Part shown: positions 1 through 64,000 of the stretch, piece after piece | Position numbering within the stretch: position 1 is the first letter of the stretch | Layout: every line of letters begins with the position of its first letter | Origin: Pirellulimonas nuda | GTDB taxonomy: Bacteria; Planctomycetota; Planctomycetia; Pirellulales; Lacipirellulaceae | Length of the DNA: 64,000 nucleotides | Reading direction: 5' to 3' | Assembly (NCBI RefSeq): GCF_007750855.1 | Contig: NZ_CP036291.1 | Location: 5,554,905-5,618,904, forward strand | Notes under the pieces: model-generated | Told to the model about the DNA's origin: nothing | Seen by the model: the letters and a program-made list of their open reading frames with translations, nothing else | The model's database searches: none | Program-made: the position numbers and the translations under genes

Positions 1-139
1 GCAGGCGCACCGCAATCGTCAACGCTTGGGAGAGGAGAACGGCGAGCGGTACTTGTCCCCGCCCGCCGTTCCTCAACCCCCTCACACCCCCGGTTGTCGG
101 TTGGGCCGCGTCCCGGGGGAGATCCACCTCACTCCGGCC

Positions 140-580
140 CTACGCGTCGCTGGCCGACGCGAACACCTCGTCACACACGCCTTCGAGGGCGCTCGCCAGC
201 TCGTTCATCTCGTCCTCCCGGTCAGGCGAGGTCAGCTCGTCGAGCCACCCCTCCTCGCAGGTGAAGACCAGCACCACTGCGGCCTCCCGGTCGGGAACGT
301 CGTTCGGGTAGACGCCGCGCCCCACCTGAACAAGGGCCTCCCACCGGGCCTCCTCCACGACCGTGCGGAGCTTCTCGTCGCGGTCCTCGGCCGGGTCCTC
401 GCAGTAGAGGTAGACGAGCTTCTCCTCCAGGTGGGCCCCCACGAACCACGAGCGCTTGGAGCCCATCCGGAAGAAAACCCCCGCGAGAACCGCCGCGACG
501 ACGTTGAGGATGGTTACCGGCGGCTTGTTCCGTTCCTCTTCCAAGCGGGCGAGGCGACGGTCTTTTTGTTGTTGGATCAC
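140..580 (-). CDS. Hypothetical protein of the integrated element
   Basis: 146-residue protein I do not recognise. A basic, Gln/Arg-rich start (MIQQQKDRRLARLEEERNK) is followed by a short hydrophobic stretch near residues 22-37, which could be one weak membrane segment or a buried helix. The rest is strongly acidic (many Asp/Glu), typical of small phage or plasmid accessory proteins. It lies 165 bp downstream of the DNA polymerase gene on the same strand, so it may be the next gene of that transcript. Function unknown; that it is coding rests on length, codon-position GC and same-strand context. Confidence 0.55.
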   Translation of the reverse strand: MIQQQKDRRLARLEEERNKPPVTILNVVAAVLAGVFFRMGSKRSWFVGAHLEEKLVYLYCEDPAEDRDEKLRTVVEEARWEALVQVGRGVYPNDVPDREAAVVLVFTCEEGWLDELTSPDREDEMNELASALEGVCDEVFASASDA

Positions 581-745
581 TTTACACCTTTGAAGTAGTT
601 TGAAATCAAATAGGTAAACACATCACACGCGACAACCACGTCGCGGCCACTCGCCTCAGTGCGCGTCGGCACGGCGGCGGGCGGGCCCTGTAGGCAGGGG
701 GGGGCACGATGCGTGCCCTCTCATGCGTGGTCAGTGCACGAGCCA

Positions 746-2995
746 TTACGCGGCCTCCTCTGTGGGCGGACTCCAGGCCACACGGCGTCCCTGGGCGTCC
801 AGGATCGGCTTGGCCTCCTTGTGCCAGCACGTCGAGACCGCGGACTCCACGCCGATGCGAACCCCGGGCACAACCTCTGACATCGCGTCGATCATCTGCG
901 TGCGGACGATCGCCTCGTGCCACGCGAGGTTGGAGTCTTCGGGGACTTCGACGATGATCTCGTCGTGGATGAAGTTCGCGATCCGGTACCCCGCCCGCCA
1001 CAGCCGCCACAGGGCCTGCTTGGCCCCGTCGGCGGCGAGGCCTTGGAAGATCGTGTTGTGGCGTGCCGTGAAGTTCGAATTCGCACGCAGGCGACCGGTG
1101 AGGGTGAAAACACCCAAGCGGTCGAACGCGTGCATGACGGCCTTCTGGAGCTGGGGAGAGGGGCGACGCAGCCGCACGTCCTGGTGAAACTTGGCGGGGA
1201 GGTGGTCGATCCCAGACTGCAGTCGCGACCAGAGGTAGTCGCACGCCTGCTCCGAGTAGGGTTCTCCGTTTCCCTTTGCCGGCTCGGGTACCTTGATCGC
1301 CTTGAGCAGCATGCGAGACACCGTAGGCTCGGGGCGGTAGGGGTCCGAGCCGTCGATCGGCCTCCGCGGCTGCCGCCCCAGAGCCTCGTTGTAAGCCCCC
1401 CAGCTAAGCCCCAGCTTCTCGGCCATACACCGGATGGCGTGGTCCTCACGCGCAAGGAACGTTTTCATCTCCGGGAACTGCTCAAACCAATCCTCCCGCA
1501 TCGCGTCCGCTTCCTCCTCGGTGAGCGACGCTCCGAACGAAGCAGCGGCGTAGCCCCGCAGCCCACGGGCGCCCATGCCGCCCGGGACGCCGAAGTTGAT
1601 CGCTTTGGCCTTACCCCGCTCCTCCCCGGAGACCTGTTCTGCAGGCTTGCCGTAGAATGTCGCAGCCATCGTGCGGTGCAAATCGACCCCCGCGTTGATC
1701 AGCCGCTTCATCTCGGACGTCTCACCAAACTGGGCCTCGACAGCGAGGGCAAGCGTCCCCAATTCGATCGTCGAGTAGTCCGCGTCGATGAACACGTTTC
1801 CGGGGTGCGGCGTGAAGCAGGAACGCACACGGGGGTCGCGGGGCAGGTTCTGCGCGTTGAGCTCGCCGAAGGAGCTGGTGCGCCCTGTGGTGAGCAGCGG
1901 CTGGAAGCTGGGGTGGACGTCCTCGCGGAAGAGCTTGTCTACAAACGATCCCAGCAGCTTTTCGCACTGCTTGAACCCCAGCAGGTCGTCCACAAAGGGC
2001 TCGATGCCACGGAGCTGCTCCAACGCGTCCTTCGACGCGCGAAACTCCTGCTTCTTCTCGGTCCTCTCCAGCGACAGCTCTGGGTGGCGACGCTGGATGT
2101 CACGGAGGATGCCCTGGAGCGCCTTGTTGCACTTGGGCTCGCCCGCGAGGTAACCCTGCTTCCGTAGCCTCTCCCGCAGCTCTGCCTGGCGGGACCCGAG
2201 GGCGTCCTTCAGGTTGCGGCGCCCCACCGCGTCGATGTGCAGCCCATTGGCCGTGATCTCACGCAGCACGATCGACGCCTTGAGCTGGAGGTGGTGCGTC
2301 AGCGGGCCGTAACGCTGCTGAGCGTCCGCGAGCCACTGCGCATCGACGTAGCCCCATTGGTCCGCGGCGCTGTTGAGCAAGGTGTCGGTGCGGCGGCGAA
2401 GCTCCTGATGGACGGCAAGCGTGGCGAGCGTGTCGCGGGCCAAGTACTCCAGGTACTGGCGGGGGATCTCGCCGGCGGGGCGGTGGAGGTACTGGCCGAA
2501 GTTCAGCCGCACCGCGTCGCCCGACGCGTCTGCGGCGTCTTTGTCGAGCGTGAGTCCGAGGTACTCCTGGCAGCACGTCGCGAGCGTTGATAGCCCCTTG
2601 CCGTTGGCGGCGTGCCCCTCCCTGCCCAGCTTCAGCAGCTTGTGCTGGAGCATGGTGTCCCAGACCTGCCCACGTTCGACCAAGCGGTAGATGTCGAGCT
2701 GGGGGGCAACCTTGTGGATCACCGCCAAGTCGAACGCGGCGTTGTGCATCACGAACTGGCAGCCGCGGTGGTCCCGCAGGAAAGAGCCAAGCGTCTTAGG
2801 GGTGAGGAAGTACCCCCGCTGCCCGTCCGTGGCGGCGGCCAGCACCAGCTCGGGCGCCTCCCAGTGCCGCACGTCGTCGATGAGCGTTGTTTCGGTGTCG
2901 AGGGCGATTACATCGCCGAGCGCCTTGCCCAGAGAGGGCTTCCACGGCGAGAAGGAAACTGGGTCGTGCTGGGGGGATAGGCTGACTTCAAGCAT
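746..2995 (-). CDS. Family A DNA polymerase with 3'-5' exonuclease domain
   Basis: 749-residue DNA polymerase of the Pol I superfamily in the phage/plasmid layout: a 3'-5' exonuclease domain then the polymerase domain, with no 5'-3' exonuclease domain. Exo motif I is ALDTET (Asp33, Glu35), Exo II is HNAAFD near residue 84, and Exo III is the YLARD segment near 185. Polymerase motif A is DADYSTIEL near 401, motif B is RGKAKAINFG near 460, and motif C is HDE near 677, so all catalytic positions are present. Proofreading synthesis of element DNA is the likely role. Cellular PolA is longer (about 900 residues or more), so this looks like an element-encoded replicase rather than the housekeeping enzyme. 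Its start follows directly on the repeat-rich tract at 2996-3311. Confidence 0.93.
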   Translation of the reverse strand: MLEVSLSPQHDPVSFSPWKPSLGKALGDVIALDTETTLIDDVRHWEAPELVLAAATDGQRGYFLTPKTLGSFLRDHRGCQFVMHNAAFDLAVIHKVAPQLDIYRLVERGQVWDTMLQHKLLKLGREGHAANGKGLSTLATCCQEYLGLTLDKDAADASGDAVRLNFGQYLHRPAGEIPRQYLEYLARDTLATLAVHQELRRRTDTLLNSAADQWGYVDAQWLADAQQRYGPLTHHLQLKASIVLREITANGLHIDAVGRRNLKDALGSRQAELRERLRKQGYLAGEPKCNKALQGILRDIQRRHPELSLERTEKKQEFRASKDALEQLRGIEPFVDDLLGFKQCEKLLGSFVDKLFREDVHPSFQPLLTTGRTSSFGELNAQNLPRDPRVRSCFTPHPGNVFIDADYSTIELGTLALAVEAQFGETSEMKRLINAGVDLHRTMAATFYGKPAEQVSGEERGKAKAINFGVPGGMGARGLRGYAAASFGASLTEEEADAMREDWFEQFPEMKTFLAREDHAIRCMAEKLGLSWGAYNEALGRQPRRPIDGSDPYRPEPTVSRMLLKAIKVPEPAKGNGEPYSEQACDYLWSRLQSGIDHLPAKFHQDVRLRRPSPQLQKAVMHAFDRLGVFTLTGRLRANSNFTARHNTIFQGLAADGAKQALWRLWRAGYRIANFIHDEIIVEVPEDSNLAWHEAIVRTQMIDAMSEVVPGVRIGVESAVSTCWHKEAKPILDAQGRRVAWSPPTEEAA

Positions 2996-3311
2996 CTCTT
3001 AGTGTCCTTCTGGCGTTAACCTGTTAACCCCTGTTCACGTAGATACGCACAGGGTTAACAGGGGTTAAGTTGTGCGCTATCAATGACTTACGTCCCGATA
3101 ATTAACCTATTAACCTGTTTGACCCTCCCCGGCCTATATGTATGCGAAGCGTACACGCGTGATGTAAACACACACTTACACGCGGGGGAGGTAGAAAAAG
3201 GTTAATAGGTTAATTCCTTCGTTCTAAACCACTCTCTCATAAAGGCTTGCGGCGATTAACCTGCCTCCGGGGGAGGTTAATCGAGGTTAACGGGTTAACA
3301 AACAATCCGCT
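2996..3311. repeat. Iteron-like tract of TTAACC/GGTTAA repeats; candidate origin or operator array
   Basis: A 316-bp gap between the helicase-like and polymerase genes, clearly more AT-rich than its surroundings. I count twelve copies of the hexamer TTAACC or its complement GGTTAA, near 3016, 3024, 3053, 3063, 3102, 3110, 3200, 3208, 3257, 3275, 3285 and 3293. A perfect 12-bp inverted repeat, TTAACCCCTGTT at 3024-3035 and AACAGGGGTTAA at 3057-3068, sits just upstream of the polymerase start. Direct and inverted short repeats beside replication genes are typical of iteron origins. Equally, they could be the binding array of an element repressor controlling the polymerase promoter. Repeats are seen; function is inferred. 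Confidence 0.65.
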
Positions 3312-4814
3312 TCATTCGTCGTCTTCACCCCAGCTGAGCCCGTTCCCACTGCCTGTGGCGGCCGAAGGCGCCTCCGTCCCTGCAGGGTTGGGGCTGGGAG
3401 CGGCAGCGTCGTCGGTCTCCGGCGCCAACAAGGTCACGTCTTGCGCGGTTGCCCGCGCCTCGCGCGGCGTACCAGCCTGGGGGCCGGCGGCCTCTGCGGC
3501 GGGGAGTGCTATCTCGAACAGATAGAGCTTCGAGTTCGAAGGCCCCTGGACCCGCCGGAGCGTCGCCTGGAAAGGCCCTTCGGCGCCCTGGCAAGGGATG
3601 GGCCGCTCGACAAACTCGCTGAAGAACTGCCCGATGCGGGTGCTCTTGGCCTTGAGGTTGGCCTTCTGGCTGAGGTCTCTCTCCAGGACACCCGCCTGCG
3701 CGAACACGGTCACCCAGTCGCTTGGTCGCTGGCCGCACGGGCCCCCGTCCCCGGCGCCCCGGTAGAAGCCGGCCCTCTGCTGGGACACGACCCATTCCGC
3801 GAGGCCAGCAATCTCTTGCATCGCTGCGTCGACCGCGGTGATGGCTTCCCCTTGATTCGACAAGAAGCCCTCCAGGCCGCAGGCCTGCAGCATCCCGCCA
3901 ACCTGCCTCGACCAGGCGATCATGCGATGGTTTGGGGGCGCTAGCGGGCGGCCCTGCTGCTTCCACCACTCGACCATCCCGTAGAGCTCGGCCAGCAGCT
4001 CGTCTTGGAACTCGATCGCGTACGCGACCGGGCAGTCGTGGCGGAACGAGCGGTCGGTTGTGGCGCCTTCGTGCAGCAGGTTGATGACCACCGCACGCGA
4101 CGCCAGGTCGGCGGTGAGCAGCGCCCCGTTGGCGGTCAGCAGCCACAGGAACGTGTTGGGAGTCTCGAACATCTGGTTGCCCCCCAGCCGGCGGTCACAG
4201 TAGACCGGCGACACCGACTGGGACTCCAGGAACGGGCTCCCCACCTCGCGGCCGCTTGCTTCGCGGCTGTTGTCCAGGATCAAGATCGATGAGCCGCCCT
4301 TGAGCAGGCGGGCGGTGATATGTTTGCGTTGCTCTTCTTCGTCCGGGAGCATCGCGACTAGTTTCGGGTCCTCGCCGTCGCAGATGGCGCCGACCGTGCG
4401 CGCAAGCAGCGTCTTGCCGACCCCTTTCTGGTTGGCGAGGATGGCCGCGATCGGCTTGCCAACTGCGGCGAACAAGTGTCCCAGAAGGGCCGTCAGCAGC
4501 ACTCCAATGAAGTTGACGAGGTCGATCCGGGACGCGAACGGCACGTCCTCCAGCAGGTCCGCGAGCCGCGTCGGGAGCCCCGCGAAGATCGAGCCCGCGG
4601 CGCAGGCGGGCTCAAACAGGGCCGGTGCAATCGGCACGCCGTGGATGAGCGTCTCTTGCTCCGCGTAATAGCCCGGCCCGCGCAGTTCAAAGTCAGGGCC
4701 GTACAGCGGCCTGCGGGCGTACACCTTGATCTTCGGCAGCGCCTCCTGCGTCTGCTCGTCGGCGAACACCAGTCCCACGAGGTCTTTGGTTGGCGCAAAG
4801 GTTGTGTCAGCCAC
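3312..4814 (-). CDS. P-loop ATPase, probable replicative helicase of the element
   Basis: 500-residue protein with a Walker A motif NQKGVGKTLLAR near residues 129-140, a Walker B-like strand SILILDNS near 178 and a sensor-like WLLTANGA near 223. This is the arrangement of AAA+/superfamily-3-like helicases of phages and plasmids, and of the ATPase half of primase-helicase systems. The C-terminal 50 residues are low-complexity (Ala/Pro/Gly) and end in an acidic tail. It is one base from the small gene upstream (4816) and follows the primase, so primase, linker and ATPase look like a split primase-helicase. The exact helicase family is not certain from sequence alone; it could also be a DNA-packaging or loader ATPase, though the context argues for replication. 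Confidence 0.7.
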   Translation of the reverse strand: MADTTFAPTKDLVGLVFADEQTQEALPKIKVYARRPLYGPDFELRGPGYYAEQETLIHGVPIAPALFEPACAAGSIFAGLPTRLADLLEDVPFASRIDLVNFIGVLLTALLGHLFAAVGKPIAAILANQKGVGKTLLARTVGAICDGEDPKLVAMLPDEEEQRKHITARLLKGGSSILILDNSREASGREVGSPFLESQSVSPVYCDRRLGGNQMFETPNTFLWLLTANGALLTADLASRAVVINLLHEGATTDRSFRHDCPVAYAIEFQDELLAELYGMVEWWKQQGRPLAPPNHRMIAWSRQVGGMLQACGLEGFLSNQGEAITAVDAAMQEIAGLAEWVVSQQRAGFYRGAGDGGPCGQRPSDWVTVFAQAGVLERDLSQKANLKAKSTRIGQFFSEFVERPIPCQGAEGPFQATLRRVQGPSNSKLYLFEIALPAAEAAGPQAGTPREARATAQDVTLLAPETDDAAAPSPNPAGTEAPSAATGSGNGLSWGEDDE

Positions 4815-4815
4815 G

Positions 4816-5178
4816 TTACTCCTCCTTTTGGGATTGCTTCATGTAGAACAAATTGCTCAGCGTTGCGGCCGCGTCCTTAGTTGGAGCGCCGTCGGACGTC
4901 AGCGGAATCAGGTCGAGCCGCTCGCCGATCCGCCGCTCGTAGAAGAGCTCGCCGTTCCAGTGAAAGACTTGATGCGAGTCGACCAGGACCTGGCGGATTT
5001 CGCCGAGGACAACCGAATGGTGTTTCAAGAAGACGCCGGTCTTGGTCATCCCTTCGATCTCGGAGACGCTGCGCGCCCCCGGCGCGGGCAGACGGGCGAA
5101 GGCGCTCCGCGCCGCCGCGAAGTTCCGCGCGAACTGAGCGGCGGCACCGTTCCTAGTGGCGGGGCTATTCCGGGGCAT
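4816..5178 (-). CDS. Small protein between primase and helicase
   Basis: 120 residues if translation starts at the ATG at 5178 (MPRNSPATRN), overlapping the end of the primase gene by 14 bases; a longer in-frame reading up to 5262 starts with an implausible Arg-rich stretch. The sequence has an Ala-rich N-terminal half and a more ordered C-terminal half with aromatic residues (VFHWNGELFYERR). No family recognised. Overlap upstream and a one-base gap downstream suggest translational coupling and a role as adaptor or accessory subunit of the primase-helicase pair, which is inference from position only. Confidence 0.6.
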   Translation of the reverse strand: MPRNSPATRNGAAAQFARNFAAARSAFARLPAPGARSVSEIEGMTKTGVFLKHHSVVLGEIRQVLVDSHQVFHWNGELFYERRIGERLDLIPLTSDGAPTKDAAATLSNLFYMKQSQKEE

Positions 5179-5935
5179 CGACGAGCGCCTCCGAAACAAA
5201 CGTCTCGATCGAAACCGTGCCGCACGTCTTGTAGCAGCGGCCGCGGTGATCGAGCACGGCAAGAGACGAGCCCTCCGCCCGGCAGCAGGGGCACGGCTCC
5301 AGGCGGTCCGAGCCGGTCCAGAGCTGGACGAGCGATTTGAACGGCGAGGCGTTCAGCTCGTCGCGAAACGCCTCGATCTCGCCCGCGGTGCACGGCGCGC
5401 CGGGGGCAAGCTGCACAACTCGCGCGCCGTTCTTGCTATTGATCGCGCCCACCGGCCGGGTCATCGCCGTGATCCCCGGCGCCCGCGGGTCCGACGGCAG
5501 GGCATACTGAACGATCTGGGTCGTGATCGCCCAGCGGTCCCGCTCGTCGTCGGAGAAGAACTCGATCGGCTCGTCGAGCCACAGCAGCGCATGGAGTCCG
5601 CCGCCCGACATGCGGACCTCGGCCTTTTTGAGGAGGCTGTGCCGGGCAAGCAATGGTTTAAAGACCTGCGCGTAGAACGCGAACGGGTCGTCGCCCACCG
5701 TCTCAAAGAGCCCGCCGGACTTGATCAGCTTGAGATCGATGTCGAGCATCAAGCCGCGGCTCGACGTGATCCGCTCGGCGCCGACCGCGATCTCGTGCGC
5801 CGCGCCGATCGCTCCGCCGTTGTAGAGCGCCTCCCGCTGGTCGAACTTGCCGGCGTCGGGGTCGGCTTTCGCTGAGCTCTGCTTGGTGCGGCGGGCGGTT
5901 TTGGGTACAATAGGGGTTGTTGTGGCCTTGGCCAT
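5165..5935 (-). CDS. Archaeo-eukaryotic-type primase (AEP/PrimPol-like) with zinc-binding tail
   Basis: 256-residue protein carrying the marks of the AEP primase superfamily. These are an acidic pair DID (Asp65, Asp67) after a hydrophobic strand, the SGGGLH loop (residues 110-115, His115), and a later RPVGAINSK segment (Arg160, Asn166, Lys168) matching the third conserved motif. A C-terminal CPCC...C...C cluster (Cys215, 217, 218, 234, 238) looks like a zinc-binding module, as often found next to primase cores. It would make RNA or DNA primers for element replication. It is the first of three tightly packed genes ending with the P-loop ATPase. Motifs are seen; superfamily assignment is from pattern, so a profile search should confirm it. 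Confidence 0.75.
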   Translation of the reverse strand: MAKATTTPIVPKTARRTKQSSAKADPDAGKFDQREALYNGGAIGAAHEIAVGAERITSSRGLMLDIDLKLIKSGGLFETVGDDPFAFYAQVFKPLLARHSLLKKAEVRMSGGGLHALLWLDEPIEFFSDDERDRWAITTQIVQYALPSDPRAPGITAMTRPVGAINSKNGARVVQLAPGAPCTAGEIEAFRDELNASPFKSLVQLWTGSDRLEPCPCCRAEGSSLAVLDHRGRCYKTCGTVSIETFVSEALVDAPE

Positions 5936-5979
5936 GATGATCTGTCCTGTTTGTTGGTGATGCTTCGAACTGGACTCTC

Positions 5980-6012
5980 GACGCCGTCCCGGCCTTGCGG
6001 CCGGGCGGCGTC
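5980..6012. other. GC-rich hairpin upstream of the primase gene
   Basis: GACGCCGTCCCGGCC and GGCCGGGCGGCGTC form a stem with a TTGC loop and one bulge, 45-77 bases upstream of the primase start. There is no U-run after it on either strand, so it is more likely an attenuator, mRNA-stabilising or processing hairpin than a simple terminator. Confidence 0.45.
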
Positions 6013-6109
6013 ACTGTCACACACTCTCTCTTCCTCCGGGTTGCTTGGGGGCGAGGGTCCTTCTTGATGAATCACGCGTCGCGGCGCCTGGGCGCCTCAA
6101 CTTTGCGGG

Positions 6110-6574
6110 CTACGCCTGACGCTTACGTTCAAGCAGCCCTGGCTCCGGCGTGTTCCAAAAGGCGTGAGAGAACGCCAACGCAATGGTTGGGTCTGCGCGG
6201 CCCTGAAACACGGCTTGGACCCTGCGCGCCAGAAGAACGAACGTCTGCGCGTCCGGCGTCTGCCGGTAGAGGACAGCGAGCTCCGCGACGAAGTCACGAT
6301 CGGCGGGCCCGGGCTCAGTGTCTTCCTGACGGACCTCGCGATCGTCAGCGCCTGCCCCCTCGCGCTCCAGTGCCAACACCACGTCACGGACGGCGGCCGT
6401 GTACTCGGCGCAATGCCTATCGTCGTCCCACTCGGGCATCACTGCCGGATGCAGCATCGCTTTGAGGAACACATTGAAATCTCGCTGCGACAACCCGTGC
6501 CTCTTGTCGGGACGCTTGAGTTCCGCCTCGCTCTTGCTCTCTTCCGGGGGCTGGACTTCGTTGACTTTGGACAT
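6110..6574 (-). CDS. Hypothetical acidic protein of the element
   Basis: 154 residues from the ATG at 6574 (MSKVNEVQPP), which has GGAG eight bases upstream; an in-frame ATG at 6586 lacks such a site. The N-terminus is charged and likely disordered, followed by a probably helical body (FNVFLKAMLHPAVMPEWDDD... and AELAVLYRQTPDAQTFVLLA). No known family. It lies between another hypothetical gene and the primase gene, so it is probably part of the early/replication transcript of the element. Confidence 0.6.
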   Translation of the reverse strand: MSKVNEVQPPEESKSEAELKRPDKRHGLSQRDFNVFLKAMLHPAVMPEWDDDRHCAEYTAAVRDVVLALEREGAGADDREVRQEDTEPGPADRDFVAELAVLYRQTPDAQTFVLLARRVQAVFQGRADPTIALAFSHAFWNTPEPGLLERKRQA

Positions 6575-6608
6575 GATCGACTCCATAGGGTTGAGTGGTG
6601 GAAAAGGA

Positions 6609-6636
6609 GGGCCGCCGGATCAAACGCCGGCGGCCC
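6609..6636 (-). terminator. Hairpin terminator between two element genes
   Basis: A perfect 10-bp stem, GGGCCGCCGG (6609-6618) with CCGGCGGCCC (6627-6636) and an 8-base loop, lies just after the stop of the 6642-7076 gene. On the minus strand it is followed by TCCTTTTCC, a short pyrimidine-rich run consistent with factor-independent termination or attenuation before the next gene. Confidence 0.6.
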
Positions 6637-6641
6637 TGTCG

Positions 6642-7076
6642 CTAATTGGCGTAGGGGCCGTCTTCGCTGAGGGTCGCCGCGGCCCACATCGCCGAGCGCA
6701 GGAAGTGCCGGAGGAGCTTGAGCTGGGCCTCGGGGCCCGCCGCGTTCTGTACGATCTCGATAAGCAGATGGCGCGGGTTGCGCTCGGGCGGCACGGAGAC
6801 CCCATCTTGCGCAGAGCCCTCTTCCGCGAGGGGCTCGGTCGGGTCGCCCAACTCTGCGTCGACGACATCCTTGGCGGCCGCCGTTGCGATCGCCAGCAAG
6901 AGCGCATCATTCTTCGCAGAGACGCCACACGCGTTGAGAAGGCCGGTCACAAAGTCACGAACCTCCTGCCCGACCAACATCGCCTTGAACCAGGGCTCTT
7001 TGGTTGTTACTAGCGTCTCGGCGCGCGCTTCCGGCGACGGGTCTGCATTCGGATAGCGGCAAGAGCTTACGATCAT
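6642..7076 (-). CDS. Hypothetical protein of the element
   Basis: 144 residues from the ATG at 7076 (MIVSSCRYPN), chosen because AGGAGAAG lies just upstream; the frame stays open to 7250 but that extension has no ribosome site and odd composition. The protein appears all-helical, with a hydrophobic C-terminal segment (LKLLRHFLRSAMWAAATL). Its layout, an N-terminal helix bundle, acidic middle and a helical region ending in Leu/Arg pairs, is loosely like the next gene at 6110-6574, but I cannot align them convincingly. Function unknown. Confidence 0.6.
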   Translation of the reverse strand: MIVSSCRYPNADPSPEARAETLVTTKEPWFKAMLVGQEVRDFVTGLLNACGVSAKNDALLLAIATAAAKDVVDAELGDPTEPLAEEGSAQDGVSVPPERNPRHLLIEIVQNAAGPEAQLKLLRHFLRSAMWAAATLSEDGPYAN

Positions 7077-7249
7077 CTTCTTCTCCTGTGAGTAGTGGGT
7101 GGGCGTTAGGAGCCCGAAAGGGTTGCACGGCCCGCGGCGAAGGCCGTTCACGTTCTGGCTAGGCGCATTCGGACAGACCTGCTTCGTCATTTGGCCTAGC
7201 CGGTCAGACGAAGCCGTAACTAAAGGTTCCGGTGGATTGGTGGGCGACA

Positions 7250-7603
7250 CTAAAGCCCCTCTCGATCGAGTTCGCGCTCGGCGGCCTCAACGCGGTGGTT
7301 GTGCTCGGGTTCGCGGTCGCACCCAGTGATGGGCGATGGGGCCTTGTCCGCGGAAGGAATAGCCGAACCAAGGCCGACCGTGATCGCCTCCCCCATCGCC
7401 GCGTTCGTGGCATATAGCCAGCGCAGTACGGCGTCTCGAGAACACACTCGCCGTCCCGCAAATTTAAGCGTGGGCAAGGGAATTCCAGCGATCCCGCGGA
7501 GGCGCCACCTGTGGCAACTAGCGCTGGAAGGTCGGCGGCCAGTGGCCTGCTCGACCGCTTCAGGGACGGGGAGCAGAGGCTCCCCGGGGGCTACGTGCAA
7601 CAT
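7250..7603 (-). CDS. DUF1580 family protein, excisionase-like DNA-binding protein
   Basis: 117 residues. The N-terminal part (VPEAVEQATGRRPSSASCHR, then WRLRGIAGIPLPTLKFAGR, then a RDAVLRWL segment) matches DUF1580, a small family best known from planctomycete genomes. Its logic is that of MerR/excisionase-type helix-turn-helix proteins: a helix choosing the site, a wing with a conserved Gly-Arg, then a final helix. In an integrase-bearing element this suggests a Xis-like or copy-control regulator. It is the most upstream gene of the leftward replication transcript; two perfect inverted repeats lie 79-135 bases upstream of its start and are likely operators. Family call from memory of the pattern; role inferred. 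Confidence 0.65.
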   Translation of the reverse strand: MLHVAPGEPLLPVPEAVEQATGRRPSSASCHRWRLRGIAGIPLPTLKFAGRRVCSRDAVLRWLYATNAAMGEAITVGLGSAIPSADKAPSPITGCDREPEHNHRVEAAERELDREGL

Positions 7604-7681
7604 CGTTTGGTCCGGCTTGGGTCAGTTTGTGATCAACTAACCCAGAGCGTAATCGGACGCACGGAACTCCCACGGAACCTC

Positions 7682-7738
7682 AGACGGAATTTATAATTCC
7701 GTCTAATGCCCGAGCAGGTATCTGTGTCGGAACACAGA
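7682..7738. promoter_or_regulatory. Two operator-like inverted repeats upstream of the DUF1580 gene
   Basis: AGACGGAATT at 7682-7691 and AATTCCGTCT at 7695-7704 form a perfect 10-bp palindrome with a 3-base centre. A second perfect pair, TCTGTGT (7721-7727) and ACACAGA (7732-7738), follows. Both lie in a relatively AT-rich stretch before the leftward operon, where a promoter and repressor sites are expected. Confidence 0.5.
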
Positions 7739-7856
7739 CCTTCGGCGATGCTGCAGCCGTTGAGCGGGCCACTGAGTGCAGGACGCCCAGCTAGGACTAG
7801 AGAGCTCGCCCGTCTCCGTGAGCAGCCGAACATATCTATCGATTGAGGCACCTTAA

Positions 7857-9009
7857 TACGCTTTCTATTTTGAAGTAGCGCGATCGAGGTAGGGAGCTGC
7901 GCAGACCGAACGGACGAGGTCCTGGTCGAGGACGGCGACGCGCCATGCGGCCATGGCGGCCGCTTCGAGGGCGTCGTAGTCGGCGTAGGCGCGGTTGCTC
8001 CAGAAGTGGCTCTTGAGGTAGTGCCAGAGGTTCTCGATCGGGTTGAGCTCGGGGCTGTAGGGGGGCAGCTTCACCAGCGTCACGTTCTCCGGCACACGCA
8101 GCGCGCTGCTGGTGTGGAAGCCTGCGCCGTCCCAGATCATCACGGCGTGCTCTCCCTCGGGGATGGTCTTGGCGAACAGCTCCAAGAATGAGTTGACGAT
8201 CTGCGTGTTCAACTGCGGGCTGAGGAGCCCCTCGGCGTTCCCAGTCTCGGGGCACACGGCGCCGATGACCCACAGGTACTCGTACTCGGTCTGACGCACC
8301 GCCGTTGGCCGTGAGCCCTTCTCGGCCCAGACGTTGGTGTTGGTCCCCTGCTGGCCGAACCGCGACTCGTCCTGGAAGTAGACCCGCAGCCGCTTGCCCG
8401 GGTGCTCCGCGGCGATCTTGTCGAGGCGCTCAGGCCACGCTTGCTTGAACGCTTCGACCTGCGCCGGATCTGCCTTGCGATGCCGCGGCCGAGGACGCAG
8501 GCAGCTGTACCCCAAGCGGTGCAGCAGCCCATAGACCGACGGCAGCGACCGGAGCAGGTTGAACTCTGCCGCCAAGATCCGCTGAAAGTCCTTGCCGCGC
8601 AGCGTGCAGACCTCGTCCCCTTCGACCGGCCCGGCTTCAATCCGCTGGCGGAACGCGGCCTCTTGCTCGGCGTCGATCGGCAGCCGCGGCTCGCGCCCCC
8701 GCCGATCGTCGAGGCCCGCCAGGCCCTCGGCGTTGTAGCGGGCGGCCCACCGCTGGCAGATGCGACGCGACAGCCCCACCGCCGTGGCGATCGCCGGGGC
8801 GGTCCAGCCCTCCAAACCAAGCAGCACGATCCGCAGCCGCTGGAACCGGCCGATGTCCTTCTCTGCCCGCGCTAGGCGCCGCAGCTCCTCAATCGGGAGA
8901 TGGTCCTTGATCCGCATCGCGACCTCCATGCTAAAGGGGATCGCCGCAGTATGATGGGTAAAATGGGAGGGCGCAATAGAAGGCGCGCTAGTTCAGATTA
9001 GAAAGCGTA
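7857..9009. mobile_element. IS630-family insertion sequence, complete
   Basis: Terminal inverted repeats of 26 bp with three mismatches: 7857-7882 (starts TACGCTTTCTATTTTGAAG) and the complement of 8984-9009 (starts TACGCTTTCTAATCTGAAC). Both ends carry TA, the usual target and duplication of IS630/Tc1 elements. The transposase stop codon lies inside the left repeat. The copy looks intact, so insertion into the larger element is probably recent. It does not break a gene that I can recognise. Confidence 0.9.
7865..8917 (-). CDS. IS630-family transposase
   Basis: 350 residues from the ATG at 8917, which has GGAGG six bases upstream; a second ATG at 8929 is possible. N-terminal helix-turn-helix domains (residues about 15-75, with GLSRRICQRWAARYN) precede a DDE catalytic core: FQDESRFG near 180, IWDGAGFH near 258 and PELNPIENLW near 290, giving the Asp, Asp and Glu that bind metal. 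Cut-and-paste transposition at TA sites is expected. The reading frame is complete and bounded by matching terminal repeats, so the enzyme may still be active. Confidence 0.95.
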   Translation of the reverse strand: MRIKDHLPIEELRRLARAEKDIGRFQRLRIVLLGLEGWTAPAIATAVGLSRRICQRWAARYNAEGLAGLDDRRGREPRLPIDAEQEAAFRQRIEAGPVEGDEVCTLRGKDFQRILAAEFNLLRSLPSVYGLLHRLGYSCLRPRPRHRKADPAQVEAFKQAWPERLDKIAAEHPGKRLRVYFQDESRFGQQGTNTNVWAEKGSRPTAVRQTEYEYLWVIGAVCPETGNAEGLLSPQLNTQIVNSFLELFAKTIPEGEHAVMIWDGAGFHTSSALRVPENVTLVKLPPYSPELNPIENLWHYLKSHFWSNRAYADYDALEAAAMAAWRVAVLDQDLVRSVCAAPYLDRATSK

Positions 9010-9488
9010 TAAGCCGATGTTTTCGGCGTACCCGAACAGCACGCAGATAAACAGGCCGACATCACTCCTGGGATTTGAGTCTTCGGCTGAAGAGTTGATG
9101 CGCGCTATTCGCAAGTCTGATCCGTGAGACTCGCGCTTGGACGACAGCGACAACCGCGTGCTACGCTGCGACTTGAAGAGAGCGAAATGCAATCTCCTTG
9201 GCCGACGTTGGCGATAGCCATCCGAAACGAAACCCTCTGGCCATGATCAACTCGCCAGGCCCATGCTCAGCGATGTTGAGTGGCCGGTCCGGCCGGTGCT
9301 GGCTTCGCGGTTGCTGGGGCGATTACGACTTCAAAACCGTGCCCGGAAGTACGCGCGAGGATTTTAGTGAAACGGCAGCCGGTCCCCTGGTTTCGACCGT
9401 CCGTCCAGAGAGAGAGATAGAGTCGACGCGACCAAAGGCTCGGACCGATCGACTTGAAGGTGACCCGACGCCGGCACCAGTTTAATTG
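9010..9488. other. No convincing gene (IS630 flank)
   Basis: 480 bases between the IS630 right end and the stop of the 590-residue gene. Short open frames exist on both strands (a 64-residue one at 8998-9192 minus that runs into the IS, and a 95-residue one at 9198-9485 plus), but neither has a good ribosome site or recognisable sequence. It may be remnant DNA of the element. Confidence 0.4.
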
Positions 9489-11261
9489 CTACTCGGTAGA
9501 GATCGCAGGCTGCTCTGTCTCAAGTAGGATCATTTGACGGGGGCCGCCGCGCTCGCCCGGCGCGACCTTCAACGGGACTTTATGTTTACGGAAGTACTCA
9601 TTGAGAAGGTTTCCTTGTTTGTAAATAGTCCCGTCCTCCACATTCTCGTTATGGCCCCAACACGCTTTTGCCAGGTCAGCGTAGTCCACTGGTTTGCCAT
9701 CCGCAGCGAATAGCAGGCGGGCGACCTTCGCTTGCATCGGTTGCATTGTCACTTCAACGATTTTGCCATTCCAAACCCACTGATTCAAACCCAGCGGCCC
9801 CTCCGGATATCGGCGGGCCGTGGCGGCGGCCTGGTCCGAGCTTGCCTGAAGGCTGTCCAGGGCGGTCGTCGTCATCTTTTCGATTGCGACCGGCAGGGCC
9901 TCTTCGATGATCGACGCTACTCGCGGATCGACGCGCACGCAGACCGTGACCTCGACAGAATCGTCCAGCCAGATTCTCACCCGTTGGGGGATCTCCTGCA
10001 AGTATCCATCGACTTCTTCTTGGGCCGCGATGAGGTCGTCGCAGAAGCAGTCCAGCTCTTTACGAAGTTCCTCAACGCGCTGCGCCACCAGGGCGGCCGC
10101 AAAATACCCCCTCCAGTTCACGGCGAACCCCGGCTGCGGTAGAGCGTCGGTCGAGGGTCCCTTCAGGCACTGCGGGGCTCGGCGCGCCACAGAGTCCCAT
10201 GTGCCAAAGCGGCACTCGCACTCCATCTGACTAACCACACGCACCAGGTTGCTCAAGCCCCCAGGGTTGCTCTTCTTGGAGTACTGGGGTGTGCCGCACC
10301 CCGCCGCGTCACCCCCGACGTAGCGGCGGTCGAATGCCAGCAGGTAGTCGATGTCGCTGCGATCAAACTCCTCGCCGAGCCGGCTCAAGCAGCCCCCGAG
10401 CAGATCCGCTCCCCTTCCAGGCGTGCTTAATGCTTTTGCCAAGTCGGCAAGCACTTGCAGGCGTACTTTGAAGAACTGGGGCCTAAATTGCTCGATGCCC
10501 ACTACATCGGCCATACACAGAAAACGGTGCGGGTCGGCGTCTTCCATATGGCACTGCGCCAGTACCTTTTGGCCTGCAGGCCAATCTGGGCCCTCTGCCG
10601 ACTCGCCCGCGGCGTTCTCTCGAGCCTGGCCGTGAAAGAGCCCGCTCCCGATCGGAAGCGTCTGGTTGACGATGACCCAACGGTACCACTTGTAGGGGCT
10701 GGGACCCAACGGATACCCCACGCCTGGACCCAGGCGTGGGGGGTAAAGCGGAGACGAGACGCGGGCGTCATAGAGTCGACCCAGCTCCTCGTGGAGGAGG
10801 CAAAGCCCGGGGAACATCTCGGGCGGCAGACCGGTGCCCAGGAGTGCTTCTTCATGCAAGACCTGGAAGTCGTGAAAGTCTTGGATCTGTTTGGCAAGCT
10901 CGTCGATCTGTAACACGGGCAATCGCCCATCAACGAGCTGATCGATGATCCCAACCCGCCGGTACATCTGATCCAAGTCCGACGCGGCGAACTCCTCGAG
11001 CAACTGCTCGGCGCGGGTCCCTAGCTCGGATTGGTGGGCGTCGCCGTCGTGGCTGAAGGCTGCTCGCAAGGCGTCCTCGAGCAAATCTTGGTAGCGCTGC
11101 TTGGCTTCTTCGCTGGCGTGGATTCGCGCGCAGTGCCCGATGATTTTGTCTAAGCAGCGGCCGACGAGATCGGCATCGACCCCCCACCAGGCGGCGACCG
11201 ATTCGGCCGTTGCCGAGCCTGCATTGAGGGGCGAGCTGTTCTCGGGGCTGGGGCCGCTCAT
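9489..11261 (-). CDS. Large unknown element protein with winged-helix-like C-terminus
   Basis: 590 residues, no family recognised over most of its length. The N-terminal third is helical and acidic (residues about 20-150). The middle contains WPAGQKVLAQCHMEDADPH, CRFGTWDSVARR and scattered Cys/His without a clear zinc finger. The last 90 residues (from about 495: VWNGKIVEVTMQPMQAKVAR, LLFAADGKPVDYADLAKACW) resemble the winged helix-turn-helix of OmpR/PhoB-type effectors, in which a short sheet precedes a core whose position helix is followed by AxxxWG. So it may bind DNA. It sits 93 bp downstream of the integrase gene on the same strand, where integrated elements often carry cargo or regulators. 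Coding is well supported by length; function is open. Confidence 0.65.
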   Translation of the reverse strand: MSGPSPENSSPLNAGSATAESVAAWWGVDADLVGRCLDKIIGHCARIHASEEAKQRYQDLLEDALRAAFSHDGDAHQSELGTRAEQLLEEFAASDLDQMYRRVGIIDQLVDGRLPVLQIDELAKQIQDFHDFQVLHEEALLGTGLPPEMFPGLCLLHEELGRLYDARVSSPLYPPRLGPGVGYPLGPSPYKWYRWVIVNQTLPIGSGLFHGQARENAAGESAEGPDWPAGQKVLAQCHMEDADPHRFLCMADVVGIEQFRPQFFKVRLQVLADLAKALSTPGRGADLLGGCLSRLGEEFDRSDIDYLLAFDRRYVGGDAAGCGTPQYSKKSNPGGLSNLVRVVSQMECECRFGTWDSVARRAPQCLKGPSTDALPQPGFAVNWRGYFAAALVAQRVEELRKELDCFCDDLIAAQEEVDGYLQEIPQRVRIWLDDSVEVTVCVRVDPRVASIIEEALPVAIEKMTTTALDSLQASSDQAAATARRYPEGPLGLNQWVWNGKIVEVTMQPMQAKVARLLFAADGKPVDYADLAKACWGHNENVEDGTIYKQGNLLNEYFRKHKVPLKVAPGERGGPRQMILLETEQPAISTE

Positions 11262-11354
11262 GGCTGCTCGTGTCGCTTGGGTTCCGGTGTAATCATCGTG
11301 CCGCCGATGCGGACAGCTAGCCTGCCGCTCGCGGCGCCGTGGCGGAGCTGCTGG

Positions 11355-12530
11355 CTAGCCGATCTCACGCGCCACCTCGATCGCCCGCCGACGGTCCTTC
11401 TCGGCGTAGAGCTGCGTCGTCCCCACCTGGCTGTGTCCCAGCAGTGTCTTGGCGGCGTCCAGGTCATAGTCCCGGCGCACGCGCGTAGCAACTAAGTGTC
11501 GCAGCTGGTTGGGGCTCCAACGCTCGACGCCCGCCAGCTCCGCTGCACGTGCGATCGCACGCCCGTAGCTTTGCGTCGTGTAGCACGGCTTGGGAGGCCG
11601 CTTGGGCTTGGGGGTGTACTTCGAACCGGCGCGGTTGCCGCAGGAGAGGGGCGTCTTGCGTTCCGCGGCGCGGCGAAGCCGCATCTCGTTGACCGAGGCG
11701 GCGGGCGAGAAGACGTACCCTTCTTCGGCTCCCTCGAGGAAGGGAAGAAGGACCGCCTGGGACTTCGGGCCGAAGTAGAGCGTGCGGTCGCGGTCGTGAT
11801 GGGCGGTCTTGTGATCAACAAGCCTAGCCTCCCAGACCTCGGTCGAACGGTCGATGTCCGTCGTGCGGAGCATGCAGACCTCACCCGGGCGGGCGCCGGT
11901 GAGCATCTGGAGGCGGACCATCGCGGATACCACGCTCGTGAGGTGAGGCAGGGTCTGATCGACTACCGAGGCGTCAGCCGCATGCACCGGCGCGCTCTCG
12001 TGGGCGCCGGAGCGGCCCCTGCGAAGCCCCGGGATCAACGACAGGGTCTGGGGGGTGGCGGGCGGGATGTGCCCCTCCGACGCGGCCCAGCGGAAGAAGC
12101 GGCACAGGCGCTTCATCAACGCGTTGATGTAGGTCCGGGCGAGGCCCTCGGCGATCAGCTTCTCTCGGATCGCCTTGAACTGGGCCGGCCCGAACTCGGC
12201 CGGGCTGGTCCGGCCGTACAATTCGCGGAGCAGCCGCAGCGGCCGCTTCATGTTGGTGAACTCGCCGCGGTTCCCGGCGCCGTAGTACGGCTTGGCGAAC
12301 CGGAGGTAGGCAGCGATCAGCTCGACCATGGTTAGCCGATCCGCCGGGGCGCCGAAGGAGGGAGACCGACCGGCGGCCAGCCACTCGTGGACCACGCGGT
12401 CGTACTCGAGCTTGCTGACCTTCGTGCCGTGCGGCCCGAGGTAATAGTCCTTGCCGGCGAGGGTGACGATGGCCTGACCACTGGCGCGGTGCTTACGGTA
12501 CTTCGGGACGCCAACGCTAAGACGGGGCAT
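11355..12530 (-). CDS. Tyrosine-family site-specific integrase
   Basis: 391-residue tyrosine recombinase. An N-terminal SAM-like DNA-binding domain (about 65-165, with the typical KAIREKLIAEGLARTYIN) precedes the catalytic domain. Catalytic residues visible are Arg in TGARPGEV near 208, the His/Arg pair in NQLRHLVATR near 342, His in LLGHSQVG near 360, and the nucleophilic Tyr in TTQLYAEKD near 373. It integrates and excises the element by strand exchange at short core sites. Its 5' end faces tRNA-Gly 127 bp away, the classic arrangement for integration into a tRNA 3' end. A 24-bp palindrome lies just before its start. Confidence 0.93.
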   Translation of the reverse strand: MPRLSVGVPKYRKHRASGQAIVTLAGKDYYLGPHGTKVSKLEYDRVVHEWLAAGRSPSFGAPADRLTMVELIAAYLRFAKPYYGAGNRGEFTNMKRPLRLLRELYGRTSPAEFGPAQFKAIREKLIAEGLARTYINALMKRLCRFFRWAASEGHIPPATPQTLSLIPGLRRGRSGAHESAPVHAADASVVDQTLPHLTSVVSAMVRLQMLTGARPGEVCMLRTTDIDRSTEVWEARLVDHKTAHHDRDRTLYFGPKSQAVLLPFLEGAEEGYVFSPAASVNEMRLRRAAERKTPLSCGNRAGSKYTPKPKRPPKPCYTTQSYGRAIARAAELAGVERWSPNQLRHLVATRVRRDYDLDAAKTLLGHSQVGTTQLYAEKDRRRAIEVAREIG

Positions 12531-12557
12531 GTGCAGGTCTCCCAGATTACGCAGAGT

Positions 12558-12581
12558 GCAAAACGGTACGTACCGTTTTGC
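12558..12581. promoter_or_regulatory. 24-bp perfect palindrome upstream of integrase
   Basis: Two perfect 12-bp half-sites, GCAAAACGGTAC (12558-12569) and GTACCGTTTTGC (12570-12581), with no spacer, lie 27 bases upstream of the integrase start and 76 bases from the tRNA 3' end. It fits an operator for a dimeric regulator controlling int, or a binding site for integrase or excisionase in the attachment region. Confidence 0.6.
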
Positions 12582-12656
12582 GCCCTCGGGAAACGCCGCA
12601 CTGCCGAGAATTGGCAGGTATCACAAGTGCTTGATTCGGCGGGATTTACGTCAAGA

Positions 12657-12727
12657 GCGGGCGATGGGATTCGAACCCACGACTTCCAGCTTGGGAAGCT
12701 AGCACTCTACCACTGAGTTACGCCCGC
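12657..12727 (-). tRNA. tRNA-Gly (anticodon CCC)
   Basis: 71-nt cloverleaf: 7-bp acceptor stem GCGGGCG/CGCCCGC, D arm ACTC/GAGT, anticodon stem CTAGC/GCTGG around the loop TTCCCAA (anticodon CCC), and a T arm with GTTCGAAT. The 3' CCA is not encoded. The 3' end faces the integrase gene, so the last bases are the likely integration core of the element to the left. Confidence 0.95.
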
Positions 12728-12834
12728 AGCCGCTTCCTGAGGAAGCGTCTTGGTGAAGCGTAGCCTAGCCGGCCGCGCGTTGGCAAGCGCCAATCGCGCG
12801 GCGGCCGGCTCGTTCTGCCACACCGCAACCACCG

Positions 12835-13038
12835 CTACCAAGAGGTGCGTTTGTTGCGGCGTTTGTGGATTCCTCCCATTGGCCCCGCGGTCCGCTTCCT
12901 GCGCCCGTTCGATGGCCGCTTCGAGGCCCGCCCCGGCACGGAACGCTTTGCGCTCCCTACTGGCAGCGATTCTCGCACCGGCGGATCAAGCCTACGGAGC
13001 GCGTCGTCGTCCAACGGCTCCTGACTTTCCAATGGCAT
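12835..13038 (-). CDS. Small basic protein, GIH(K/R)RR...SW tail (paralog A)
   Basis: 67 residues. The start at 13038 is supported by GGGAGA six bases upstream. The N-terminal part is acidic (MPLESQEPLDDDALRRLD); the rest is Arg/Lys-rich and ends GGIHKRRNKRTSW. The same tail, NGIHRRRRRKMSW, ends a second small protein at 13747-13938, so the two are paralogs conserved mainly in their last 13 residues. Being very basic, the tail may bind nucleic acid or membranes. No function is known to me. It lies downstream of the receiver-like gene on the same strand, 70 bp away. Confidence 0.6.
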   Translation of the reverse strand: MPLESQEPLDDDALRRLDPPVRESLPVGSAKRSVPGRASKRPSNGRRKRTAGPMGGIHKRRNKRTSW

Positions 13039-13108
13039 GGTTTTCTCCCTTCGAAGATCTCTACGGTTTCCCCCTCCCCCCGGGCCTTCGATCGCGTGGC
13101 GGGAGCGG

Positions 13109-13624
13109 CTACCACGAAGCGGCGGTTTCGCTGGCGAGACGACCCGCGTCTACGCGAGCGACCTTCCGCACGGCTGCTTTTGCGTCGCGGCAGATTGACG
13201 GCAAATCGCAGCCTTCAACAACACCCGGCAGGCAAGCCCATACGCCCAGGCAACGGGCCCACAACTCGCCTTCCGAATCTCCGTCCGCGACGCACACGGC
13301 CACCAACACTCGGTCGCCATGCAGCGCGCGGATCAACGCCCCGATCGCGTCGCGGTCGACGCCATCGATGCGGCCCTCGACGGGGGGACCCGCCTCGGCG
13401 ACATCGATCAGCGCAAACGCCGCACGCCTCAGTCGCGACTGCCGAACGGCCTCTTCGGCGGATCGGCACGAAACAACCTCCCAGCCGGCCTCGGAAGCCG
13501 ACCGCATCAGGAAGCGCCGCTGACGTTCGCTGCGCGCAACGATCAAGCAGCGCATGGTCGCCGTAGCGATGGCCGCAATAGGCGACGCCCGCGGCTCCGA
13601 CGCCGCGTAAGTTTCTACGGGCAT
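13109..13624 (-). CDS. Response-regulator receiver-like protein, phosphorylation site degenerate
   Basis: 171 residues from the ATG at 13624 (GGAGGG six bases upstream). From residue 24 (MRCLIVARSERQRRFLMRSA) the sequence follows the receiver fold: a first strand, a helix, a second strand VVSCRSAEEAV, and a third strand ALIDVAEAGPP where the phospho-acceptor Asp is expected. The usual acidic pair after strand one is replaced by Ala-Arg, so metal binding and phosphorylation are doubtful; this may be a pseudo-receiver. No output domain follows. It is sandwiched between two paralogous small basic proteins on the same strand. Fold assignment is moderate confidence. Confidence 0.6.
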   Translation of the reverse strand: MPVETYAASEPRASPIAAIATATMRCLIVARSERQRRFLMRSASEAGWEVVSCRSAEEAVRQSRLRRAAFALIDVAEAGPPVEGRIDGVDRDAIGALIRALHGDRVLVAVCVADGDSEGELWARCLGVWACLPGVVEGCDLPSICRDAKAAVRKVARVDAGRLASETAASW

Positions 13625-13746
13625 AGTCGCCCTCCGCTAGGTAAAGTTGCGCCCCGTTTGCTGGGGTCGGACGAGCTGCTTGCGCATGGAGTCATCGGCG
13701 AGCGAGACGCCCGACATGCAGAAAACGCAAGCCACCCGGTCACCGA

Positions 13747-13938
13747 CTACCAAGACATCTTGCGGCGGCGACGACGGTGGATGCCGTTGATCGACTGAGG
13801 CGTCTTTCCACGACGCCGACCCTGCACCGGCCGGTTGTCGGCGGCGTTCGCCCGGTTGCGTGTGCCGTAGTTGAAAGAGGAAGAGTCGTCGCTATCGGCC
13901 GAACCGTTACCGAAACCCTGCCGCTGTTCGCTAGCCAT
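13747..13938 (-). CDS. Small basic protein, GIH(K/R)RR...SW tail (paralog B)
   Basis: 63 residues from the ATG at 13938, chosen because GGAG lies seven bases upstream; the frame is open further to 14010 without a ribosome site. The first half is polar and Ser/Asn/Gly-rich (DSDDSSSFNYGTRNRANAAD); the second half is strongly basic and ends NGIHRRRRRKMSW, matching the tail of the 12835-13038 protein. Probably the first gene of a minus-strand group with the receiver-like protein and paralog A. Function unknown. Confidence 0.6.
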   Translation of the reverse strand: MASEQRQGFGNGSADSDDSSSFNYGTRNRANAADNRPVQGRRRGKTPQSINGIHRRRRRKMSW

Positions 13939-14381
13939 TTTGCGTCTCCATCTGCTTGAGGAACTTGCAGGCCGGCGGGGACTCCCCGGTCCCGTGGTCG
14001 CCGAGCGCATCTACAAACGCCGTTGCCTGCTCCGTGCCTCTGCTTAAGCGAGCGGCGTGCCAGAGCCTTGACTAGCGAAGACAACGGGACGTAACCCATT
14101 GATGGCAAACGTGTTGCGAATCACGGAGGATCAACCATCATCGTCGGCCAGGGCGCTGCGGTTCCCTGATCCGCTGATCTCTCCGCGGCACGCAACGCCG
14201 CAAACCTATACCCAGAAGCAACTTGTGTCATATTTCACAGAAGCAGGGAGAAGCCACCAGAAAGGTGGAGAGGCCCCAGAAAGCCGGGATGGGGCGAGCC
14301 TGGGTCCGTTCTCCCTGTCCGCGGCCGAGAGACCGCAGCACGGGAGGCAGAAGCCTCAATCGAGGGCCGACCGAGCGGGGG
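13939..14381. other. Gene-free stretch with a foldable three-way-junction region
   Basis: No convincing gene in 443 bases. Within it, 14244-14317 can fold into a closed multi-branch structure. A perfect 9-bp stem, CAGGGAGAA (14244-14252) with TTCTCCCTG (14309-14317), encloses the hairpins CCACC-AGAAA-GGTGG (14254-14268) and CCCCA...TGGGG (14274-14294). It could be the 3' end structure of the sigma-54 activator mRNA, a leader of the 13938 gene, or a small RNA on either strand. Confidence 0.4.
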
Positions 14382-15362
14382 CTAGGACTCCGCCGACTCG
14401 TCGGCGCCAAGCTGCTGAATCAGCCGAGTCATCGTGTTGGGGTGCACCCCCAGCAAACGAGCGGCACGCCCCTTGTGCCCCTGCGACGACCGGAGGGCCT
14501 GCCGCACCGCGGCCGCGCGGAGCCTGTCGAGGTTGGTAAAGGGCAGGCTGGGAGCATTTGTGTCGCCGGAGCGTAGGGCCGGCAACGTCGGCTCGCAGTC
14601 CAGCACGTACGCTTGTTCGATCACGTGCGAGAGCTGGCGGATATTGCCCGGCCAGTGGAACTCGCAGAATCCCTGCAACTGCTCGTCGCTCGGTCGCCAC
14701 TGGGCGCGGCTGTAGCGGGCGGCGTACTTGCAGGAAAAGTACTCGACAAACCGCGGGATGTCCTCGACCCTTTGCCGCAACGGCGGCACCCGCAGCTCTA
14801 CCATGTTGAGGCGGTAGTAGAGGTCTTCGCGGAACCGGCCTGCCGCTACCTCTTGCTCCAGGTCGCGGTTGGTCGCGGCGATGATTTGCACATTCACTTG
14901 AATCGGGTGCGAGGCGCCGACGGGGGTCACTTCTCCCTGCTGCAAGACTCGCAGCAGCTTCGGCTGCAGCTCGAGCGGCATCTCCCCGACCTCGTCGAGA
15001 AAGACGATCCCCCCTTCGGCGGCCCGGAAGACGCCCAGGCTCTTGCCGGCGGCGCCGGTAAAGGCGCCCTTCTCGTGGCCAAAGAGTTGGCTCTCAGCGA
15101 GCGTGGGGGTGAGCGCTGCGCAGTTGACCGGCAACAGCGGTCGGTCGCGGCGGGGGCCGATCTGGTGCAGCAGTTTCGCCCACACTTCCTTTCCGGTGCC
15201 GGTTTCGCCGGTCACGAGAACGGGGCACTGCACTTCGGCCGCTTTCTCTGCGTGCCGGGCGATCTGGACGACCTTGGGGTTTTCCCCAAGCACCCAGCTA
15301 TCTGCCGATTCTGGCGAGAGCGCCAGAAGCGTATCGATCGATGGTGAGATAGATATCGACAT
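14382..15362 (-). CDS. Sigma-54-dependent transcriptional activator without sensor domain
   Basis: 326 residues from the ATG at 15362 (MSISISPSID); a further in-frame extension begins only with TTG. The AAA+ domain carries Walker A GETGTGKE near 50, the sigma-54 contact loop GAFTGA near 99, Walker B GGIVFLDEVG near 116, and the AATNRDL and YYRLNMVEL segments with arginine fingers. The C-terminus is a Fis-type helix-turn-helix (GRAARLLGVHPNTMTRLI). The N-terminal regulatory domain is only about 30 residues, so it should be constitutively competent or controlled by a partner. Targets are unknown; it would remodel RpoN-RNA polymerase at -24/-12 promoters. Confidence 0.92.
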   Translation of the reverse strand: MSISISPSIDTLLALSPESADSWVLGENPKVVQIARHAEKAAEVQCPVLVTGETGTGKEVWAKLLHQIGPRRDRPLLPVNCAALTPTLAESQLFGHEKGAFTGAAGKSLGVFRAAEGGIVFLDEVGEMPLELQPKLLRVLQQGEVTPVGASHPIQVNVQIIAATNRDLEQEVAAGRFREDLYYRLNMVELRVPPLRQRVEDIPRFVEYFSCKYAARYSRAQWRPSDEQLQGFCEFHWPGNIRQLSHVIEQAYVLDCEPTLPALRSGDTNAPSLPFTNLDRLRAAAVRQALRSSQGHKGRAARLLGVHPNTMTRLIQQLGADESAES

Positions 15363-16085
15363 CGGGTGATGAGGAGACCTAACAGCACTGGTGACGCACG
15401 ATCCCCGCAACCAGACCTGACGAAAGCGGCCCCAGCAGGGCCAACTCTTCCAGGAAACGATCGACTCGGCGGTGGGAACGACGCGGTGCGTCTTGGCTGT
15501 GTCAGATCACTAGCGTTTCCAGGGGGTGGACCGGGGAAGAGCTTCTTCGCACTCGATACGGAAGACAAACTTGAGCTGTTCGGAACCTTTACGGCCCGCC
15601 GCTAAGCTTTTCCTGATCATAATCATCTACGACAACCTCTTCAATCAATTCGCCGCGGAAATCTCCCCGCAAAGAGCCCCCGCGTTCGGCCTGCGCGGGA
15701 CGTTCCGGACGCACCGGCAAACACGGTTCTCGGGCCGTGTTTCTGGGGGTTTTTGCGTCATTCCCGGCGCCGACGCCTGAGCACTTTAGTGATTTCTGTG
15801 CGGAGGCCCGTTGACAGCCGGCAGCAGAATGGTAGCCTTGCGGCGCAGGTTGTGAAGAGCGCGCAGATTCCCTGACCGGAAAATTCGCCCCCATCCCACT
15901 TGTGAGGCATCGTCGGCCCGTATAGCGGCGACGCCCCCGGTACAAAATCGGAAATGCCACCCGCCTCAACCTTCTGTCAGCCAGACCCCTGGCAGGCAGA
16001 TCCCACAGCGGGTGACCACTCAGCCGGCTTGTCGCCGCCTGGGAAGCTGTTGTGGCCCATGGCCAGTTTTAGTGGAGGAATTGAG
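15363..16085. other. Gene-poor stretch, one possible small minus-strand gene
   Basis: 723 bases between divergent genes. On the minus strand a frame ending at 15589 closes with an acidic, protein-like tail (FRGELIEEVVVDDYDQEKL) that looks coded, but no good start codon or ribosome site is visible upstream, so it may be a short or degraded gene. The rest should hold the promoters of the sigma-54 activator (leftward) and of the CC-rich protein (rightward). Confidence 0.35.
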
Positions 16086-16475
16086 ATGCGTTTTGCGAAG
16101 TTCGTGCAGGCGAGCCTGGTGCTCGCCGTCGTCGTGATGGCCACCAGCGCCGAAGCTGGTTTGTTCCACAAGAAGAAGGCGGACAACTGCTGCCCCGCGC
16201 CGGCCTCGTGCTGTGCCGTTGAGCAGACCTGCTGCGCCGCCCCGGAGCCCTGCTGCGCCCCCGCCCCGGAGCCGTGCTGTCCTCCTGAGCCGGTCTGCTG
16301 CGAGCCCGCCCCCGTTTGCTGCGAGCCCGTTTCGTGCTGTGCGCCCGCTCCCGTGTGCTGCGACCCCTGCGATCCGTGCTGCAAGCCCCAGCGTCAGGGC
16401 TGCTTCGCTCGCATGCGGGCCAAGCGTGCCGCCAAGAATTGCTGCACCCCGTGCTGCACTCCTTGCTGCATGTAG
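16086..16475 (+). CDS. Secreted cysteine-rich protein with CC-pair repeats (paralog 1)
   Basis: 129 residues; ATG at 16086 follows GGAGGA. A signal peptide ([20 protein letters not shown], cut near SAEA-G) precedes a mature chain with about 30 Cys, nearly all as Cys-Cys pairs separated by Pro/Ala/Glu ([19 protein letters not shown]). A basic patch ([15 protein letters not shown]) comes near the end and the chain closes [11 protein letters not shown]. The shared start EAGLF.K..KK..NCCPAP shows it is a paralog of the next gene. Such dense Cys pairs suggest a disulfide-linked envelope or surface protein, or metal binding. Planctomycete walls have been reported as cystine-rich, which fits but does not prove it. 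A hairpin lies 36 bases after the stop. Confidence 0.8.
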
Positions 16476-16510
16476 TCAGACAGGCGGCCTGCCGCCAAAA
16501 CGATCGACCA

Positions 16511-16547
16511 CAACGGGTCTCGCTCATTCGCTGGGCGAGGCCCGTTG
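16511..16547 (+). terminator. Hairpin after CC-rich paralog 1
   Basis: CAACGGGTCTCGC (16511-16523) pairs with GCGAGGCCCGTTG (16535-16547) with one G-T wobble, giving a 13-bp stem, followed by a short T-rich TTCTTGT. It is a likely terminator or partial terminator between the two CC-rich genes. Confidence 0.65.
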
Positions 16548-16792
16548 TTCTTGTGAGTGGTTCCGCGGACCTTGCCAGGCCTGGCAAGATTGACGAAACA
16601 CCCCAAGCCCCTTAACCTACGCAATCGGAACCAAGGCCCAGCACGCGGTGTCGCGGCCTTTTTCCGGCGAGACAGAGCAACCCGGCCACCGAGTAGAAGC
16701 GCTCATACCCTGTGGTCTGGCTGAGGGATCTCCCCCATCCGGCATGGTTGCCGTCCCATTGATCGAGCGCACCCGCTTAAGGAGAGACTGTG

Positions 16793-17275
16793 ATGTCGTT
16801 TACCCCCGTTTTGCGTTTCGGAGTTGCTGCGACCCTGGTTGCCGGATTGGCACTGGCCACCGCCAGCACCGCCGAGGCCGGCCTGTTCGCCAAGCTGTGT
16901 GGCAAGAAGAAGTCGAACTGCTGCCCCGCCCCCACCTGCTGCGAGCCGGTCTCGTGCTGCGCCCAGCAGCCCACCTGCTGCGAAGCTCCCGTGAGCGATT
17001 GCGGTTGCAGCGCCCCGGTCAGCGACTGCGGCTGCAGCGCCCCGGCGAGTGATTGTGGTTGCGGCGCCCCGGCCGCTGATTGTGGCTGCGGCTCGGCCGT
17101 GGTTGAGTCGGGTTGTGGTTGTGGCGGCGCGGTCGTGGAGGGTTCGGTCGTGATCGAGAGCTCCCCCGCCGACGCCCCGACCCCGGCCGCCGGCGAGATG
17201 AAGGCCCCCGAGGCCCCCAAGGCGCCGGAAGCCCCGAAGGCCCCTGAGGCCCCCAAGGCCGACGAAGCCGCCTAA
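16793..17275 (+). CDS. Secreted cysteine-rich protein with DCGC repeats (paralog 2)
   Basis: 160 residues from the ATG at 16793 (AAGGAGA upstream; a GTG at 16790 is in frame). A signal peptide ends near TASTAEA. The mature part begins like paralog 1 (GLFAKLCGKKKSNCCPAP), then has CC pairs, then four copies of a (S/A)DCGC(S/G)AP unit. A long tail repeats EAPKAP four times and is rich in Ala, Pro, Lys and Glu, like wall-spanning or surface linkers. No enzyme motif is present. A strong terminator follows at once, so the locus is self-contained. A role as disulfide-linked structural or metal-binding envelope protein is inferred. Confidence 0.8.
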   Translation: MSFTPVLRFGVAATLVAGLALATASTAEAGLFAKLCGKKKSNCCPAPTCCEPVSCCAQQPTCCEAPVSDCGCSAPVSDCGCSAPASDCGCGAPAADCGCGSAVVESGCGCGGAVVEGSVVIESSPADAPTPAAGEMKAPEAPKAPEAPKAPEAPKADEAA

Positions 17276-17314
17276 GGCGATTCGTCACCCGGGTTTCGTT
17301 GAGTAATCGAAGAA

Positions 17315-17351
17315 GGGGGTCGGCCCAAACGGGCCGGCCCCCTCTTTTTTT
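17315..17351 (+). terminator. Strong rho-independent terminator
   Basis: GGGGGTCGGCCC (17315-17326), loop AAAC, GGGCCGGCCCCC (17331-17342), then TCTTTTTTT. A near-perfect 12-bp GC stem with a U-run, ending the CC-rich protein locus and separating it from the convergent glnA gene. Confidence 0.9.
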
Positions 17352-17472
17352 GCGCCGCTGAATTCCTCAAAAGCGAGAGCGAGCTGGGGCGCCCGCGCCC
17401 CTGGCCTCCGCGATCGCGCATGACGAGATGGCGCCGGCGACGGTCCAGCTCGCGCGGGGCGGTCCCTCTGGG

Positions 17473-18900
17473 CTACATGTCGTAGTACATGCAGAACTCG
17501 TGCGGGTGCGGCCTGAGGGCGAGCACCTTTACCTCGTTCTTCATCTTGTACGAGATCCACGTGCTGATCACGTCCTCGGTGAACACGTCGCCGCGGAGCA
17601 AGAACTCGTGGTCCTTGGCCAGCGCCTCGAGCGCCGCTTCCAACGAGGGAGGGGTCGACGGCACGTCGGCCAGCTCTTCGGGCGACAGATCGTAGATGTC
17701 CTTGTCCAGCGGCTCGCCCGGGTCGATCTTGTTCTGGATGCCGTCCAGCGCCGCCATCATCAACGCAGTGAAAGCCAGGTAGGGGTTGCAACTGGGGTCG
17801 GGGCAGCGGAACTCGATCCGCTTCGCCTTGGGGCTGGGGCTGTACATCGGGATCCGGCACGACGCCGAACGGTTCCGCTGGCTGTACGCCAGGTTCACCG
17901 GCGCCTCGAAGCCCGGCACCAGCCGCTTGTAGCTGTTGGTGGTGGGGTTGGTCAGCGCCAGCAGCGCCGGGGCGTGCTTCAGGATCCCCCCCAGGGCGTA
18001 CAGGGCCATCTCCGACAGGCCCGCGTAGCCGTTGCCGGCGAAGAGTGGCTCGCCCCCCTTCCACAGCGAGATGTGGCAGTGCATCCCCGACCCGTTGTCG
18101 CTGAACAGCGGCTTGGGCATGAACGTGGCGCTCTTGCCGTGCCGGTGGGCCACGTTCTTGATGATGTACTTGTACTTGCAGATCTTGTCTCCCATGGACA
18201 CCAGTTCGTCGAACCGCAGGTCGATCTCGCACTGGCCGGCGGTCGCCACCTCGTGGTGGGCGGCCTCTACGTCCATGCCGCACTCGATCATCGTCTGCAT
18301 CATCTCGTTGCGGATGTCGAACAGCGTGTCTGCCGGCGGGCAGGGGAAGTACCCCTCCTTGTGCCGGATCTTGTGCCCCAGGTTGGGGCCCTCGTCCGCG
18401 CCGCGGTTCCACTCCGCCTCGGCGCTGTCGATCAGGTAGTAGCTGCCCTCGGGACGCGAGTCGAAGCGGATGTCATCAAAGACGAAGAACTCCGCCTCGG
18501 GGCCGATGAAGCAAGTATCGGCGATGCCGGTGCTCCGCAGGTAGTTCACCCCCTTGCGGGCGATGTTGCGCGGGTCGCGGGTGTAGTCCTCGCGGGTGAT
18601 CGGGTCCTGCACGTTGCAGATGATCACCATGGTCGGCATGTGGGCGAACGGATCAACGAACGCGGTCTCCGGGTCGGGGACCAGCAGCATGTCGCTCTCG
18701 TTGATCGCCTGCCAGCCGCGGATGCTCGAGCCGTCGAAGCCCAACCCCTCCTCAAAAAGCGCCTCGTCCAGCTTCCCCACGGGGATGCAGAAGTGCTGCC
18801 ACAGGCCGGGGAAATCCATGAAGCGGAAGTCGATCGCCTTGATGTCGCGTTCCCGACAGAGCGCCAGGACGTCTTGCGGAGTCATCGCCATGATCTTCAT
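17473..18900 (-). CDS. glnA: Glutamine synthetase, type I
   Basis: 475 residues if started at the ATG at 18900 ([10 protein letters not shown]); in-frame ATGs at 18912 and 18891 are alternatives. It condenses glutamate and ammonia with ATP in the cytoplasm. The N-terminal beta-grasp region is followed by the [10 protein letters not shown] signature, a [10 protein letters not shown] metal-binding strand, the [10 protein letters not shown] box, the [13 protein letters not shown] loop and an [10 protein letters not shown] segment. The adenylylation-type segment [13 protein letters not shown] keeps the Tyr, so control by GlnE-type adenylylation is possible. Length matches type I-beta enzymes. The gene stands alone between the CC-rich pair (convergent) and a divergent kinase gene; no ntrBC or glnB is adjacent. 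Confidence 0.97.
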
Positions 18901-19002
18901 CCCCAGAAGCAAGAAGAGTTAAGAACCGCTAGCGAGAAAGCTATCCGATCCGATGTGCCGTTGGAAGGGTTTCGGGCCGCCCGAACGACGATCACTCGCA
19001 CA

Positions 19003-19060
19003 GGCGCAGAGCCGCAGAGCACCAGAGAATCCTCTGCGTCTCCGCGCCTCCGCGAGAGCC
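19003..19060. repeat. Intergenic palindromic repeat (CGCAGAG type)
   Basis: The stretch GGCGCAGAGCCGCAGAG followed by TCTGCGTCTCCGCGCC makes an imperfect hairpin between the divergent glnA and kinase genes. This wording (CGCAGAG/CTCTGCG) recurs as a dispersed intergenic repeat in many bacterial genomes; here only one copy is seen in the window. Confidence 0.45.
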
Positions 19061-19155
19061 TTTTCCCACACCAAGTCCCCCAACTCGAAGTTGCAGCCCC
19101 CCGCCCATTGGGCGATGATAGCAGCATCCCCCAGCCGACTCCTCTGAGAGCTTCG

Positions 19156-20145
19156 ATGGCCGAACGCAGGCTTCATTTTTTGCCCACCAAGTCGACCTTC
19201 AAGCTGGGCGACCGCCTCGGCACGGGGACCGTGGGCGTGGTCTACCGGGCCACTAGCCCCGACCTCGACGCCCCCGTCGCCGTCAAGCTGCTCCACCCCA
19301 ACGTCACCGGCGACGCGAACATCGTTGAGCGCTTCGAACGCGAGATCGTCATCACCGAGCGGCTCAACCACCCGCACATCGTCCGCCACTTCGGCGGCGG
19401 GCAGATGAACGGGCAGCTCTTCTACGCGATGCAACTGCTGGAGCACGGCTCGCTCAAGGACCGCTTGGCCAGGTTCGGCCCCATGCCTTGGCCGCAGGTG
19501 GCCGGGTTCGCGTTGCAGATCGCCTCCGCGTTGCAGCACGCCCACAACCACGGGGTGATCCACCGCGACCTGAAGCCCAGCAACCTGTTCTTCAACGACC
19601 AGGGCGACCTGGTGCTGGGCGACTTCGGCATCGCCCGCGACACCTACGCCGCCGACATCACCGCCCAGGGGATCACCGTGGGCACCTATGCTTATATGTC
19701 TCCGGAACAGATCCGGGCCGACGCACGCATCTCCGGCAAGGCCGACCTCTACTCGCTGGGCTGCGTGATGTACGAGATGCTCACGGGCAGGCCCCCGTAC
19801 CTGGGCGCCAACTTCGCCCAGGTGTGGGACCAGCACCTCAACAAGCCGGTCCCCAGCGTCCGCGACGCGGGGGTCGACTGCCCCAGGTGGCTCGACGACC
19901 TGGTGCAGCAACTGATGGCCAAGGAACCCGACGGCCGCCCCTTCAACGCCCGCAGCGTCGAGGGGCTGCTGCGGCAGCAGCTTGCCGACGAGTTCGGCGA
20001 CGCCGAGTACCGCAAGCTCACCCGCGACCTCCCCGAGTTCACCGACGAACCGGCCGAACAGCAGGGCCCGCGGACCTGGGTGCTGTGGCTGGTGATGGGG
20101 TTGATCGTGGTCGGCCTGGCGATCACGGCGATCGGCCGGAGCTGA
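19156..20145 (+). CDS. Membrane-anchored Hanks-type Ser/Thr protein kinase
   Basis: 329 residues from the ATG at 19156. The kinase core is complete: glycine loop GTGTVGVVYR (about 23-32), catalytic Lys in VAVKLL near 46, HRDLKPSN near 138, a DFG within GDFGIARD near 156, and SPEQ in place of APE. The activation loop is short and rich in Thr. A single C-terminal membrane helix (TWVLWLVMGLIVVGLAITAI) is followed by only three residues, so the kinase faces the cytoplasm without an extracellular sensor. Substrate unknown. It is divergent from glnA, with a 255-bp shared upstream region; a regulatory link to nitrogen is speculation. Confidence 0.93.
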   Translation: MAERRLHFLPTKSTFKLGDRLGTGTVGVVYRATSPDLDAPVAVKLLHPNVTGDANIVERFEREIVITERLNHPHIVRHFGGGQMNGQLFYAMQLLEHGSLKDRLARFGPMPWPQVAGFALQIASALQHAHNHGVIHRDLKPSNLFFNDQGDLVLGDFGIARDTYAADITAQGITVGTYAYMSPEQIRADARISGKADLYSLGCVMYEMLTGRPPYLGANFAQVWDQHLNKPVPSVRDAGVDCPRWLDDLVQQLMAKEPDGRPFNARSVEGLLRQQLADEFGDAEYRKLTRDLPEFTDEPAEQQGPRTWVLWLVMGLIVVGLAITAIGRS

Positions 20146-20483
20146 CCGCCCGGCGCCCCCGCCGGACGCGTGGAGAGGTTTTGTCCGTTTTGTCCCCCAC
20201 CTGGCGGATCGAAAATCGGACAAACCCCCCACCTCCCCCCAAGAATGCCCCAAGGCAAAGGGTTTCCGGGCGCCAACATGCAAGCAGCAAGCCTCCACGG
20301 AGCAGCTCCAGCGGACAGCAAAGGGACAAAACTAGGCGCACGCAAACCGCCCATCCGCAGACATACGCCGTGCATTGTCGCGGCCGGCGTCGGCGCCCGC
20401 GACAACGATTCCTAGCCACCGGCGCCGCCGAGAGTTTGTCCGGGGCGCGCCAAGATTGACGGCTCCGGCCTGTCGACCCAGAC
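20146..20483. other. Gene-free stretch with a hairpin
   Basis: 338 bases after the kinase gene. The pair TTGTCGCGG (20375-20383) and CCGCGACAA (20397-20405) can form a hairpin; repeated TTTTGTCC words occur near 20180. No gene seen. Confidence 0.4.
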
Positions 20484-20504
20484 TTAGCTAGACAATCTAG
20501 CTAA
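20484..20504. promoter_or_regulatory. Palindromic operator before the toxin-antitoxin operon
   Basis: TTAGCTAG (20484-20491) and CTAGCTAA (20497-20504) form a perfect 8-bp inverted repeat with a 5-base spacer, ending directly at the GGAG ribosome site of the antitoxin gene. Phd/YefM antitoxins bind such palindromes to repress their own operon, alone or with toxin. Confidence 0.7.
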
Positions 20505-20513
20505 GGAGCCGCG

Positions 20514-20756
20514 ATGGAATGGAAATTAGCCGAGGCCAAGAATAAGCTCAGCGAGCTTGTGACCCGGGCCACGTCCGAAGGGCCTCAAACGATTCGGCGA
20601 AACGGGGTGGGCGTAATCGTTGTGGCGGAAGAGACGTACTTGGAGCTGACCGGACAGCGTCCCAGTTTCAAGCAGTGGCTGCTGGAAGGCCCCCGCATCG
20701 ACGACCTAGAGTTGCCGAGCCGCGACCCATCGCCGATGCGAGAGGTCGACCTGTGA
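20514..20756 (+). CDS. Antitoxin, Phd/YefM family
   Basis: 80 residues; ATG at 20514 follows AAGGAG. The first 50 residues (MEWKLAEAKNKLSELVTRAT, then GPQTIRRNGVGVIVVAEETY) match the Phd/YefM dimerisation and DNA-binding fold. The C-terminal 30 residues (FKQWLLEGPRIDDLELPSRD) are the usual toxin-binding tail. Its stop overlaps the toxin's GTG start (GTGA), typical translational coupling that keeps antitoxin in excess. Confidence 0.9.
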   Translation: MEWKLAEAKNKLSELVTRATSEGPQTIRRNGVGVIVVAEETYLELTGQRPSFKQWLLEGPRIDDLELPSRDPSPMREVDL

Positions 20757-21172
20757 AGGTGTTGCTCGATACGAATGTCGTCTCCGAAGCACGCAAGCCG
20801 CGCGGGAACCCCGGCGTACGCAGGCGGCTGGCAGAGCTGGACGAATTCAATCAGTTCTTAAGCGTGGTCTCGATTGGCGAGATCGCTTACGGCGTGGCGC
20901 GGCTTGCCCGCGGCAAACTCCGCGATGCCCTCGAGCTCTGGCTCGCCCAAGCAGAACGGAGTTTCGCAGACAGGCTCCTCCCGGTCGATGCCCAGGTCGC
21001 CGGGCTCTGGGGCGAACTGGCAGCGCGATCCGCGGCGGCCGGTGGCACGATCTCGCTGGCCGATGGGCTGATCGCCGCCACCGCCATCCACCACGGCATG
21101 AGGTTGATGACCCGCAACGTGGCGGATTTTGCGTCGACGGGGGGGATGCTGATCAACCCGTGGGAGGAGTAA
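20753..21172 (+). CDS. PIN-domain toxin, VapC/FitB type
   Basis: 139 residues from a GTG start at 20753 that overlaps the antitoxin stop. The PIN nuclease acidic residues are visible: Asp6 in LLDTN, Glu near 43 in SIGEIAYG, Asp near 100 in LADGLIAA and Asp near 119 in NVADFA. The pairing with a Phd-like antitoxin and the sequence STGGMLINPW at the end resemble FitB-like VapC toxins, which act as ribonucleases on tRNA or other RNA. The reading frame is complete, so the module is probably functional. Confidence 0.92.
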   Translation: MKVLLDTNVVSEARKPRGNPGVRRRLAELDEFNQFLSVVSIGEIAYGVARLARGKLRDALELWLAQAERSFADRLLPVDAQVAGLWGELAARSAAAGGTISLADGLIAATAIHHGMRLMTRNVADFASTGGMLINPWEE

Positions 21173-21262
21173 GAGCGGCGACCCCGCTCGTCGCGGCGGC
21201 ACGGCAAACACGCCTTGCGCTTCGCTGTGCGACAGCGGCGGCACACGTAGCAGGACTGAACG

Positions 21263-21592
21263 GTGGAAAACCCCTACCAATCACCACTGACCCGGCCGGC
21301 GCCCCCCGGGCCGGCCGGCCCGCGGCCGCCCCGATTCCGGCGGTGGGTGCTCTTGTTGTGGGTGGCGGGCGTCGGCGCCGCGATGGCCGAGGTTGCCTTT
21401 CACATTTCATTGCAGCGGCTGCAATCACTCTCGGAGTCCGACACGGGGGGCGACCTCAACTCCGCCCGGACCTACCACGCCTTGTTGAGCCTCCTGTTGG
21501 TCGTTTGCGGCGGCGTGCTGGGCGCACTCTTCTACTGCGGGCCGCTCGCGTTGCGACGCCGGTGGCATCGAAAGAAGCACGACACGCGCTAA
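21263..21592 (+). CDS. Small membrane protein starting MENPYQSP
   Basis: 109 residues. The N-terminus MENPYQSP is a recurrent opening of small planctomycete membrane proteins; it is followed by a Pro-rich cytoplasmic stretch. There are two membrane helices (WVLLLWVAGVGAAMAEVAF near 28-46 and LLSLLLVVCGGVLGALFYC near 74-92) and a basic tail (RRRWHRKKHDTR). No enzymatic motif. It stands alone, on the same strand and 90 bp after the toxin gene, but is probably not part of that operon. Confidence 0.7.
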   Translation: MENPYQSPLTRPAPPGPAGPRPPRFRRWVLLLWVAGVGAAMAEVAFHISLQRLQSLSESDTGGDLNSARTYHALLSLLLVVCGGVLGALFYCGPLALRRRWHRKKHDTR

Positions 21593-22138
21593 AGCCGACT
21601 CGGCAAGCAGGCCCCGATTCACCGCGCAGCAACCCACCCCAGCGGCCGGATGAGCGGGCGCCCAGTGGACCGCTGCCGCGCACCCGGTACGCCGGAGCCC
21701 CCGTGCGTGCCAGTCGACCACGCCGGCCAACGCCCGTTCCAACGCCAGCGTTTTAGCCAGTGTACAGTTGCGGACGGGTGGTCGGACCCCGGACACTTGG
21801 CGGGTGCCGGAACTGAGGGAGGTGATGTCCACCGCTGCGACTTGTCTGAGCCTCCAGCCGCCTCGGGTGACGCCACCGATCGCAGAGAGAAAATAACGCG
21901 GAAGTCGCACCGGTCGGGTAGCTCTGCGCCCGCAGATGCAGGCTCCCGAACGGTACTGCAGCTGGTTCCTGCATAAGCAGCCCCGATGCCGAATCGCCAG
22001 GCGGCAAACAATGAGCGTGTCGCCAGGCCGGGGCGTCGCCCAGCAACACAGGCCCACGGAAGTGTAGACTATGGCGTCCCGCCATCGGCGGGGCCTACAA
22101 TTCAACAGCTAGCTCATCCCTCCGCTCGAAGTAGCATC
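21593..22138. other. Gene-free stretch before a sulfatase gene
   Basis: 546 bases with only shadow open frames on both strands and no recognisable protein. Composition is less regular than in the genes around it. It should hold the sulfatase promoter; it may also contain decayed sequence. Confidence 0.35.
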
Positions 22139-23683
22139 ATGTACAGGTTTTTGTTTGCCGTTGTGCTCCTCCTCTTAGGGCCGTCGTTGTTGTCGGCCGC
22201 GGACCGGCCCAACATCCTCTTCTTCTTCGCGGATGACTGGGACTGCACCGCGGGCGTGTACGCGCGGTCCGGCCGGCCGACGACGAGCGACATTGTCAAG
22301 ACACCGAACATCGACCGTATCGGGCGCGAAGGGGTGATCTTTGACAACGCCTTTGTGCAGGTGTCTTCTTGTGGGCCAAGTCGGGCGTCGCTGAGTACCG
22401 GGCGTAGTTTCTGGCGGAACGGGAGCAGGGCCTTCAAGGGGGGGGATTGCTTTGGCCGCGAGGACGACCCCTACTCGGGTTTGCCCAAGTTCCCCGATCT
22501 GCTGCGTGAATCGGGGTATCACGTTGACAAGTACTGGAAGACGATTGACTTTCAGGTATCGCCAGGGACGCCGGAGAAATCGGGCGCCCCCCGTCTAGAA
22601 AACGTCAAGGTGCCGCGGTACGGCCTCCACGTGAGTAGGGGCGCCACAGAGCCAGAGCGGGCTAGGCTTCGCCAACAGGTGATCGACGCGACCCGTAAGG
22701 TGTTTCTGCAATCGATGGGGAAGGTTCCCCAAGGCAAGCCATTCTTCTTCATATTCGGTCCGATCAATACGCACCGTCCGTATGCAGCGGGTTCCGGCCA
22801 ACGGCTTTGGGGAATTGATCCGGAGGACCTGCGGGAGCGTCTCCCCGTCTTTATTCCGGACGTACGTGAGACGCGCGAGGATTTCGCGGACTACCTCGGC
22901 GAGATACAGGCGCTCGACCTGATGTTGGGCGTCATTCTCGAGGAACTCGAAGCATCGAAGAAGCTAGTCGACACGCTGGTTATTCTCTCAGGCGACAACG
23001 GCATGCCCGGCGTCCCGCGCGGGAAGACCACTTGCTTTGACCTAGGCGTCAAAGCCCCATTGATGATGCGATTGCCTGGCCTGATCACACCCGGGCGCCG
23101 CGTGCAAGACTTTGTAACGGTCTCGGATATCGCTCCAACGCTCCTTGATCTTACGGGGGAAGCGGTCCCGGAGACGATGGACGCGGAGAGTTTTCTTACC
23201 CAGATCACGAGCAAGAAAGACGGCTGGATTGACCCGGCACGGGACCATGTCTTCACTGGGCGGGAGCGTCATTGCATGTCGATCGTGCGAGATGGGTTCT
23301 TGCCCTATCCTATCCGATCTGTGCGATCCAAGGATTACCTCTACGTCCGAAACTTCAAGAGCGATCGCACGCTATACGGAGATGAGAAGTACAACTATGC
23401 AGATATGGACTCAAGCCCAACCAAGAGCCTCTTGCTCTCTCGGAGGGACAGTCCGCTGTTTAGGCTTCACTTCGAACATCAGCCGGACGAACTGTTGTTC
23501 GAGATCGATAGCGATCCGCATTGCATGGAGAACCTTGTGGGGAAGCAGGAGGCGATGCGGGCGCTAGAGCGACACCGAGCGCTGCTGGACGAGAAGATGC
23601 GAAGCACTGCCGATCCTCGCCTCGACGATTCGTTTGATCGCATGCCGTGGGTGGAAGAAGTGACCAGTGCGAAGGCGGGGTAG
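22139..23683 (+). CDS. Secreted sulfatase, formylglycine type
   Basis: 514 residues from the ATG at 22139; the frame is open upstream but a signal peptide (MYRFLFAVVLLLLGPSLLSA) starts here. Sulfatase signatures: metal-binding ADDWD near 30 (equivalent to the usual DD pair), the formylglycine motif CGPSRASLSTGR near 80 in which Cys is converted to formylglycine, and a later SGDNGMPG loop near 285 with Asp/Asn ligands. It would hydrolyse sulfate esters, probably on algal polysaccharides, in the periplasm or outside. Codon use looks slightly less GC-rich than in the sulfatases at 37-44 kb, and it is not next to them, so it may have arrived separately. Confidence 0.92.
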   Translation: MYRFLFAVVLLLLGPSLLSAADRPNILFFFADDWDCTAGVYARSGRPTTSDIVKTPNIDRIGREGVIFDNAFVQVSSCGPSRASLSTGRSFWRNGSRAFKGGDCFGREDDPYSGLPKFPDLLRESGYHVDKYWKTIDFQVSPGTPEKSGAPRLENVKVPRYGLHVSRGATEPERARLRQQVIDATRKVFLQSMGKVPQGKPFFFIFGPINTHRPYAAGSGQRLWGIDPEDLRERLPVFIPDVRETREDFADYLGEIQALDLMLGVILEELEASKKLVDTLVILSGDNGMPGVPRGKTTCFDLGVKAPLMMRLPGLITPGRRVQDFVTVSDIAPTLLDLTGEAVPETMDAESFLTQITSKKDGWIDPARDHVFTGRERHCMSIVRDGFLPYPIRSVRSKDYLYVRNFKSDRTLYGDEKYNYADMDSSPTKSLLLSRRDSPLFRLHFEHQPDELLFEIDSDPHCMENLVGKQEAMRALERHRALLDEKMRSTADPRLDDSFDRMPWVEEVTSAKAG

Positions 23684-23801
23684 GGCATCTTGGCCGACGT
23701 TGGACCAGTCCCGACGTTTTGGCTCTGACACGCGGGGAACAAGACACCCCTCATGTTAACCCACGTCAGCCTGCACGGCCGGTCCAACCATCTTGTCTAC
23801 G

Positions 23802-23990
23802 TCACTGCCCCTGTTGTCCACTCAAGTCCGAAACGCCGCAGAATGAAAGCGATTTACATTTCTCGGAGCCGGGGGGCGCTTTGGCCCTGTTTGACTCCTC
23901 GGCGCGGCGGTTCAGGCGGTAGCTCTTGCCGGTGATGGTGAGGATTACGGCGTGGTGCAGGAACCGATCGAGGATCGCCGTGGCGGTCGG
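23802..23990 (-). pseudogene. IS21-family istB remnant (C-terminal end)
   Basis: On the minus strand the frame from 23990 reads PTATAILDRFLHHAVILTIT then GKSYRLNRRAEESN and a stop at 23802. This is the typical C-terminus of the IstB-like ATP-binding protein of IS21 elements. Nothing upstream (toward 24080) continues the protein, so the Walker domains and istA are lost. A relic of an old insertion between the sulfatase and YHYH genes. Confidence 0.7.
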
Positions 23991-24436
23991 GACATCCCGC
24001 AGCGGTGCAGCTCACCTCAGCGGCTCGAAGAGGCCAGAATCCAGCTGCGGCGAAGACGGCCGCTACGCGGCCTAGCCAACACGGGCACGCGGCGGTTCCT
24101 GCTTTGCCGCGACGCCATTATCCTGCGGCGGGGTTTATTTTGAATGTGGCTTTCCTATTCCTGCTGGTGAGAGTTGATGAGTACCAAACGCTCCCTTCTG
24201 GTCGGCGCAGTTCTCTTAGGGGGCGTCGCGGTCGTCATCGCCCAGCCATTCGGCCGGCCCCCGGCGCGGCGGCACACCGTTACCCAGGCGGGCGAGCTGC
24301 GGCTGGCGCCGTCGACCGAGGCGCCGCTCGCCGCCAGCCGGGTCAGCATCGTGGTCGAGGGCGGCCAGCGGGTGATCCGCGCCAACGGCCTCCCCGAGCA
24401 CAACACCGGTCGGTTCCCGGGCCGCGGGAACCCCAA

Positions 24437-25713
24437 CCCCATCAGCCACGGCGATTGCGCCAAGCTAGGCAATATGCGACCCTCTAGGCAAGCCGGCGTT
24501 TGGAATGGCAGCAGGTGTTGCCTGGCGGCCGGCGGGACCTGGAGGGATGGGCATGGGCGCCAAGGCGAGCGTGCGGATTGCGGAGCATTTCGAGGGCCTC
24601 ACCGACCCGCGTCGGCGTGAGGTGACCTACCCGCTGGTGAACATCGTGGCGATGGCGTTGTGCGCGGTGCTGAGCGGGGCGGACGACTTCGTGGCGATCG
24701 CCGACTGGTCGCGGGAGAAGAAGGATTGGCTGGCGAGATTCTTGGACATGAGCAGTGGGGTCCCCTCGCACGACCGCTTCAACGCGGTCTTCGCGGCGAT
24801 CAAGCCGGCGGAGTTCGAGAAGTGCCTGCTGAGCTTCATCACGGCGTTGCACGAGGTGACCGAAGGGCAGGTGATCGCGATCGACGGCAAGACCTTACGG
24901 AGGAGCTTCGACGCGGCGAGCAGCAAGGCGCCGATCCACATGGTCAGCGCGTGGGCGTCGGCCAATCACATCGCGCTGGGGCAGGTGGTCACCGACGCGA
25001 AGAGCAACGAGATCACGGCCATTCCCAAGCTGCTGGATATCCTAGAAATCCAGGGGTGTTTGGTGACGATCGATGCGATGGGCTGCCAGCGGGAGATCGC
25101 CGAGCAGATCGTCGTGGGAGGGGGGGACTACGTGCTGGCGGTCAAGGGGAACCAGCCCAAGCTGCACACAGCGATCAAGGGCTTCTTCGCCGCCCACCTC
25201 GAAGACGATTGCAGCGGCATCGATTGCCGCCGCTCCGAGTCGCACGAGAAGGGGCACGGCCGGCAGGACGATCGCTACTACTACTTAGCGAAGCTTCCGG
25301 ACGGGTTCGACGAGGGGAGCAAGTGGCGCGGGCTCAAGGCGATCGGCCTGGCGTGCCGCATCACGACCCACGCCGACGGAACGCAGACGCACGACACCCG
25401 CTACTACATCGCCAGCCGCTACCTCAGCGGCCAAAAGTTCGCCGACGCGGTCCGTGGCCACTGGGCGATCGAGAACGCGTTGCACTGGCAACTAGACGTC
25501 ACCTTCGGCGAAGACCAATGCCGCATCCGCAAAGGCCACGCCGACGCCAACTTCAGCCTGCTGCGCAGGACAGCGCTGAGCCTGCTCAAGAACAACACCT
25601 CACGCAAGCTGGGCGTCAAGAACAAACGCCTCGCGGCCGCATGGAGCGACCAGTATCGGCTGGAAGTCCTGTGCGGGAGGTGAGTTATGGTGCGATCGCC
25701 CTGCCCCATCAGC
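24437..25713. mobile_element. ISAs1-family insertion sequence with 10-bp target duplication
   Basis: The element spans 24447-25703 (1257 bp). The direct repeat CCCCATCAGC flanks it at 24437-24446 and 25704-25713. The ends are inverted repeats: left CACGGCGATTGCGCCAA, right (complement) CAGGGCGATCGCACCAT, 12 or 13 of 16 matching. The repeats, intact transposase and perfect duplication point to a recent insertion. Confidence 0.93.
24547..25683 (+). CDS. ISAs1-family transposase (DDE)
   Basis: 378 residues from the ATG at 24547; an in-frame ATG at 24553 is also possible, and the frame continues upstream to 24505. The N-terminal DDE_Tnp_1-associated domain (IAEHFEGLTDPRRREVTYPL, then GADDFVAIADWSREKKDWLA) precedes the catalytic core. 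Visible core parts are IAIDGKTLRRS with the first Asp near 117, VTIDAMGCQREIA with the second near 182, and the C-terminal HWAIENALHWQLDVTFGEDQ with the Glu near 312. All are intact. The gene ends 20 bases before the right terminal repeat boundary. Confidence 0.95.
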   Translation: MGMGAKASVRIAEHFEGLTDPRRREVTYPLVNIVAMALCAVLSGADDFVAIADWSREKKDWLARFLDMSSGVPSHDRFNAVFAAIKPAEFEKCLLSFITALHEVTEGQVIAIDGKTLRRSFDAASSKAPIHMVSAWASANHIALGQVVTDAKSNEITAIPKLLDILEIQGCLVTIDAMGCQREIAEQIVVGGGDYVLAVKGNQPKLHTAIKGFFAAHLEDDCSGIDCRRSESHEKGHGRQDDRYYYLAKLPDGFDEGSKWRGLKAIGLACRITTHADGTQTHDTRYYIASRYLSGQKFADAVRGHWAIENALHWQLDVTFGEDQCRIRKGHADANFSLLRRTALSLLKNNTSRKLGVKNKRLAAAWSDQYRLEVLCGR

Positions 25714-26382
25714 GAGCAGGACTACACGTACAAGGTCCCCGCGGCGCCCCAGGCGGCCGAGAAGACCACGCCGCTGGGGATGCACAACTTTGGGATCGCG
25801 CTGAACGGCGTGCCGTTCGACCCCGGGGCCGCGGAGTTCTTCCAGGGGGTGCGTGGCAGCAAGTGGCAGTACGAGCCCCTCTCGGGCGCCCTGCAGATGG
25901 GGATCGACGCGTCGCACGCCCACGTGCAGCCGACCGGCGCCTACCACTACCACGGCCTGCCGACCGGGTTGCTCGACGCGGTCAAGCTGGACCCCACGCG
26001 CCACTCGCCGCAGATCGGCTGGGCCGCGGACGGCTTCCCGATGTACGCCGTGTACGGCTACACGGACGCAGAGGATGACGGGTCCCCCATCAAACCGCTC
26101 AAGTCGAGCTATCGCTTGAAGCAGGGCGACCGACCCGGCGGCGACGAGCCAAGCGGGAAGTACGATGGCGCGTTCATCGCCGACTACGAGCACGCCCCCG
26201 GCTCGGGCGACCTGGACGAGTGCAACGGCCGCCGGTGCGTGACCCCCGATTTTCCGGAGGGGACGTACGCGTACTTCCTCACCGAAGACTGGCCGGTGAT
26301 CCCGCGGAACTACCGGGGGACGCCATCGCCCGACTTCACACGCCGCGGTCCGCGGCCGCGGTGATCTTGCGCGGGTTGAATG

Positions 26383-27111
26383 CTATTCACCCAAATTCAA
26401 CTCCGCATAGACCAGAGACCAATCGGGGACGCCACGCAGGGGCCTTACAGATCGAAAGGTGAAGGTAGTATCGCCCGGGCCGTTGAACGGCAGCGGAGAG
26501 CCTGGAAGTGGAAGTTGGTTCGCAAGTTTCCAAGCGAGGAACCACTCACAGTCTACCGGAAAAAGCACCGTAAACGACGGCTCAGCATGCACATAAGCCA
26601 CGGGAACAACGAGGGGCCAGTCGTTGACACCCTTAGGATGCCACGCGGACCAGCCGGGCATTGTTGTGTAGTGGGCGTCGTCCAAAACCGCAGAGATGTC
26701 CGAAGCGGAGGCCAAGTCCTGCACCACCGGCGTAAGGCGCCTAGCGGCAGAGCTTACTGACCGCTGGTAACGAAGTTGGTGGCATAGGTTGATCCACGGG
26801 ACAAGACAAAGCGGAAAAATCGCCATCGCAGCGAACAACGAGCCTGCCCACGCCCGCGAGATGGGTGCGGCAAACGCAAATCGCCAAGACAGATAGGCAC
26901 ACGCTCCGATCAAGGCCGCCAATGCCAATAGGCGCCAGCCATACATCGAGATCCACTGCCAGCGCCGCCCACTCTGACTCCACACGAACTCGAAGTTTTT
27001 CGTAAAGACGTCGATGACGTAGGCCGTTTCTACATCGAGCGAGATCCATAAGACCCCGACGGCGAGCAAGAACAAGTAGCCTAGAAGCGGGAGAGCAAGA
27101 TCAGCATTCAT
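26383..27111 (-). CDS. Membrane protein of unknown function
   Basis: 242 residues from the ATG at 27111, with TAGGAG about ten bases upstream. Three membrane helices are likely: LPLLGYLFLLAVGVLWISL near 7-25, LLALAALIGACAYLSWRFAF near 61-80, and WAGSLFAAMAIFPLCLVPWI near 88-107. A soluble C-terminal domain of about 130 residues with many Trp and Pro follows (SVRPLRGVPDWSLVYAELNL at the end). No family recognised. Lower GC than neighbours suggests transfer or relaxed codon use. It is convergent with the interrupted YHYH gene. Confidence 0.65.
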   Translation of the reverse strand: MNADLALPLLGYLFLLAVGVLWISLDVETAYVIDVFTKNFEFVWSQSGRRWQWISMYGWRLLALAALIGACAYLSWRFAFAAPISRAWAGSLFAAMAIFPLCLVPWINLCHQLRYQRSVSSAARRLTPVVQDLASASDISAVLDDAHYTTMPGWSAWHPKGVNDWPLVVPVAYVHAEPSFTVLFPVDCEWFLAWKLANQLPLPGSPLPFNGPGDTTFTFRSVRPLRGVPDWSLVYAELNLGE

Positions 27112-27217
27112 GGCGTCTGTCTCCTAGACCTGATTGACTGCCCCCGGACGTGCGGACAAGAAGGTAGTATACAGCCGAGAGACCGAGCAGGTTGTGCGAT
27201 CGCTCCCTGATATTTCG

Positions 27218-28339
27218 CTACAGCGACCAACTGAGCTGCAGGGCGCCAAACGCGCTCGGGTCGATCGCGATCTCGTCGCGGCGGTTGTCGGAGAATCCGT
27301 CGGCCTGGAAGGCCTGTCGGTCAAAGACGTACCCGGCCGATAAATCGAGCGTTAGCCCCGCGAGCAGGCTGCGTTGCAGGCCGACCTTGACCCGTTGGTC
27401 GAACAGGTAGAACCGCTCGTTGCGCTCTGCGCGGTCCGCAAGCCAATAGGTCTCGTTCACCACCTGGTAGCCGCCGTACAGGCTCCACGCGTCGGTCAGT
27501 TCTTGCCGGGCAAGGATATTCACGTTCGTGAGCGGGAAGTAGCTGGCGACCACCGAGAACCTTTCGGTCGGCCGGTACCGCAACGAGAAGGGGACCCCCA
27601 GGTTGGCGGTGAACTGGTCGTTGGGCCGCCAAATGTAGGCGACCCCCGGTAGCGGGAACGGCAGTTGCGACGTCGGAGAATAGAACAGGCTGAAGCTCCA
27701 CGCGTCGCGCTCGCCGCGCGGCACTTCAAGCCCGCCGATCGCGGTGAACGTGGCGTCGCGCAGGCTTGTGAAGGGCTGATCGCTGGCGTAGCCAACGGTG
27801 AGGATCGCGACCGTCTTCCAGCCGTTCTCGAGGTCGCGGATGTTCATCGCACCTGCCTGGACCTTCCACAGATCGTCCGGCACGGGGAGGCCGCTGTCTG
27901 GCAGCACCGCGGTGGCGCCAATGCTGGTATGGTCGACCGAGCCGGTCGCCAGCCAGAGGTTGCCCCCTTCGGGGGCGATAAAGATCGGCGCGGCCAGGTT
28001 GATCTGCTGCCCCGCCTGCGACCAATCGCCCGGTTGGCTGCGGACGTTCTGGGGACCGATCCAGTAACTTTGGGAGCGGAACGGAGAACGGTCATCTTTA
28101 GGCGGGCCGGAGGCTTGCTTCGATGGGGGCGGCAGGATCTCGAGCGGCGGCGTCTGGAGCGTGTCCTCCGCCGCCCTTGCCGCGCCAAGCGACCCAGCCG
28201 ACTCCCCTTCGAGGATCGGAGAGGGTTCGACGAAGACGATCGGATCGTCGGCGAACCAGCCCCCACAAACACACGCACTCGCCGGCCCGAGGAGTATCGT
28301 GGCGGCAGCGGCAGTAGCGATGACGGCCGATCGGGCCAT
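27218..28339 (-). CDS. Probable outer-membrane beta-barrel protein
   Basis: 373 residues. A signal peptide (MARSAVIATAAAATILLGPA, cut near SAC) is followed by a Pro-rich linker (about 30-95). The rest alternates polar and hydrophobic residues as amphipathic strands with aromatic girdles (TVAILTVGYASD, AWSFSLFYSPTSQ, FSLRYRPTERFSVVASY, AWSLYGGYQVVNETYWLA, LTLDLSAGYVFD) and ends LQLSWSL. This pattern fits planctomycete outer-membrane barrels of the DUF6268 kind, though that name is tentative. A Cys pair after the signal (CVCGG) could suggest a lipoprotein anchor. Function unknown; location inferred. Confidence 0.65.
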   Translation of the reverse strand: MARSAVIATAAAATILLGPASACVCGGWFADDPIVFVEPSPILEGESAGSLGAARAAEDTLQTPPLEILPPPSKQASGPPKDDRSPFRSQSYWIGPQNVRSQPGDWSQAGQQINLAAPIFIAPEGGNLWLATGSVDHTSIGATAVLPDSGLPVPDDLWKVQAGAMNIRDLENGWKTVAILTVGYASDQPFTSLRDATFTAIGGLEVPRGERDAWSFSLFYSPTSQLPFPLPGVAYIWRPNDQFTANLGVPFSLRYRPTERFSVVASYFPLTNVNILARQELTDAWSLYGGYQVVNETYWLADRAERNERFYLFDQRVKVGLQRSLLAGLTLDLSAGYVFDRQAFQADGFSDNRRDEIAIDPSAFGALQLSWSL

Positions 28340-28473
28340 GGTGTGTCCGGTCGGAGTTCTATGCTTCGCGCGCGACGCGAGAGGGTACCAATCCCTTGGG
28401 CTCAGTCAACCTCGGCCGCTGCTTTGGGCCAGGCGGGGCGCCGCATGCGGATCGCCTCGCAACGCTAGCGGCT

Positions 28474-28902
28474 TCAAGCACGCCAGCCTGTTTTCGCGCC
28501 GATGGCGTAGCGGCCCGGGCCGAGCAGTGCGATGCACACGGCGCCCAGCAGGTAGAGCATCTGCAGCTCGATCGCCCAGCCGCCGTACTGGGTCAGCGAG
28601 AACACCTCGCCGGCGTGGGCCAGGCCGATAGCGATCGCCATGTTGATGACGATCAATGCCGACGCCACACGCGTGTAGAAGCCGACGATCAGCAGCAGTG
28701 GGGCGACGACCTCTCCCACGTACACGCCGTAGGCCAGCACGCCCGGCAGGCCCGCGTCGTGCAGCATCCCCTGAACAACCCCCGGGCCGCTGCGCACCTT
28801 GTCGATCCCGTACAGCAGCAGCAAGCCGCCGATGGTGAGGCGCAGCAGCAGCCGGCCGGCGTCGCCGGCCTGGGTCTCGCTTTCTCGTTTCCAACCAAAC
28901 AT
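28474..28902 (-). CDS. DoxX-family membrane protein
   Basis: 142 residues from the ATG at 28902 (MFGWKRESET); the frame is open further upstream without protein-like sequence. It has four predicted membrane helices with the DoxX signature: LLLRLTIGGLLLLYGIDKVR (first helix and the conserved Lys-Val), GVYVGEVVAPLLLIVGFYTR (second, with the conserved Glu) and two more to AVCIALLGPGRYAIGAK. DoxX proteins are integral membrane components linked to quinone or thiol redox in various bacteria; the substrate here is unknown. Probably monocistronic. Confidence 0.88.
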   Translation of the reverse strand: MFGWKRESETQAGDAGRLLLRLTIGGLLLLYGIDKVRSGPGVVQGMLHDAGLPGVLAYGVYVGEVVAPLLLIVGFYTRVASALIVINMAIAIGLAHAGEVFSLTQYGGWAIELQMLYLLGAVCIALLGPGRYAIGAKTGWRA

Positions 28903-29068
28903 GTCGGGGTCGCCTGGGGGTAGCCACGGGGCGCGAAGACGCTCACGCCCAAGCGACCGATTGTACCGACGTCGGGTGGCCGTGTCGTTCGTAGGCCGGG
29001 GGCAGCATCCCCCGCCCCCCTGGCCGCCCATCGCTGCGACGCGTCTTGCGGCCTACGATAAGCAGGCT

Positions 29069-29311
29069 ATGGCGTCCCGCGCAGAAGACCAAGCCGCGAT
29101 CAACCAAACCGGGTGGAACTCCCCGAGCAACTGGCGTTGGGGGGTCTACCGGAGCCGGCGCGACACCCGCGTCTGGGTCTCGAAGCAGCGCAAGTGGGCG
29201 GGGTGGACGCTCAACTTCGCCCACCGCGCGGCGTGGGCTTGGCTGGCGGCACTATTGCTGCCGGCGCTGCTGTCGCCGATCGTCTACCTCGTGGCCACCG
29301 TGAATCGCTGA
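29069..29311 (+). CDS. Small DUF5808-like protein with one membrane helix
   Basis: 80 residues from the ATG at 29069. The centre ([20 protein letters not shown] then [16 protein letters not shown]) matches the pattern of DUF5808, a short segment in which a (D/T)PRLWVPKR-like strand is followed by GWTLNFA. A C-terminal membrane helix ([20 protein letters not shown]) follows. It precedes the SMR transporter gene by 28 bp on the same strand, so the two may be cotranscribed. Function unknown. Confidence 0.7.
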
Positions 29312-29339
29312 CCCATCCACGCCGCAACGCACGCCGCCG

Positions 29340-29666
29340 ATGAATCCTTGGTACTACTTGCTGATCGCGGGGCTGTTGGAGACCGGCTGGGCGGTGGGTT
29401 TGAAGTACACCCACGGGTTCACCCGGCTGTGGCCCAGCCTGGGGACCGCGGCAGCGCTGGTCGCCAGCATGGTGTTCCTGGCCCTGGCGGTACGCGAGCT
29501 GCCGATCGGCACGGCCTACCCGGTGTGGGTGGGGATCGGGGCGGTTGGCGCCGCGGGGTTTGGGATCGCGTTTCTCGGCGAGCCCGCTTCCGCGTTGCGG
29601 CTGGCGTTCCTGGCGCTGCTGATCGTCGCCATTGTGGGGCTGAAGTGGGCGGGCTCGGCGGCGTAG
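29340..29666 (+). CDS. Small multidrug resistance transporter, SugE/Gdx guanidinium exporter type
   Basis: 108 residues with four membrane helices. Helix 1 has the conserved Glu ([16 protein letters not shown], Glu14) essential for proton-coupled transport. [20 protein letters not shown] is the SMR signature in helix 3, and the overall sequence is closest to Gdx/SugE ([11 protein letters not shown], [16 protein letters not shown], IVGLK). Gdx proteins export guanidinium as dual-topology dimers; EmrE-type polyaromatic cation export is less likely. No guanidine riboswitch is visible upstream. Confidence 0.92.
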
Positions 29667-29875
29667 CGGGGGGCGGGACCGCAGGAGTACGTGAAAGCTG
29701 TCCGCTAGCAACTCTGCGGCGTCGGCGAAGCAGGGCCAGCCCCACCCGCAGAGCCCAGGGGCCAAGAACCTAAAGGCCAGGGCCCCGAAATCCGGCGCTC
29801 GCCCTTCTCCCGCCGAGGCCCTAAAATGCCTGATTGGCCCGCCCCCATCACGGATGAACCCCGCCCCACCCGCCT

Positions 29876-36937
<7,062 letters not shown>

Positions 36938-36959
36938 AATGCAACACTCAATCGGAAAG

Positions 36960-37040
36960 TAGCCGACGGGCGCCGCCCCGTCGGAGTCGCGGAGTAGACG
37001 CTGCAACCCGACGCTCCGACGGGGCGGCGCCCGTCGGCTA
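36960..37040. repeat. 27-bp perfect inverted repeat after uvrA (hairpin element)
   Basis: The arms 36960-36986 and 37014-37040 are exact reverse complements over 27 bases (core CCGACGGGCGCCGCCCCGTC) with a 27-base centre. It starts 22 bases after the uvrA stop and ends 40 bases before the next start. It could work as a terminator-like or mRNA-stabilising hairpin, or be a copy of a dispersed palindromic repeat. Confidence 0.85.
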
Positions 37041-37079
37041 TTCGCCCCTTGGGACACTTCCTCTGCTGCCGGCCGCGCC

Positions 37080-37499
37080 ATGCCCACCGATCCTACCTTC
37101 CGTCACACGCTGTGCGTCCCCGAATCCGCCATCGACCGCAACGGGCACGTCAACAACGTCGCCATCGTGCAGTGGATGCAAGACGTGGCGGTGCTGCACT
37201 CCGAATCGGTCGGCTGCACCGCCGCTACCGTGGCCCAGGGGTGCACGTGGGTCGTGCGGTCGCACCACGTTGAGTACCTGCGGCCCGCGTTCGACGGCGA
37301 CCAGGTAGAGATCGTCACCTGGATCGCCGACTTCCGCCGGGTCCGCTCTCGGCGTCGCTACGAGTTCTACCGCCGGCCCGGCGGAGAACTGATCGCCCGC
37401 GGCGAGACCGACTGGGTGTATGTGAATGTGGCCACCGGTCGGCCCGGCTCCGTGCCCGATGAGGTGCAGCGCTGCTTCACGCTGCCGGCCGACCCGTAG
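37080..37499 (+). CDS. Acyl-CoA thioesterase, 4-hydroxybenzoyl-CoA thioesterase type (hotdog fold)
   Basis: 139 residues. The segment AIDRNGHVNNVAIVQWMQDV (about 17-36) carries the D-x-NGHVNN active-site signature of 4HBT thioesterases, with the catalytic Asp19. The next parts (VVRSHHVEYLRPAFDGDQVE, RRYEFYR, LIARGETDWVYVN) are the strands of a single hotdog domain. It hydrolyses acyl-CoA or acyl-ACP thioesters in the cytoplasm. It stands alone after the uvrA hairpin, with no tol-pal genes next to it, so a YbgC role in envelope integrity is not specially supported. Confidence 0.88.
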   Translation: MPTDPTFRHTLCVPESAIDRNGHVNNVAIVQWMQDVAVLHSESVGCTAATVAQGCTWVVRSHHVEYLRPAFDGDQVEIVTWIADFRRVRSRRRYEFYRRPGGELIARGETDWVYVNVATGRPGSVPDEVQRCFTLPADP

Positions 37500-37720
37500 C
37501 GGCGCGCGGCGGGCCGACGGTTCTGCGTCCGCAATGGGCCCCGGTGGACCGGTCCTCCCGGCGAGGGGGTTGCCCGCCAGGCAAGGCGCCGAAATCTTCC
37601 TCGAACCCCGCCGCGGCGCCTATCAATTTGCATCTTCAAATGCGAAAATAGCGCGAACCCAGGCGGGGCGGGTGTGGGCGGCGGCGTCCCAGGCGCATCG
37701 TCTTATCGAATGAGAAACGC

Positions 37721-39256
<1,536 letters not shown>

Positions 39257-39314
39257 CGGCCCCGCGGTCCCGGGTCTGCCGGAACGCGTCCCTGCCAATC
39301 GTGAACACTCCCCC

Positions 39315-40859
39315 ATGCTTTTGCGTAGCCTCCTCTTTCTCCCGATCGTTCTGCTGCTCGCGACCCCCAACAGCGGCCGCGGCGCCGACAGCCCCCCCAA
39401 CGTGCTGTTGATCTTGGTCGACGACCTCAAGCCGGCGCTGGGCTGCTACGGCGACCCGGTCGCGGTGACGCCGTCCATCGATCGGCTGGCGGCCTCTGGC
39501 CTGCGGTTCGAGAACGCCTACGCCAACCAGGCGGTCTGCGCCCCTTCGCGCTACACGCTGATGCTCGGCTCGCGGGCCACCTCAACGGGGCTCTATGGGC
39601 TGGGGGGGAGCCTGCGGAAGTCGCTCCCCGACGCGGTGACCATGCCGCAGTGGTTCAGCCGCCACGGCTACTACACCCAGTCGCTCGGGAAGGTGTTCCA
39701 TATCGGCCACGGCAACCCGGGGCACCCCGAGTCGTTCGACGCGCCGCACTTCAAAGACAAGGTAGTGGAGTACGTCTTGCCGGAGAGCACCGGGGGGAAG
39801 CTGACGCGCGAAGAAGCCTACTTCAACAACGCCAAGCCGGGGGTCCCCAACCACGAGCTGCCGCGCGGCGCCGCCTGGGAGGCGGCCGACGTGGCCGACG
39901 ACGCCTACGCCGACGGCCGCGTGGCGGCCGAGACGATCCGCCGCCTGGAAGCGTACCAGGCAGACCCGGACCGGCCGTTCTTCATCGCCGCGGGGTTCGC
40001 CCGCCCCCACCTCCCCTTCACCGCCCCCAAGCGGTACTGGGACCTCTACGACCCCGCCGAACTGCCGATGCCCGAGTATGCCCAACCGCCAGCGGGCGCC
40101 CCCGGCTACGCCGCCAAACGGGGCGGCGAGATCACCCAGTACAAGCCGCTGCCCGAACGCGGCCAGATCGGCCCCAAGCAGACCCGCCGGCTCATCCACG
40201 GCTACTACGCCAGCGTCAGCTACGTCGACGCACAGATCGGCCGCGTGCTGGACGCCCTCGACCGGCTGGGGCTGGCAGAAGACACCATCGTCGTGCTGTG
40301 GGGCGACCACGGCTTCCACCTGGGGGACCACGGGTACTGGACCAAGCACACCAACTACGAGCAGGCCACGCGCATCCCCCTGCTCGTGCGGGCCCCGGGG
40401 GTCACCACGCCGGGCAGCGCCGCCGGCCAGCCGGCCGAGTCGGTCGACATCTTTCTGACGCTCGCCGAGCTCGCCGGCTTGCCTGCGCCCCGAGGCCCGC
40501 AGCCGATCGATGGCCTCAGCCTTGCGCCGGTGCTGAGAGACCCCGAAGCCCGGGTCGACGACCACGTGTACCATTGCTTCCCGAAGGGGGACCGCATGGG
40601 CCGGGCGGTTCGCACCCAGCGGCATCGGTTGGTCGAGTGGCGCGGCCCCGGACAAGGCCGCGCTTCGGCCGACCTGGAGCTGTACGATTACCAAACCGAC
40701 CCGCTGGAACGCACGAACCTCGCCGCAGAACAGCCCGAGACCGTTGCCCGGCTGCGGGCCATCCTCGACCAGCACCCCGAAGCCGTGTCAGACGCCCCCA
40801 AGCCGAACCGGCCGGGCCCACGCCCCAAACCCAACCGCTCCGGCGGCACGACCACCTAG
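39315..40859 (+). CDS. Secreted sulfatase, iduronate-2-sulfatase-like
   Basis: 514 residues with a signal peptide (MLLRSLLFLPIVLLLATPNS). Metal-binding LVDDLKPALGCYGD near 35 is the form typical of iduronate-2-sulfatase-like proteins; the formylglycine motif is CAPSRYTLMLGSR near 75; the GDHGFHLGDHGYWTKHTNYE block near 335 holds the Asp/His ligands and is also a hallmark of this subgroup. A basic, Pro-rich tail follows. It would remove 2-sulfate or related esters from uronic acid-containing glycans. It starts 58 bases after the preceding sulfatase and is followed 8 bases later by the next gene, consistent with one operon. Confidence 0.93.
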   Translation: MLLRSLLFLPIVLLLATPNSGRGADSPPNVLLILVDDLKPALGCYGDPVAVTPSIDRLAASGLRFENAYANQAVCAPSRYTLMLGSRATSTGLYGLGGSLRKSLPDAVTMPQWFSRHGYYTQSLGKVFHIGHGNPGHPESFDAPHFKDKVVEYVLPESTGGKLTREEAYFNNAKPGVPNHELPRGAAWEAADVADDAYADGRVAAETIRRLEAYQADPDRPFFIAAGFARPHLPFTAPKRYWDLYDPAELPMPEYAQPPAGAPGYAAKRGGEITQYKPLPERGQIGPKQTRRLIHGYYASVSYVDAQIGRVLDALDRLGLAEDTIVVLWGDHGFHLGDHGYWTKHTNYEQATRIPLLVRAPGVTTPGSAAGQPAESVDIFLTLAELAGLPAPRGPQPIDGLSLAPVLRDPEARVDDHVYHCFPKGDRMGRAVRTQRHRLVEWRGPGQGRASADLELYDYQTDPLERTNLAAEQPETVARLRAILDQHPEAVSDAPKPNRPGPRPKPNRSGGTTT

Positions 40860-40867
40860 AGGACGCG

Positions 40868-42037
40868 ATGACCCTGCCCGGCGGACGAGCGCGATCCATC
40901 CTCGGCGCACTGGCGCTCTGCATGGGCTTCGCGTCCCAAGCAGCCGCTGAGGCGGCCTCTGCCGCCCCCCCGCCGCGTATCGCGATGCTGTGGTCGTCGG
41001 CGCCCGGGGCCGGTTCGCGGATCGATCGCTGGGCCCGCTACCGGGTGATCGTCGTCTCGCCCGGCGAGCTGGGCTTCGAGTGGGAGCAGCAGCCGCACAA
41101 GGACATGGCGACCCGCCTGCGCCCCGAGTCGATCCCGCGCGGCCGCGCTACGCTCGCCAAGCTGCGGAAGCAGAACCCCGACGCGCTGGTGTTGTGCGAG
41201 CTGTACTACTTCGAGGCGAACACCAGCGCCTACCCCGCCGACAGCCCGTGGTGGTTCCGCGACAAGTCCGGCAGGCGCCAAGAGTTTTGGAAGGGGTGCC
41301 GCAACATGGCGGTCGACAACCCGGAGTACATCGAGCACGTCGCCCAGCGGATCGACGCGGTTGTGGCCGCGGGCGAGGGACGCGTCGGCGTCTTCCTCGA
41401 CAACCTCCGCTACGACCCGGCCTCGAAGCAGGGGTGGAACGCGCTGCTGGCGCGGGTCCGGTCGACGTGCAGCGACGCGCCGATCTTGGTGAACGCCGGC
41501 TGGGACAGCGAGGGCCTCGACTGGATCGCCCCGCAGATCAACGGCGTGCTGTACGAGGACTCGATCGCCCACACCCAAGACAACGACGCCGAGGCGTTCT
41601 ACGCCCGCATCCAGCGCCAGGGGCGGCTCTGCCGCGAGCCGCGGGTGGGGGTGAACGAGGTGTTCGGCCATCGCGACGACCCGCTCGCCGCACGGCGCGA
41701 GCTGATCCGCACGCTGGTCTACACCGACCTTTGCTATCTTTTCGCCGACTCAACCTACGGACACAAGCACGACTGGCAGGCCGAGTGGGGCGCCCCGCTG
41801 GGCGAACCGCTGGCGCCGCCCCCCACGCCGAAGCCGGGGGTGCTGGCCCGGCGGGCGTTCGCCGGCGGCGAGGTGCTGTGGCTGCCGGCCGACGCGCCGC
41901 GTTCCGCAACGATCTCGCTAGCAGGCCCGCGCTACGCGGTCGGCCAGCAGCAACCGGCCCGCCAGCTCCTGCTCAATCCGGGCGAGGGAGCGCTGCTGCT
42001 GGCCGAGCCCTTCGTGCCCGCCGCGGCATCGCCGTAG
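40868..42037 (+). CDS. Secreted putative glycoside-hydrolase-like (TIM-barrel) protein
   Basis: 389 residues from the ATG at 40868, eight bases after the sulfatase stop. A signal peptide (RARSILGALALCMGFASQAA) is followed by a region that reads as a TIM barrel: YRVIVVSPGELGF, DALVLCELYYFEANT, GVFLDNLRYDP near 175 (the strand where related putative glycosidases place an acidic residue), PILVNAGWDSEG, INGVLYEDSIAHT near 225, and YTDLCYLFAD. Asp and Glu at the strand ends are candidates for catalysis. No exact family recognised; its place between sulfatases supports a role in breaking down a sulfated polysaccharide. Confidence 0.7.
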   Translation: MTLPGGRARSILGALALCMGFASQAAAEAASAAPPPRIAMLWSSAPGAGSRIDRWARYRVIVVSPGELGFEWEQQPHKDMATRLRPESIPRGRATLAKLRKQNPDALVLCELYYFEANTSAYPADSPWWFRDKSGRRQEFWKGCRNMAVDNPEYIEHVAQRIDAVVAAGEGRVGVFLDNLRYDPASKQGWNALLARVRSTCSDAPILVNAGWDSEGLDWIAPQINGVLYEDSIAHTQDNDAEAFYARIQRQGRLCREPRVGVNEVFGHRDDPLAARRELIRTLVYTDLCYLFADSTYGHKHDWQAEWGAPLGEPLAPPPTPKPGVLARRAFAGGEVLWLPADAPRSATISLAGPRYAVGQQQPARQLLLNPGEGALLLAEPFVPAAASP

Positions 42038-42258
42038 CGGGGCGCTGGCCCCACCGGTTCGCGGGGGCCCGAAAATGTGGCTCCCGGGGGCGGGGGTTGG
42101 TGGGAAAGCAGTCGCGTTCTGTGTAAACTTGCGGTGCGGCTCTCGCGAGCCAAGCATCGGGCAGGTCCGCCTGCCGTGCCGTGGAAGGACGCCTAAACCA
42201 CCTTGTGGCGCGGGTGCGGCTTCCCCGCTGTTCTGCCTTGTCCATTGAGTTCTACACC

Positions 42259-43752
42259 ATGATCCTACGACCGCAGGCACGCCTGTCCGCACTGCTGCTG
42301 GCGTTTTCGCTGGGGGCGATGCTCTACGCGCCTCGCCACGCGGCCGGCGGCGATCGGCCCAATTTCTTGCTGATCGTCACCGACGATCAAGAAGCCTCGT
42401 CGCTCAACGCGTACGGCGACCGCGCGTGCGACACGCCGAACCTCGACCGGCTCGCCGCCCGGGGCGCGTGCCTCACCGACGCCCACCACATGGGGTCGTG
42501 GTCCGGCGCGGTGTGCCTGCCGTCGCGCACGATGATCATGACCGGCCGGACCGTCTGGCGGATCCCCGGCGCCAACGACGAGCTCAAGACCCCCGCAGCG
42601 ATGGCCGAGGGGGCCCGGCTGAGCCTGCCGGCGCTGTTCAACGCGGCCGGCTACGACACGTACCGAACCTGCAAATCGGGCAACACCTTCGCCCCCGCCA
42701 ACGCGCAGTTCAAGCGGCGGGACGAAGCGGACTGCCGCGGCGGCGACAAGCCGGGCAGCGAGTGGCACGCCGACAAGACGCTCAAGTACCTGGAGGACCG
42801 CGAGGCGCAGGGGAGCGACGACCCGTTCTTTATCTACCTCGGGTTCTCGCACCCGCACGACCCCCGCAACGCAGAGGAAAATCTTCTGCAGAAGTACGGC
42901 GCCGAGAACCTGCAGCAGCCCCCCAAGAAGCTCAACCCCGCCGCGCCGCGGCTGCCGGTGAACTACCTGCCGAAGCACCCCTTCCCGCACGGCCACCCGG
43001 GCCTGCGCGACGAGGAGCAGGTCTCCGGCGTGCTTACCGACCGCTCCGAGGCGACCATCCGCAATGAAACGGGGCGCGAGTACGCGTGCATCGAGTACCT
43101 CGACACGCAGGTCGGCCGGGTGCTAGACAAGCTCGAAGCGATGGGCGAGCTGGACAACACCTACGTCCTCTTCACGTCCGACCACGGCATCGCCGTGGGA
43201 AGGCACGGGCTGGTGGGCAAGCAGAACCTCTACGAGCACACGTGGACCGTCCCCCTGCTGGTCCAGGGACCCGGCATCGAGCCGGGCCATCGCGCCAGTG
43301 GGTTTGTCTACCTGCTCGACCTGCTCCCCACGATGTGCGACCTGGCCGGCATCCCGGTCCCCGACTCGGTTGAGGGGGTCAGCTTCCGCCCGGTGCTCGA
43401 AGGCAAGGCAGAGCGGGTCCGCGACCAGATGTACGGCGCCTACTGCGGCGGCACCAAGCCCGGCATCCGCGCGGTGAAGACGGCCGACGGCTGGAAGCTG
43501 GTCAAGCACGACGTGCTGGACGGGCAGGTCCGCAAGACCCAGCTTTTCAATCTCAACGAGAATCCCAACGAGCTGCTGAACGAACACGCCGCCCCCGCCG
43601 TAGTAGCGCTCACGGGCAACCAGCCGCTCGCCGGCCAGCACGACCTGGCAGACGACCCCCAGCACGCCGAGAAGCGACGCGAGCTGGAGGCGTTGCTGGC
43701 GGCCGAACAAGAGCGTCTGGGCGACCCCTACCCCATTCCGCAGGGTTTTTAG
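42259..43752 (+). CDS. Secreted sulfatase, formylglycine type
   Basis: 497 residues from the ATG at 42259, where a signal peptide begins (LSALLLAFSLGAMLYAPRHA); the frame is open upstream to 42181. VTDDQEASSLNAYGD near 37 binds metal, CLPSRTMIMTGR near 87 is the formylglycine motif and FTSDHGIAVGRHGLVGKQNL near 303 holds the Asp/His ligands and Lys. The sequence is closest in pattern to choline-sulfatase-like or heparan-type sulfatases. It is the third sulfatase of the cluster, 221 bp after the glycosidase-like gene, so it may have its own promoter. Confidence 0.93.
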   Translation: MILRPQARLSALLLAFSLGAMLYAPRHAAGGDRPNFLLIVTDDQEASSLNAYGDRACDTPNLDRLAARGACLTDAHHMGSWSGAVCLPSRTMIMTGRTVWRIPGANDELKTPAAMAEGARLSLPALFNAAGYDTYRTCKSGNTFAPANAQFKRRDEADCRGGDKPGSEWHADKTLKYLEDREAQGSDDPFFIYLGFSHPHDPRNAEENLLQKYGAENLQQPPKKLNPAAPRLPVNYLPKHPFPHGHPGLRDEEQVSGVLTDRSEATIRNETGREYACIEYLDTQVGRVLDKLEAMGELDNTYVLFTSDHGIAVGRHGLVGKQNLYEHTWTVPLLVQGPGIEPGHRASGFVYLLDLLPTMCDLAGIPVPDSVEGVSFRPVLEGKAERVRDQMYGAYCGGTKPGIRAVKTADGWKLVKHDVLDGQVRKTQLFNLNENPNELLNEHAAPAVVALTGNQPLAGQHDLADDPQHAEKRRELEALLAAEQERLGDPYPIPQGF

Positions 43753-43893
43753 GCACGAGTACCCTTCCGCACGCCGCCGCACCCGGGCGTGGCGCCCGGC
43801 AGCAGCTTGCCGGCCGCCGATCGGCCCCCTTGGTGCCGCTCGCGCCGTTTAGTTAATCTAGAAACCAATCCAACACCTCCAGGGCGACCCGCC

Positions 43894-45360
43894 ATGTCTC
43901 TTCCTTCCGAACGCTACCTTCCCAGCCGCAGAACGTTTCTGGGCGGCTCCGCTGCGACCCTGGCCCTGGCCGCCCTCAGCGGCCGGCGTGCGTACGCCGC
44001 GCCCAGTGAGCGGCTGAACCTGGGCGTGATCGGCGCCGGTTGGCGTGGCGGCCAGCTATCCGAGAAGTTTTCGGGGCTGCCCGGCGTCAACCTGCTGGCG
44101 GTCTGCGACGCGGATAGCGCCCGGATGGCGGAGCTTGGAGACAAGCACAAGATCGAGCGGCGTCACACCGACATGCAGCAGGTCTTCGACGACCCAGACA
44201 TCGACGCGGTCGTGATCGCTACCTGCAACCACTGGCACTGCCTGGCCGCCATCCGCGCCTGCCAAGCCGGCAAGCACGTTTACGTAGAGAAGCCGCTGGG
44301 GCACGACCTGTGGCAGCAGCGGCAGCTCATCAACGCCGCCCGCAGCAACGACCGCGTCGTGCAGATCGGCACCCAGCAGCGGAGCGATCCGATGCAGGCC
44401 GAGCTCAAGCGGTTCCTGCACGAGCAGCAGGGCGTTGGGAAACTGACCGGCGTGGTCGCCTCCCGCGTCGGCGAACGCAAGCCGATCGGCCGGCGCACGA
44501 CGCCGCTGGTTCCCCCCGCCACGGTGGACTACGACCGCTGGCTCGGTCCCGCCCAGGACCGCCCCATCTACCGTGACGAGCTGCACTACGACTGGCACTG
44601 GGACTGGAACACCGGCGACGGCGAGCTCGGCAACTGGGGCGTCCACATCCTCGACGACGTACGCAACGTCGCGTTGCGCGACCAGGCGGCCTTCCCCACC
44701 GCGACCGCGTCGTTCGGGGGCCGGGTGCTGTGGGACGACGCCGGCAACACCCCAAACTTCCAGGCCACGCTGTTCGAGTCCGACGTCTTGCCGGTGGTCT
44801 GCCTGGTGAGCAACCTGAAGCCGCTCAAGGGCGCCCCGCCCCTGGCGGAGAAGGGGAACGACAGCGGCTACGTGGTGTACGGCGAAGGGGGCTGGCTGGA
44901 AGGCCACCGCGGCGGCGCTGTGGCTTACGACGCGGCCGGCAAGAAGATCCGCGCCTTCAAGGGGAACGGCGGAGAGCCGAACCACTACGCCAACTTTGTC
45001 GAGGCGGTGCGGAGCAACGACCGCAGCCTGCTGAACGCCGAAGTAGAAACGGGCCATAACTCAACGGCGTGGTGCCTGCTAGCCAACGCGGCCTGCCGCG
45101 CGGCGGCGCCGCTAGACGGCGCGCAGAGCGTGACGCAGGTCTCCCAAGAGCCGCTGTGGCAGGAGGTTGTCGCCAGGTTGCAGGACAACCTCAAACGCAA
45201 CAACGTGGCGCTCGACGGCGACAATTTCTCGCTCAGCGAGATGCTGGCCATCGACCCGGACAGCGAACGCTTCCGCGGCCCGGCGGCCGCCGGAGCGAAT
45301 CAGTTGCTCGGCCGTCAGCAGTACCGCAGCGGGTTCGAGATCCCCGAGGTCGAGGCCTAG
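43894..45360 (+). CDS. Exported Gfo/Idh/MocA-family oxidoreductase (Tat substrate)
   Basis: 488 residues from the ATG at 43894. A twin-arginine signal (SRRTFLGGSAATLALAALSG) is followed by an NAD(P)-binding Rossmann fold: LGVIGAGWRGGQLSEKF near 50, LLAVCDAD near 72, and CNHWHCLAAIRACQAGKHVY near 112 with VEKPLGHD, the typical EKP motif. A C-terminal domain with DGELGNWGVHILDDVR near 249 follows. Such Tat-exported dehydrogenases are abundant in planctomycetes and are thought to oxidise sugars or sugar derivatives in the periplasm with a tightly bound cofactor. It closes the sulfatase cluster. Substrate unknown. Confidence 0.93.
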   Translation: MSLPSERYLPSRRTFLGGSAATLALAALSGRRAYAAPSERLNLGVIGAGWRGGQLSEKFSGLPGVNLLAVCDADSARMAELGDKHKIERRHTDMQQVFDDPDIDAVVIATCNHWHCLAAIRACQAGKHVYVEKPLGHDLWQQRQLINAARSNDRVVQIGTQQRSDPMQAELKRFLHEQQGVGKLTGVVASRVGERKPIGRRTTPLVPPATVDYDRWLGPAQDRPIYRDELHYDWHWDWNTGDGELGNWGVHILDDVRNVALRDQAAFPTATASFGGRVLWDDAGNTPNFQATLFESDVLPVVCLVSNLKPLKGAPPLAEKGNDSGYVVYGEGGWLEGHRGGAVAYDAAGKKIRAFKGNGGEPNHYANFVEAVRSNDRSLLNAEVETGHNSTAWCLLANAACRAAAPLDGAQSVTQVSQEPLWQEVVARLQDNLKRNNVALDGDNFSLSEMLAIDPDSERFRGPAAAGANQLLGRQQYRSGFEIPEVEA

Positions 45361-45479
45361 ACCGCTCGATCCCGATCACGGGTCGTACGCGTCTTGAAAC
45401 AGGACGGGGCCGGCGCGCGGCTACAGCGGTAGCCGCTGGGCTCTCCTGTGACGGGGCCCGCCGCGGCCTACGGGGCCCC

Positions 45480-45661
45480 GGTGCGACCAGATGCCGAACT
45501 TAGCGTCGCGGAACCAGTCGCGGCGCTGGTAGGACCCGAGCGCGCCCATCGTCGGTTCAATTGTCTTCTCACCGAATCGGCAAAGCCGCGTCGGCCTGAG
45601 CGGCGACGGCCAGCCCGCCCGCCAAGAGCGCTTGGCGCCCGACGAAGCGTCGAAGATTCAT
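45480..45661 (-). pseudogene. Alpha-L-fucosidase (GH29) remnant, N-terminal end only
   Basis: On the minus strand, 45661 starts MNLRRFVGRQALLAGGLAVA, a Tat-like signal, but reaches a stop after 30 codons. In another frame, from 45571, the sequence reads PTMGALGSYQRRDWFRDAKF then GIWSHRGP. This is the start of family 29 fucosidases, which have W-F-R-D-A-K-F-G-I-W-x-H-W-G-P there; Trp has become Arg in the last part. After about 45480 the similarity stops. So a secreted fucosidase gene has been frameshifted and almost wholly deleted at the edge of the sulfatase cluster. Confidence 0.75.
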
Positions 45662-46046
45662 GGACGATTCTCGTCAATCTTGGTTGGATTTTTGCGCACA
45701 GAACGGGGCAATCAACGATGAGCGACGCGCGCAGGCAACGTCCCGCGGGCTGCGCCGAGCATTCCAAGTAGGCCAGATTTCTAAGGAAACCGTCCGGTGG
45801 CGGTTGTCGCCAGCGGCCCAAACGGAGAGAAACCAGTCCCCTGTAGCCGGCCCCTCTCTGGGTCGCTGGCCTCCGCCTAGCAAATGGCGACCGGATGAAA
45901 CGACGGGTACAATACGTATCACACTCGATGACCCTTTTCCTGTCTGTTTGAGCCCCCTGCCAGCGCTCGCTCGGTTGCCGTGGGCACTGTTGTCGACGGG
46001 CTGGCTTCAGGTGTAGGGTGTTGCGGGCGACCCGCGGATTGTATGT
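45662..46046. other. Gene-free stretch upstream of the DUF1549/DUF1553 gene
   Basis: 385 bases with only shadow frames. More AT-rich words around 45680-45720 and 45895-45925 (GGTACAATACGTATCACACT) may hold promoters for the rightward genes. No structure or repeat seen. Confidence 0.35.
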
Positions 46047-49000
46047 GTGAAAACAAGCGTCCCACCTAAGCGCGATCCTATGCTTCTTGCCCCTGGCTAC
46101 ACCGTCAAAGTGCCGCCGAAGGCGCCGAGCCTCCGATCGGAAGGCCTTTGCCGCGTCGTGGCGCCGTTGCTGGCAGCGATGGCGACGTTCGGTCTGGCGT
46201 GCTACGGCGCACGCGCCGACGAGCCGTTGCAGTACAACCGCGACGTGCGTCCGATCCTGGTCGACGCCTGCTTCGCCTGCCACGGCCCCGACTCTGCCTC
46301 GCGCCAAGCGGGGCTGCGGATCGATCGCCGAGAAGACGCGGTCGACGGCGCGGCGATCGTGCCGGGCGAGCCCGACGCCAGCGAGCTCATCCGCCGGGTC
46401 TTGTCGGAAGATCACTCGGCACTAATGCCACCCCCCGAGAGCAAGAAGCGCCTTACCGACGCACAGAAGCAGACGCTGGTCCGCTGGGTCGCCCAAGGGG
46501 CGCCGTACCAGCCGCACTGGTCGTTGATCGCGCCGCAGCGGCCAGAACCCCCGGCGGTGGAACGCCAGGGCTGGGCGCGGAACGAGATCGACCGGTTTGT
46601 GCTGGCGCGGCTCGAGGCCGAAGGGATGGCGCCTGCGCCCGAGGCAGACCGGCGTACGCTTGCGCGGCGGGCCTGCCTCGACGCGACGGGGCTCCCCCCG
46701 ACCCCCGAGCAGATTGAAGCGTTCCTGGCCGACGACGCGCCGGACGCGTACGAGCGTTACCTCGACCGGCTGCTCGACTCCCCCCGCTGGGGCGAGCACC
46801 GCGCCCGCTACTGGCTGGACGCCGCCCGCTACGGCGACACCCACGGCGTGCACTTCGACAACTACCGCGAGATGTGGTCGTATCGCGACTGGGTCATCGC
46901 CGCGTTCAACCAGAACATGCCGTTCGACCGGTTCACGATCGAGAGCCTCGCCGGCGACCTCCTCCCGGACGCGGGGCTAGAGCAGCGGATCGCCTCGGGG
47001 TTCAACCGCTGCAACATCACCACGAACGAGGGGGGGATTATCGACGAAGAGTACCGCGTGCTCTACACGCGCGACCGCACCGACACGACCGCGTTGGTGT
47101 GGATGGGGATGACCGCCGGCTGCGCGGTGTGCCACGACCACAAGTTCGACCCGCTGTCGCAGAAAGAGTTCTACGAGCTCTCTGCGTTCTTCAACAACAC
47201 GACCCAAGCGGCCAAGGACGGCAACGTCAAGGACACGCCCCCCATCGTGGCGGTGCCGCTGCAGAAGGACGCTCCACGCTGGAAGGCGCTGCGGACCGAG
47301 GTCCCCGCCGCGGAGCACGCAGCCGCCGCGCGTCGCGAAGCGGCGCGACCCGAGTTCGACCAGTGGCTGGCCGGCGCCAACGACCAGGACCTGGCCGACT
47401 GGATCCCGACCCGCGGGCTGCAACTGCTGGCGCCGCTGACCGGCGGCGGCGATGAGCTGAGCTACACCCTCACGGGCAAGCCGGCGACCGCCCCCCGCCC
47501 GGCGACCGTCGAGTGGCGCCCCGGCAAGACCGCCTCGAAGGCGGCCTACCTCAACCAGGGGGTCGCGCTCGAGGTCGCCGGCGCAGGCGACTTTGAGCGG
47601 GACCAAGCCTTCTCGGCCGCCGTGTGGGTGAAGCTGGCCAACAACGATTCCAGCGGCGCCCTGATGGCGCGGATGGACGATGCAGACGGCCACGGCTACC
47701 GCGGCTGGGACATGTGGTTCGAGGGCCGGCGGATCGGCTCTCACCTGATTCACAACTGGCCCGACGACGCTGTGAAGGTCGTCACGCGCGACCCGCTGCC
47801 CGCGGACGAGTGGGTGCACGTGGTGGTGACCCACGACGGCACCGGCAAGGCGGGCGGGGTGAAGGTCTACGTCAACGGCAAGTCGCAGCCGGTGAGCGTG
47901 CAGGCGGACAAGCTCAAGGGGACCACGCGCACCAAGGTCCCCTACAAGATCGGCCAACGCGACCGGGGCAGCGTGCTGTCGGGCGTCGCGGTCGAAGACG
48001 CCCGGGTGTACGACCGGGCGCTCTCCGAGAGCGAGGCCAGCGGGCTGGCCAACGCCACCGCCTTCGCCGCGGTGATCGCCGCACAGGCGCCCGATCGCGC
48101 GGCCGCAGACCCCGATCGCGTGACCGCAGACCCCGTTCGCGCGGCCGCAGACCCCGTTCGCGCGGCCGCAGACATCAACGCGCTCTACGGCTGGTGGCTC
48201 ACCAACCTCGATGACCAGGGGAAGCAGCTCGCAGCGGCCCACGACGCCCTGGCGCGTGAGCAGGCCGACATCCAGGCCCGCGGCACGATCGCCCACGTGA
48301 TGCAAGAACGCCCCGAGCCGGCCAAGGCGTACGTGCTCGACCGCGGCGAGTACGACCAGCGGCTCGAAGAGGTCGGCCCCGATACCCCGGCGTTCCTGCC
48401 CCCCTTCCCAGAAGAGCTGCCGCGCAACCGCCTCGGCCTGGCCAAGTGGCTGGTGCGCGCCGATCACCCGCTCACCGCGCGGGTGACGGTGAACCGGTTC
48501 TGGCAGGAGGCGTTCGGGCAGGGGTTGGTGCGGACCGCCGGCGACTTCGGCGTGCCGGGCGACCTCCCCTCGCACCCCGAGCTGCTCGATTGGCTGGCGG
48601 TCGACTTCCGCGAGTCGGGCTGGGACATCAAGCGGTTGTTCAAGCAGGTTCTCTCCAGCGCTACGTACCGGCAGAGCGCCCGGGCAAGCGCAGCAGACCA
48701 CGCCCGCGACCCAGACAACCGGCTGCTGGCCCGCGGGCCGCGGTTCCGCATGGACGCAGAGATGGTGCGGGACTACGCCCTGGCCGCCAGCGGGCTGCTG
48801 TCGGACCAGATCGGCGGGCCGAGCGTCCGGCCCTACCAGCCCTCAGGGGTTTGGGAGGCGGTGGCGATGGGGGGCTCCAACACCCGCAACTACCAGCAAG
48901 ACGCCGGCGACGCGCTCTACCGCCGCAGCATGTACACGTTCTGGAAGCGGGCGGCGCCCCCGGCGTCGATGGACATCTTCAACGCCCCCAGCCGTGAGAA

Positions 49001-49373
49001 CTGCGTCGTGGTCCGCGAACGCACCAACACGCCGCTGCAAGCGCTGGTGACCCTGAACGACCCTCAGTTTGTCGAGGCCGCACGAGTGCTGGCGACACGC
49101 GCCCTCAAGCAGGCCCCCCCTTCGTTCCACCACCGGTTGTCGTACATCGCTACCCGCGTGCTGGCGCGCGAGGCGAGCGGGCAGGAGAAAGCGATCCTCC
49201 AGCAGAGCCTCGACGACCTGGCGTCGTTCTACGCCGCTCACACCCAGGAAGCGCAGCAGTTGATCGAGGTCGGCGAGTCGCCGGTCGATGCGAGCGTGGC
49301 GCAGGCCGAGCTGGCGTCGTGGACGATGCTGGCCAACGAGCTTATGAACCTCGACGAGGCGCTAAACAAATGA
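46047..49373 (+). CDS. Planctomycete cytochrome/DUF1549/LamG/DUF1553 protein
   Basis: 1108 residues from a GTG at 46047, or 1097 from the ATG at 46080. A signal-like segment ([17 protein letters not shown]) precedes a planctomycete-type cytochrome C domain with heme motif CFACH near 75. Then come DUF1549 (about 170-380, with a second CAVCH near 360), a laminin-G-like concanavalin domain (about 500-660) and DUF1553 (about 790-1060, ending in [20 protein letters not shown]). A four-fold seven-residue repeat (ADPVRAA type) near 685-708 is a linker. Such proteins occur with DUF1501 partners and sulfatases and are thought to act in extracellular carbohydrate breakdown, perhaps with electron transfer through heme. 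Its stop overlaps the next start (ATGA). Confidence 0.95.
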
Positions 49374-50830
49374 TGGACGCCCACAGCCAGCTCCGGACCG
49401 AGATCGGTCGCCGCTACTTCCTGTCGCAGGGCAAGCACCTGCTGGGCGCCAGCGCGCTGGCCACGCTCGCCGGCCCGTTGGCCGGTCGGGCGCTGGGCTC
49501 GTCGGCCCCGGCCGGCGCGCCCGGTCCGCACTTCCCCGGCCGCGCCAAGAACGTCATTTACCTGCACATGGTCGGCGGGCCCCCCCAGATGGACCTGTAC
49601 GACTACAAGCCCGCCATGGGGGGCTGGTACGACAAGGACCTCCCCGACTCGGTACGGATGGGCCAGCGGCTCACCACCATGTCCAGCGGGCAGGCCCGTT
49701 TCCCCATCGCCCCCTCCAAGTACCGCTTCGAGCGCTGCGGCGAGTCTGGCATGACCGTCTGCGAGTTGCTGCCCCACATGAAGCAGACGGTGGACGACGT
49801 CCTCTTCATCCGCAGCATGCAGACCGAGGCTATCAACCACGAGCCCGCGATCACGTTCATGCAGACCGGCAACCAGGTAGCGGGCCGACCCTGCCTGGGC
49901 GCCTGGGCCTCGTACGGGCTGGGCTCGCTGAACGACAACCTGCCGACCTTTGTGGTAATGGTCGCCCGCCCCACCAACCGCGAGCAGGAGCAAGCCATTT
50001 CGGGCCGCCTGTGGTCCAGCGGCTACCTCCCCGGCCAGCACGCCGGCGTGAGCCTGCGGACGGCCGGCGACCCGATCTTGTACATCAACGACCCGCCGGG
50101 CGTGCCCCGCGCGGTGCGGCGCACCACGCTCGACGCGGTCGGCCGGCTCAACCAGCTTGGCTATGACCGCCTGGGCGACCCGCAGACCGAAACGCGCATC
50201 AAGCAGTACGAGCTAGCGTTCCGCATGCAGGCCAGCGTCCCCGAGATGACCGACCTGCGGACCGAGTCGGCCGCCACGCTGGCCATGTACGGCGACGCGG
50301 CCGCCGACCCGGGCACGTTCGCCAACACCGCGTTGCTGGCCCGCCGGATGGTGGAGCGGGGCGTCCGCTTCGTGCAGATCTACCACAACAACTGGGACAC
50401 CCACGCCAACGTCGCCGGCCGGCTGCCCGACCAGTGCAAGGACGTCGACCAGCCCTGCGCCGCCCTCATCCAGGACCTCAAGCAGCGGGGCATGCTGGAC
50501 GACACGCTGGTGATCTGGGGGGGCGAGTTCGGCCGCACCATCTACTCCCAGGGGGGCCTCTCCGCCCAAAACTACGGCCGCGACCACCACCCCCGCTGTT
50601 TCACGATGTGGATGGCCGGCGGCGGCGTCAAAGCGGGGACCGTGTACGGCGAGACCGACGACTTCTCGTACAACATCGTGAAAGACCCCGTGCCGGTCCG
50701 CGACCTGCACGCCACGGTGCTCAACCAACTGGGCTTCGACCACGAGCGGTTCACCATCAAGCACCAGGGGCTCGATCAGAAACTCACCGGCGTGCTGCCG
50801 GCGAAGGTGGTGCCGGGGCTGCTCGCCTAA
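49370..50830 (+). CDS. DUF1501 family protein (exported, sulfatase-fold)
   Basis: 486 residues from the ATG at 49370, overlapping the stop of the DUF1553 gene by four bases. The N-terminus EIGRRYFLSQGKHLLGASAL is a Tat-type signal. The body follows the alkaline phosphatase/sulfatase superfamily fold of DUF1501: NVIYLHMVGGPPQMDLYDYK near 61, FIRSMQTEAINHEPAITFMQ near 145, WDTHANV near 343 and VIWGGEFGRT near 381, with GRDHHP near 400. No formylglycine motif is present. It is made together with the DUF1549/DUF1553 protein and probably works with it outside the cytoplasm; the reaction is not known. Confidence 0.95.
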   Translation: MMDAHSQLRTEIGRRYFLSQGKHLLGASALATLAGPLAGRALGSSAPAGAPGPHFPGRAKNVIYLHMVGGPPQMDLYDYKPAMGGWYDKDLPDSVRMGQRLTTMSSGQARFPIAPSKYRFERCGESGMTVCELLPHMKQTVDDVLFIRSMQTEAINHEPAITFMQTGNQVAGRPCLGAWASYGLGSLNDNLPTFVVMVARPTNREQEQAISGRLWSSGYLPGQHAGVSLRTAGDPILYINDPPGVPRAVRRTTLDAVGRLNQLGYDRLGDPQTETRIKQYELAFRMQASVPEMTDLRTESAATLAMYGDAAADPGTFANTALLARRMVERGVRFVQIYHNNWDTHANVAGRLPDQCKDVDQPCAALIQDLKQRGMLDDTLVIWGGEFGRTIYSQGGLSAQNYGRDHHPRCFTMWMAGGGVKAGTVYGETDDFSYNIVKDPVPVRDLHATVLNQLGFDHERFTIKHQGLDQKLTGVLPAKVVPGLLA

Positions 50831-51053
50831 CCGGCGGCTTGCTCAGCAGACGCCAACCCGGGCCGAACCGGCCCGCTGTGATTGCCCAGGGGACGGCCCA
50901 AAGCAAGGCCAAGTGTCGACCAGCGGTCCGCCGACGGCCGACCGGAAAGCAAAACGGCCGAATAATTTCGTGCCGCCGAGACCGCGCCGGGCGCCGTTGG
51001 CGAGAATCGCCCCGTCTGTGCGGCAAAGGCGCCGTGTACTGCTGATTAAAACG

Positions 51054-51138
<85 letters not shown>

Positions 51139-51375
51139 AACTCGTTTAATCGCAACAGTTTACGTCGTTTTTCGATTACTCCTAGGGTAAGCTCCCACGG
51201 CCGCTGGGGCAACCTCCCGGCGCGGGCGTTGTTGGTCGGCTGTTCTCTGGCAATCCGACACCGGACGGCCCGAAAGGCCCGCCGCCGGCCGCGCGAATCA
51301 GGCTGTTCTCGCGCTGGTTAGCTAGCGAAGCGTACGTTTGGCCCCTGTTTTGCAGGTCTTTTGCGAGATTTTGCC

Positions 51376-51391
51376 ATCGCCCTAGGGCGAT
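51376..51391. promoter_or_regulatory. 16-bp perfect palindrome in the phoU upstream region
   Basis: ATCGCCCTAGGGCGAT is a perfect palindrome 93 bases before the phoU start, inside a 345-bp gap between tRNA-Ser and phoU. AT-rich words follow (TTATGAACGTAAGATGAAG), compatible with a promoter. A binding site for a dimeric regulator is likely; which one is unknown. It does not look like an E. coli-type Pho box. Confidence 0.4.
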
Positions 51392-51483
51392 TATGAACGT
51401 AAGATGAAGATACTGTGAAGCCAAAATGGCGGCGCCACGGTGGGCCCGCCCGCTACATACGTTTGGAACAAAACCGGATATTG

Positions 51484-52155
51484 ATGAGCAAGCACCTTCA
51501 ACGCGACCTAAACCAGATCGAGCGTTCCCTTTCCCAGCAGGCGTCTGTGGTCGAGCAGATGGTGCAGACCGCCTACCGTGGCCTGCGCGAGCGGTGCCTG
51601 GGCACCGCGGCAGAGATCCTGGCCCAAGAATCGGACCTCAACGCGTCCGAGGTGCGGATCGAGGAGGAATGCCTCGAGACGCTGGCACTGCACCAGCCGG
51701 TGGCGATCGACCTGCGGCGGACCGCAACCGCGATCAAGATCAACTCCGACCTGGAACGGATCGGCGACCTGGCGCTCAACCTGGCCGAGCGGACCGAGGC
51801 CCTGGCAGAGCACCCAGACGTGCCCATCCCGGCCGGGCTGGAGCAGATGGTAGTGCGGGCCCTGTCGATGCTGCACGACGCCCACCGGGCCTTCGTGACG
51901 CTGGACGTCGACCTGGCGCACAGCGTCTGCCGCCGCGACGACGAGGTCGACGCGATCAACCGCGAGGTGATCCAGGAGATCATCGCGGCCATGGAGAAGC
52001 GTCCCGACCAGTCTGCGGGCTACCTGCACCTGTTCTCGGCGTCGCGGATCGTGGAACGGATCGGCGACCACGCGACGAACATCTCCGAGGACGTTATCTA
52101 CTTGGTCGAAGGGGTGATCACACGCCACCGCTGGGCGACCTACAAGATCGCGTAG
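51484..52155 (+). CDS. phoU: Phosphate regulatory protein PhoU
   Basis: 223 residues from the ATG at 51484 (MSKHLQRDLN). Two PhoU helical bundles are seen, each with the E/D-x-x-R-x-x-D-x-A metal-cluster motif: SDLERIGDLALNLAER near 95 and ASRIVERIGDHATNISED near 190. PhoU links the Pst phosphate transporter to the PhoR sensor and limits phosphate uptake. pst genes are not in this window. The next gene (HAD phosphatase-like) is on the same strand, and a PhoX-like phosphatase lies 2 kb on, so the area may have a phosphate theme. Confidence 0.95.
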   Translation: MSKHLQRDLNQIERSLSQQASVVEQMVQTAYRGLRERCLGTAAEILAQESDLNASEVRIEEECLETLALHQPVAIDLRRTATAIKINSDLERIGDLALNLAERTEALAEHPDVPIPAGLEQMVVRALSMLHDAHRAFVTLDVDLAHSVCRRDDEVDAINREVIQEIIAAMEKRPDQSAGYLHLFSASRIVERIGDHATNISEDVIYLVEGVITRHRWATYKIA

Positions 52156-52265
52156 AATCGTTCCGCCGGGTTAGTAGGAACGACCGTGCGGCCCGACTAT
52201 GCTGGGGGTTTGCCCTCGCCGCAAAGCCCCCCTCAACGGGCCCGCATTCCCCCGGGCCAACCGCG

Positions 52266-53222
52266 ATGTTCCGCTTGTTGCTCGCCGCCGTCTTGTGGGC
52301 GCCGACCGCCGCCTCGTTGTACGCCGCGGACTACTGCGAAACAAACGACTTCGCCGACGTGATCCAACGGGTCGACGCCTACGCCCAGCAGCAAGGGGGC
52401 GACCGCGTGCTGCTGGTGGCGGACATCGACAACACGCTGCTGGCGATGGACCAGGACCTGGGCAGCGACGCCTGGTTCGAGTGGCAGAGCTTCCTGCTGG
52501 CCAACGAGCCGGGCTCCGACAAGCTGGTCGCCGATGACTTCGACGGGCTGCTCGAGGCGCAGGGCCTGCTGTTCACCCTGGGCCATATGCACCCGCCGCA
52601 GCCGGAGATCCCGGCGCTGGTCAAGCAGGCCCAGGGGCTTGGCGTGAAGACGCTGCTGCTGACCTCCCGCGGCCCCGAGTTCCGCCCGCAGACCGAACGC
52701 GAGTTGACCCGCAACGGCTACGCCTTCGGCCCAACGGTGCTCCCCATGCCCGGGATGCCGACCGGCGTCTTCTACCCCTACGACGCCCAGCGGCCCGAGA
52801 GCGTCGGACTGCCGCGTGCGTACGCCGAGGCTTGCGGCCTGGGCGACCCGCGCCCCGTAAGCTTCGGCAGCGGGGTGTTGATGACCAGCGGGCAGCACAA
52901 GGGGGCGATGCTGCGGATCGCTTTGCACCAGTCTGACGCAGACATCGCCGCGGTCGTGTACGTAGACGACCACGGCCGGCACGTGAGCCGGATCGACGAC
53001 GCGCTCGAAGACCTAGGGATGCCGGGCGCCGTGTTCCACTACCAGCGTGAAGACACGAACGTCGATCGGTTCAAGTACGGCGACAAGGCGCCGGTCACCG
53101 AGGCGTGGCGCCGGCTAAGCAAGGCCATCGAGGCGGCGTTCCCACAGGCCGCTCCGGTGGGCGGGGGCGCGGTCGAGGCTGTCCCCGCCGAGGCCCGCAG
53201 GCCCGTGGCGGCTGGTCACTGA
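52266..53222 (+). CDS. Exported HAD-superfamily protein, DUF2608 type
   Basis: 318 residues from the ATG at 52266, where a signal peptide begins (MFRLLLAAVLWAPTAASLYA). HAD motifs: VADIDNTLLAMD near 50 (nucleophile Asp52, acid Asp54), LLLTSRG near 129 (motif II Ser/Thr), and VVYVDDHGRH near 228 (motif IV acidic pair). The fit is to DUF2608, small secreted HAD proteins of unknown substrate. An Ala/Pro-rich tail follows. It could be a periplasmic phosphatase, in keeping with phoU upstream. Its stop overlaps the stop of the convergent gene by seven bases. Confidence 0.85.
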   Translation: MFRLLLAAVLWAPTAASLYAADYCETNDFADVIQRVDAYAQQQGGDRVLLVADIDNTLLAMDQDLGSDAWFEWQSFLLANEPGSDKLVADDFDGLLEAQGLLFTLGHMHPPQPEIPALVKQAQGLGVKTLLLTSRGPEFRPQTERELTRNGYAFGPTVLPMPGMPTGVFYPYDAQRPESVGLPRAYAEACGLGDPRPVSFGSGVLMTSGQHKGAMLRIALHQSDADIAAVVYVDDHGRHVSRIDDALEDLGMPGAVFHYQREDTNVDRFKYGDKAPVTEAWRRLSKAIEAAFPQAAPVGGGAVEAVPAEARRPVAAGH

Positions 53223-53875
53223 TTCTGCCGGATCAGGGCGGCGATTTCTTCGGGGTTGCGGAAGCCCACTGCCACGATCTCCAGGTCGTCCTGGCCGGAG
53301 CTAGAGATCTTGATGGTCCCCACCCCCAGCATGCGGTCCATCATGTTTTGGTCGATCTGCATGTTGCGCACGTCGTCGTGCTGAACGTCGCTGGTGTTCT
53401 TCTGGATGATGCCGAACCGCAGCTCAGTGCGGCGGGTTGAGATAGTGAGCGTGGTCGCCATCACGCACACCCACCAGTAGAGTAGCACGACCCCCGCCGC
53501 GGTGGCGGCGGCCCCCGCGGCCGCGGCCGCCAGAGGCTGCTCGTAGCCCAGCGCCGTGAAAGAACCGATGGTCCCCCCTAGCACCACCAGCCACAGCCCC
53601 AAGAACTTCAGCGGCTGCTGGCGGAGCATGGAGGGGTGCATCACCTTGAGCACCTCTTCGTTGTCGGCGGCCGCTTGGACATCGGGGCGGTCGTCGGGCT
53701 GGTTCGGATCGGAAACCCCCACCAGCGTGGCCCGCGGGGCGGAGATCTTGATCGAGTGCCCGCACTCAGGATTGGGGCATTGGATGGTCTCATTCACGAA
53801 ACCTTCATCTACATCGATATCATGGTGGCATACGGGGCAACGGTAGACGAGCTGCTGGCTTGGTTCGGTCTGCAT
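53216..53875 (-). CDS. Zinc-ribbon membrane protein with bacterial PH domain
   Basis: 219 residues. An N-terminal zinc ribbon (CPVCHHDIDVDEGFV then CPNPEC; Cys13, 16, 33, 38) is followed by a polar linker and two membrane helices (FLGLWLVVLGGTIGSFTAL near 90-108 and AAAAAGAAATAAGVVLLYWW near 115-134). A bPH2/YdbT-type PH domain follows (TLTISTRRTELRFGIIQKNT then DVQHDDVRNMQIDQNMMDRM, with VGTIKISSSG). The same design recurs among uncharacterised envelope proteins. Role not known; the ribbon probably faces the cytoplasm. Confidence 0.8.
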   Translation of the reverse strand: MQTEPSQQLVYRCPVCHHDIDVDEGFVNETIQCPNPECGHSIKISAPRATLVGVSDPNQPDDRPDVQAAADNEEVLKVMHPSMLRQQPLKFLGLWLVVLGGTIGSFTALGYEQPLAAAAAGAAATAAGVVLLYWWVCVMATTLTISTRRTELRFGIIQKNTSDVQHDDVRNMQIDQNMMDRMLGVGTIKISSSGQDDLEIVAVGFRNPEEIAALIRQNQ

Positions 53876-54179
53876 CGCGGGTCCTCACGTACGGAAGGGG
53901 GATCTCGATTATCCCGTGCAGAAGTTGTGCCGAGCCCGAGCGGCGTCGATTTGGGGCCGGAACGGCCAGCGGCTGGTCGGATCGTGTCCACCTCGGGCGT
54001 CGTTCGCCCGGCCGATGGGCCCGGGCCGACGCGGCAAATTGACGCCGAAGAACCGTAGAACTGACAGAATTCGCTCGATATGCTGGGGCGTCCGGGGGTC
54101 CGAAACCGGGGCCAGAACCGGGACCGACCAGCGCCCGCGCCTCCCCCAAACCACCCAATCCACCACTCAATCAGTCGCC

Positions 54180-55562
54180 ATGCCTACTTCTCGCCGAGAG
54201 TTCTTGCAGTGGTCGAGCGCCTACACGGCCGGATTCTTGGGCGTGCAGCGGCTTATAGCTGGGGACGTCATTAGCGCCGGCCCGGCCCCCAACCGCGGAG
54301 CGGGCATCGGCTACGGCCCCCTCGCCTCCGACCCTGAGGGGCTGCTCGACCTCCCGGTGGGCTTCCGCTACCAGGTAATCTCCCGCACGGGCGACGAGAT
54401 GGCCGACGGCCTGCTGGTCCCCGGTAAGCCCGACGGCATGGCGACCTTCCCCGGCCCCGACGGGCTAACGCTGATCTTGCGGAACCATGAGAACGAACCG
54501 ACCGACGTCGGGCCGTTCGGCGACAAGAACCAGCGGCTCTCGCGGATCGACAAGGCGCTTCTGTACGACCGGGGCGAAGAGAAGTGGCCCGGCTACGGCG
54601 GCGTCTCCACCGTGGTGTACGACACCAAGCAGCAGAAGGTGGTGAAGCAGTTCCTCTCGCTGGGGGGCACCATCCGCAACTGCGCCGGGGGCCCCACCCC
54701 CTGGGGGAGCTGGATCACCTGTGAAGAAACGACCGCCCGCAAAGGGGACGGCGTGCTGCGCCAGTACACCTGCGAGCAGGACCACGGCTACGCCTTCGAA
54801 GTCAAGGCGGGCGCCCAGCCGGGGCTGCAGAAAGCGACGCCGCTGAGAGACATGGGGCGATTCTACCGCGAGGCGGTCGCGGTCGACCCGGTCACCGGCA
54901 TCGTCTACCAAACCGAAGACCTAAAGGACGGGCTGCTGTACCGCTTCGTCCCGAAGCAGCCCGGCAACCTAGCCGCGGGGGGGCGGCTGCAAGCGCTCGC
55001 GGTCCGCGACAAGAAGTCGCTCGACACCCGCAACTACGACCGCCAGCGGGTGGCCGTCGGAGACCGGCTGTCGGCGGCATGGATCGATATGCACGACGTC
55101 GACGCCCCGACCGACGAGCTGCGGTACCAGGGCTTCAACGCGGGCGCCGCCCGGTTCGGGCGTGGCGAGGGGATGTGGTTCTCCGACGGCCAGATCTATT
55201 TCGCTTGCACCGAAGGGGGCAAGAAGAATATCGGCCAGATCTGGCGCCTGGAGCCCTCGGCCGAGGGAGACACGCTCGAGTTGTTCGCGGAGCCGAACGA
55301 CAACCGGATGGTGCAGAACGCAGACAACCTCACGATGTCGCCCTGGGGCGACCTGGTGGTGTGCGAAGACCGGCAGGGCACGACGGTCCGCCTGGTGGGC
55401 GTCACCCCGCGGGGCGAGTTCTACACGCTGGCGGATAACAACGCCAAAGGGGAGTTTGCGGGCGCCTGCTTCTCGCCGGACGGCTCGACGCTGTTCGTCA
55501 ACATCCAGCCCAAGGGGCTGACCCTGGCGATCACCGGCCCCTGGCATAGCGCCACCGTGTGA
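54180..55562 (+). CDS. PhoX-like phosphatase (DUF839), Tat-exported
   Basis: 460 residues from the ATG at 54180. A Tat signal (MPTSRREFLQWSSAYTAGFL) is followed by the DUF839 domain: a beta-propeller with LPVGFRYQVISRTGDEMADG near 60, TLILRNHENEPTDVGPFG near 97, NCAGGPTPWGSWITCEETTA near 163, and NADNLTMSPWGDLVVCEDRQ near 380. The Asn-His-Glu, Cys-Glu-Glu and CED segments match metal ligands of PhoX, a Fe/Ca-dependent alkaline phosphatase. The 304 bases upstream hold no gene. phoU is 2 kb away, so phosphate control is plausible but no Pho box was recognised. Confidence 0.9.
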   Translation: MPTSRREFLQWSSAYTAGFLGVQRLIAGDVISAGPAPNRGAGIGYGPLASDPEGLLDLPVGFRYQVISRTGDEMADGLLVPGKPDGMATFPGPDGLTLILRNHENEPTDVGPFGDKNQRLSRIDKALLYDRGEEKWPGYGGVSTVVYDTKQQKVVKQFLSLGGTIRNCAGGPTPWGSWITCEETTARKGDGVLRQYTCEQDHGYAFEVKAGAQPGLQKATPLRDMGRFYREAVAVDPVTGIVYQTEDLKDGLLYRFVPKQPGNLAAGGRLQALAVRDKKSLDTRNYDRQRVAVGDRLSAAWIDMHDVDAPTDELRYQGFNAGAARFGRGEGMWFSDGQIYFACTEGGKKNIGQIWRLEPSAEGDTLELFAEPNDNRMVQNADNLTMSPWGDLVVCEDRQGTTVRLVGVTPRGEFYTLADNNAKGEFAGACFSPDGSTLFVNIQPKGLTLAITGPWHSATV

Positions 55563-55769
55563 GCGCGCGAGCCGGGGCGTCCCCGCCCCCGGCGCGGTTG
55601 AACTTGATTAGCCTTGCGCAGGCTGCGCCGGGGCCGAGGACGGCCCGGCTCGCACGCCCCCCGTCGCACGTGCGGCGCGGGGCGCCTTCGATCCGCCGCT
55701 TCGCACGCTATCATAGGGGCGTCCACCCCCACGAGCCCGCCCCCCCTTGCGCACGAGGCGCCCACATCT

Positions 55770-57463
<1,694 letters not shown>

Positions 57464-57467
<4 letters not shown>

Positions 57468-57856
57468 GCGAGCCGAAGAAGATCATCATCGACGAAGACT
57501 GGAAGTCGCAAGTCGAGGCGGAGAAGCACGCCCTAGACGAACCCCCAAAAGCAGAAGGCCAGCCGGCTGCCGACGCCCAGTCGCCCGATGAAGACGACAT
57601 GGAGATGCCGCCGGCGTCGTTCGACCTGCTGGTGACGTCGCTGGTGAGCGAGGCGATGATCTCGCTAGGCCAGATGCCCCACCCGCTCACCGGCAAGGCC
57701 GGCGTCCAACGCCACCAGGCCAAGTACCTGATCGACATGATCGGCGTGCTGAAGGAGAAGACCGAGGGCAATATCTCGGCCGAAGAGACCAGCGCCCTGG
57801 CCGACGTGCTGCATCAACTGCGGATGGCGTTCGTCGCGGTGACGAAGGGGGCGTAG
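57464..57856 (+). CDS. DUF1844 family protein
   Basis: 130 residues; ATG at 57464 overlaps the pyrG stop. The N-terminal half is acidic and probably disordered ([20 protein letters not shown] then [10 protein letters not shown]). The C-terminal half ([20 protein letters not shown] then [20 protein letters not shown] and [15 protein letters not shown]) is the DUF1844 helical bundle. The family is widespread, often next to housekeeping genes, and its function is unknown. Its location next to pyrG here is a firm operon. Confidence 0.88.
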
Positions 57857-58090
57857 CTGATAGCTTTTAGCTGTCAGCTATCAGCGGTCAGCTATCAGCG
57901 GTCAGCTTTGACGCGCAAGCGGTCGAAAGCGGCCGGCCTAGGATCGGCGCGGTTCGAGTGTCGCGCGCGATCCAGCTTCGCGGTGACTTTAGGTCCGCTG
58001 CTACCAAAGGCCGCGCGGATGGCTCACGCCCCCGCCATCGGTCGCTTGCGCGTCAAAGCTGAAAGCTGATCGCTGATCGCTGACCGCTTC
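57857..58090. repeat. Large imperfect inverted repeat region with AGCTATCAGCGGTC-type units
   Basis: Begins with tandem AGCT(A/G)TCAGC-like words (57857-57902); similar words in reverse sense end it (58060-58088). Inside these, CAGCTTTGACGCGCAAGCG (57903-57921) is exactly the reverse complement of 58043-58061. The centre of about 120 bases has no open frame. This is the layout of a small non-autonomous element or a dispersed repeat. A run of ten A follows directly. Confidence 0.65.
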
Positions 58091-58242
58091 AAAAAAAAAA
58101 CAGCAGCCCCACGCCCGACGAGACTTTGGCCCAACTGACTTGCGCCCCACCGGGTGACATCGGTCGGGAAACGGGGAAAGGCTTCGGTCTGGTCGAGCGT
58201 GGGAGCTGCTTGTCTCTTCTTGTTCTTGTTGGATTGTTCGAG

Positions 58243-58713
58243 CTAGCCGATCAGGTCTTCCAGCATCGCATCGAACCGGGGCGCCTCGTCGCCGACGCAC
58301 TGGGCCCAGGCGTCCGGACGCCACACCTCTACGCACACCGCGGCGCCGATCACCACGACCGAGCCCCCCGGCTCAACGCCCAGGAACTCGCGGAACCCCT
58401 CGGGCACCACCAGCCGTCCACGGCCCGCCAGCGGCGCCGTTTGGTGCCGGGTCGACAGCAGCCGGCCCAGCGCTTGTACCTCTCGCTGCCGCCCGGCTAG
58501 CCGGCCCGAATCGAGCTTGCCACGCACGAGCGCCACCGCTTCGTCGATCTGCGCCTGCCGCCGTGCTAGCGGCCACAGGCTTACGCAGCCGGGGCGTTCC
58601 TTTGCAAGCATGCAAGCATCGGCGCCGTCCGGGCACAGCCCCGCGGCCATGTCGGCCGGAAGGGTAAGCCGGAAGCGATCGTCGAGCGTCCGGATCACCT
58701 CCCCTAGCAGCAC
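58243..58713 (-). CDS. MraZ-like protein (two SpoVT/AbrB domains)
   Basis: 156 residues from a GTG at 58713 (MLLGEVIRTLDDRFRLTLPA). The opening resembles MraZ (M-x-LGEYxHTLDxKGRLxLPA), and a second half-site GRGRLVVPEGFREFLGVEPG near 105 gives the duplicated SpoVT/AbrB fold. MraZ usually heads the division and cell wall operon and represses it, but no mraW, ftsL or fts gene follows here, so this copy is an orphan. Planctomycetes of this group lack the classic ftsZ-based system, which may explain the lost context. DNA binding is likely; targets unknown. Confidence 0.75.
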   Translation of the reverse strand: MLLGEVIRTLDDRFRLTLPADMAAGLCPDGADACMLAKERPGCVSLWPLARRQAQIDEAVALVRGKLDSGRLAGRQREVQALGRLLSTRHQTAPLAGRGRLVVPEGFREFLGVEPGGSVVVIGAAVCVEVWRPDAWAQCVGDEAPRFDAMLEDLIG

Positions 58714-58982
58714 AGCAATCCGTGGGTTTGACGCCCAATTTCGATTAAAACATTGCCTCTGCCAGGGTTTCTTGCCCCAGACGCCTGAAGTTTAGCTGCT
58801 CCCCTCAGGGTCGCAAGCTCCCCACTAGGGGGGCACGCACGTTTCTTTTAGAAACGGACCGAAGGGGCCGCCGTACATGCCGGTGGCGACCGAACCTCGC
58901 TGGCGTCGTTCCGCCAGATGTTGTATTCCCTCCCCTCGCCACGCCTTCCTCCACCCGCAGCGTCATCGCCGGGTCGCATGCC

Positions 58983-60257
58983 GTGAAACAACATCAAGAC
59001 GCACACGACCGGGTTGTCATCACCGGGATCGGACTGATCACCTCGGTCGGGAACGACCGCGAGGGGGTCTGGCACGCCATCCAAAGGGGACGCAGCGGCG
59101 TCCGCGGGATGACGGGCATCCCCGGCATCCCCGACGGCAGCCTGCTGGGCGCCCAGGTCCGCCTGGGGGGCCCCGAGCCGCCGGAGTTGAAGAACTTCCC
59201 GCTCTGCAGCCGCACCGTGGCCGAGGCCCTGACCGACGCCGGCATCCGCCCGAAGGCCGACAACCGCCACCGCTTCGGCTGCTCGATCACCGGCCACATG
59301 GGCGACATGTCGTACATCGCCGGCCTGAACGGCCGGCCCGACCTGTTCCCCCCCGGCGCCCCCTGGCACACCCAGTGGATGCCCAACAGCGCCTGCGCCC
59401 GCGTCGCCAGCGAGTTCGGCCTGCACGGGCCGCGGATGTCGAACGTCACCGCCTGTGCGTCGAGCACCATCGGCATCATCTCTGCCACGCGGGCCATCCG
59501 CGACGGGCTGTGCGACTACGCCGTGGCGGGGGGCTCGGAAATCATCAACCCGCTGATCGCCGCGGGCTTCTCCAACATGCGGGTGCTGGCCCAGCACGAC
59601 GATCCGGAGCAGGCCTGCCGCCCGTTCGACGCCGGCCGGACCGGATTCGTGATGGGAGAGGGCGCCGCGATGTTTGTGCTGGAGCGGCTCGACCTAGCGT
59701 TGGCCCGCGGGGCGTCGATCTACGCCGAGGTGGTCGCCGGCGGGCTGCTGAACGACGCCCGCCACGTTACCTCGCTTGAAGGCGACAGCACGGCGCTGGT
59801 GCAGCTAATCCAGAACATCTTGCGGCAAGGGAAGCTAAGCCCGCGCGATATCGACCTGGTGAACGCCCACGGCACTGGCACCCAACAGAACGACGCGATG
59901 GAGTCGCACGGCGTGCGCGCCGCGCTGGGCCGCGCGGCGGACCGGGTGAACGTGACCGCCAACAAATCGATGATCGGCCACTTGGTGAGCGCCTCGGGCG
60001 CGGTTGAGTTGGCGATCACGGCGCTGGCGATGCGAGACGCCTTCTGCCCGCCGACGCTGAACCTGACCCACCCCGACCCCAAGTGCGACCTCGACTGCAC
60101 GCCGCTGGTGGGCCGCGACCGCGCCATCGAGCACGCGCTCAAGCTATCGATCGCCTTCGGAGGCCACATGGCGGCGATCGCGCTGCGTCGCTGGCAGGGC
60201 CCCGGCGAACGCGAGAGCCGCCGCGAGTGGCGCCAACCGCTGCCCGTGGCGGCGTAA
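58983..60257 (+). CDS. Beta-ketoacyl-ACP synthase, FabF type
   Basis: 424 residues from a GTG at 58983. The ketosynthase triad is present: Cys in NVTACASSTIG near 160, His in NAHGTGTQQND near 298, and His in NKSMIGHLVSASGAVE near 335 with the conserved Lys before it. The start DRVVITGIGLITSVGNDREG is typical of FabF/KAS II. It condenses malonyl-ACP with acyl-ACP during fatty acid or related synthesis. No acpP or fabG is next to it, so it may serve a specialised pathway. A hairpin lies ten bases after its stop. It is divergent from the MraZ-like gene. Confidence 0.92.
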   Translation: MKQHQDAHDRVVITGIGLITSVGNDREGVWHAIQRGRSGVRGMTGIPGIPDGSLLGAQVRLGGPEPPELKNFPLCSRTVAEALTDAGIRPKADNRHRFGCSITGHMGDMSYIAGLNGRPDLFPPGAPWHTQWMPNSACARVASEFGLHGPRMSNVTACASSTIGIISATRAIRDGLCDYAVAGGSEIINPLIAAGFSNMRVLAQHDDPEQACRPFDAGRTGFVMGEGAAMFVLERLDLALARGASIYAEVVAGGLLNDARHVTSLEGDSTALVQLIQNILRQGKLSPRDIDLVNAHGTGTQQNDAMESHGVRAALGRAADRVNVTANKSMIGHLVSASGAVELAITALAMRDAFCPPTLNLTHPDPKCDLDCTPLVGRDRAIEHALKLSIAFGGHMAAIALRRWQGPGERESRREWRQPLPVAA

Positions 60258-60266
60258 TCAGACGAG

Positions 60267-60288
60267 CCGTTGGCGTTCTAGCCAACGG
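60267..60288 (+). terminator. Short hairpin after the FabF-type gene
   Basis: CCGTTGGC (60267-60274), loop GTTCTA, GCCAACGG (60281-60288). Perfect 8-bp stem without a U-run; may be a factor-dependent terminator or the edge of a dispersed repeat that continues to 60362. Confidence 0.5.
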
Positions 60289-60333
60289 AGTGGGGCGCGA
60301 TAGTCGTTCGCTCCCGAAGAACCTAGGTCGAAA

Positions 60334-60362
60334 GCTCCGGCGGCTGACGCCGACGGTTCGCC
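60334..60362. repeat. 29-bp dispersed repeat, intergenic copy
   Basis: GCTCCGGCGGCTGACGCCGA plus nine bases, matching 30626-30654 inside uvrA at 28 of 29 positions. It is followed by the Uma2-like gene's 3' end. The palindromic GGCGGCTGACGCC-like centre suggests a REP-type repeat. Confidence 0.7.
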
Positions 60363-60378
60363 AGGATTCACTCTCAAA

Positions 60379-60990
60379 TCAGCGGAACAGCCAGGCGAGG
60401 TCGAGCTCGCAATCGGGGATCGCCTGCGGGGCGATCTTCTGCGTGACGCTGTGGTGCTTGATGGCGCTGTATTCTCCGGTCGCCGTGTTCGGCTCTTGGT
60501 GCACAATCAATTCGTTGCGTCGAACATCTGCCACCCAGTATTCCGATATCCCGGCCAGCGCATACAGTCGCAGCTTGGTTGATCGATCGAAGGCGATGCT
60601 GCTGTGTGCGACTTCGACGAGTAACAGGACATCCTCGGGTGTAGGGTTGGCCGCACGGTAGTCGTCCTCGCGGTGCGTGAGGATCATGAAGTCCGGGTTC
60701 GGCTCGCTATCCTCGGAAAGCTTGACAGCCCCTTGCACACGCAGGCAGAAGCGGTTGAGCAAGCGAGGCAAAAAGAACTTTGGCAGCCTATCCGTGATGG
60801 CGCCGTGGTCCGATCCTGGGGGAGCCATGTAAACAATCTCTCCACCAAGGAGTTCAAAGCGTTCGCTCTCTTCGAGCAGCCCCGCCTCCGCCATTCGGTG
60901 ATACTCAGCCACCGTAAAACGCTTCGGAGCGGGCCCCTGGCACGTGGCGCCGCTGACTGGATCGATGGTGATTGCAGCGGTCATTGACAT
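60379..60990 (-). CDS. Uma2-family nuclease-like protein (DUF820)
   Basis: 203 residues, ATG at 60990 (MSMTAAITID). The core runs FTVAEYHRMAEAGLLEESER, FELLGGEIVYMAPPGSDHGA, EPNPDFMILTHRED, VLLLVEVAHSS and KLRLYALAGISEYWVADVRR. This is the Uma2/DUF820 pattern: a restriction-endonuclease-like fold with an acidic Asp in PNPDF, Glu in VEVA and Lys in KLRLYA. Such proteins are numerous in planctomycetes and cyanobacteria; no target is established. It lies alone between the FabF-type and uvrC genes. Confidence 0.85.
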   Translation of the reverse strand: MSMTAAITIDPVSGATCQGPAPKRFTVAEYHRMAEAGLLEESERFELLGGEIVYMAPPGSDHGAITDRLPKFFLPRLLNRFCLRVQGAVKLSEDSEPNPDFMILTHREDDYRAANPTPEDVLLLVEVAHSSIAFDRSTKLRLYALAGISEYWVADVRRNELIVHQEPNTATGEYSAIKHHSVTQKIAPQAIPDCELDLAWLFR

Positions 60991-61032
60991 ATCTCCGATT
61001 CTAACCTGCCTCCAAAGCCCCGGCTACTATCA

Positions 61033-62442
61033 CTACTCCCCCAGCGTCCGCTTCTTCCGCAGCAAGTGATGGTAGTGCTGTGCGAATCGGTGCGACTCGT
61101 CACGCACGTACTGCAGCAGCCGCAGCGCGAAGGCGTTGCGTGAGAGCCGCAGCGGCTCGCTGCGGCCGGGGACGTAGATCAGCTCTTCTTTCTTGGCCAG
61201 CGAGATCACCGTGGGGGGCTCGATGCCTAGGACGCTGAACGCCTCCATCGCTTTGCCGAGTTGCCCCTTGCCGCCGTCGACCAGCAGGATGTCTGGGAAG
61301 ACCGCGTCCTCGTCGCTGAGCCGCTTGAACCGGCGGGCCACCACCTCGCGGATGCTGGCGAAGTCGTCGATCCCCTCGACCTCGCGGATGCGGTACCGGC
61401 GGTAGCCCGGCTTGAACGGCAGCCCGTCGAGGAATTGCACGAGGCTGGCGACCGTTTCGTTGCCCCCCAAGTGGGCGATGTCGACCCCCTCGATCGTGCG
61501 CGGCTGCTTCGGCAGCTTCAGCACCTTCTGCAAGCCGGCGAGCCCCTTCTTAGGATCGACGTAGAACACCTCCGGCTGGGCGTTCTCTTCCAGGTCGCCG
61601 CGCTCGTCGAGGCGCTCTAGCAGCTTGATCTCGTTCCGCAGGCGGGCCGCCTTCTCGTAGCGCAGCTCCGCCGCGGCGGCCTGCATCTCGTCGCGCAGCT
61701 CCTTGAGCAGCCGGGTCTTGCCCCCTTCGAGGAAGGTCTTCAGGCGCTGGATGTCGCGACGGTAGTCTTCCTTGCTGACCCGCAGGTTGCAGGGCGCGGT
61801 GCACTGGTCGATGGACGCCAACAGGCAGGGGCGGAACCAACGCCAACGCTCGTCGTCCGCCTCGATGTCGAGGCTGCACGTGCGGAACTTGAAGATCTTC
61901 TGCAGCGCCTGCAGGGCGCCGCGCAACGCGCCGACGCTGGTGAACGGCCCGTACAGCTTGGCGGCGCTGCCGCGCGGCTCGCGGGTGATCTCCACCCGTG
62001 GGAAGTCTTCGTGGGTGGTGATCTGCAGGTAGGGGAACGTCTTGTCGTCGCGGAGCTCTTTGTTGAACTTGGGCTGGATGTCCTTGACCAGCCGCGACTC
62101 CATCAGCAACGCGTCGACCTCGCTCTCGGCTTCCAGAAAATCAATGTCGTACGCTTCGCGCACCAGGTCACGTGTGCGGGAGTCGTCCGCGGCGGCCTTG
62201 AGGAAGTAGCTGCCGGCGCGGGCCCGCAGGTTCTTTGCCTTGCCGACGTACAGCACCCGCCCCGCCTGGTCCTGGAACAGGTAGATGCCGCTGGTGGCAG
62301 GGAACTTGCTGCGGACCTTTTCGGCGGCGCGGGCAAAGAACTCCCCCTGCGTCTTGGGCAGCGGCTGCGCAGCGGCGCCGTCGTCCCCGTCGGGGGTCGA
62401 TTCGATGAGCACCGGCTTCACGCTTGGGTCTTCGTCCGCCAT
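61033..62442 (-). CDS. uvrC: UvrC, short form lacking the C-terminal helix-hairpin-helix domain
   Basis: 469 residues, about 140 fewer than typical UvrC. GIY-YIG nuclease (about 45-125: SGIYLFQDQAGRVLYVGKAK, with catalytic Arg and a Glu in LEAESEVDALLMESRLVKDI); a Cys-rich patch (CLLASIDQCTAPC near 210); a UVR motif near 265; and the RNase H-like C-terminal nuclease with Asp in IEGVDIAHLGG and FPDILLVDGGKGQLGKAM and a final His in RDESHRFAQHYH. The chain then stops at KKRTLGE, where normal UvrC goes on to the tandem helix-hairpin-helix DNA-binding domain. It cuts both sides of a lesion after UvrAB. The N-terminal 35 residues are an extra polar stretch. Confidence 0.95.
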   Translation of the reverse strand: MADEDPSVKPVLIESTPDGDDGAAAQPLPKTQGEFFARAAEKVRSKFPATSGIYLFQDQAGRVLYVGKAKNLRARAGSYFLKAAADDSRTRDLVREAYDIDFLEAESEVDALLMESRLVKDIQPKFNKELRDDKTFPYLQITTHEDFPRVEITREPRGSAAKLYGPFTSVGALRGALQALQKIFKFRTCSLDIEADDERWRWFRPCLLASIDQCTAPCNLRVSKEDYRRDIQRLKTFLEGGKTRLLKELRDEMQAAAAELRYEKAARLRNEIKLLERLDERGDLEENAQPEVFYVDPKKGLAGLQKVLKLPKQPRTIEGVDIAHLGGNETVASLVQFLDGLPFKPGYRRYRIREVEGIDDFASIREVVARRFKRLSDEDAVFPDILLVDGGKGQLGKAMEAFSVLGIEPPTVISLAKKEELIYVPGRSEPLRLSRNAFALRLLQYVRDESHRFAQHYHHLLRKKRTLGE

Positions 62443-62507
62443 AACCTAGGAAGCTTAGGACGCCGCCCCGCGGCTGAGAAGTGCAAGGCTGTTTGACTCG
62501 AGGACGC

Positions 62508-63413
62508 ATGCTGAACCTTCTGCAGATATCCGACCTCCATTTCGGCCCCCCGTACGTGCCGGGGGTCGGAGATGCGCTGCTCAAACAAGCGCAGCAGCTT
62601 CCGATCGACGCGATCGTGGTCAACGGCGACCTCACCCAACGCGCGACGGCGGAGCAGTTCGAGCAGGCCAAGGCGTTTATCGACGCGCTGCCCGAGGTCC
62701 CGTACGTGGTGATCCCCGGCAACCACGACGTGCCGCTGTACCGGGTTTGGGAGCGGCTCACCGACCCCTACCGCGAGTACCAGAAGCACATCTCTACCGA
62801 GCTGAACCAGGTGCTGCGGGTCCACGCCGGCGATCAGGGCGCCTGCATCGTGGCGTTGAACTCCGCGGCGCCGAGGCGGGCGATCACCAACGGACGCGTC
62901 GATCCGTGGCAACTAGAGCTGTGCGGCCGGGAGTTCGACCAAACCCCCGCCGGTGAGCTGCGGATCGTGGTCGTCCATCACCATTTCGCGCCGCCGCCGG
63001 ACTACGACCGCTCGCCCGTCATGCCCGGCGCCCGGCGGGCGCTCGACTACTTTCAAGCGCACGACGTCGACCTGCTGTTGGGCGGCCACCTGCACCGCGC
63101 GTATATCGGCAACTCACTCGACATCTACGCGGGGGGTGAACGCGAGCACGGCATTATCGTCGCCCAGTGCGGCACCACCACGTCGCGGCGGGGCCGTGCA
63201 CGCGAGCGGGAGAAGAACAGCTTTAACTACATCCAGGCGGACGAGCACACGCTCACCGTCACCCACTGGATGTTCTTCACCGATGAGGGCCGCTTCGCCC
63301 CGGTCGGCCGACACATGTTTCCCCGCCGGCCGCACCATCGGCTGCCCGAGGCGTCGGCCGACGAATCGGAGGCCGCCCTGACCGAGGCGCCCAACCGCCG
63401 CGATGGAGGGTGA
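62508..63413 (+). CDS. Calcineurin-like metallophosphoesterase
   Basis: 301 residues from the ATG at 62508 (MLNLLQISDLHFGPPYVPGV). All five metallophosphoesterase motifs are visible: D-x-H in ISDLHFG, GD in VNGDLTQRA near 45, GNHD near 75, HHHFAP near 156, and GGHLHRA near 191. Similar in layout to cyclic-nucleotide or related phosphodiesterases of the CpdA group, but the substrate cannot be named. Basic/acidic disordered tail (from about 275). It is divergent from uvrC with 65 bp between starts. Confidence 0.9.
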   Translation: MLNLLQISDLHFGPPYVPGVGDALLKQAQQLPIDAIVVNGDLTQRATAEQFEQAKAFIDALPEVPYVVIPGNHDVPLYRVWERLTDPYREYQKHISTELNQVLRVHAGDQGACIVALNSAAPRRAITNGRVDPWQLELCGREFDQTPAGELRIVVVHHHFAPPPDYDRSPVMPGARRALDYFQAHDVDLLLGGHLHRAYIGNSLDIYAGGEREHGIIVAQCGTTTSRRGRAREREKNSFNYIQADEHTLTVTHWMFFTDEGRFAPVGRHMFPRRPHHRLPEASADESEAALTEAPNRRDGG

Positions 63414-63419
63414 GTAGGG

Positions 63420-64000
63420 CTACAGCGCCGTGGTCGGATCCGGCGACATGCTCGCGTCGGGAACGACCACCTGGAGCGCCCCGGGCAGCACCTCAAACTC
63501 AAACGGCTGGCCCACGAGCTCTTCGCCGTCGGCGTGGAACTTGAACTCGGGGTCGGCCTGGATCCGTAGCTTGCGGAACGTGCGGTAATCGACCCGTTCG
63601 TCTTGCAGGTAGTCGCCGGCGAGGAACTCGGCCGTCAGCGACGCTAGGTCGAGGGGGGTGCCGTCGGCAATGAGGATGGCGTCGAGCACGCCGCTGTCCA
63701 GCCGCGCCCGTGGCGCCACGCGCATGCCGCTAGCGGCGTGCTGGCCGTTGGCGACGATGACATTCCACAGCGAGGCCCGTTCTTCGGGGCCGTCGTCAAA
63801 AGAAAACCTTGCATCGAACGCGATCAAGTCCGCCATCACCGGCAGCGCACAACGCAAGTAGCTCCAAGCGCCCCAGGTCTGCTTGTGCTGCGACGTGACA
63901 CAGTCCATCACTCGGTCGCTGTTGCCGGCGCTGGCCGCGGTGGCGAAGTAACTGCGGTCGCCCCCGTGTGAGACACGGGCCAGGTCGATCTCCACCCGAC
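63420..64000 (-). CDS. Diacylglycerol/lipid kinase-like protein, C-terminal part (cut by window end)
   Basis: The stop is at 63420; the frame stays open to the window edge, so the N-terminal catalytic half with the GGDGT motif lies beyond 64000. The visible 190 or so residues match the second domain of DagK/YegS-type lipid kinases: a run SHGGDRSYFATAASAGNSDR, KQTWGAWSYLRCALPVMADL, SLWNVIVANGQHAASGMRVA and RLDSGVLDAILIADGT, then FHADGEELVGQPFEFEVLPG near the end. It would phosphorylate a membrane lipid such as diacylglycerol. Its 3' end is convergent with the phosphoesterase gene, seven bases away. Confidence 0.85.
   Translation of the reverse strand, partial: RVEIDLARVSHGGDRSYFATAASAGNSDRVMDCVTSQHKQTWGAWSYLRCALPVMADLIAFDARFSFDDGPEERASLWNVIVANGQHAASGMRVAPRARLDSGVLDAILIADGTPLDLASLTAEFLAGDYLQDERVDYRTFRKLRIQADPEFKFHADGEELVGQPFEFEVLPGALQVVVPDASMSPDPTTAL

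Follow-up and report, generated by a model that had tools for sequence, protein, structure and literature searches.

A candidate replication module with an AEP-fold primase and a family A polymerase on a tRNA-anchored integrative element of Pirellulimonas nuda

What is a run of primase-like, helicase-like, and polymerase genes, all on one strand and near an integrase, doing in a planctomycete chromosome? The locus is from Pirellulimonas nuda, and ‘the window’ is used here to mean the whole stretch of DNA analyzed, 64,000 nucleotides. A preliminary description, based on the letters of that stretch, viewed positions 2996 to 7603 as the replication block of an element that excises and replicates as a plasmid or phage. 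The answer argued for here is that the block quite probably serves a 124.5-kb tRNA-anchored integrative replicon as its replication module, the replicon being one which would excise and then replicate in a plasmid-like manner.

The element and its ends

As judged from sequence, the block is the right-hand part of a 124.5-kb integrative element found at a tRNA-Gly(CCC) gene (Table 1). The att repeat, 44 nt and exact, is equivalent to the 3' half of that gene, with its other copy at genome position 5443065, and the repeat core has two copies genome-wide but no third. It is the location of the second copy which sets the length of the element at 124.5 kb, and the window thus covers just its final 12.7 kb. 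A tyrosine integrase is present, that is, and the tRNA 3' half recurs in direct orientation at the far end, as expected of tRNA-targeted integrative elements, and the same is seen with the tRNA-Val and tRNA-Pro elements considered below. The two attachment sites supposed by the preliminary description have both been located.

The palindrome AAAACGGTACGTACCGTTTT has a partner at 5443246, approximately 180 nt inside attL. Within 194 kb the palindrome core, GGTACRTACC, is confined to these two sites, one inside each element end, which is the placement expected for integrase arm sites, for which this pair are candidates. Analogous end palindromes or repeats, of other sequence but similarly placed, can be read by eye in two further genomes (TTCCACAGTT in G034, GTACTGGA in G089). 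Flank synteny within the family recovered no empty integration site, the flanking genes there being rearranged, and the tRNA-Gly of several relatives is occupied by other integrases.

Table 1. Features of the right-hand part of the element and its far attachment site (window coordinates unless indicated).
Feature	Position	Strand	Basis or remark
attR, 44-nt exact repeat AGAGCGGGCGATGGGATTCGAACCCACGACTTCCAGCTTGGGAA	12654..12697	.	repeat search
attL, second copy of AGAGCGGGCGATGGGATTCGAACCCACGACTTCCAGCTTGGGAA	genome C1:5443065-5443108, outside window		repeat search
tRNA-Gly (CCC), integration target	12655..12727	-	ARAGORN
Palindrome AAAACGGTACGTACCGTTTT, candidate integrase arm site	12560..12579	.	
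Tyrosine integrase, 391 aa	11355..12530	-	PF00589 E 4.9e-14
IS630 transposase	7865-8929		
DUF1580 protein, candidate excisionase-like DNA-binding protein	7250..7603	-	PF07618 E 2.3e-10
Unknown protein	6642..7190	-	absent from other loci examined
Unknown protein	6110..6586	-	absent from other loci examined
AEP-fold primase (predicted), C-terminal PCPxC...CYxxC zinc-type motif	5165..5935	-	
Helicase N-terminal domain as own ORF	4816..5178	-	alignment with N-termini of fused homologs
D5/SF3-like helicase, C-terminal H-H-H-beta-beta-beta (winged-helix-like) domain	3312..4814	-	
Candidate replication origin, AT-rich, iterons	2996..3311	.	
Family A DNA polymerase with 3'-5' exonuclease motifs	746..2995	-	PF00476, PF01612
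Unknown protein downstream of polymerase, within element	140..580	-	

Gene order is as was initially described, i.e., DUF1580, two unknowns, a primase-like protein, a small protein, a P-loop ATPase, a repeat tract, and PolA, all on the minus strand. Two particulars of position nevertheless required adjustment. The polymerase is present as claimed, but lies beyond the 2996-to-7603 block in which it had been placed. The integrase, likewise, is on the same element but does not directly adjoin the block, as the IS630 transposase gene along with a gene encoding 590 aa are found between it and DUF1580. The DUF1580 gene also adjoins the module in three other loci (L034, L041, and L044) and its product may be an excisionase-like DNA-binding protein; a literature search found no paper mentioning this domain.

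Replication proteins and the candidate origin

Neither Pfam nor PHROG has a profile that matches the primase, and searching the PDB with primase and helicase sequences, whether single or as profiles, yielded nothing convincing. The suggestion that the primase is an AEP (archaeo-eukaryotic primase) is upheld nonetheless, as its predicted structure is clearly of that type. The AlphaFold2 model (13 sequences, pLDDT 87.9) has as its top structural match the PrimPol of cyanophage S-2L, with a Foldseek E of 3.0e-5 and a VIA Z of 11.0 (136 residues at 3.0 A), and there are further matches to RepB' (Z 8.2), CAPP (Z 8.1), and LigD polymerase domains. Residues D65, D67, H115, D149, and R160, which are invariant across 17 primase homologs, represent AEP motifs I (DxD), II (sxH), III (acidic), and IV (Arg). 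They match in order S-2L residues E85, D87, H118, D146, and R157, with the D-to-R spacing of 11 also that of S-2L (D146 to R157; PMC8065100). By modeled fold and by catalytic residues the protein belongs to the AEP superfamily, with priming activity predicted, while the cysteines of its C-terminal motif suggest a zinc site.

The P-loop ATPase matches PHROG 10537 (E 1.7e-27) as well as a phage DNA polymerase/primase family (E 3e-11), and its Walker A and B motifs are conserved. Its model (pLDDT 75.5) matches the primase-helicases of NrS-1, SaPI5, and ASFV, and D5 (E 2e-6 to 1e-4), with the best figure that for the NrS-1 C-terminal region (E 2.0e-6); SaPIs, it should be noted, are phage satellites. 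VIA scores (Z of about 11) do not set these matches clearly apart from those to MCM entries, hence the cautious term ‘D5/SF3-like’, and as Pfam D5 and Primase_Cterm give no match even at E 1, ‘D5-like’ is meant here in terms of predicted structure alone. As modeled, that is, the ATPase resembles D5/SF3-type primase-helicases. The small overlapping protein, listed as a linker in the preliminary description, is a real ORF but constitutes the N-terminal domain of this helicase: in homologs the two are fused, and only in the P. nuda element are these approximately 110 residues split off. The C-terminal domain, whose H-H-H-beta-beta-beta order is that of a winged helix, is in many relatives an ORF of its own.

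With the polymerase, Pfam matches (PF00476 E 1.1e-41; exonuclease, PF01612 E 7e-11) agree with a residue alignment in which motifs A, B, and C as well as the exonuclease motifs are present, much as the preliminary description had read them; the O-helix Tyr, though, is replaced (FGxPGGMG). By these motifs this is a family A polymerase with a proofreading exonuclease, its activity being predicted. Homologs in the loci of relatives are 38-50% identical to it.

The repeat tract is 316 nt long, with a GC content of 0.47 versus 0.67 in its surroundings. Its description as iterons is borne out by repeated 8-mers, of which there are 37 versus 2.1 +/- 1.9 (maximum 10) over 200 dinucleotide shuffles. 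The iterons, AGGTTAAY, are arranged as tandem doublets with a period of 8, along with one inverted doublet pair approximately 74-84 bp apart, and within 194 kb it is this tract that holds 12 of the 28 GGTTAA words and all of the doublets. Repeated sites are thus found beside a putative initiator gene, as is the case with iteron origins. Cumulative GC skew, proposed as a check, has no turning point there.

The same helicase-to-polymerase gap carries iterons in nearly all homologous loci (weak ones in L037), usually with the core GGTNNAY and with units of GGTGAACC, TGGTGAATG, GGTGGATG, GGTCCACC, GGTTAACC, or AGTTGAGGTG. These too are tandem doublets, with periods of 8 or 9, the inverted pair in most being 50-107 bp apart, and the GC content of the gap is in nearly all loci below that of its flanks. 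Iteron sequence varies, that is, between elements, while layout is constant. Both SaPI and SCCmec origins are found at this position, i.e., downstream of the helicase gene (PMC7581432). Fixed layout in combination with diverging sequence, at what by analogy is an origin position, is the strongest new support for the tract as a candidate origin. Helicase binding is predicted to be self-specific, that is, for AGGTTAAT doublets versus the TGGTGAAC doublets of a relative. When each protein was correlated with the iteron sequences, the winged-helix domain (r 0.49) did not stand out as the iteron binder from the primase (0.43) or the helicase core (0.38).

Relatives, cargo, and alternative explanations

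Primase homologs are found in 15 of 297 Planctomycetia genomes, with two more contigs having them in a further contig set, while a phylum-wide profile search, scoring six candidates per genome, turned up one relative alone outside of the class. Synteny, for which a search of other genomes had been suggested, is strict: primase, helicase, and polymerase genes are collinear and on one strand in 17 of 17 loci with sufficient contig. Integrases are present in nine of 19 loci (two of these, of a different type, recognized by motif alone), with several loci at contig ends. The integrase family is far commoner than the module (219 of 397) and thus also serves elements lacking the module. Some genomes, G034 and G089, have two module copies. 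The G034 element is 57.1 kb between a tRNA-Val att pair and is followed by a second, tandem interval of 12 kb with its own integrase, while that of G089 is 76.3 kb between a tRNA-Pro pair; for a tRNA-Lys element in G042 the second att copy was not found. The polymerase gene of L041 is split and without exonuclease motifs, which together with the weak iterons of L037 implies that some copies probably have decayed.

Cargo differs wholly among the three delimited elements. The remaining 112 kb of the P. nuda element carries defense-like genes (BrxC/D-type ATPase, Lhr/BrxHI helicase accompanied by Shango SngB/SngC-type PADLOC matches, dynamin, kinase, ThiF, and JAB) and a catabolic cluster (sulfatases, BNR repeats, sodium symporter, DHDPS-family enzyme, and GntR regulator). 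In G034 the cargo includes Cas3, Cas5, Csd1, Cas7, Cas4, Cas1, and Cas2, and in G089 it consists of metabolic genes.

Might this instead be a prophage or phage derivative, with primase, helicase, and PolA its early region and with structural genes lost or unrecognized? The nearest PolA matches are indeed to phage polymerases (phrog_17 E 2.6e-77; Gordonia phages, 29% identity), and phiCbK-like phage proteins are 24-29% similar to the helicase. A tailed-phage cassette in the left flank, however, which by the preliminary description would have pointed to an ordinary prophage, is not seen over the 112 kb: terminase, portal, and capsid are absent among the listed Pfam and PHROG matches of the element, inter-gene ORFs included (one list consisting of the best 25 of 36), as well as among those listed for the 76-kb G089 element. 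PHROG does give the label ‘virion structural’ three times, weakly (1e-8 to 1e-6), which carbohydrate-binding cargo may explain. Primase relatives, too, are found neither in IMG/VR nor in 50,697 phage records, and a phage origin appears very unlikely. PLSDB likewise yielded no match to the primase. An integrative conjugative or mobilizable element, its module serving in establishment following conjugation, would fit with an integrase at a tRNA, large size, and mixed cargo, and AEPs often are found on integrative conjugative plasmids (PMC5862659). Relaxase, coupling protein, and T4SS ATPase nevertheless are absent among the cargo Pfam matches listed (one list, again, the best 25 of 36, below which a weak relaxase match may be hidden), and this explanation is viewed as quite unlikely.

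Other alternatives concern the tract and the mobility of the element. Tandem and inverted short sites between two co-oriented genes would suit a repressor as well, making the tract an operator or other regulatory region. Against this are some 300 bp of iterons at a single place, and at the same place in nearly all loci, with inverted doublets at the spacing described above, lowered GC, and the equivalently positioned SaPI and SCCmec origins (PMC7581432), so a regulatory role in lieu of an origin is unlikely. The element could also be an immobile island, anciently integrated and retaining replication genes by chance or for repair, as might be suggested by the loci without integrase and by the failure of family synteny to recover an empty site. 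The exactness of the att repeat, ORFs that are intact and conserved at their active sites, the patchy distribution, the doubled modules of G034 and G089, and tandem tRNA-Val occupancy in G034 all argue otherwise, rendering immobility rather improbable.

What is preferred, then, on the basis of the element’s ends, the composition of its module, its catalytic residues, and the conservation of module and candidate-origin layout, is an integrative replicon. The earlier ‘plasmid or phage’ now leans towards plasmid-like. The integrase, perhaps aided by DUF1580 as excisionase, would recombine attL with attR, releasing a circle. Helicase would bind the iterons just downstream of its own gene, probably via its C-terminal winged-helix-like domain, and by assembling on the inverted doublets would open the DNA between them. 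There the AEP would lay primers, to be extended by the element’s own proofreading polymerase. The copied circle could then re-integrate or, as the element was not seen to carry genes for transfer, might reach other cells via a helper or uptake.

More tentatively, and falling somewhat short of an even bet, these elements could represent an undescribed, largely planctomycete-restricted superfamily of 57-125 kb integrative replicons. These would combine a new, standalone AEP family with a D5-like initiator helicase and a proofreading PolA, have a conserved origin layout but element-specific GGTNNAY iterons, and, as many mutually compatible replicons, would shuttle defense systems, CRISPR-Cas, and catabolic genes without phage or conjugation machinery. 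On the preferred reading the module would explain how large planctomycete chromosomal islands that are neither viral nor conjugative plasmids could be copied and spread. It offers them a replication mechanism in a phylum where the literature search turned up few elements of the sort. A natural set of initiator-origin pairs, of one layout but with varied iterons, could serve as well in studying the evolution of origin specificity and in the design of planctomycete shuttle vectors.

Comparison with known systems

A literature search, mostly without subscription journals, found no account of comparable elements in planctomycetes. The closest analog is pattern-2 SCCmec, with its CCPol-MP-Cch2, which is likewise integrative, has a family A polymerase and a D5-type helicase, and has iterons next to the helicase gene in a region that is taken as the origin (PMC7581432). 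The pairing is to that extent less unprecedented than had been thought, though the AEP is absent there. CCPol has no exonuclease domains and together with MP does its own priming, recombination is by Ccr serine recombinases, and the host is Staphylococcus; its authors expect a host polymerase to complete replication (PMC7581432). In the P. nuda element, by contrast, the AEP primase is a protein of its own, PolA carries an exonuclease, and the integrase is of the tyrosine type. As recombinase and polymerase type both differ, it works most like pattern-2 SCCmec but is not a member. The SaPIs (PriRep1, SaPI5 Rep) similarly have a D5-like initiator helicase, matched here in fold, with iterons directly downstream, and bring a primase, while a polymerase of their own goes unmentioned (PMC7581432).

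Among AEPs, the PrimPol-PV1 families are likewise found on integrated elements and have the motif IV arginine, whereas the P. nuda primase matches no Pfam model, is standalone, and has its C-terminal zinc-type motif; that article leaves planctomycetes unmentioned, with PolA occurring once (PMC5862659). In S-2L, primase and helicase are fused and there is no other polymerase (PMC8065100), versus the separate primase here. With Thermus ICETh2, loss of the primase-polymerase reportedly left element replication unaffected (PMC7693054); this, along with the host polymerase expected for SCCmec, counts against the explanation preferred here.

TV-Pol elements also are mobile and place a family A-related polymerase beside a D5-like helicase and an integrase (PMC2579912). 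Theirs, however, is a minimal domain, without exonuclease and proposed to be its own primase, whereas the P. nuda polymerase matches PF01612 and its AEP is separate. Pipolins, too, are integrative and encode their own DNA polymerase (PMC7385651), but one that is a primer-independent PolB, while DNA_pol_B is absent among the families listed for the P. nuda element (best 25 of 36 in one list), its polymerase being of family A. A family A, AEP-primed solution would thereby be added to self-replicating integrative elements, one falling between SCCmec and pipolins.

Integration at tRNA genes

The tRNA-Gly(CCC) gene that anchors the 124.5-kb element is an integration hotspot across several relatives, as related integrases are found near this same gene in genomes G162, G178, G114 and G194, with extra att-like copies also seen nearby in some of them. 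In G034, whose 57-kb element resides at tRNA-Val, a second integrase (see table) is bounded by a third att copy, an arrangement which reads as tandem integration at one tRNA.

Relatives of the replication module

The polymerase gene of the module locus L041 is split over two frames and is without exonuclease motifs; it probably is a decaying copy. The TRPxGxxNxK motif of the primase is present as well in a DUF5906/VapE-like protein of Mesorhizobium, a fused distant relative.

Features and their locations
Feature	Location	Remarks
Polymerase gene, L041	12292-14546	Planctomycetales bacterium 10988, same contig as locus L052
DUF5906/VapE-like protein, 788 aa	L057 9623-11986	Mesorhizobium
IS630-type transposase gene	window 7865-8929	between DUF1580 and 590-aa genes; recognised by eye, not by profile
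590-aa protein	window 9489-11261	C terminus matches a winged helix weakly (Trans_reg_C E 0.02)
Second integrase, G034	L062 4217-5491	just beyond first distal att copy
Three-gene operon	genome C1 5475784-5482346 (L008 880-7442)	cargo; candidate Shango-like defence system

Cargo

Within the window, the 590-aa protein has no relatives in the other loci compared. The G034 element (L060-L061) carries Cas3, Cas5, Csd1, Cas7, Cas4, Cas1 and Cas2 families, a type I-C-like set. In the G089 element (L066-L069), one cargo protein scores against phrog_947, a family of phage DNA polymerase processivity factors, at E 4e-12. The left half of the 124.5-kb element encodes an Lhr/BrxHI-type helicase along with a BrxD-type ATPase, and Shango SngB/SngC are matched there as well by PADLOC. 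On a tentative pairing of matches to genes by size and order, the three-gene operon is a candidate Shango-like defence system carried as cargo.

Follow-up and report, generated by a model that had tools for sequence, protein, structure and literature searches.

A putative sigma-54-controlled circuit linking a pseudo-receiver with two short tailed proteins in Pirellulales

PspF-like activators consist of an AAA+ domain and a helix-turn-helix (HTH) and carry no regulatory domain, and VpsR, a matrix regulator of Vibrio, is built as one chain. In Proteobacteria, PEP-CTERM genes are under sigma-54 control according to the available parts of two papers (PMC1569441, PMC9850573); one of these, a 2006 survey, describes its motifs, in the portion available, as common to Proteobacteria only (PMC1569441). 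That 2006 paper was the only one found to connect planctomycetes, sigma-54 and PEP-CTERM in the searched literature, which did not extend to subscription papers. A 2025 sigma-54 survey makes no mention of PEP-CTERM in its available sections (PMC12316311), and the accessible text of PMC3162934 adds nothing on split activators.

The locus described here lies in a 64,000-nucleotide window of the genome of Pirellulimonas nuda, a member of the Lacipirellulaceae in the order Pirellulales, the window being the whole stretch of DNA that was analysed (Table 1). On the minus strand, transcription order runs from the activator gene c2, across a gap of ∼440 bp, to small gene B, the pseudo-receiver gene c1 and small gene A, followed by a tRNA-Gly and an integrase gene. 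The B-c1-A locus looks like an undescribed regulatory circuit, within which the role of the small proteins is a guess. The explanation that best accounts for the whole, to which we give slightly less than even weight, is that A and B are partners of c1 in a sigma-54-controlled operon that belongs to a split NtrC-type activator circuit.

Table 1. Features of the B-c1-A locus and its surroundings (positions within the window)
Feature	Position	Strand	Remarks
Transposase	7865-8929	(-)	DDE_3 and winged-helix domains
tRNA-Gly (ccc), then phage-type integrase gene	11355-12727	(-)	directly downstream of A
Small protein A (67 aa), downstream subtype	12835..13038	(-)	tail GGIHKRRNKRTSW at end
Pseudo-receiver c1 (171 aa)	13109..13624	(-)	receiver fold (AlphaFold2)
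Small protein B (63 aa), upstream subtype	13747..13938	(-)	tail NGIHRRRRRKMSW at end
Sigma-54-type -24/-12 site	14047..14062	(-)	TGGCACGCCGCTCGCT; 124 bp upstream of gene B
Enhancer-like dyad 3, degenerate	14163..14177	(-)	-115 from -24 element
Enhancer-like dyad 2, degenerate	14235..14249	(-)	-187; 19 bp from dyad 1
Enhancer-like dyad 1, degenerate	14254..14268	(-)	-206 from -24 element
Sigma-54 activator c2	14382..15410	(-)	AAA+ and Fis-type HTH; Pfam Sigma54_activat 8e-67 (PF00158), HTH_8 5e-07
Two adjoining Cys/Pro-rich proteins	15954-16475, 16790-17275	(+)	many CC motifs

The small-protein family and its association with c1

The predicted products of genes A and B are two paralogues of one short-protein family of ∼56-71 residues. 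Both frames and their tails, proposed in an earlier sequence-only reading of this DNA, proved real, on the minus strand. Plausible ribosome sites (GGAG or GGGAG) stand just 5' of the ATG of the two genes. The same reading had described the N-terminal halves as variable; these do differ between the paralogues A and B, but each is recognizably conserved among its own orthologues. In a 51-row alignment of the family, three tail residues (G, H and one R) never vary, and M1, I, a second R and the terminal W are present in at least 90% of rows, with conservation sharp up to the last residue. The predicted family is under purifying selection, with dN/dS of ∼0.12-0.30 in eight pairs of related small genes. 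The strings HRRRNKR, GIHRRR and NGIHRR occur in no paper of the searched literature (subscription papers lying outside the search), and a match to an IceA2 PDB chain (2.4e-04 over 14 residues), in which no stretch passes alone, was taken as composition.

The strict tail pattern has only two copies in the 6.62-Mb genome, both in the B-c1-A operon. The tail-pattern search of related genomes that had been set beforehand as a check returned further matches, and the proposal of a lineage-specific tail holds: the pattern matches in 66 of 296 Pirellulales genomes, against none for the reversed pattern, and outside the order a slightly looser pattern stays at background (3 of 380 genomes versus four reversed-control matches). 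Eleven further genomes of the same order, scanned with a slightly looser pattern, gave no match. Across 84,980 species genomes, 89 stretches matched, 80 of which were listed; among the matches listed, reading of the translations by eye identified at least 46 family members, all with planctomycete titles and including Lacipirellula limnantheis, Adhaeretor mobilis and Bythopirellula polymerisocia, and the other 34 look like chance frames. Members in MAGs titled Kuenenia and Planctomicrobium (L091, L129, L120) are the only ones under titles from elsewhere than Pirellulales, and these titles probably reflect loose record naming. In the genomes sampled, the predicted family is confined to this order. 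A short Tyr-/Arg-rich protein of one relative (L285 in G075), preceded by a sigma-54-type site, ends in GRRGRRWGW, outside the tail pattern, and may belong to an additional branch of this kind.

Genomic neighborhood analysis places a c1 gene within 1.6 kb, on the same strand, of 69 of the 74 strict tail matches (63 genomes). The remaining five comprise four apparent chance translations and one match at a contig edge (G253); tails without c1 are therefore rare. The reverse association is looser. A c1 profile search found members at E 1e-20 or better in 101 of the 296 genomes, 38 of which have no strict tail. When 20 loci without a strict tail (19 genomes) were fetched, nine carried looser G[LMV]H tails and none was found at 11, which indicates that c1 can work without a tail. 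Copies upstream and downstream of c1 represent two tail subtypes, distinguished by a Lys at the sixth position past the His, which 24 of 26 upstream copies carry versus 1 of 37 downstream copies (a duplicate place, L334, was dropped, and five copies were unplaceable), a pattern suggestive of an ancient duplication flanking c1. At L334, the same place as L059 in relative G008, three tail genes surround one pseudo-receiver, one upstream and two downstream.

The pseudo-receiver, the activator and the upstream region

The earlier description of a receiver-like protein without the usual acidic pair between A and B is borne out. The AlphaFold2 model of c1 (mean pLDDT 86.7) comprises a receiver fold followed by a long C-terminal (linker) helix and matches receivers near 1e-6 in Foldseek. 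In VIA-align, the receivers of NtrC1, PleD, HupR and NtrX rank together for c1 (Z 16-17); the fold comparison thus places PleD alongside NtrC1 and NtrX and by itself does not point specifically to sigma-54 activators. It has neither an acidic pair following strand 1 nor the Lys of strand 5. The acceptor-like strand-3 Asp, by contrast, is retained in the family, at 46 of 50 tail-bearing loci and at all 14 other c1 loci (one of the 14, L216, in fact has a tail with a shorter end). The protein seems to have lost phosphorylation chemistry. Twelve of the weaker profile matches below the c1 family were retrieved, all with long open frames; domain scans of 10 of these identified a receiver-AAA+-HTH activator in every case, a count that applies to long-frame matches only. 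By this comparison, the nearest relatives of c1 outside its own family include putative receivers of NtrC-type activators. The Pfam VpsR domain is matched by 7 of 30 c1 members at E 0.01 or better (best 2.2e-05), and the c1 of the window reaches E 0.067 and 13.4 bits, against a curated cut-off of 23.7. No tail-contact residues stood out on c1, its invariant residues being the same in loci with and without tails. Position 131 is W in 50 of 50 tail loci versus nine W and five F in the 14 others; the loci are too few and too related, and this position was rejected as a contact clue.

By domain content, c2 is a predicted sigma-54 activator (bacterial enhancer-binding protein) for which DNA binding and promoter activation are likewise predicted. 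Its GAFTGA loop is kept in 21 aligned orthologues, an alternative start at the ATG at 15362 would give 326 aa, and rpoN is present in the genome. Pfam detected no N-terminal receiver or sensor domain, and the AAA+ domain, which starts near residue 41, leaves too little sequence ahead of it for a receiver. In NCBIfam, c2 scores at best far below every curated cut-off. In relatives, c2 is often the next gene upstream of the small-protein operon. In the Lacipirellulaceae loci L039-L055, the activator often lies just downstream of lpxD-/lpxI-like genes, a synteny also found in some other families.

Regulation of the predicted operon by a sigma-54 promoter and dyads is well supported by sequence. 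At 24 of 41 loci, a script rule assigned a site of the form GGCA[CT][AG]-N4-T[CT]GC ahead of the small gene or c1. These 24 promoters cover 20 of the 21 Lacipirellulaceae loci; at the remaining one (L053), a site is present but was left unassigned by the script. Upstream of them, the dyad consensus is TCACC-N5-GGTGA; exact dyads, counted as TCAC-N7-GTGA, number 42 versus 0.11 expected, with at least one in 19 of 24, and their positions cluster near -206, -187 and -115 or about one helical turn closer. None of the dyads in the window is exact, yet they stand at these same three positions, and the pair formed by dyads 1 and 2 beat all 500 shuffles. Allowing one mismatch, the dyad pair occurs at 58 distinct places in 53 of 296 Pirellulales genomes (reversed control 0), of which 39 have a c1 or tail gene within 2.6 kb and 19 lie elsewhere.

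Other signals were considered and rejected. NifA-like TGT-N10-ACA sites are present in the window but at only 3 of the 24 promoters. A structured RNA upstream of B was discarded on folding z-scores of -1.1 and -1.4 and on an Rfam search that gave only the tRNA-Gly and two microRNA matches far below cut-off. Genome-wide, sigma-54 sites number five versus three in the reversed control, which means that single sites carry little meaning in this genome; across eight genomes, this one included, there are 95 versus 38. Of the 90 sites outside this genome, 40 were fetched, some of which precede genes recognized by eye as flgB, csrA, groEL and pseudopilins. Many fetched sites lie inside genes, and a regulon map based on these counts was rejected.

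Downstream of A, the tRNA-Gly and integrase gene possibly mark an integrated element, which may have taken the place of the gene found after A in relatives. A single copy of the tRNA-Gly 3' part is present in the window, which thus shows no attachment repeat.

A regulatory model and its alternatives

The proposed mechanism, drawn from sequence evidence and structure prediction, has three steps of decreasing certainty. The activator c2 would bind the dyads and fire the -24/-12 promoter; that B-c1-A is turned on via the dyads by an activator with no sensor of its own is, on the sequence evidence, quite probable. The pseudo-receiver would derive from an NtrC-type activator as its detached receiver half. 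It may tune the activator in trans, a step that we rate a shade below an even chance; being made by the operon, c1 would in that case endow it with its own feedback, without phosphorylation. Least surely, A and B, as cationic and mostly disordered partners, would dock via the NGIHRRR...W tail on c1 itself or on a c1-activator-DNA complex, and action of the small proteins through c1 by their tails is a tentative suggestion that we would put at about one third. A PEP-CTERM surface protein follows in some relatives, and the circuit may therefore act on the cell exterior. The fullest form of the proposal is doubtful: a Pirellulales split sigma-54 activator, composed of an AAA+/HTH half and a phosphorylation-dead receiver half, the latter encoded in an operon switched on by the former, with the two tailed proteins docking and setting the feedback, would amount to a PrsR counterpart specific to this lineage and working without phosphorylation.

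The small proteins themselves invite a different explanation. A and B are strongly basic, short and apparently disordered (the model of B is mostly of low confidence, the tail being its best part), and reading of their sequences shows no signal-like N-terminus; such proteins could be nucleic-acid-binding effectors, associated with ribosomes, mRNA or the nucleoid and produced under a sigma-54 condition, with c1 only controlling the operon. However, the 51 members scanned against Pfam and NCBIfam share no family in either library, ribosomal, nucleoid or other, and the tails almost never occur away from c1, which a free-standing effector would not need; we consider this role rather unlikely. Far less probable still is the suggestion of the sequence-only reading that the tail serves at the C-terminus as a general tag for sorting or processing, carried by proteins with nothing else in common. 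Conservation that is sharp to the final residue would suit such a tag, but the genome has only the two strict copies, both in one operon, the matches in relatives are tied to c1, and the N-terminal halves are conserved within each subtype; this suggestion is not supported. The tail is better described as the predicted conserved C-terminus of a single family, whose genes are tied to a pseudo-receiver partner, and a binding role for the tail is plausible.

The third alternative, that c1 and the small proteins are not regulators but accessory factors for export or sorting of a PEP-CTERM surface protein, draws on the downstream genes. At 17 of 55 loci, the genes downstream on the same strand include a PEP-CTERM-like one, versus 0.71 expected from random windows at the same loci; off-operon dyads precede PEP-CTERM proteins in L325 and L326; and the VpsR domain matched by the seven c1 members is that of a matrix regulator. 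Against this, the pattern found no such gene in 38 of the 55 loci, the window shows no candidate, and near off-locus dyads five of the eight proteins scanned gave no PEP-CTERM match and one (L322) fell below cut-off. This genome has 87 PEP-CTERM matches and two exosortases, yet none of the 30 PEP-CTERM loci examined has both a sigma-54 site and a dyad. An accessory role is thus improbable, and a general PEP-CTERM regulon in this genome is unsupported by these 30 loci. One of the five sigma-54 sites of the genome precedes a PEP-CTERM gene (L077), without an exact dyad.

Comparison with known systems

The preferred reading has A and B as candidate partners of c1 in a split activator circuit. It connects a short-protein family missed by standard libraries to a putative planctomycete regulatory circuit whose promoter and enhancer array are defined. 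Like PspF-like activators, c2 consists of AAA+ and HTH domains alone; unlike PspF, it has no PspA-like gene seen beside it. The likeness to VpsR lies in the Pfam domain matched by some c1 members, VpsR being one chain. Compared with NtrC-type activators (NtrC1, NtrX), c1 resembles the receiver and linker helix, and c2 the AAA+/HTH part, but the two halves are separate genes here and c1 has neither the acidic pair nor the strand-5 Lys. The circuit would offer a direct test case of a sensorless sigma-54 activator under a separately encoded, non-phosphorylatable receiver.

The locus shares with the PrsK/PrsR-RpoN system, as far as the available parts of the two papers describe it (PMC1569441, PMC9850573), a sigma-54 promoter with an upstream activator motif, a Fis-type activator and, in part of the loci, a PEP-CTERM link. 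It is a possible lead on the control of PEP-CTERM surface proteins in some planctomycetes, given that the 2006 survey, in its available text, detected no common motif beyond the Proteobacteria. In the portions available, the upstream motif of Proteobacteria terminates in TTTACA, whereas the dyad here is TCACC-N5-GGTGA, and c2 scores 255.9 bits against the PrsR model TIGR02915, below the curated cut-off of 502.6. According to the same partial texts, PrsR has its own receiver and a kinase partner, whereas c2 has no receiver and its putative pseudo-receiver counterpart is a separate gene.
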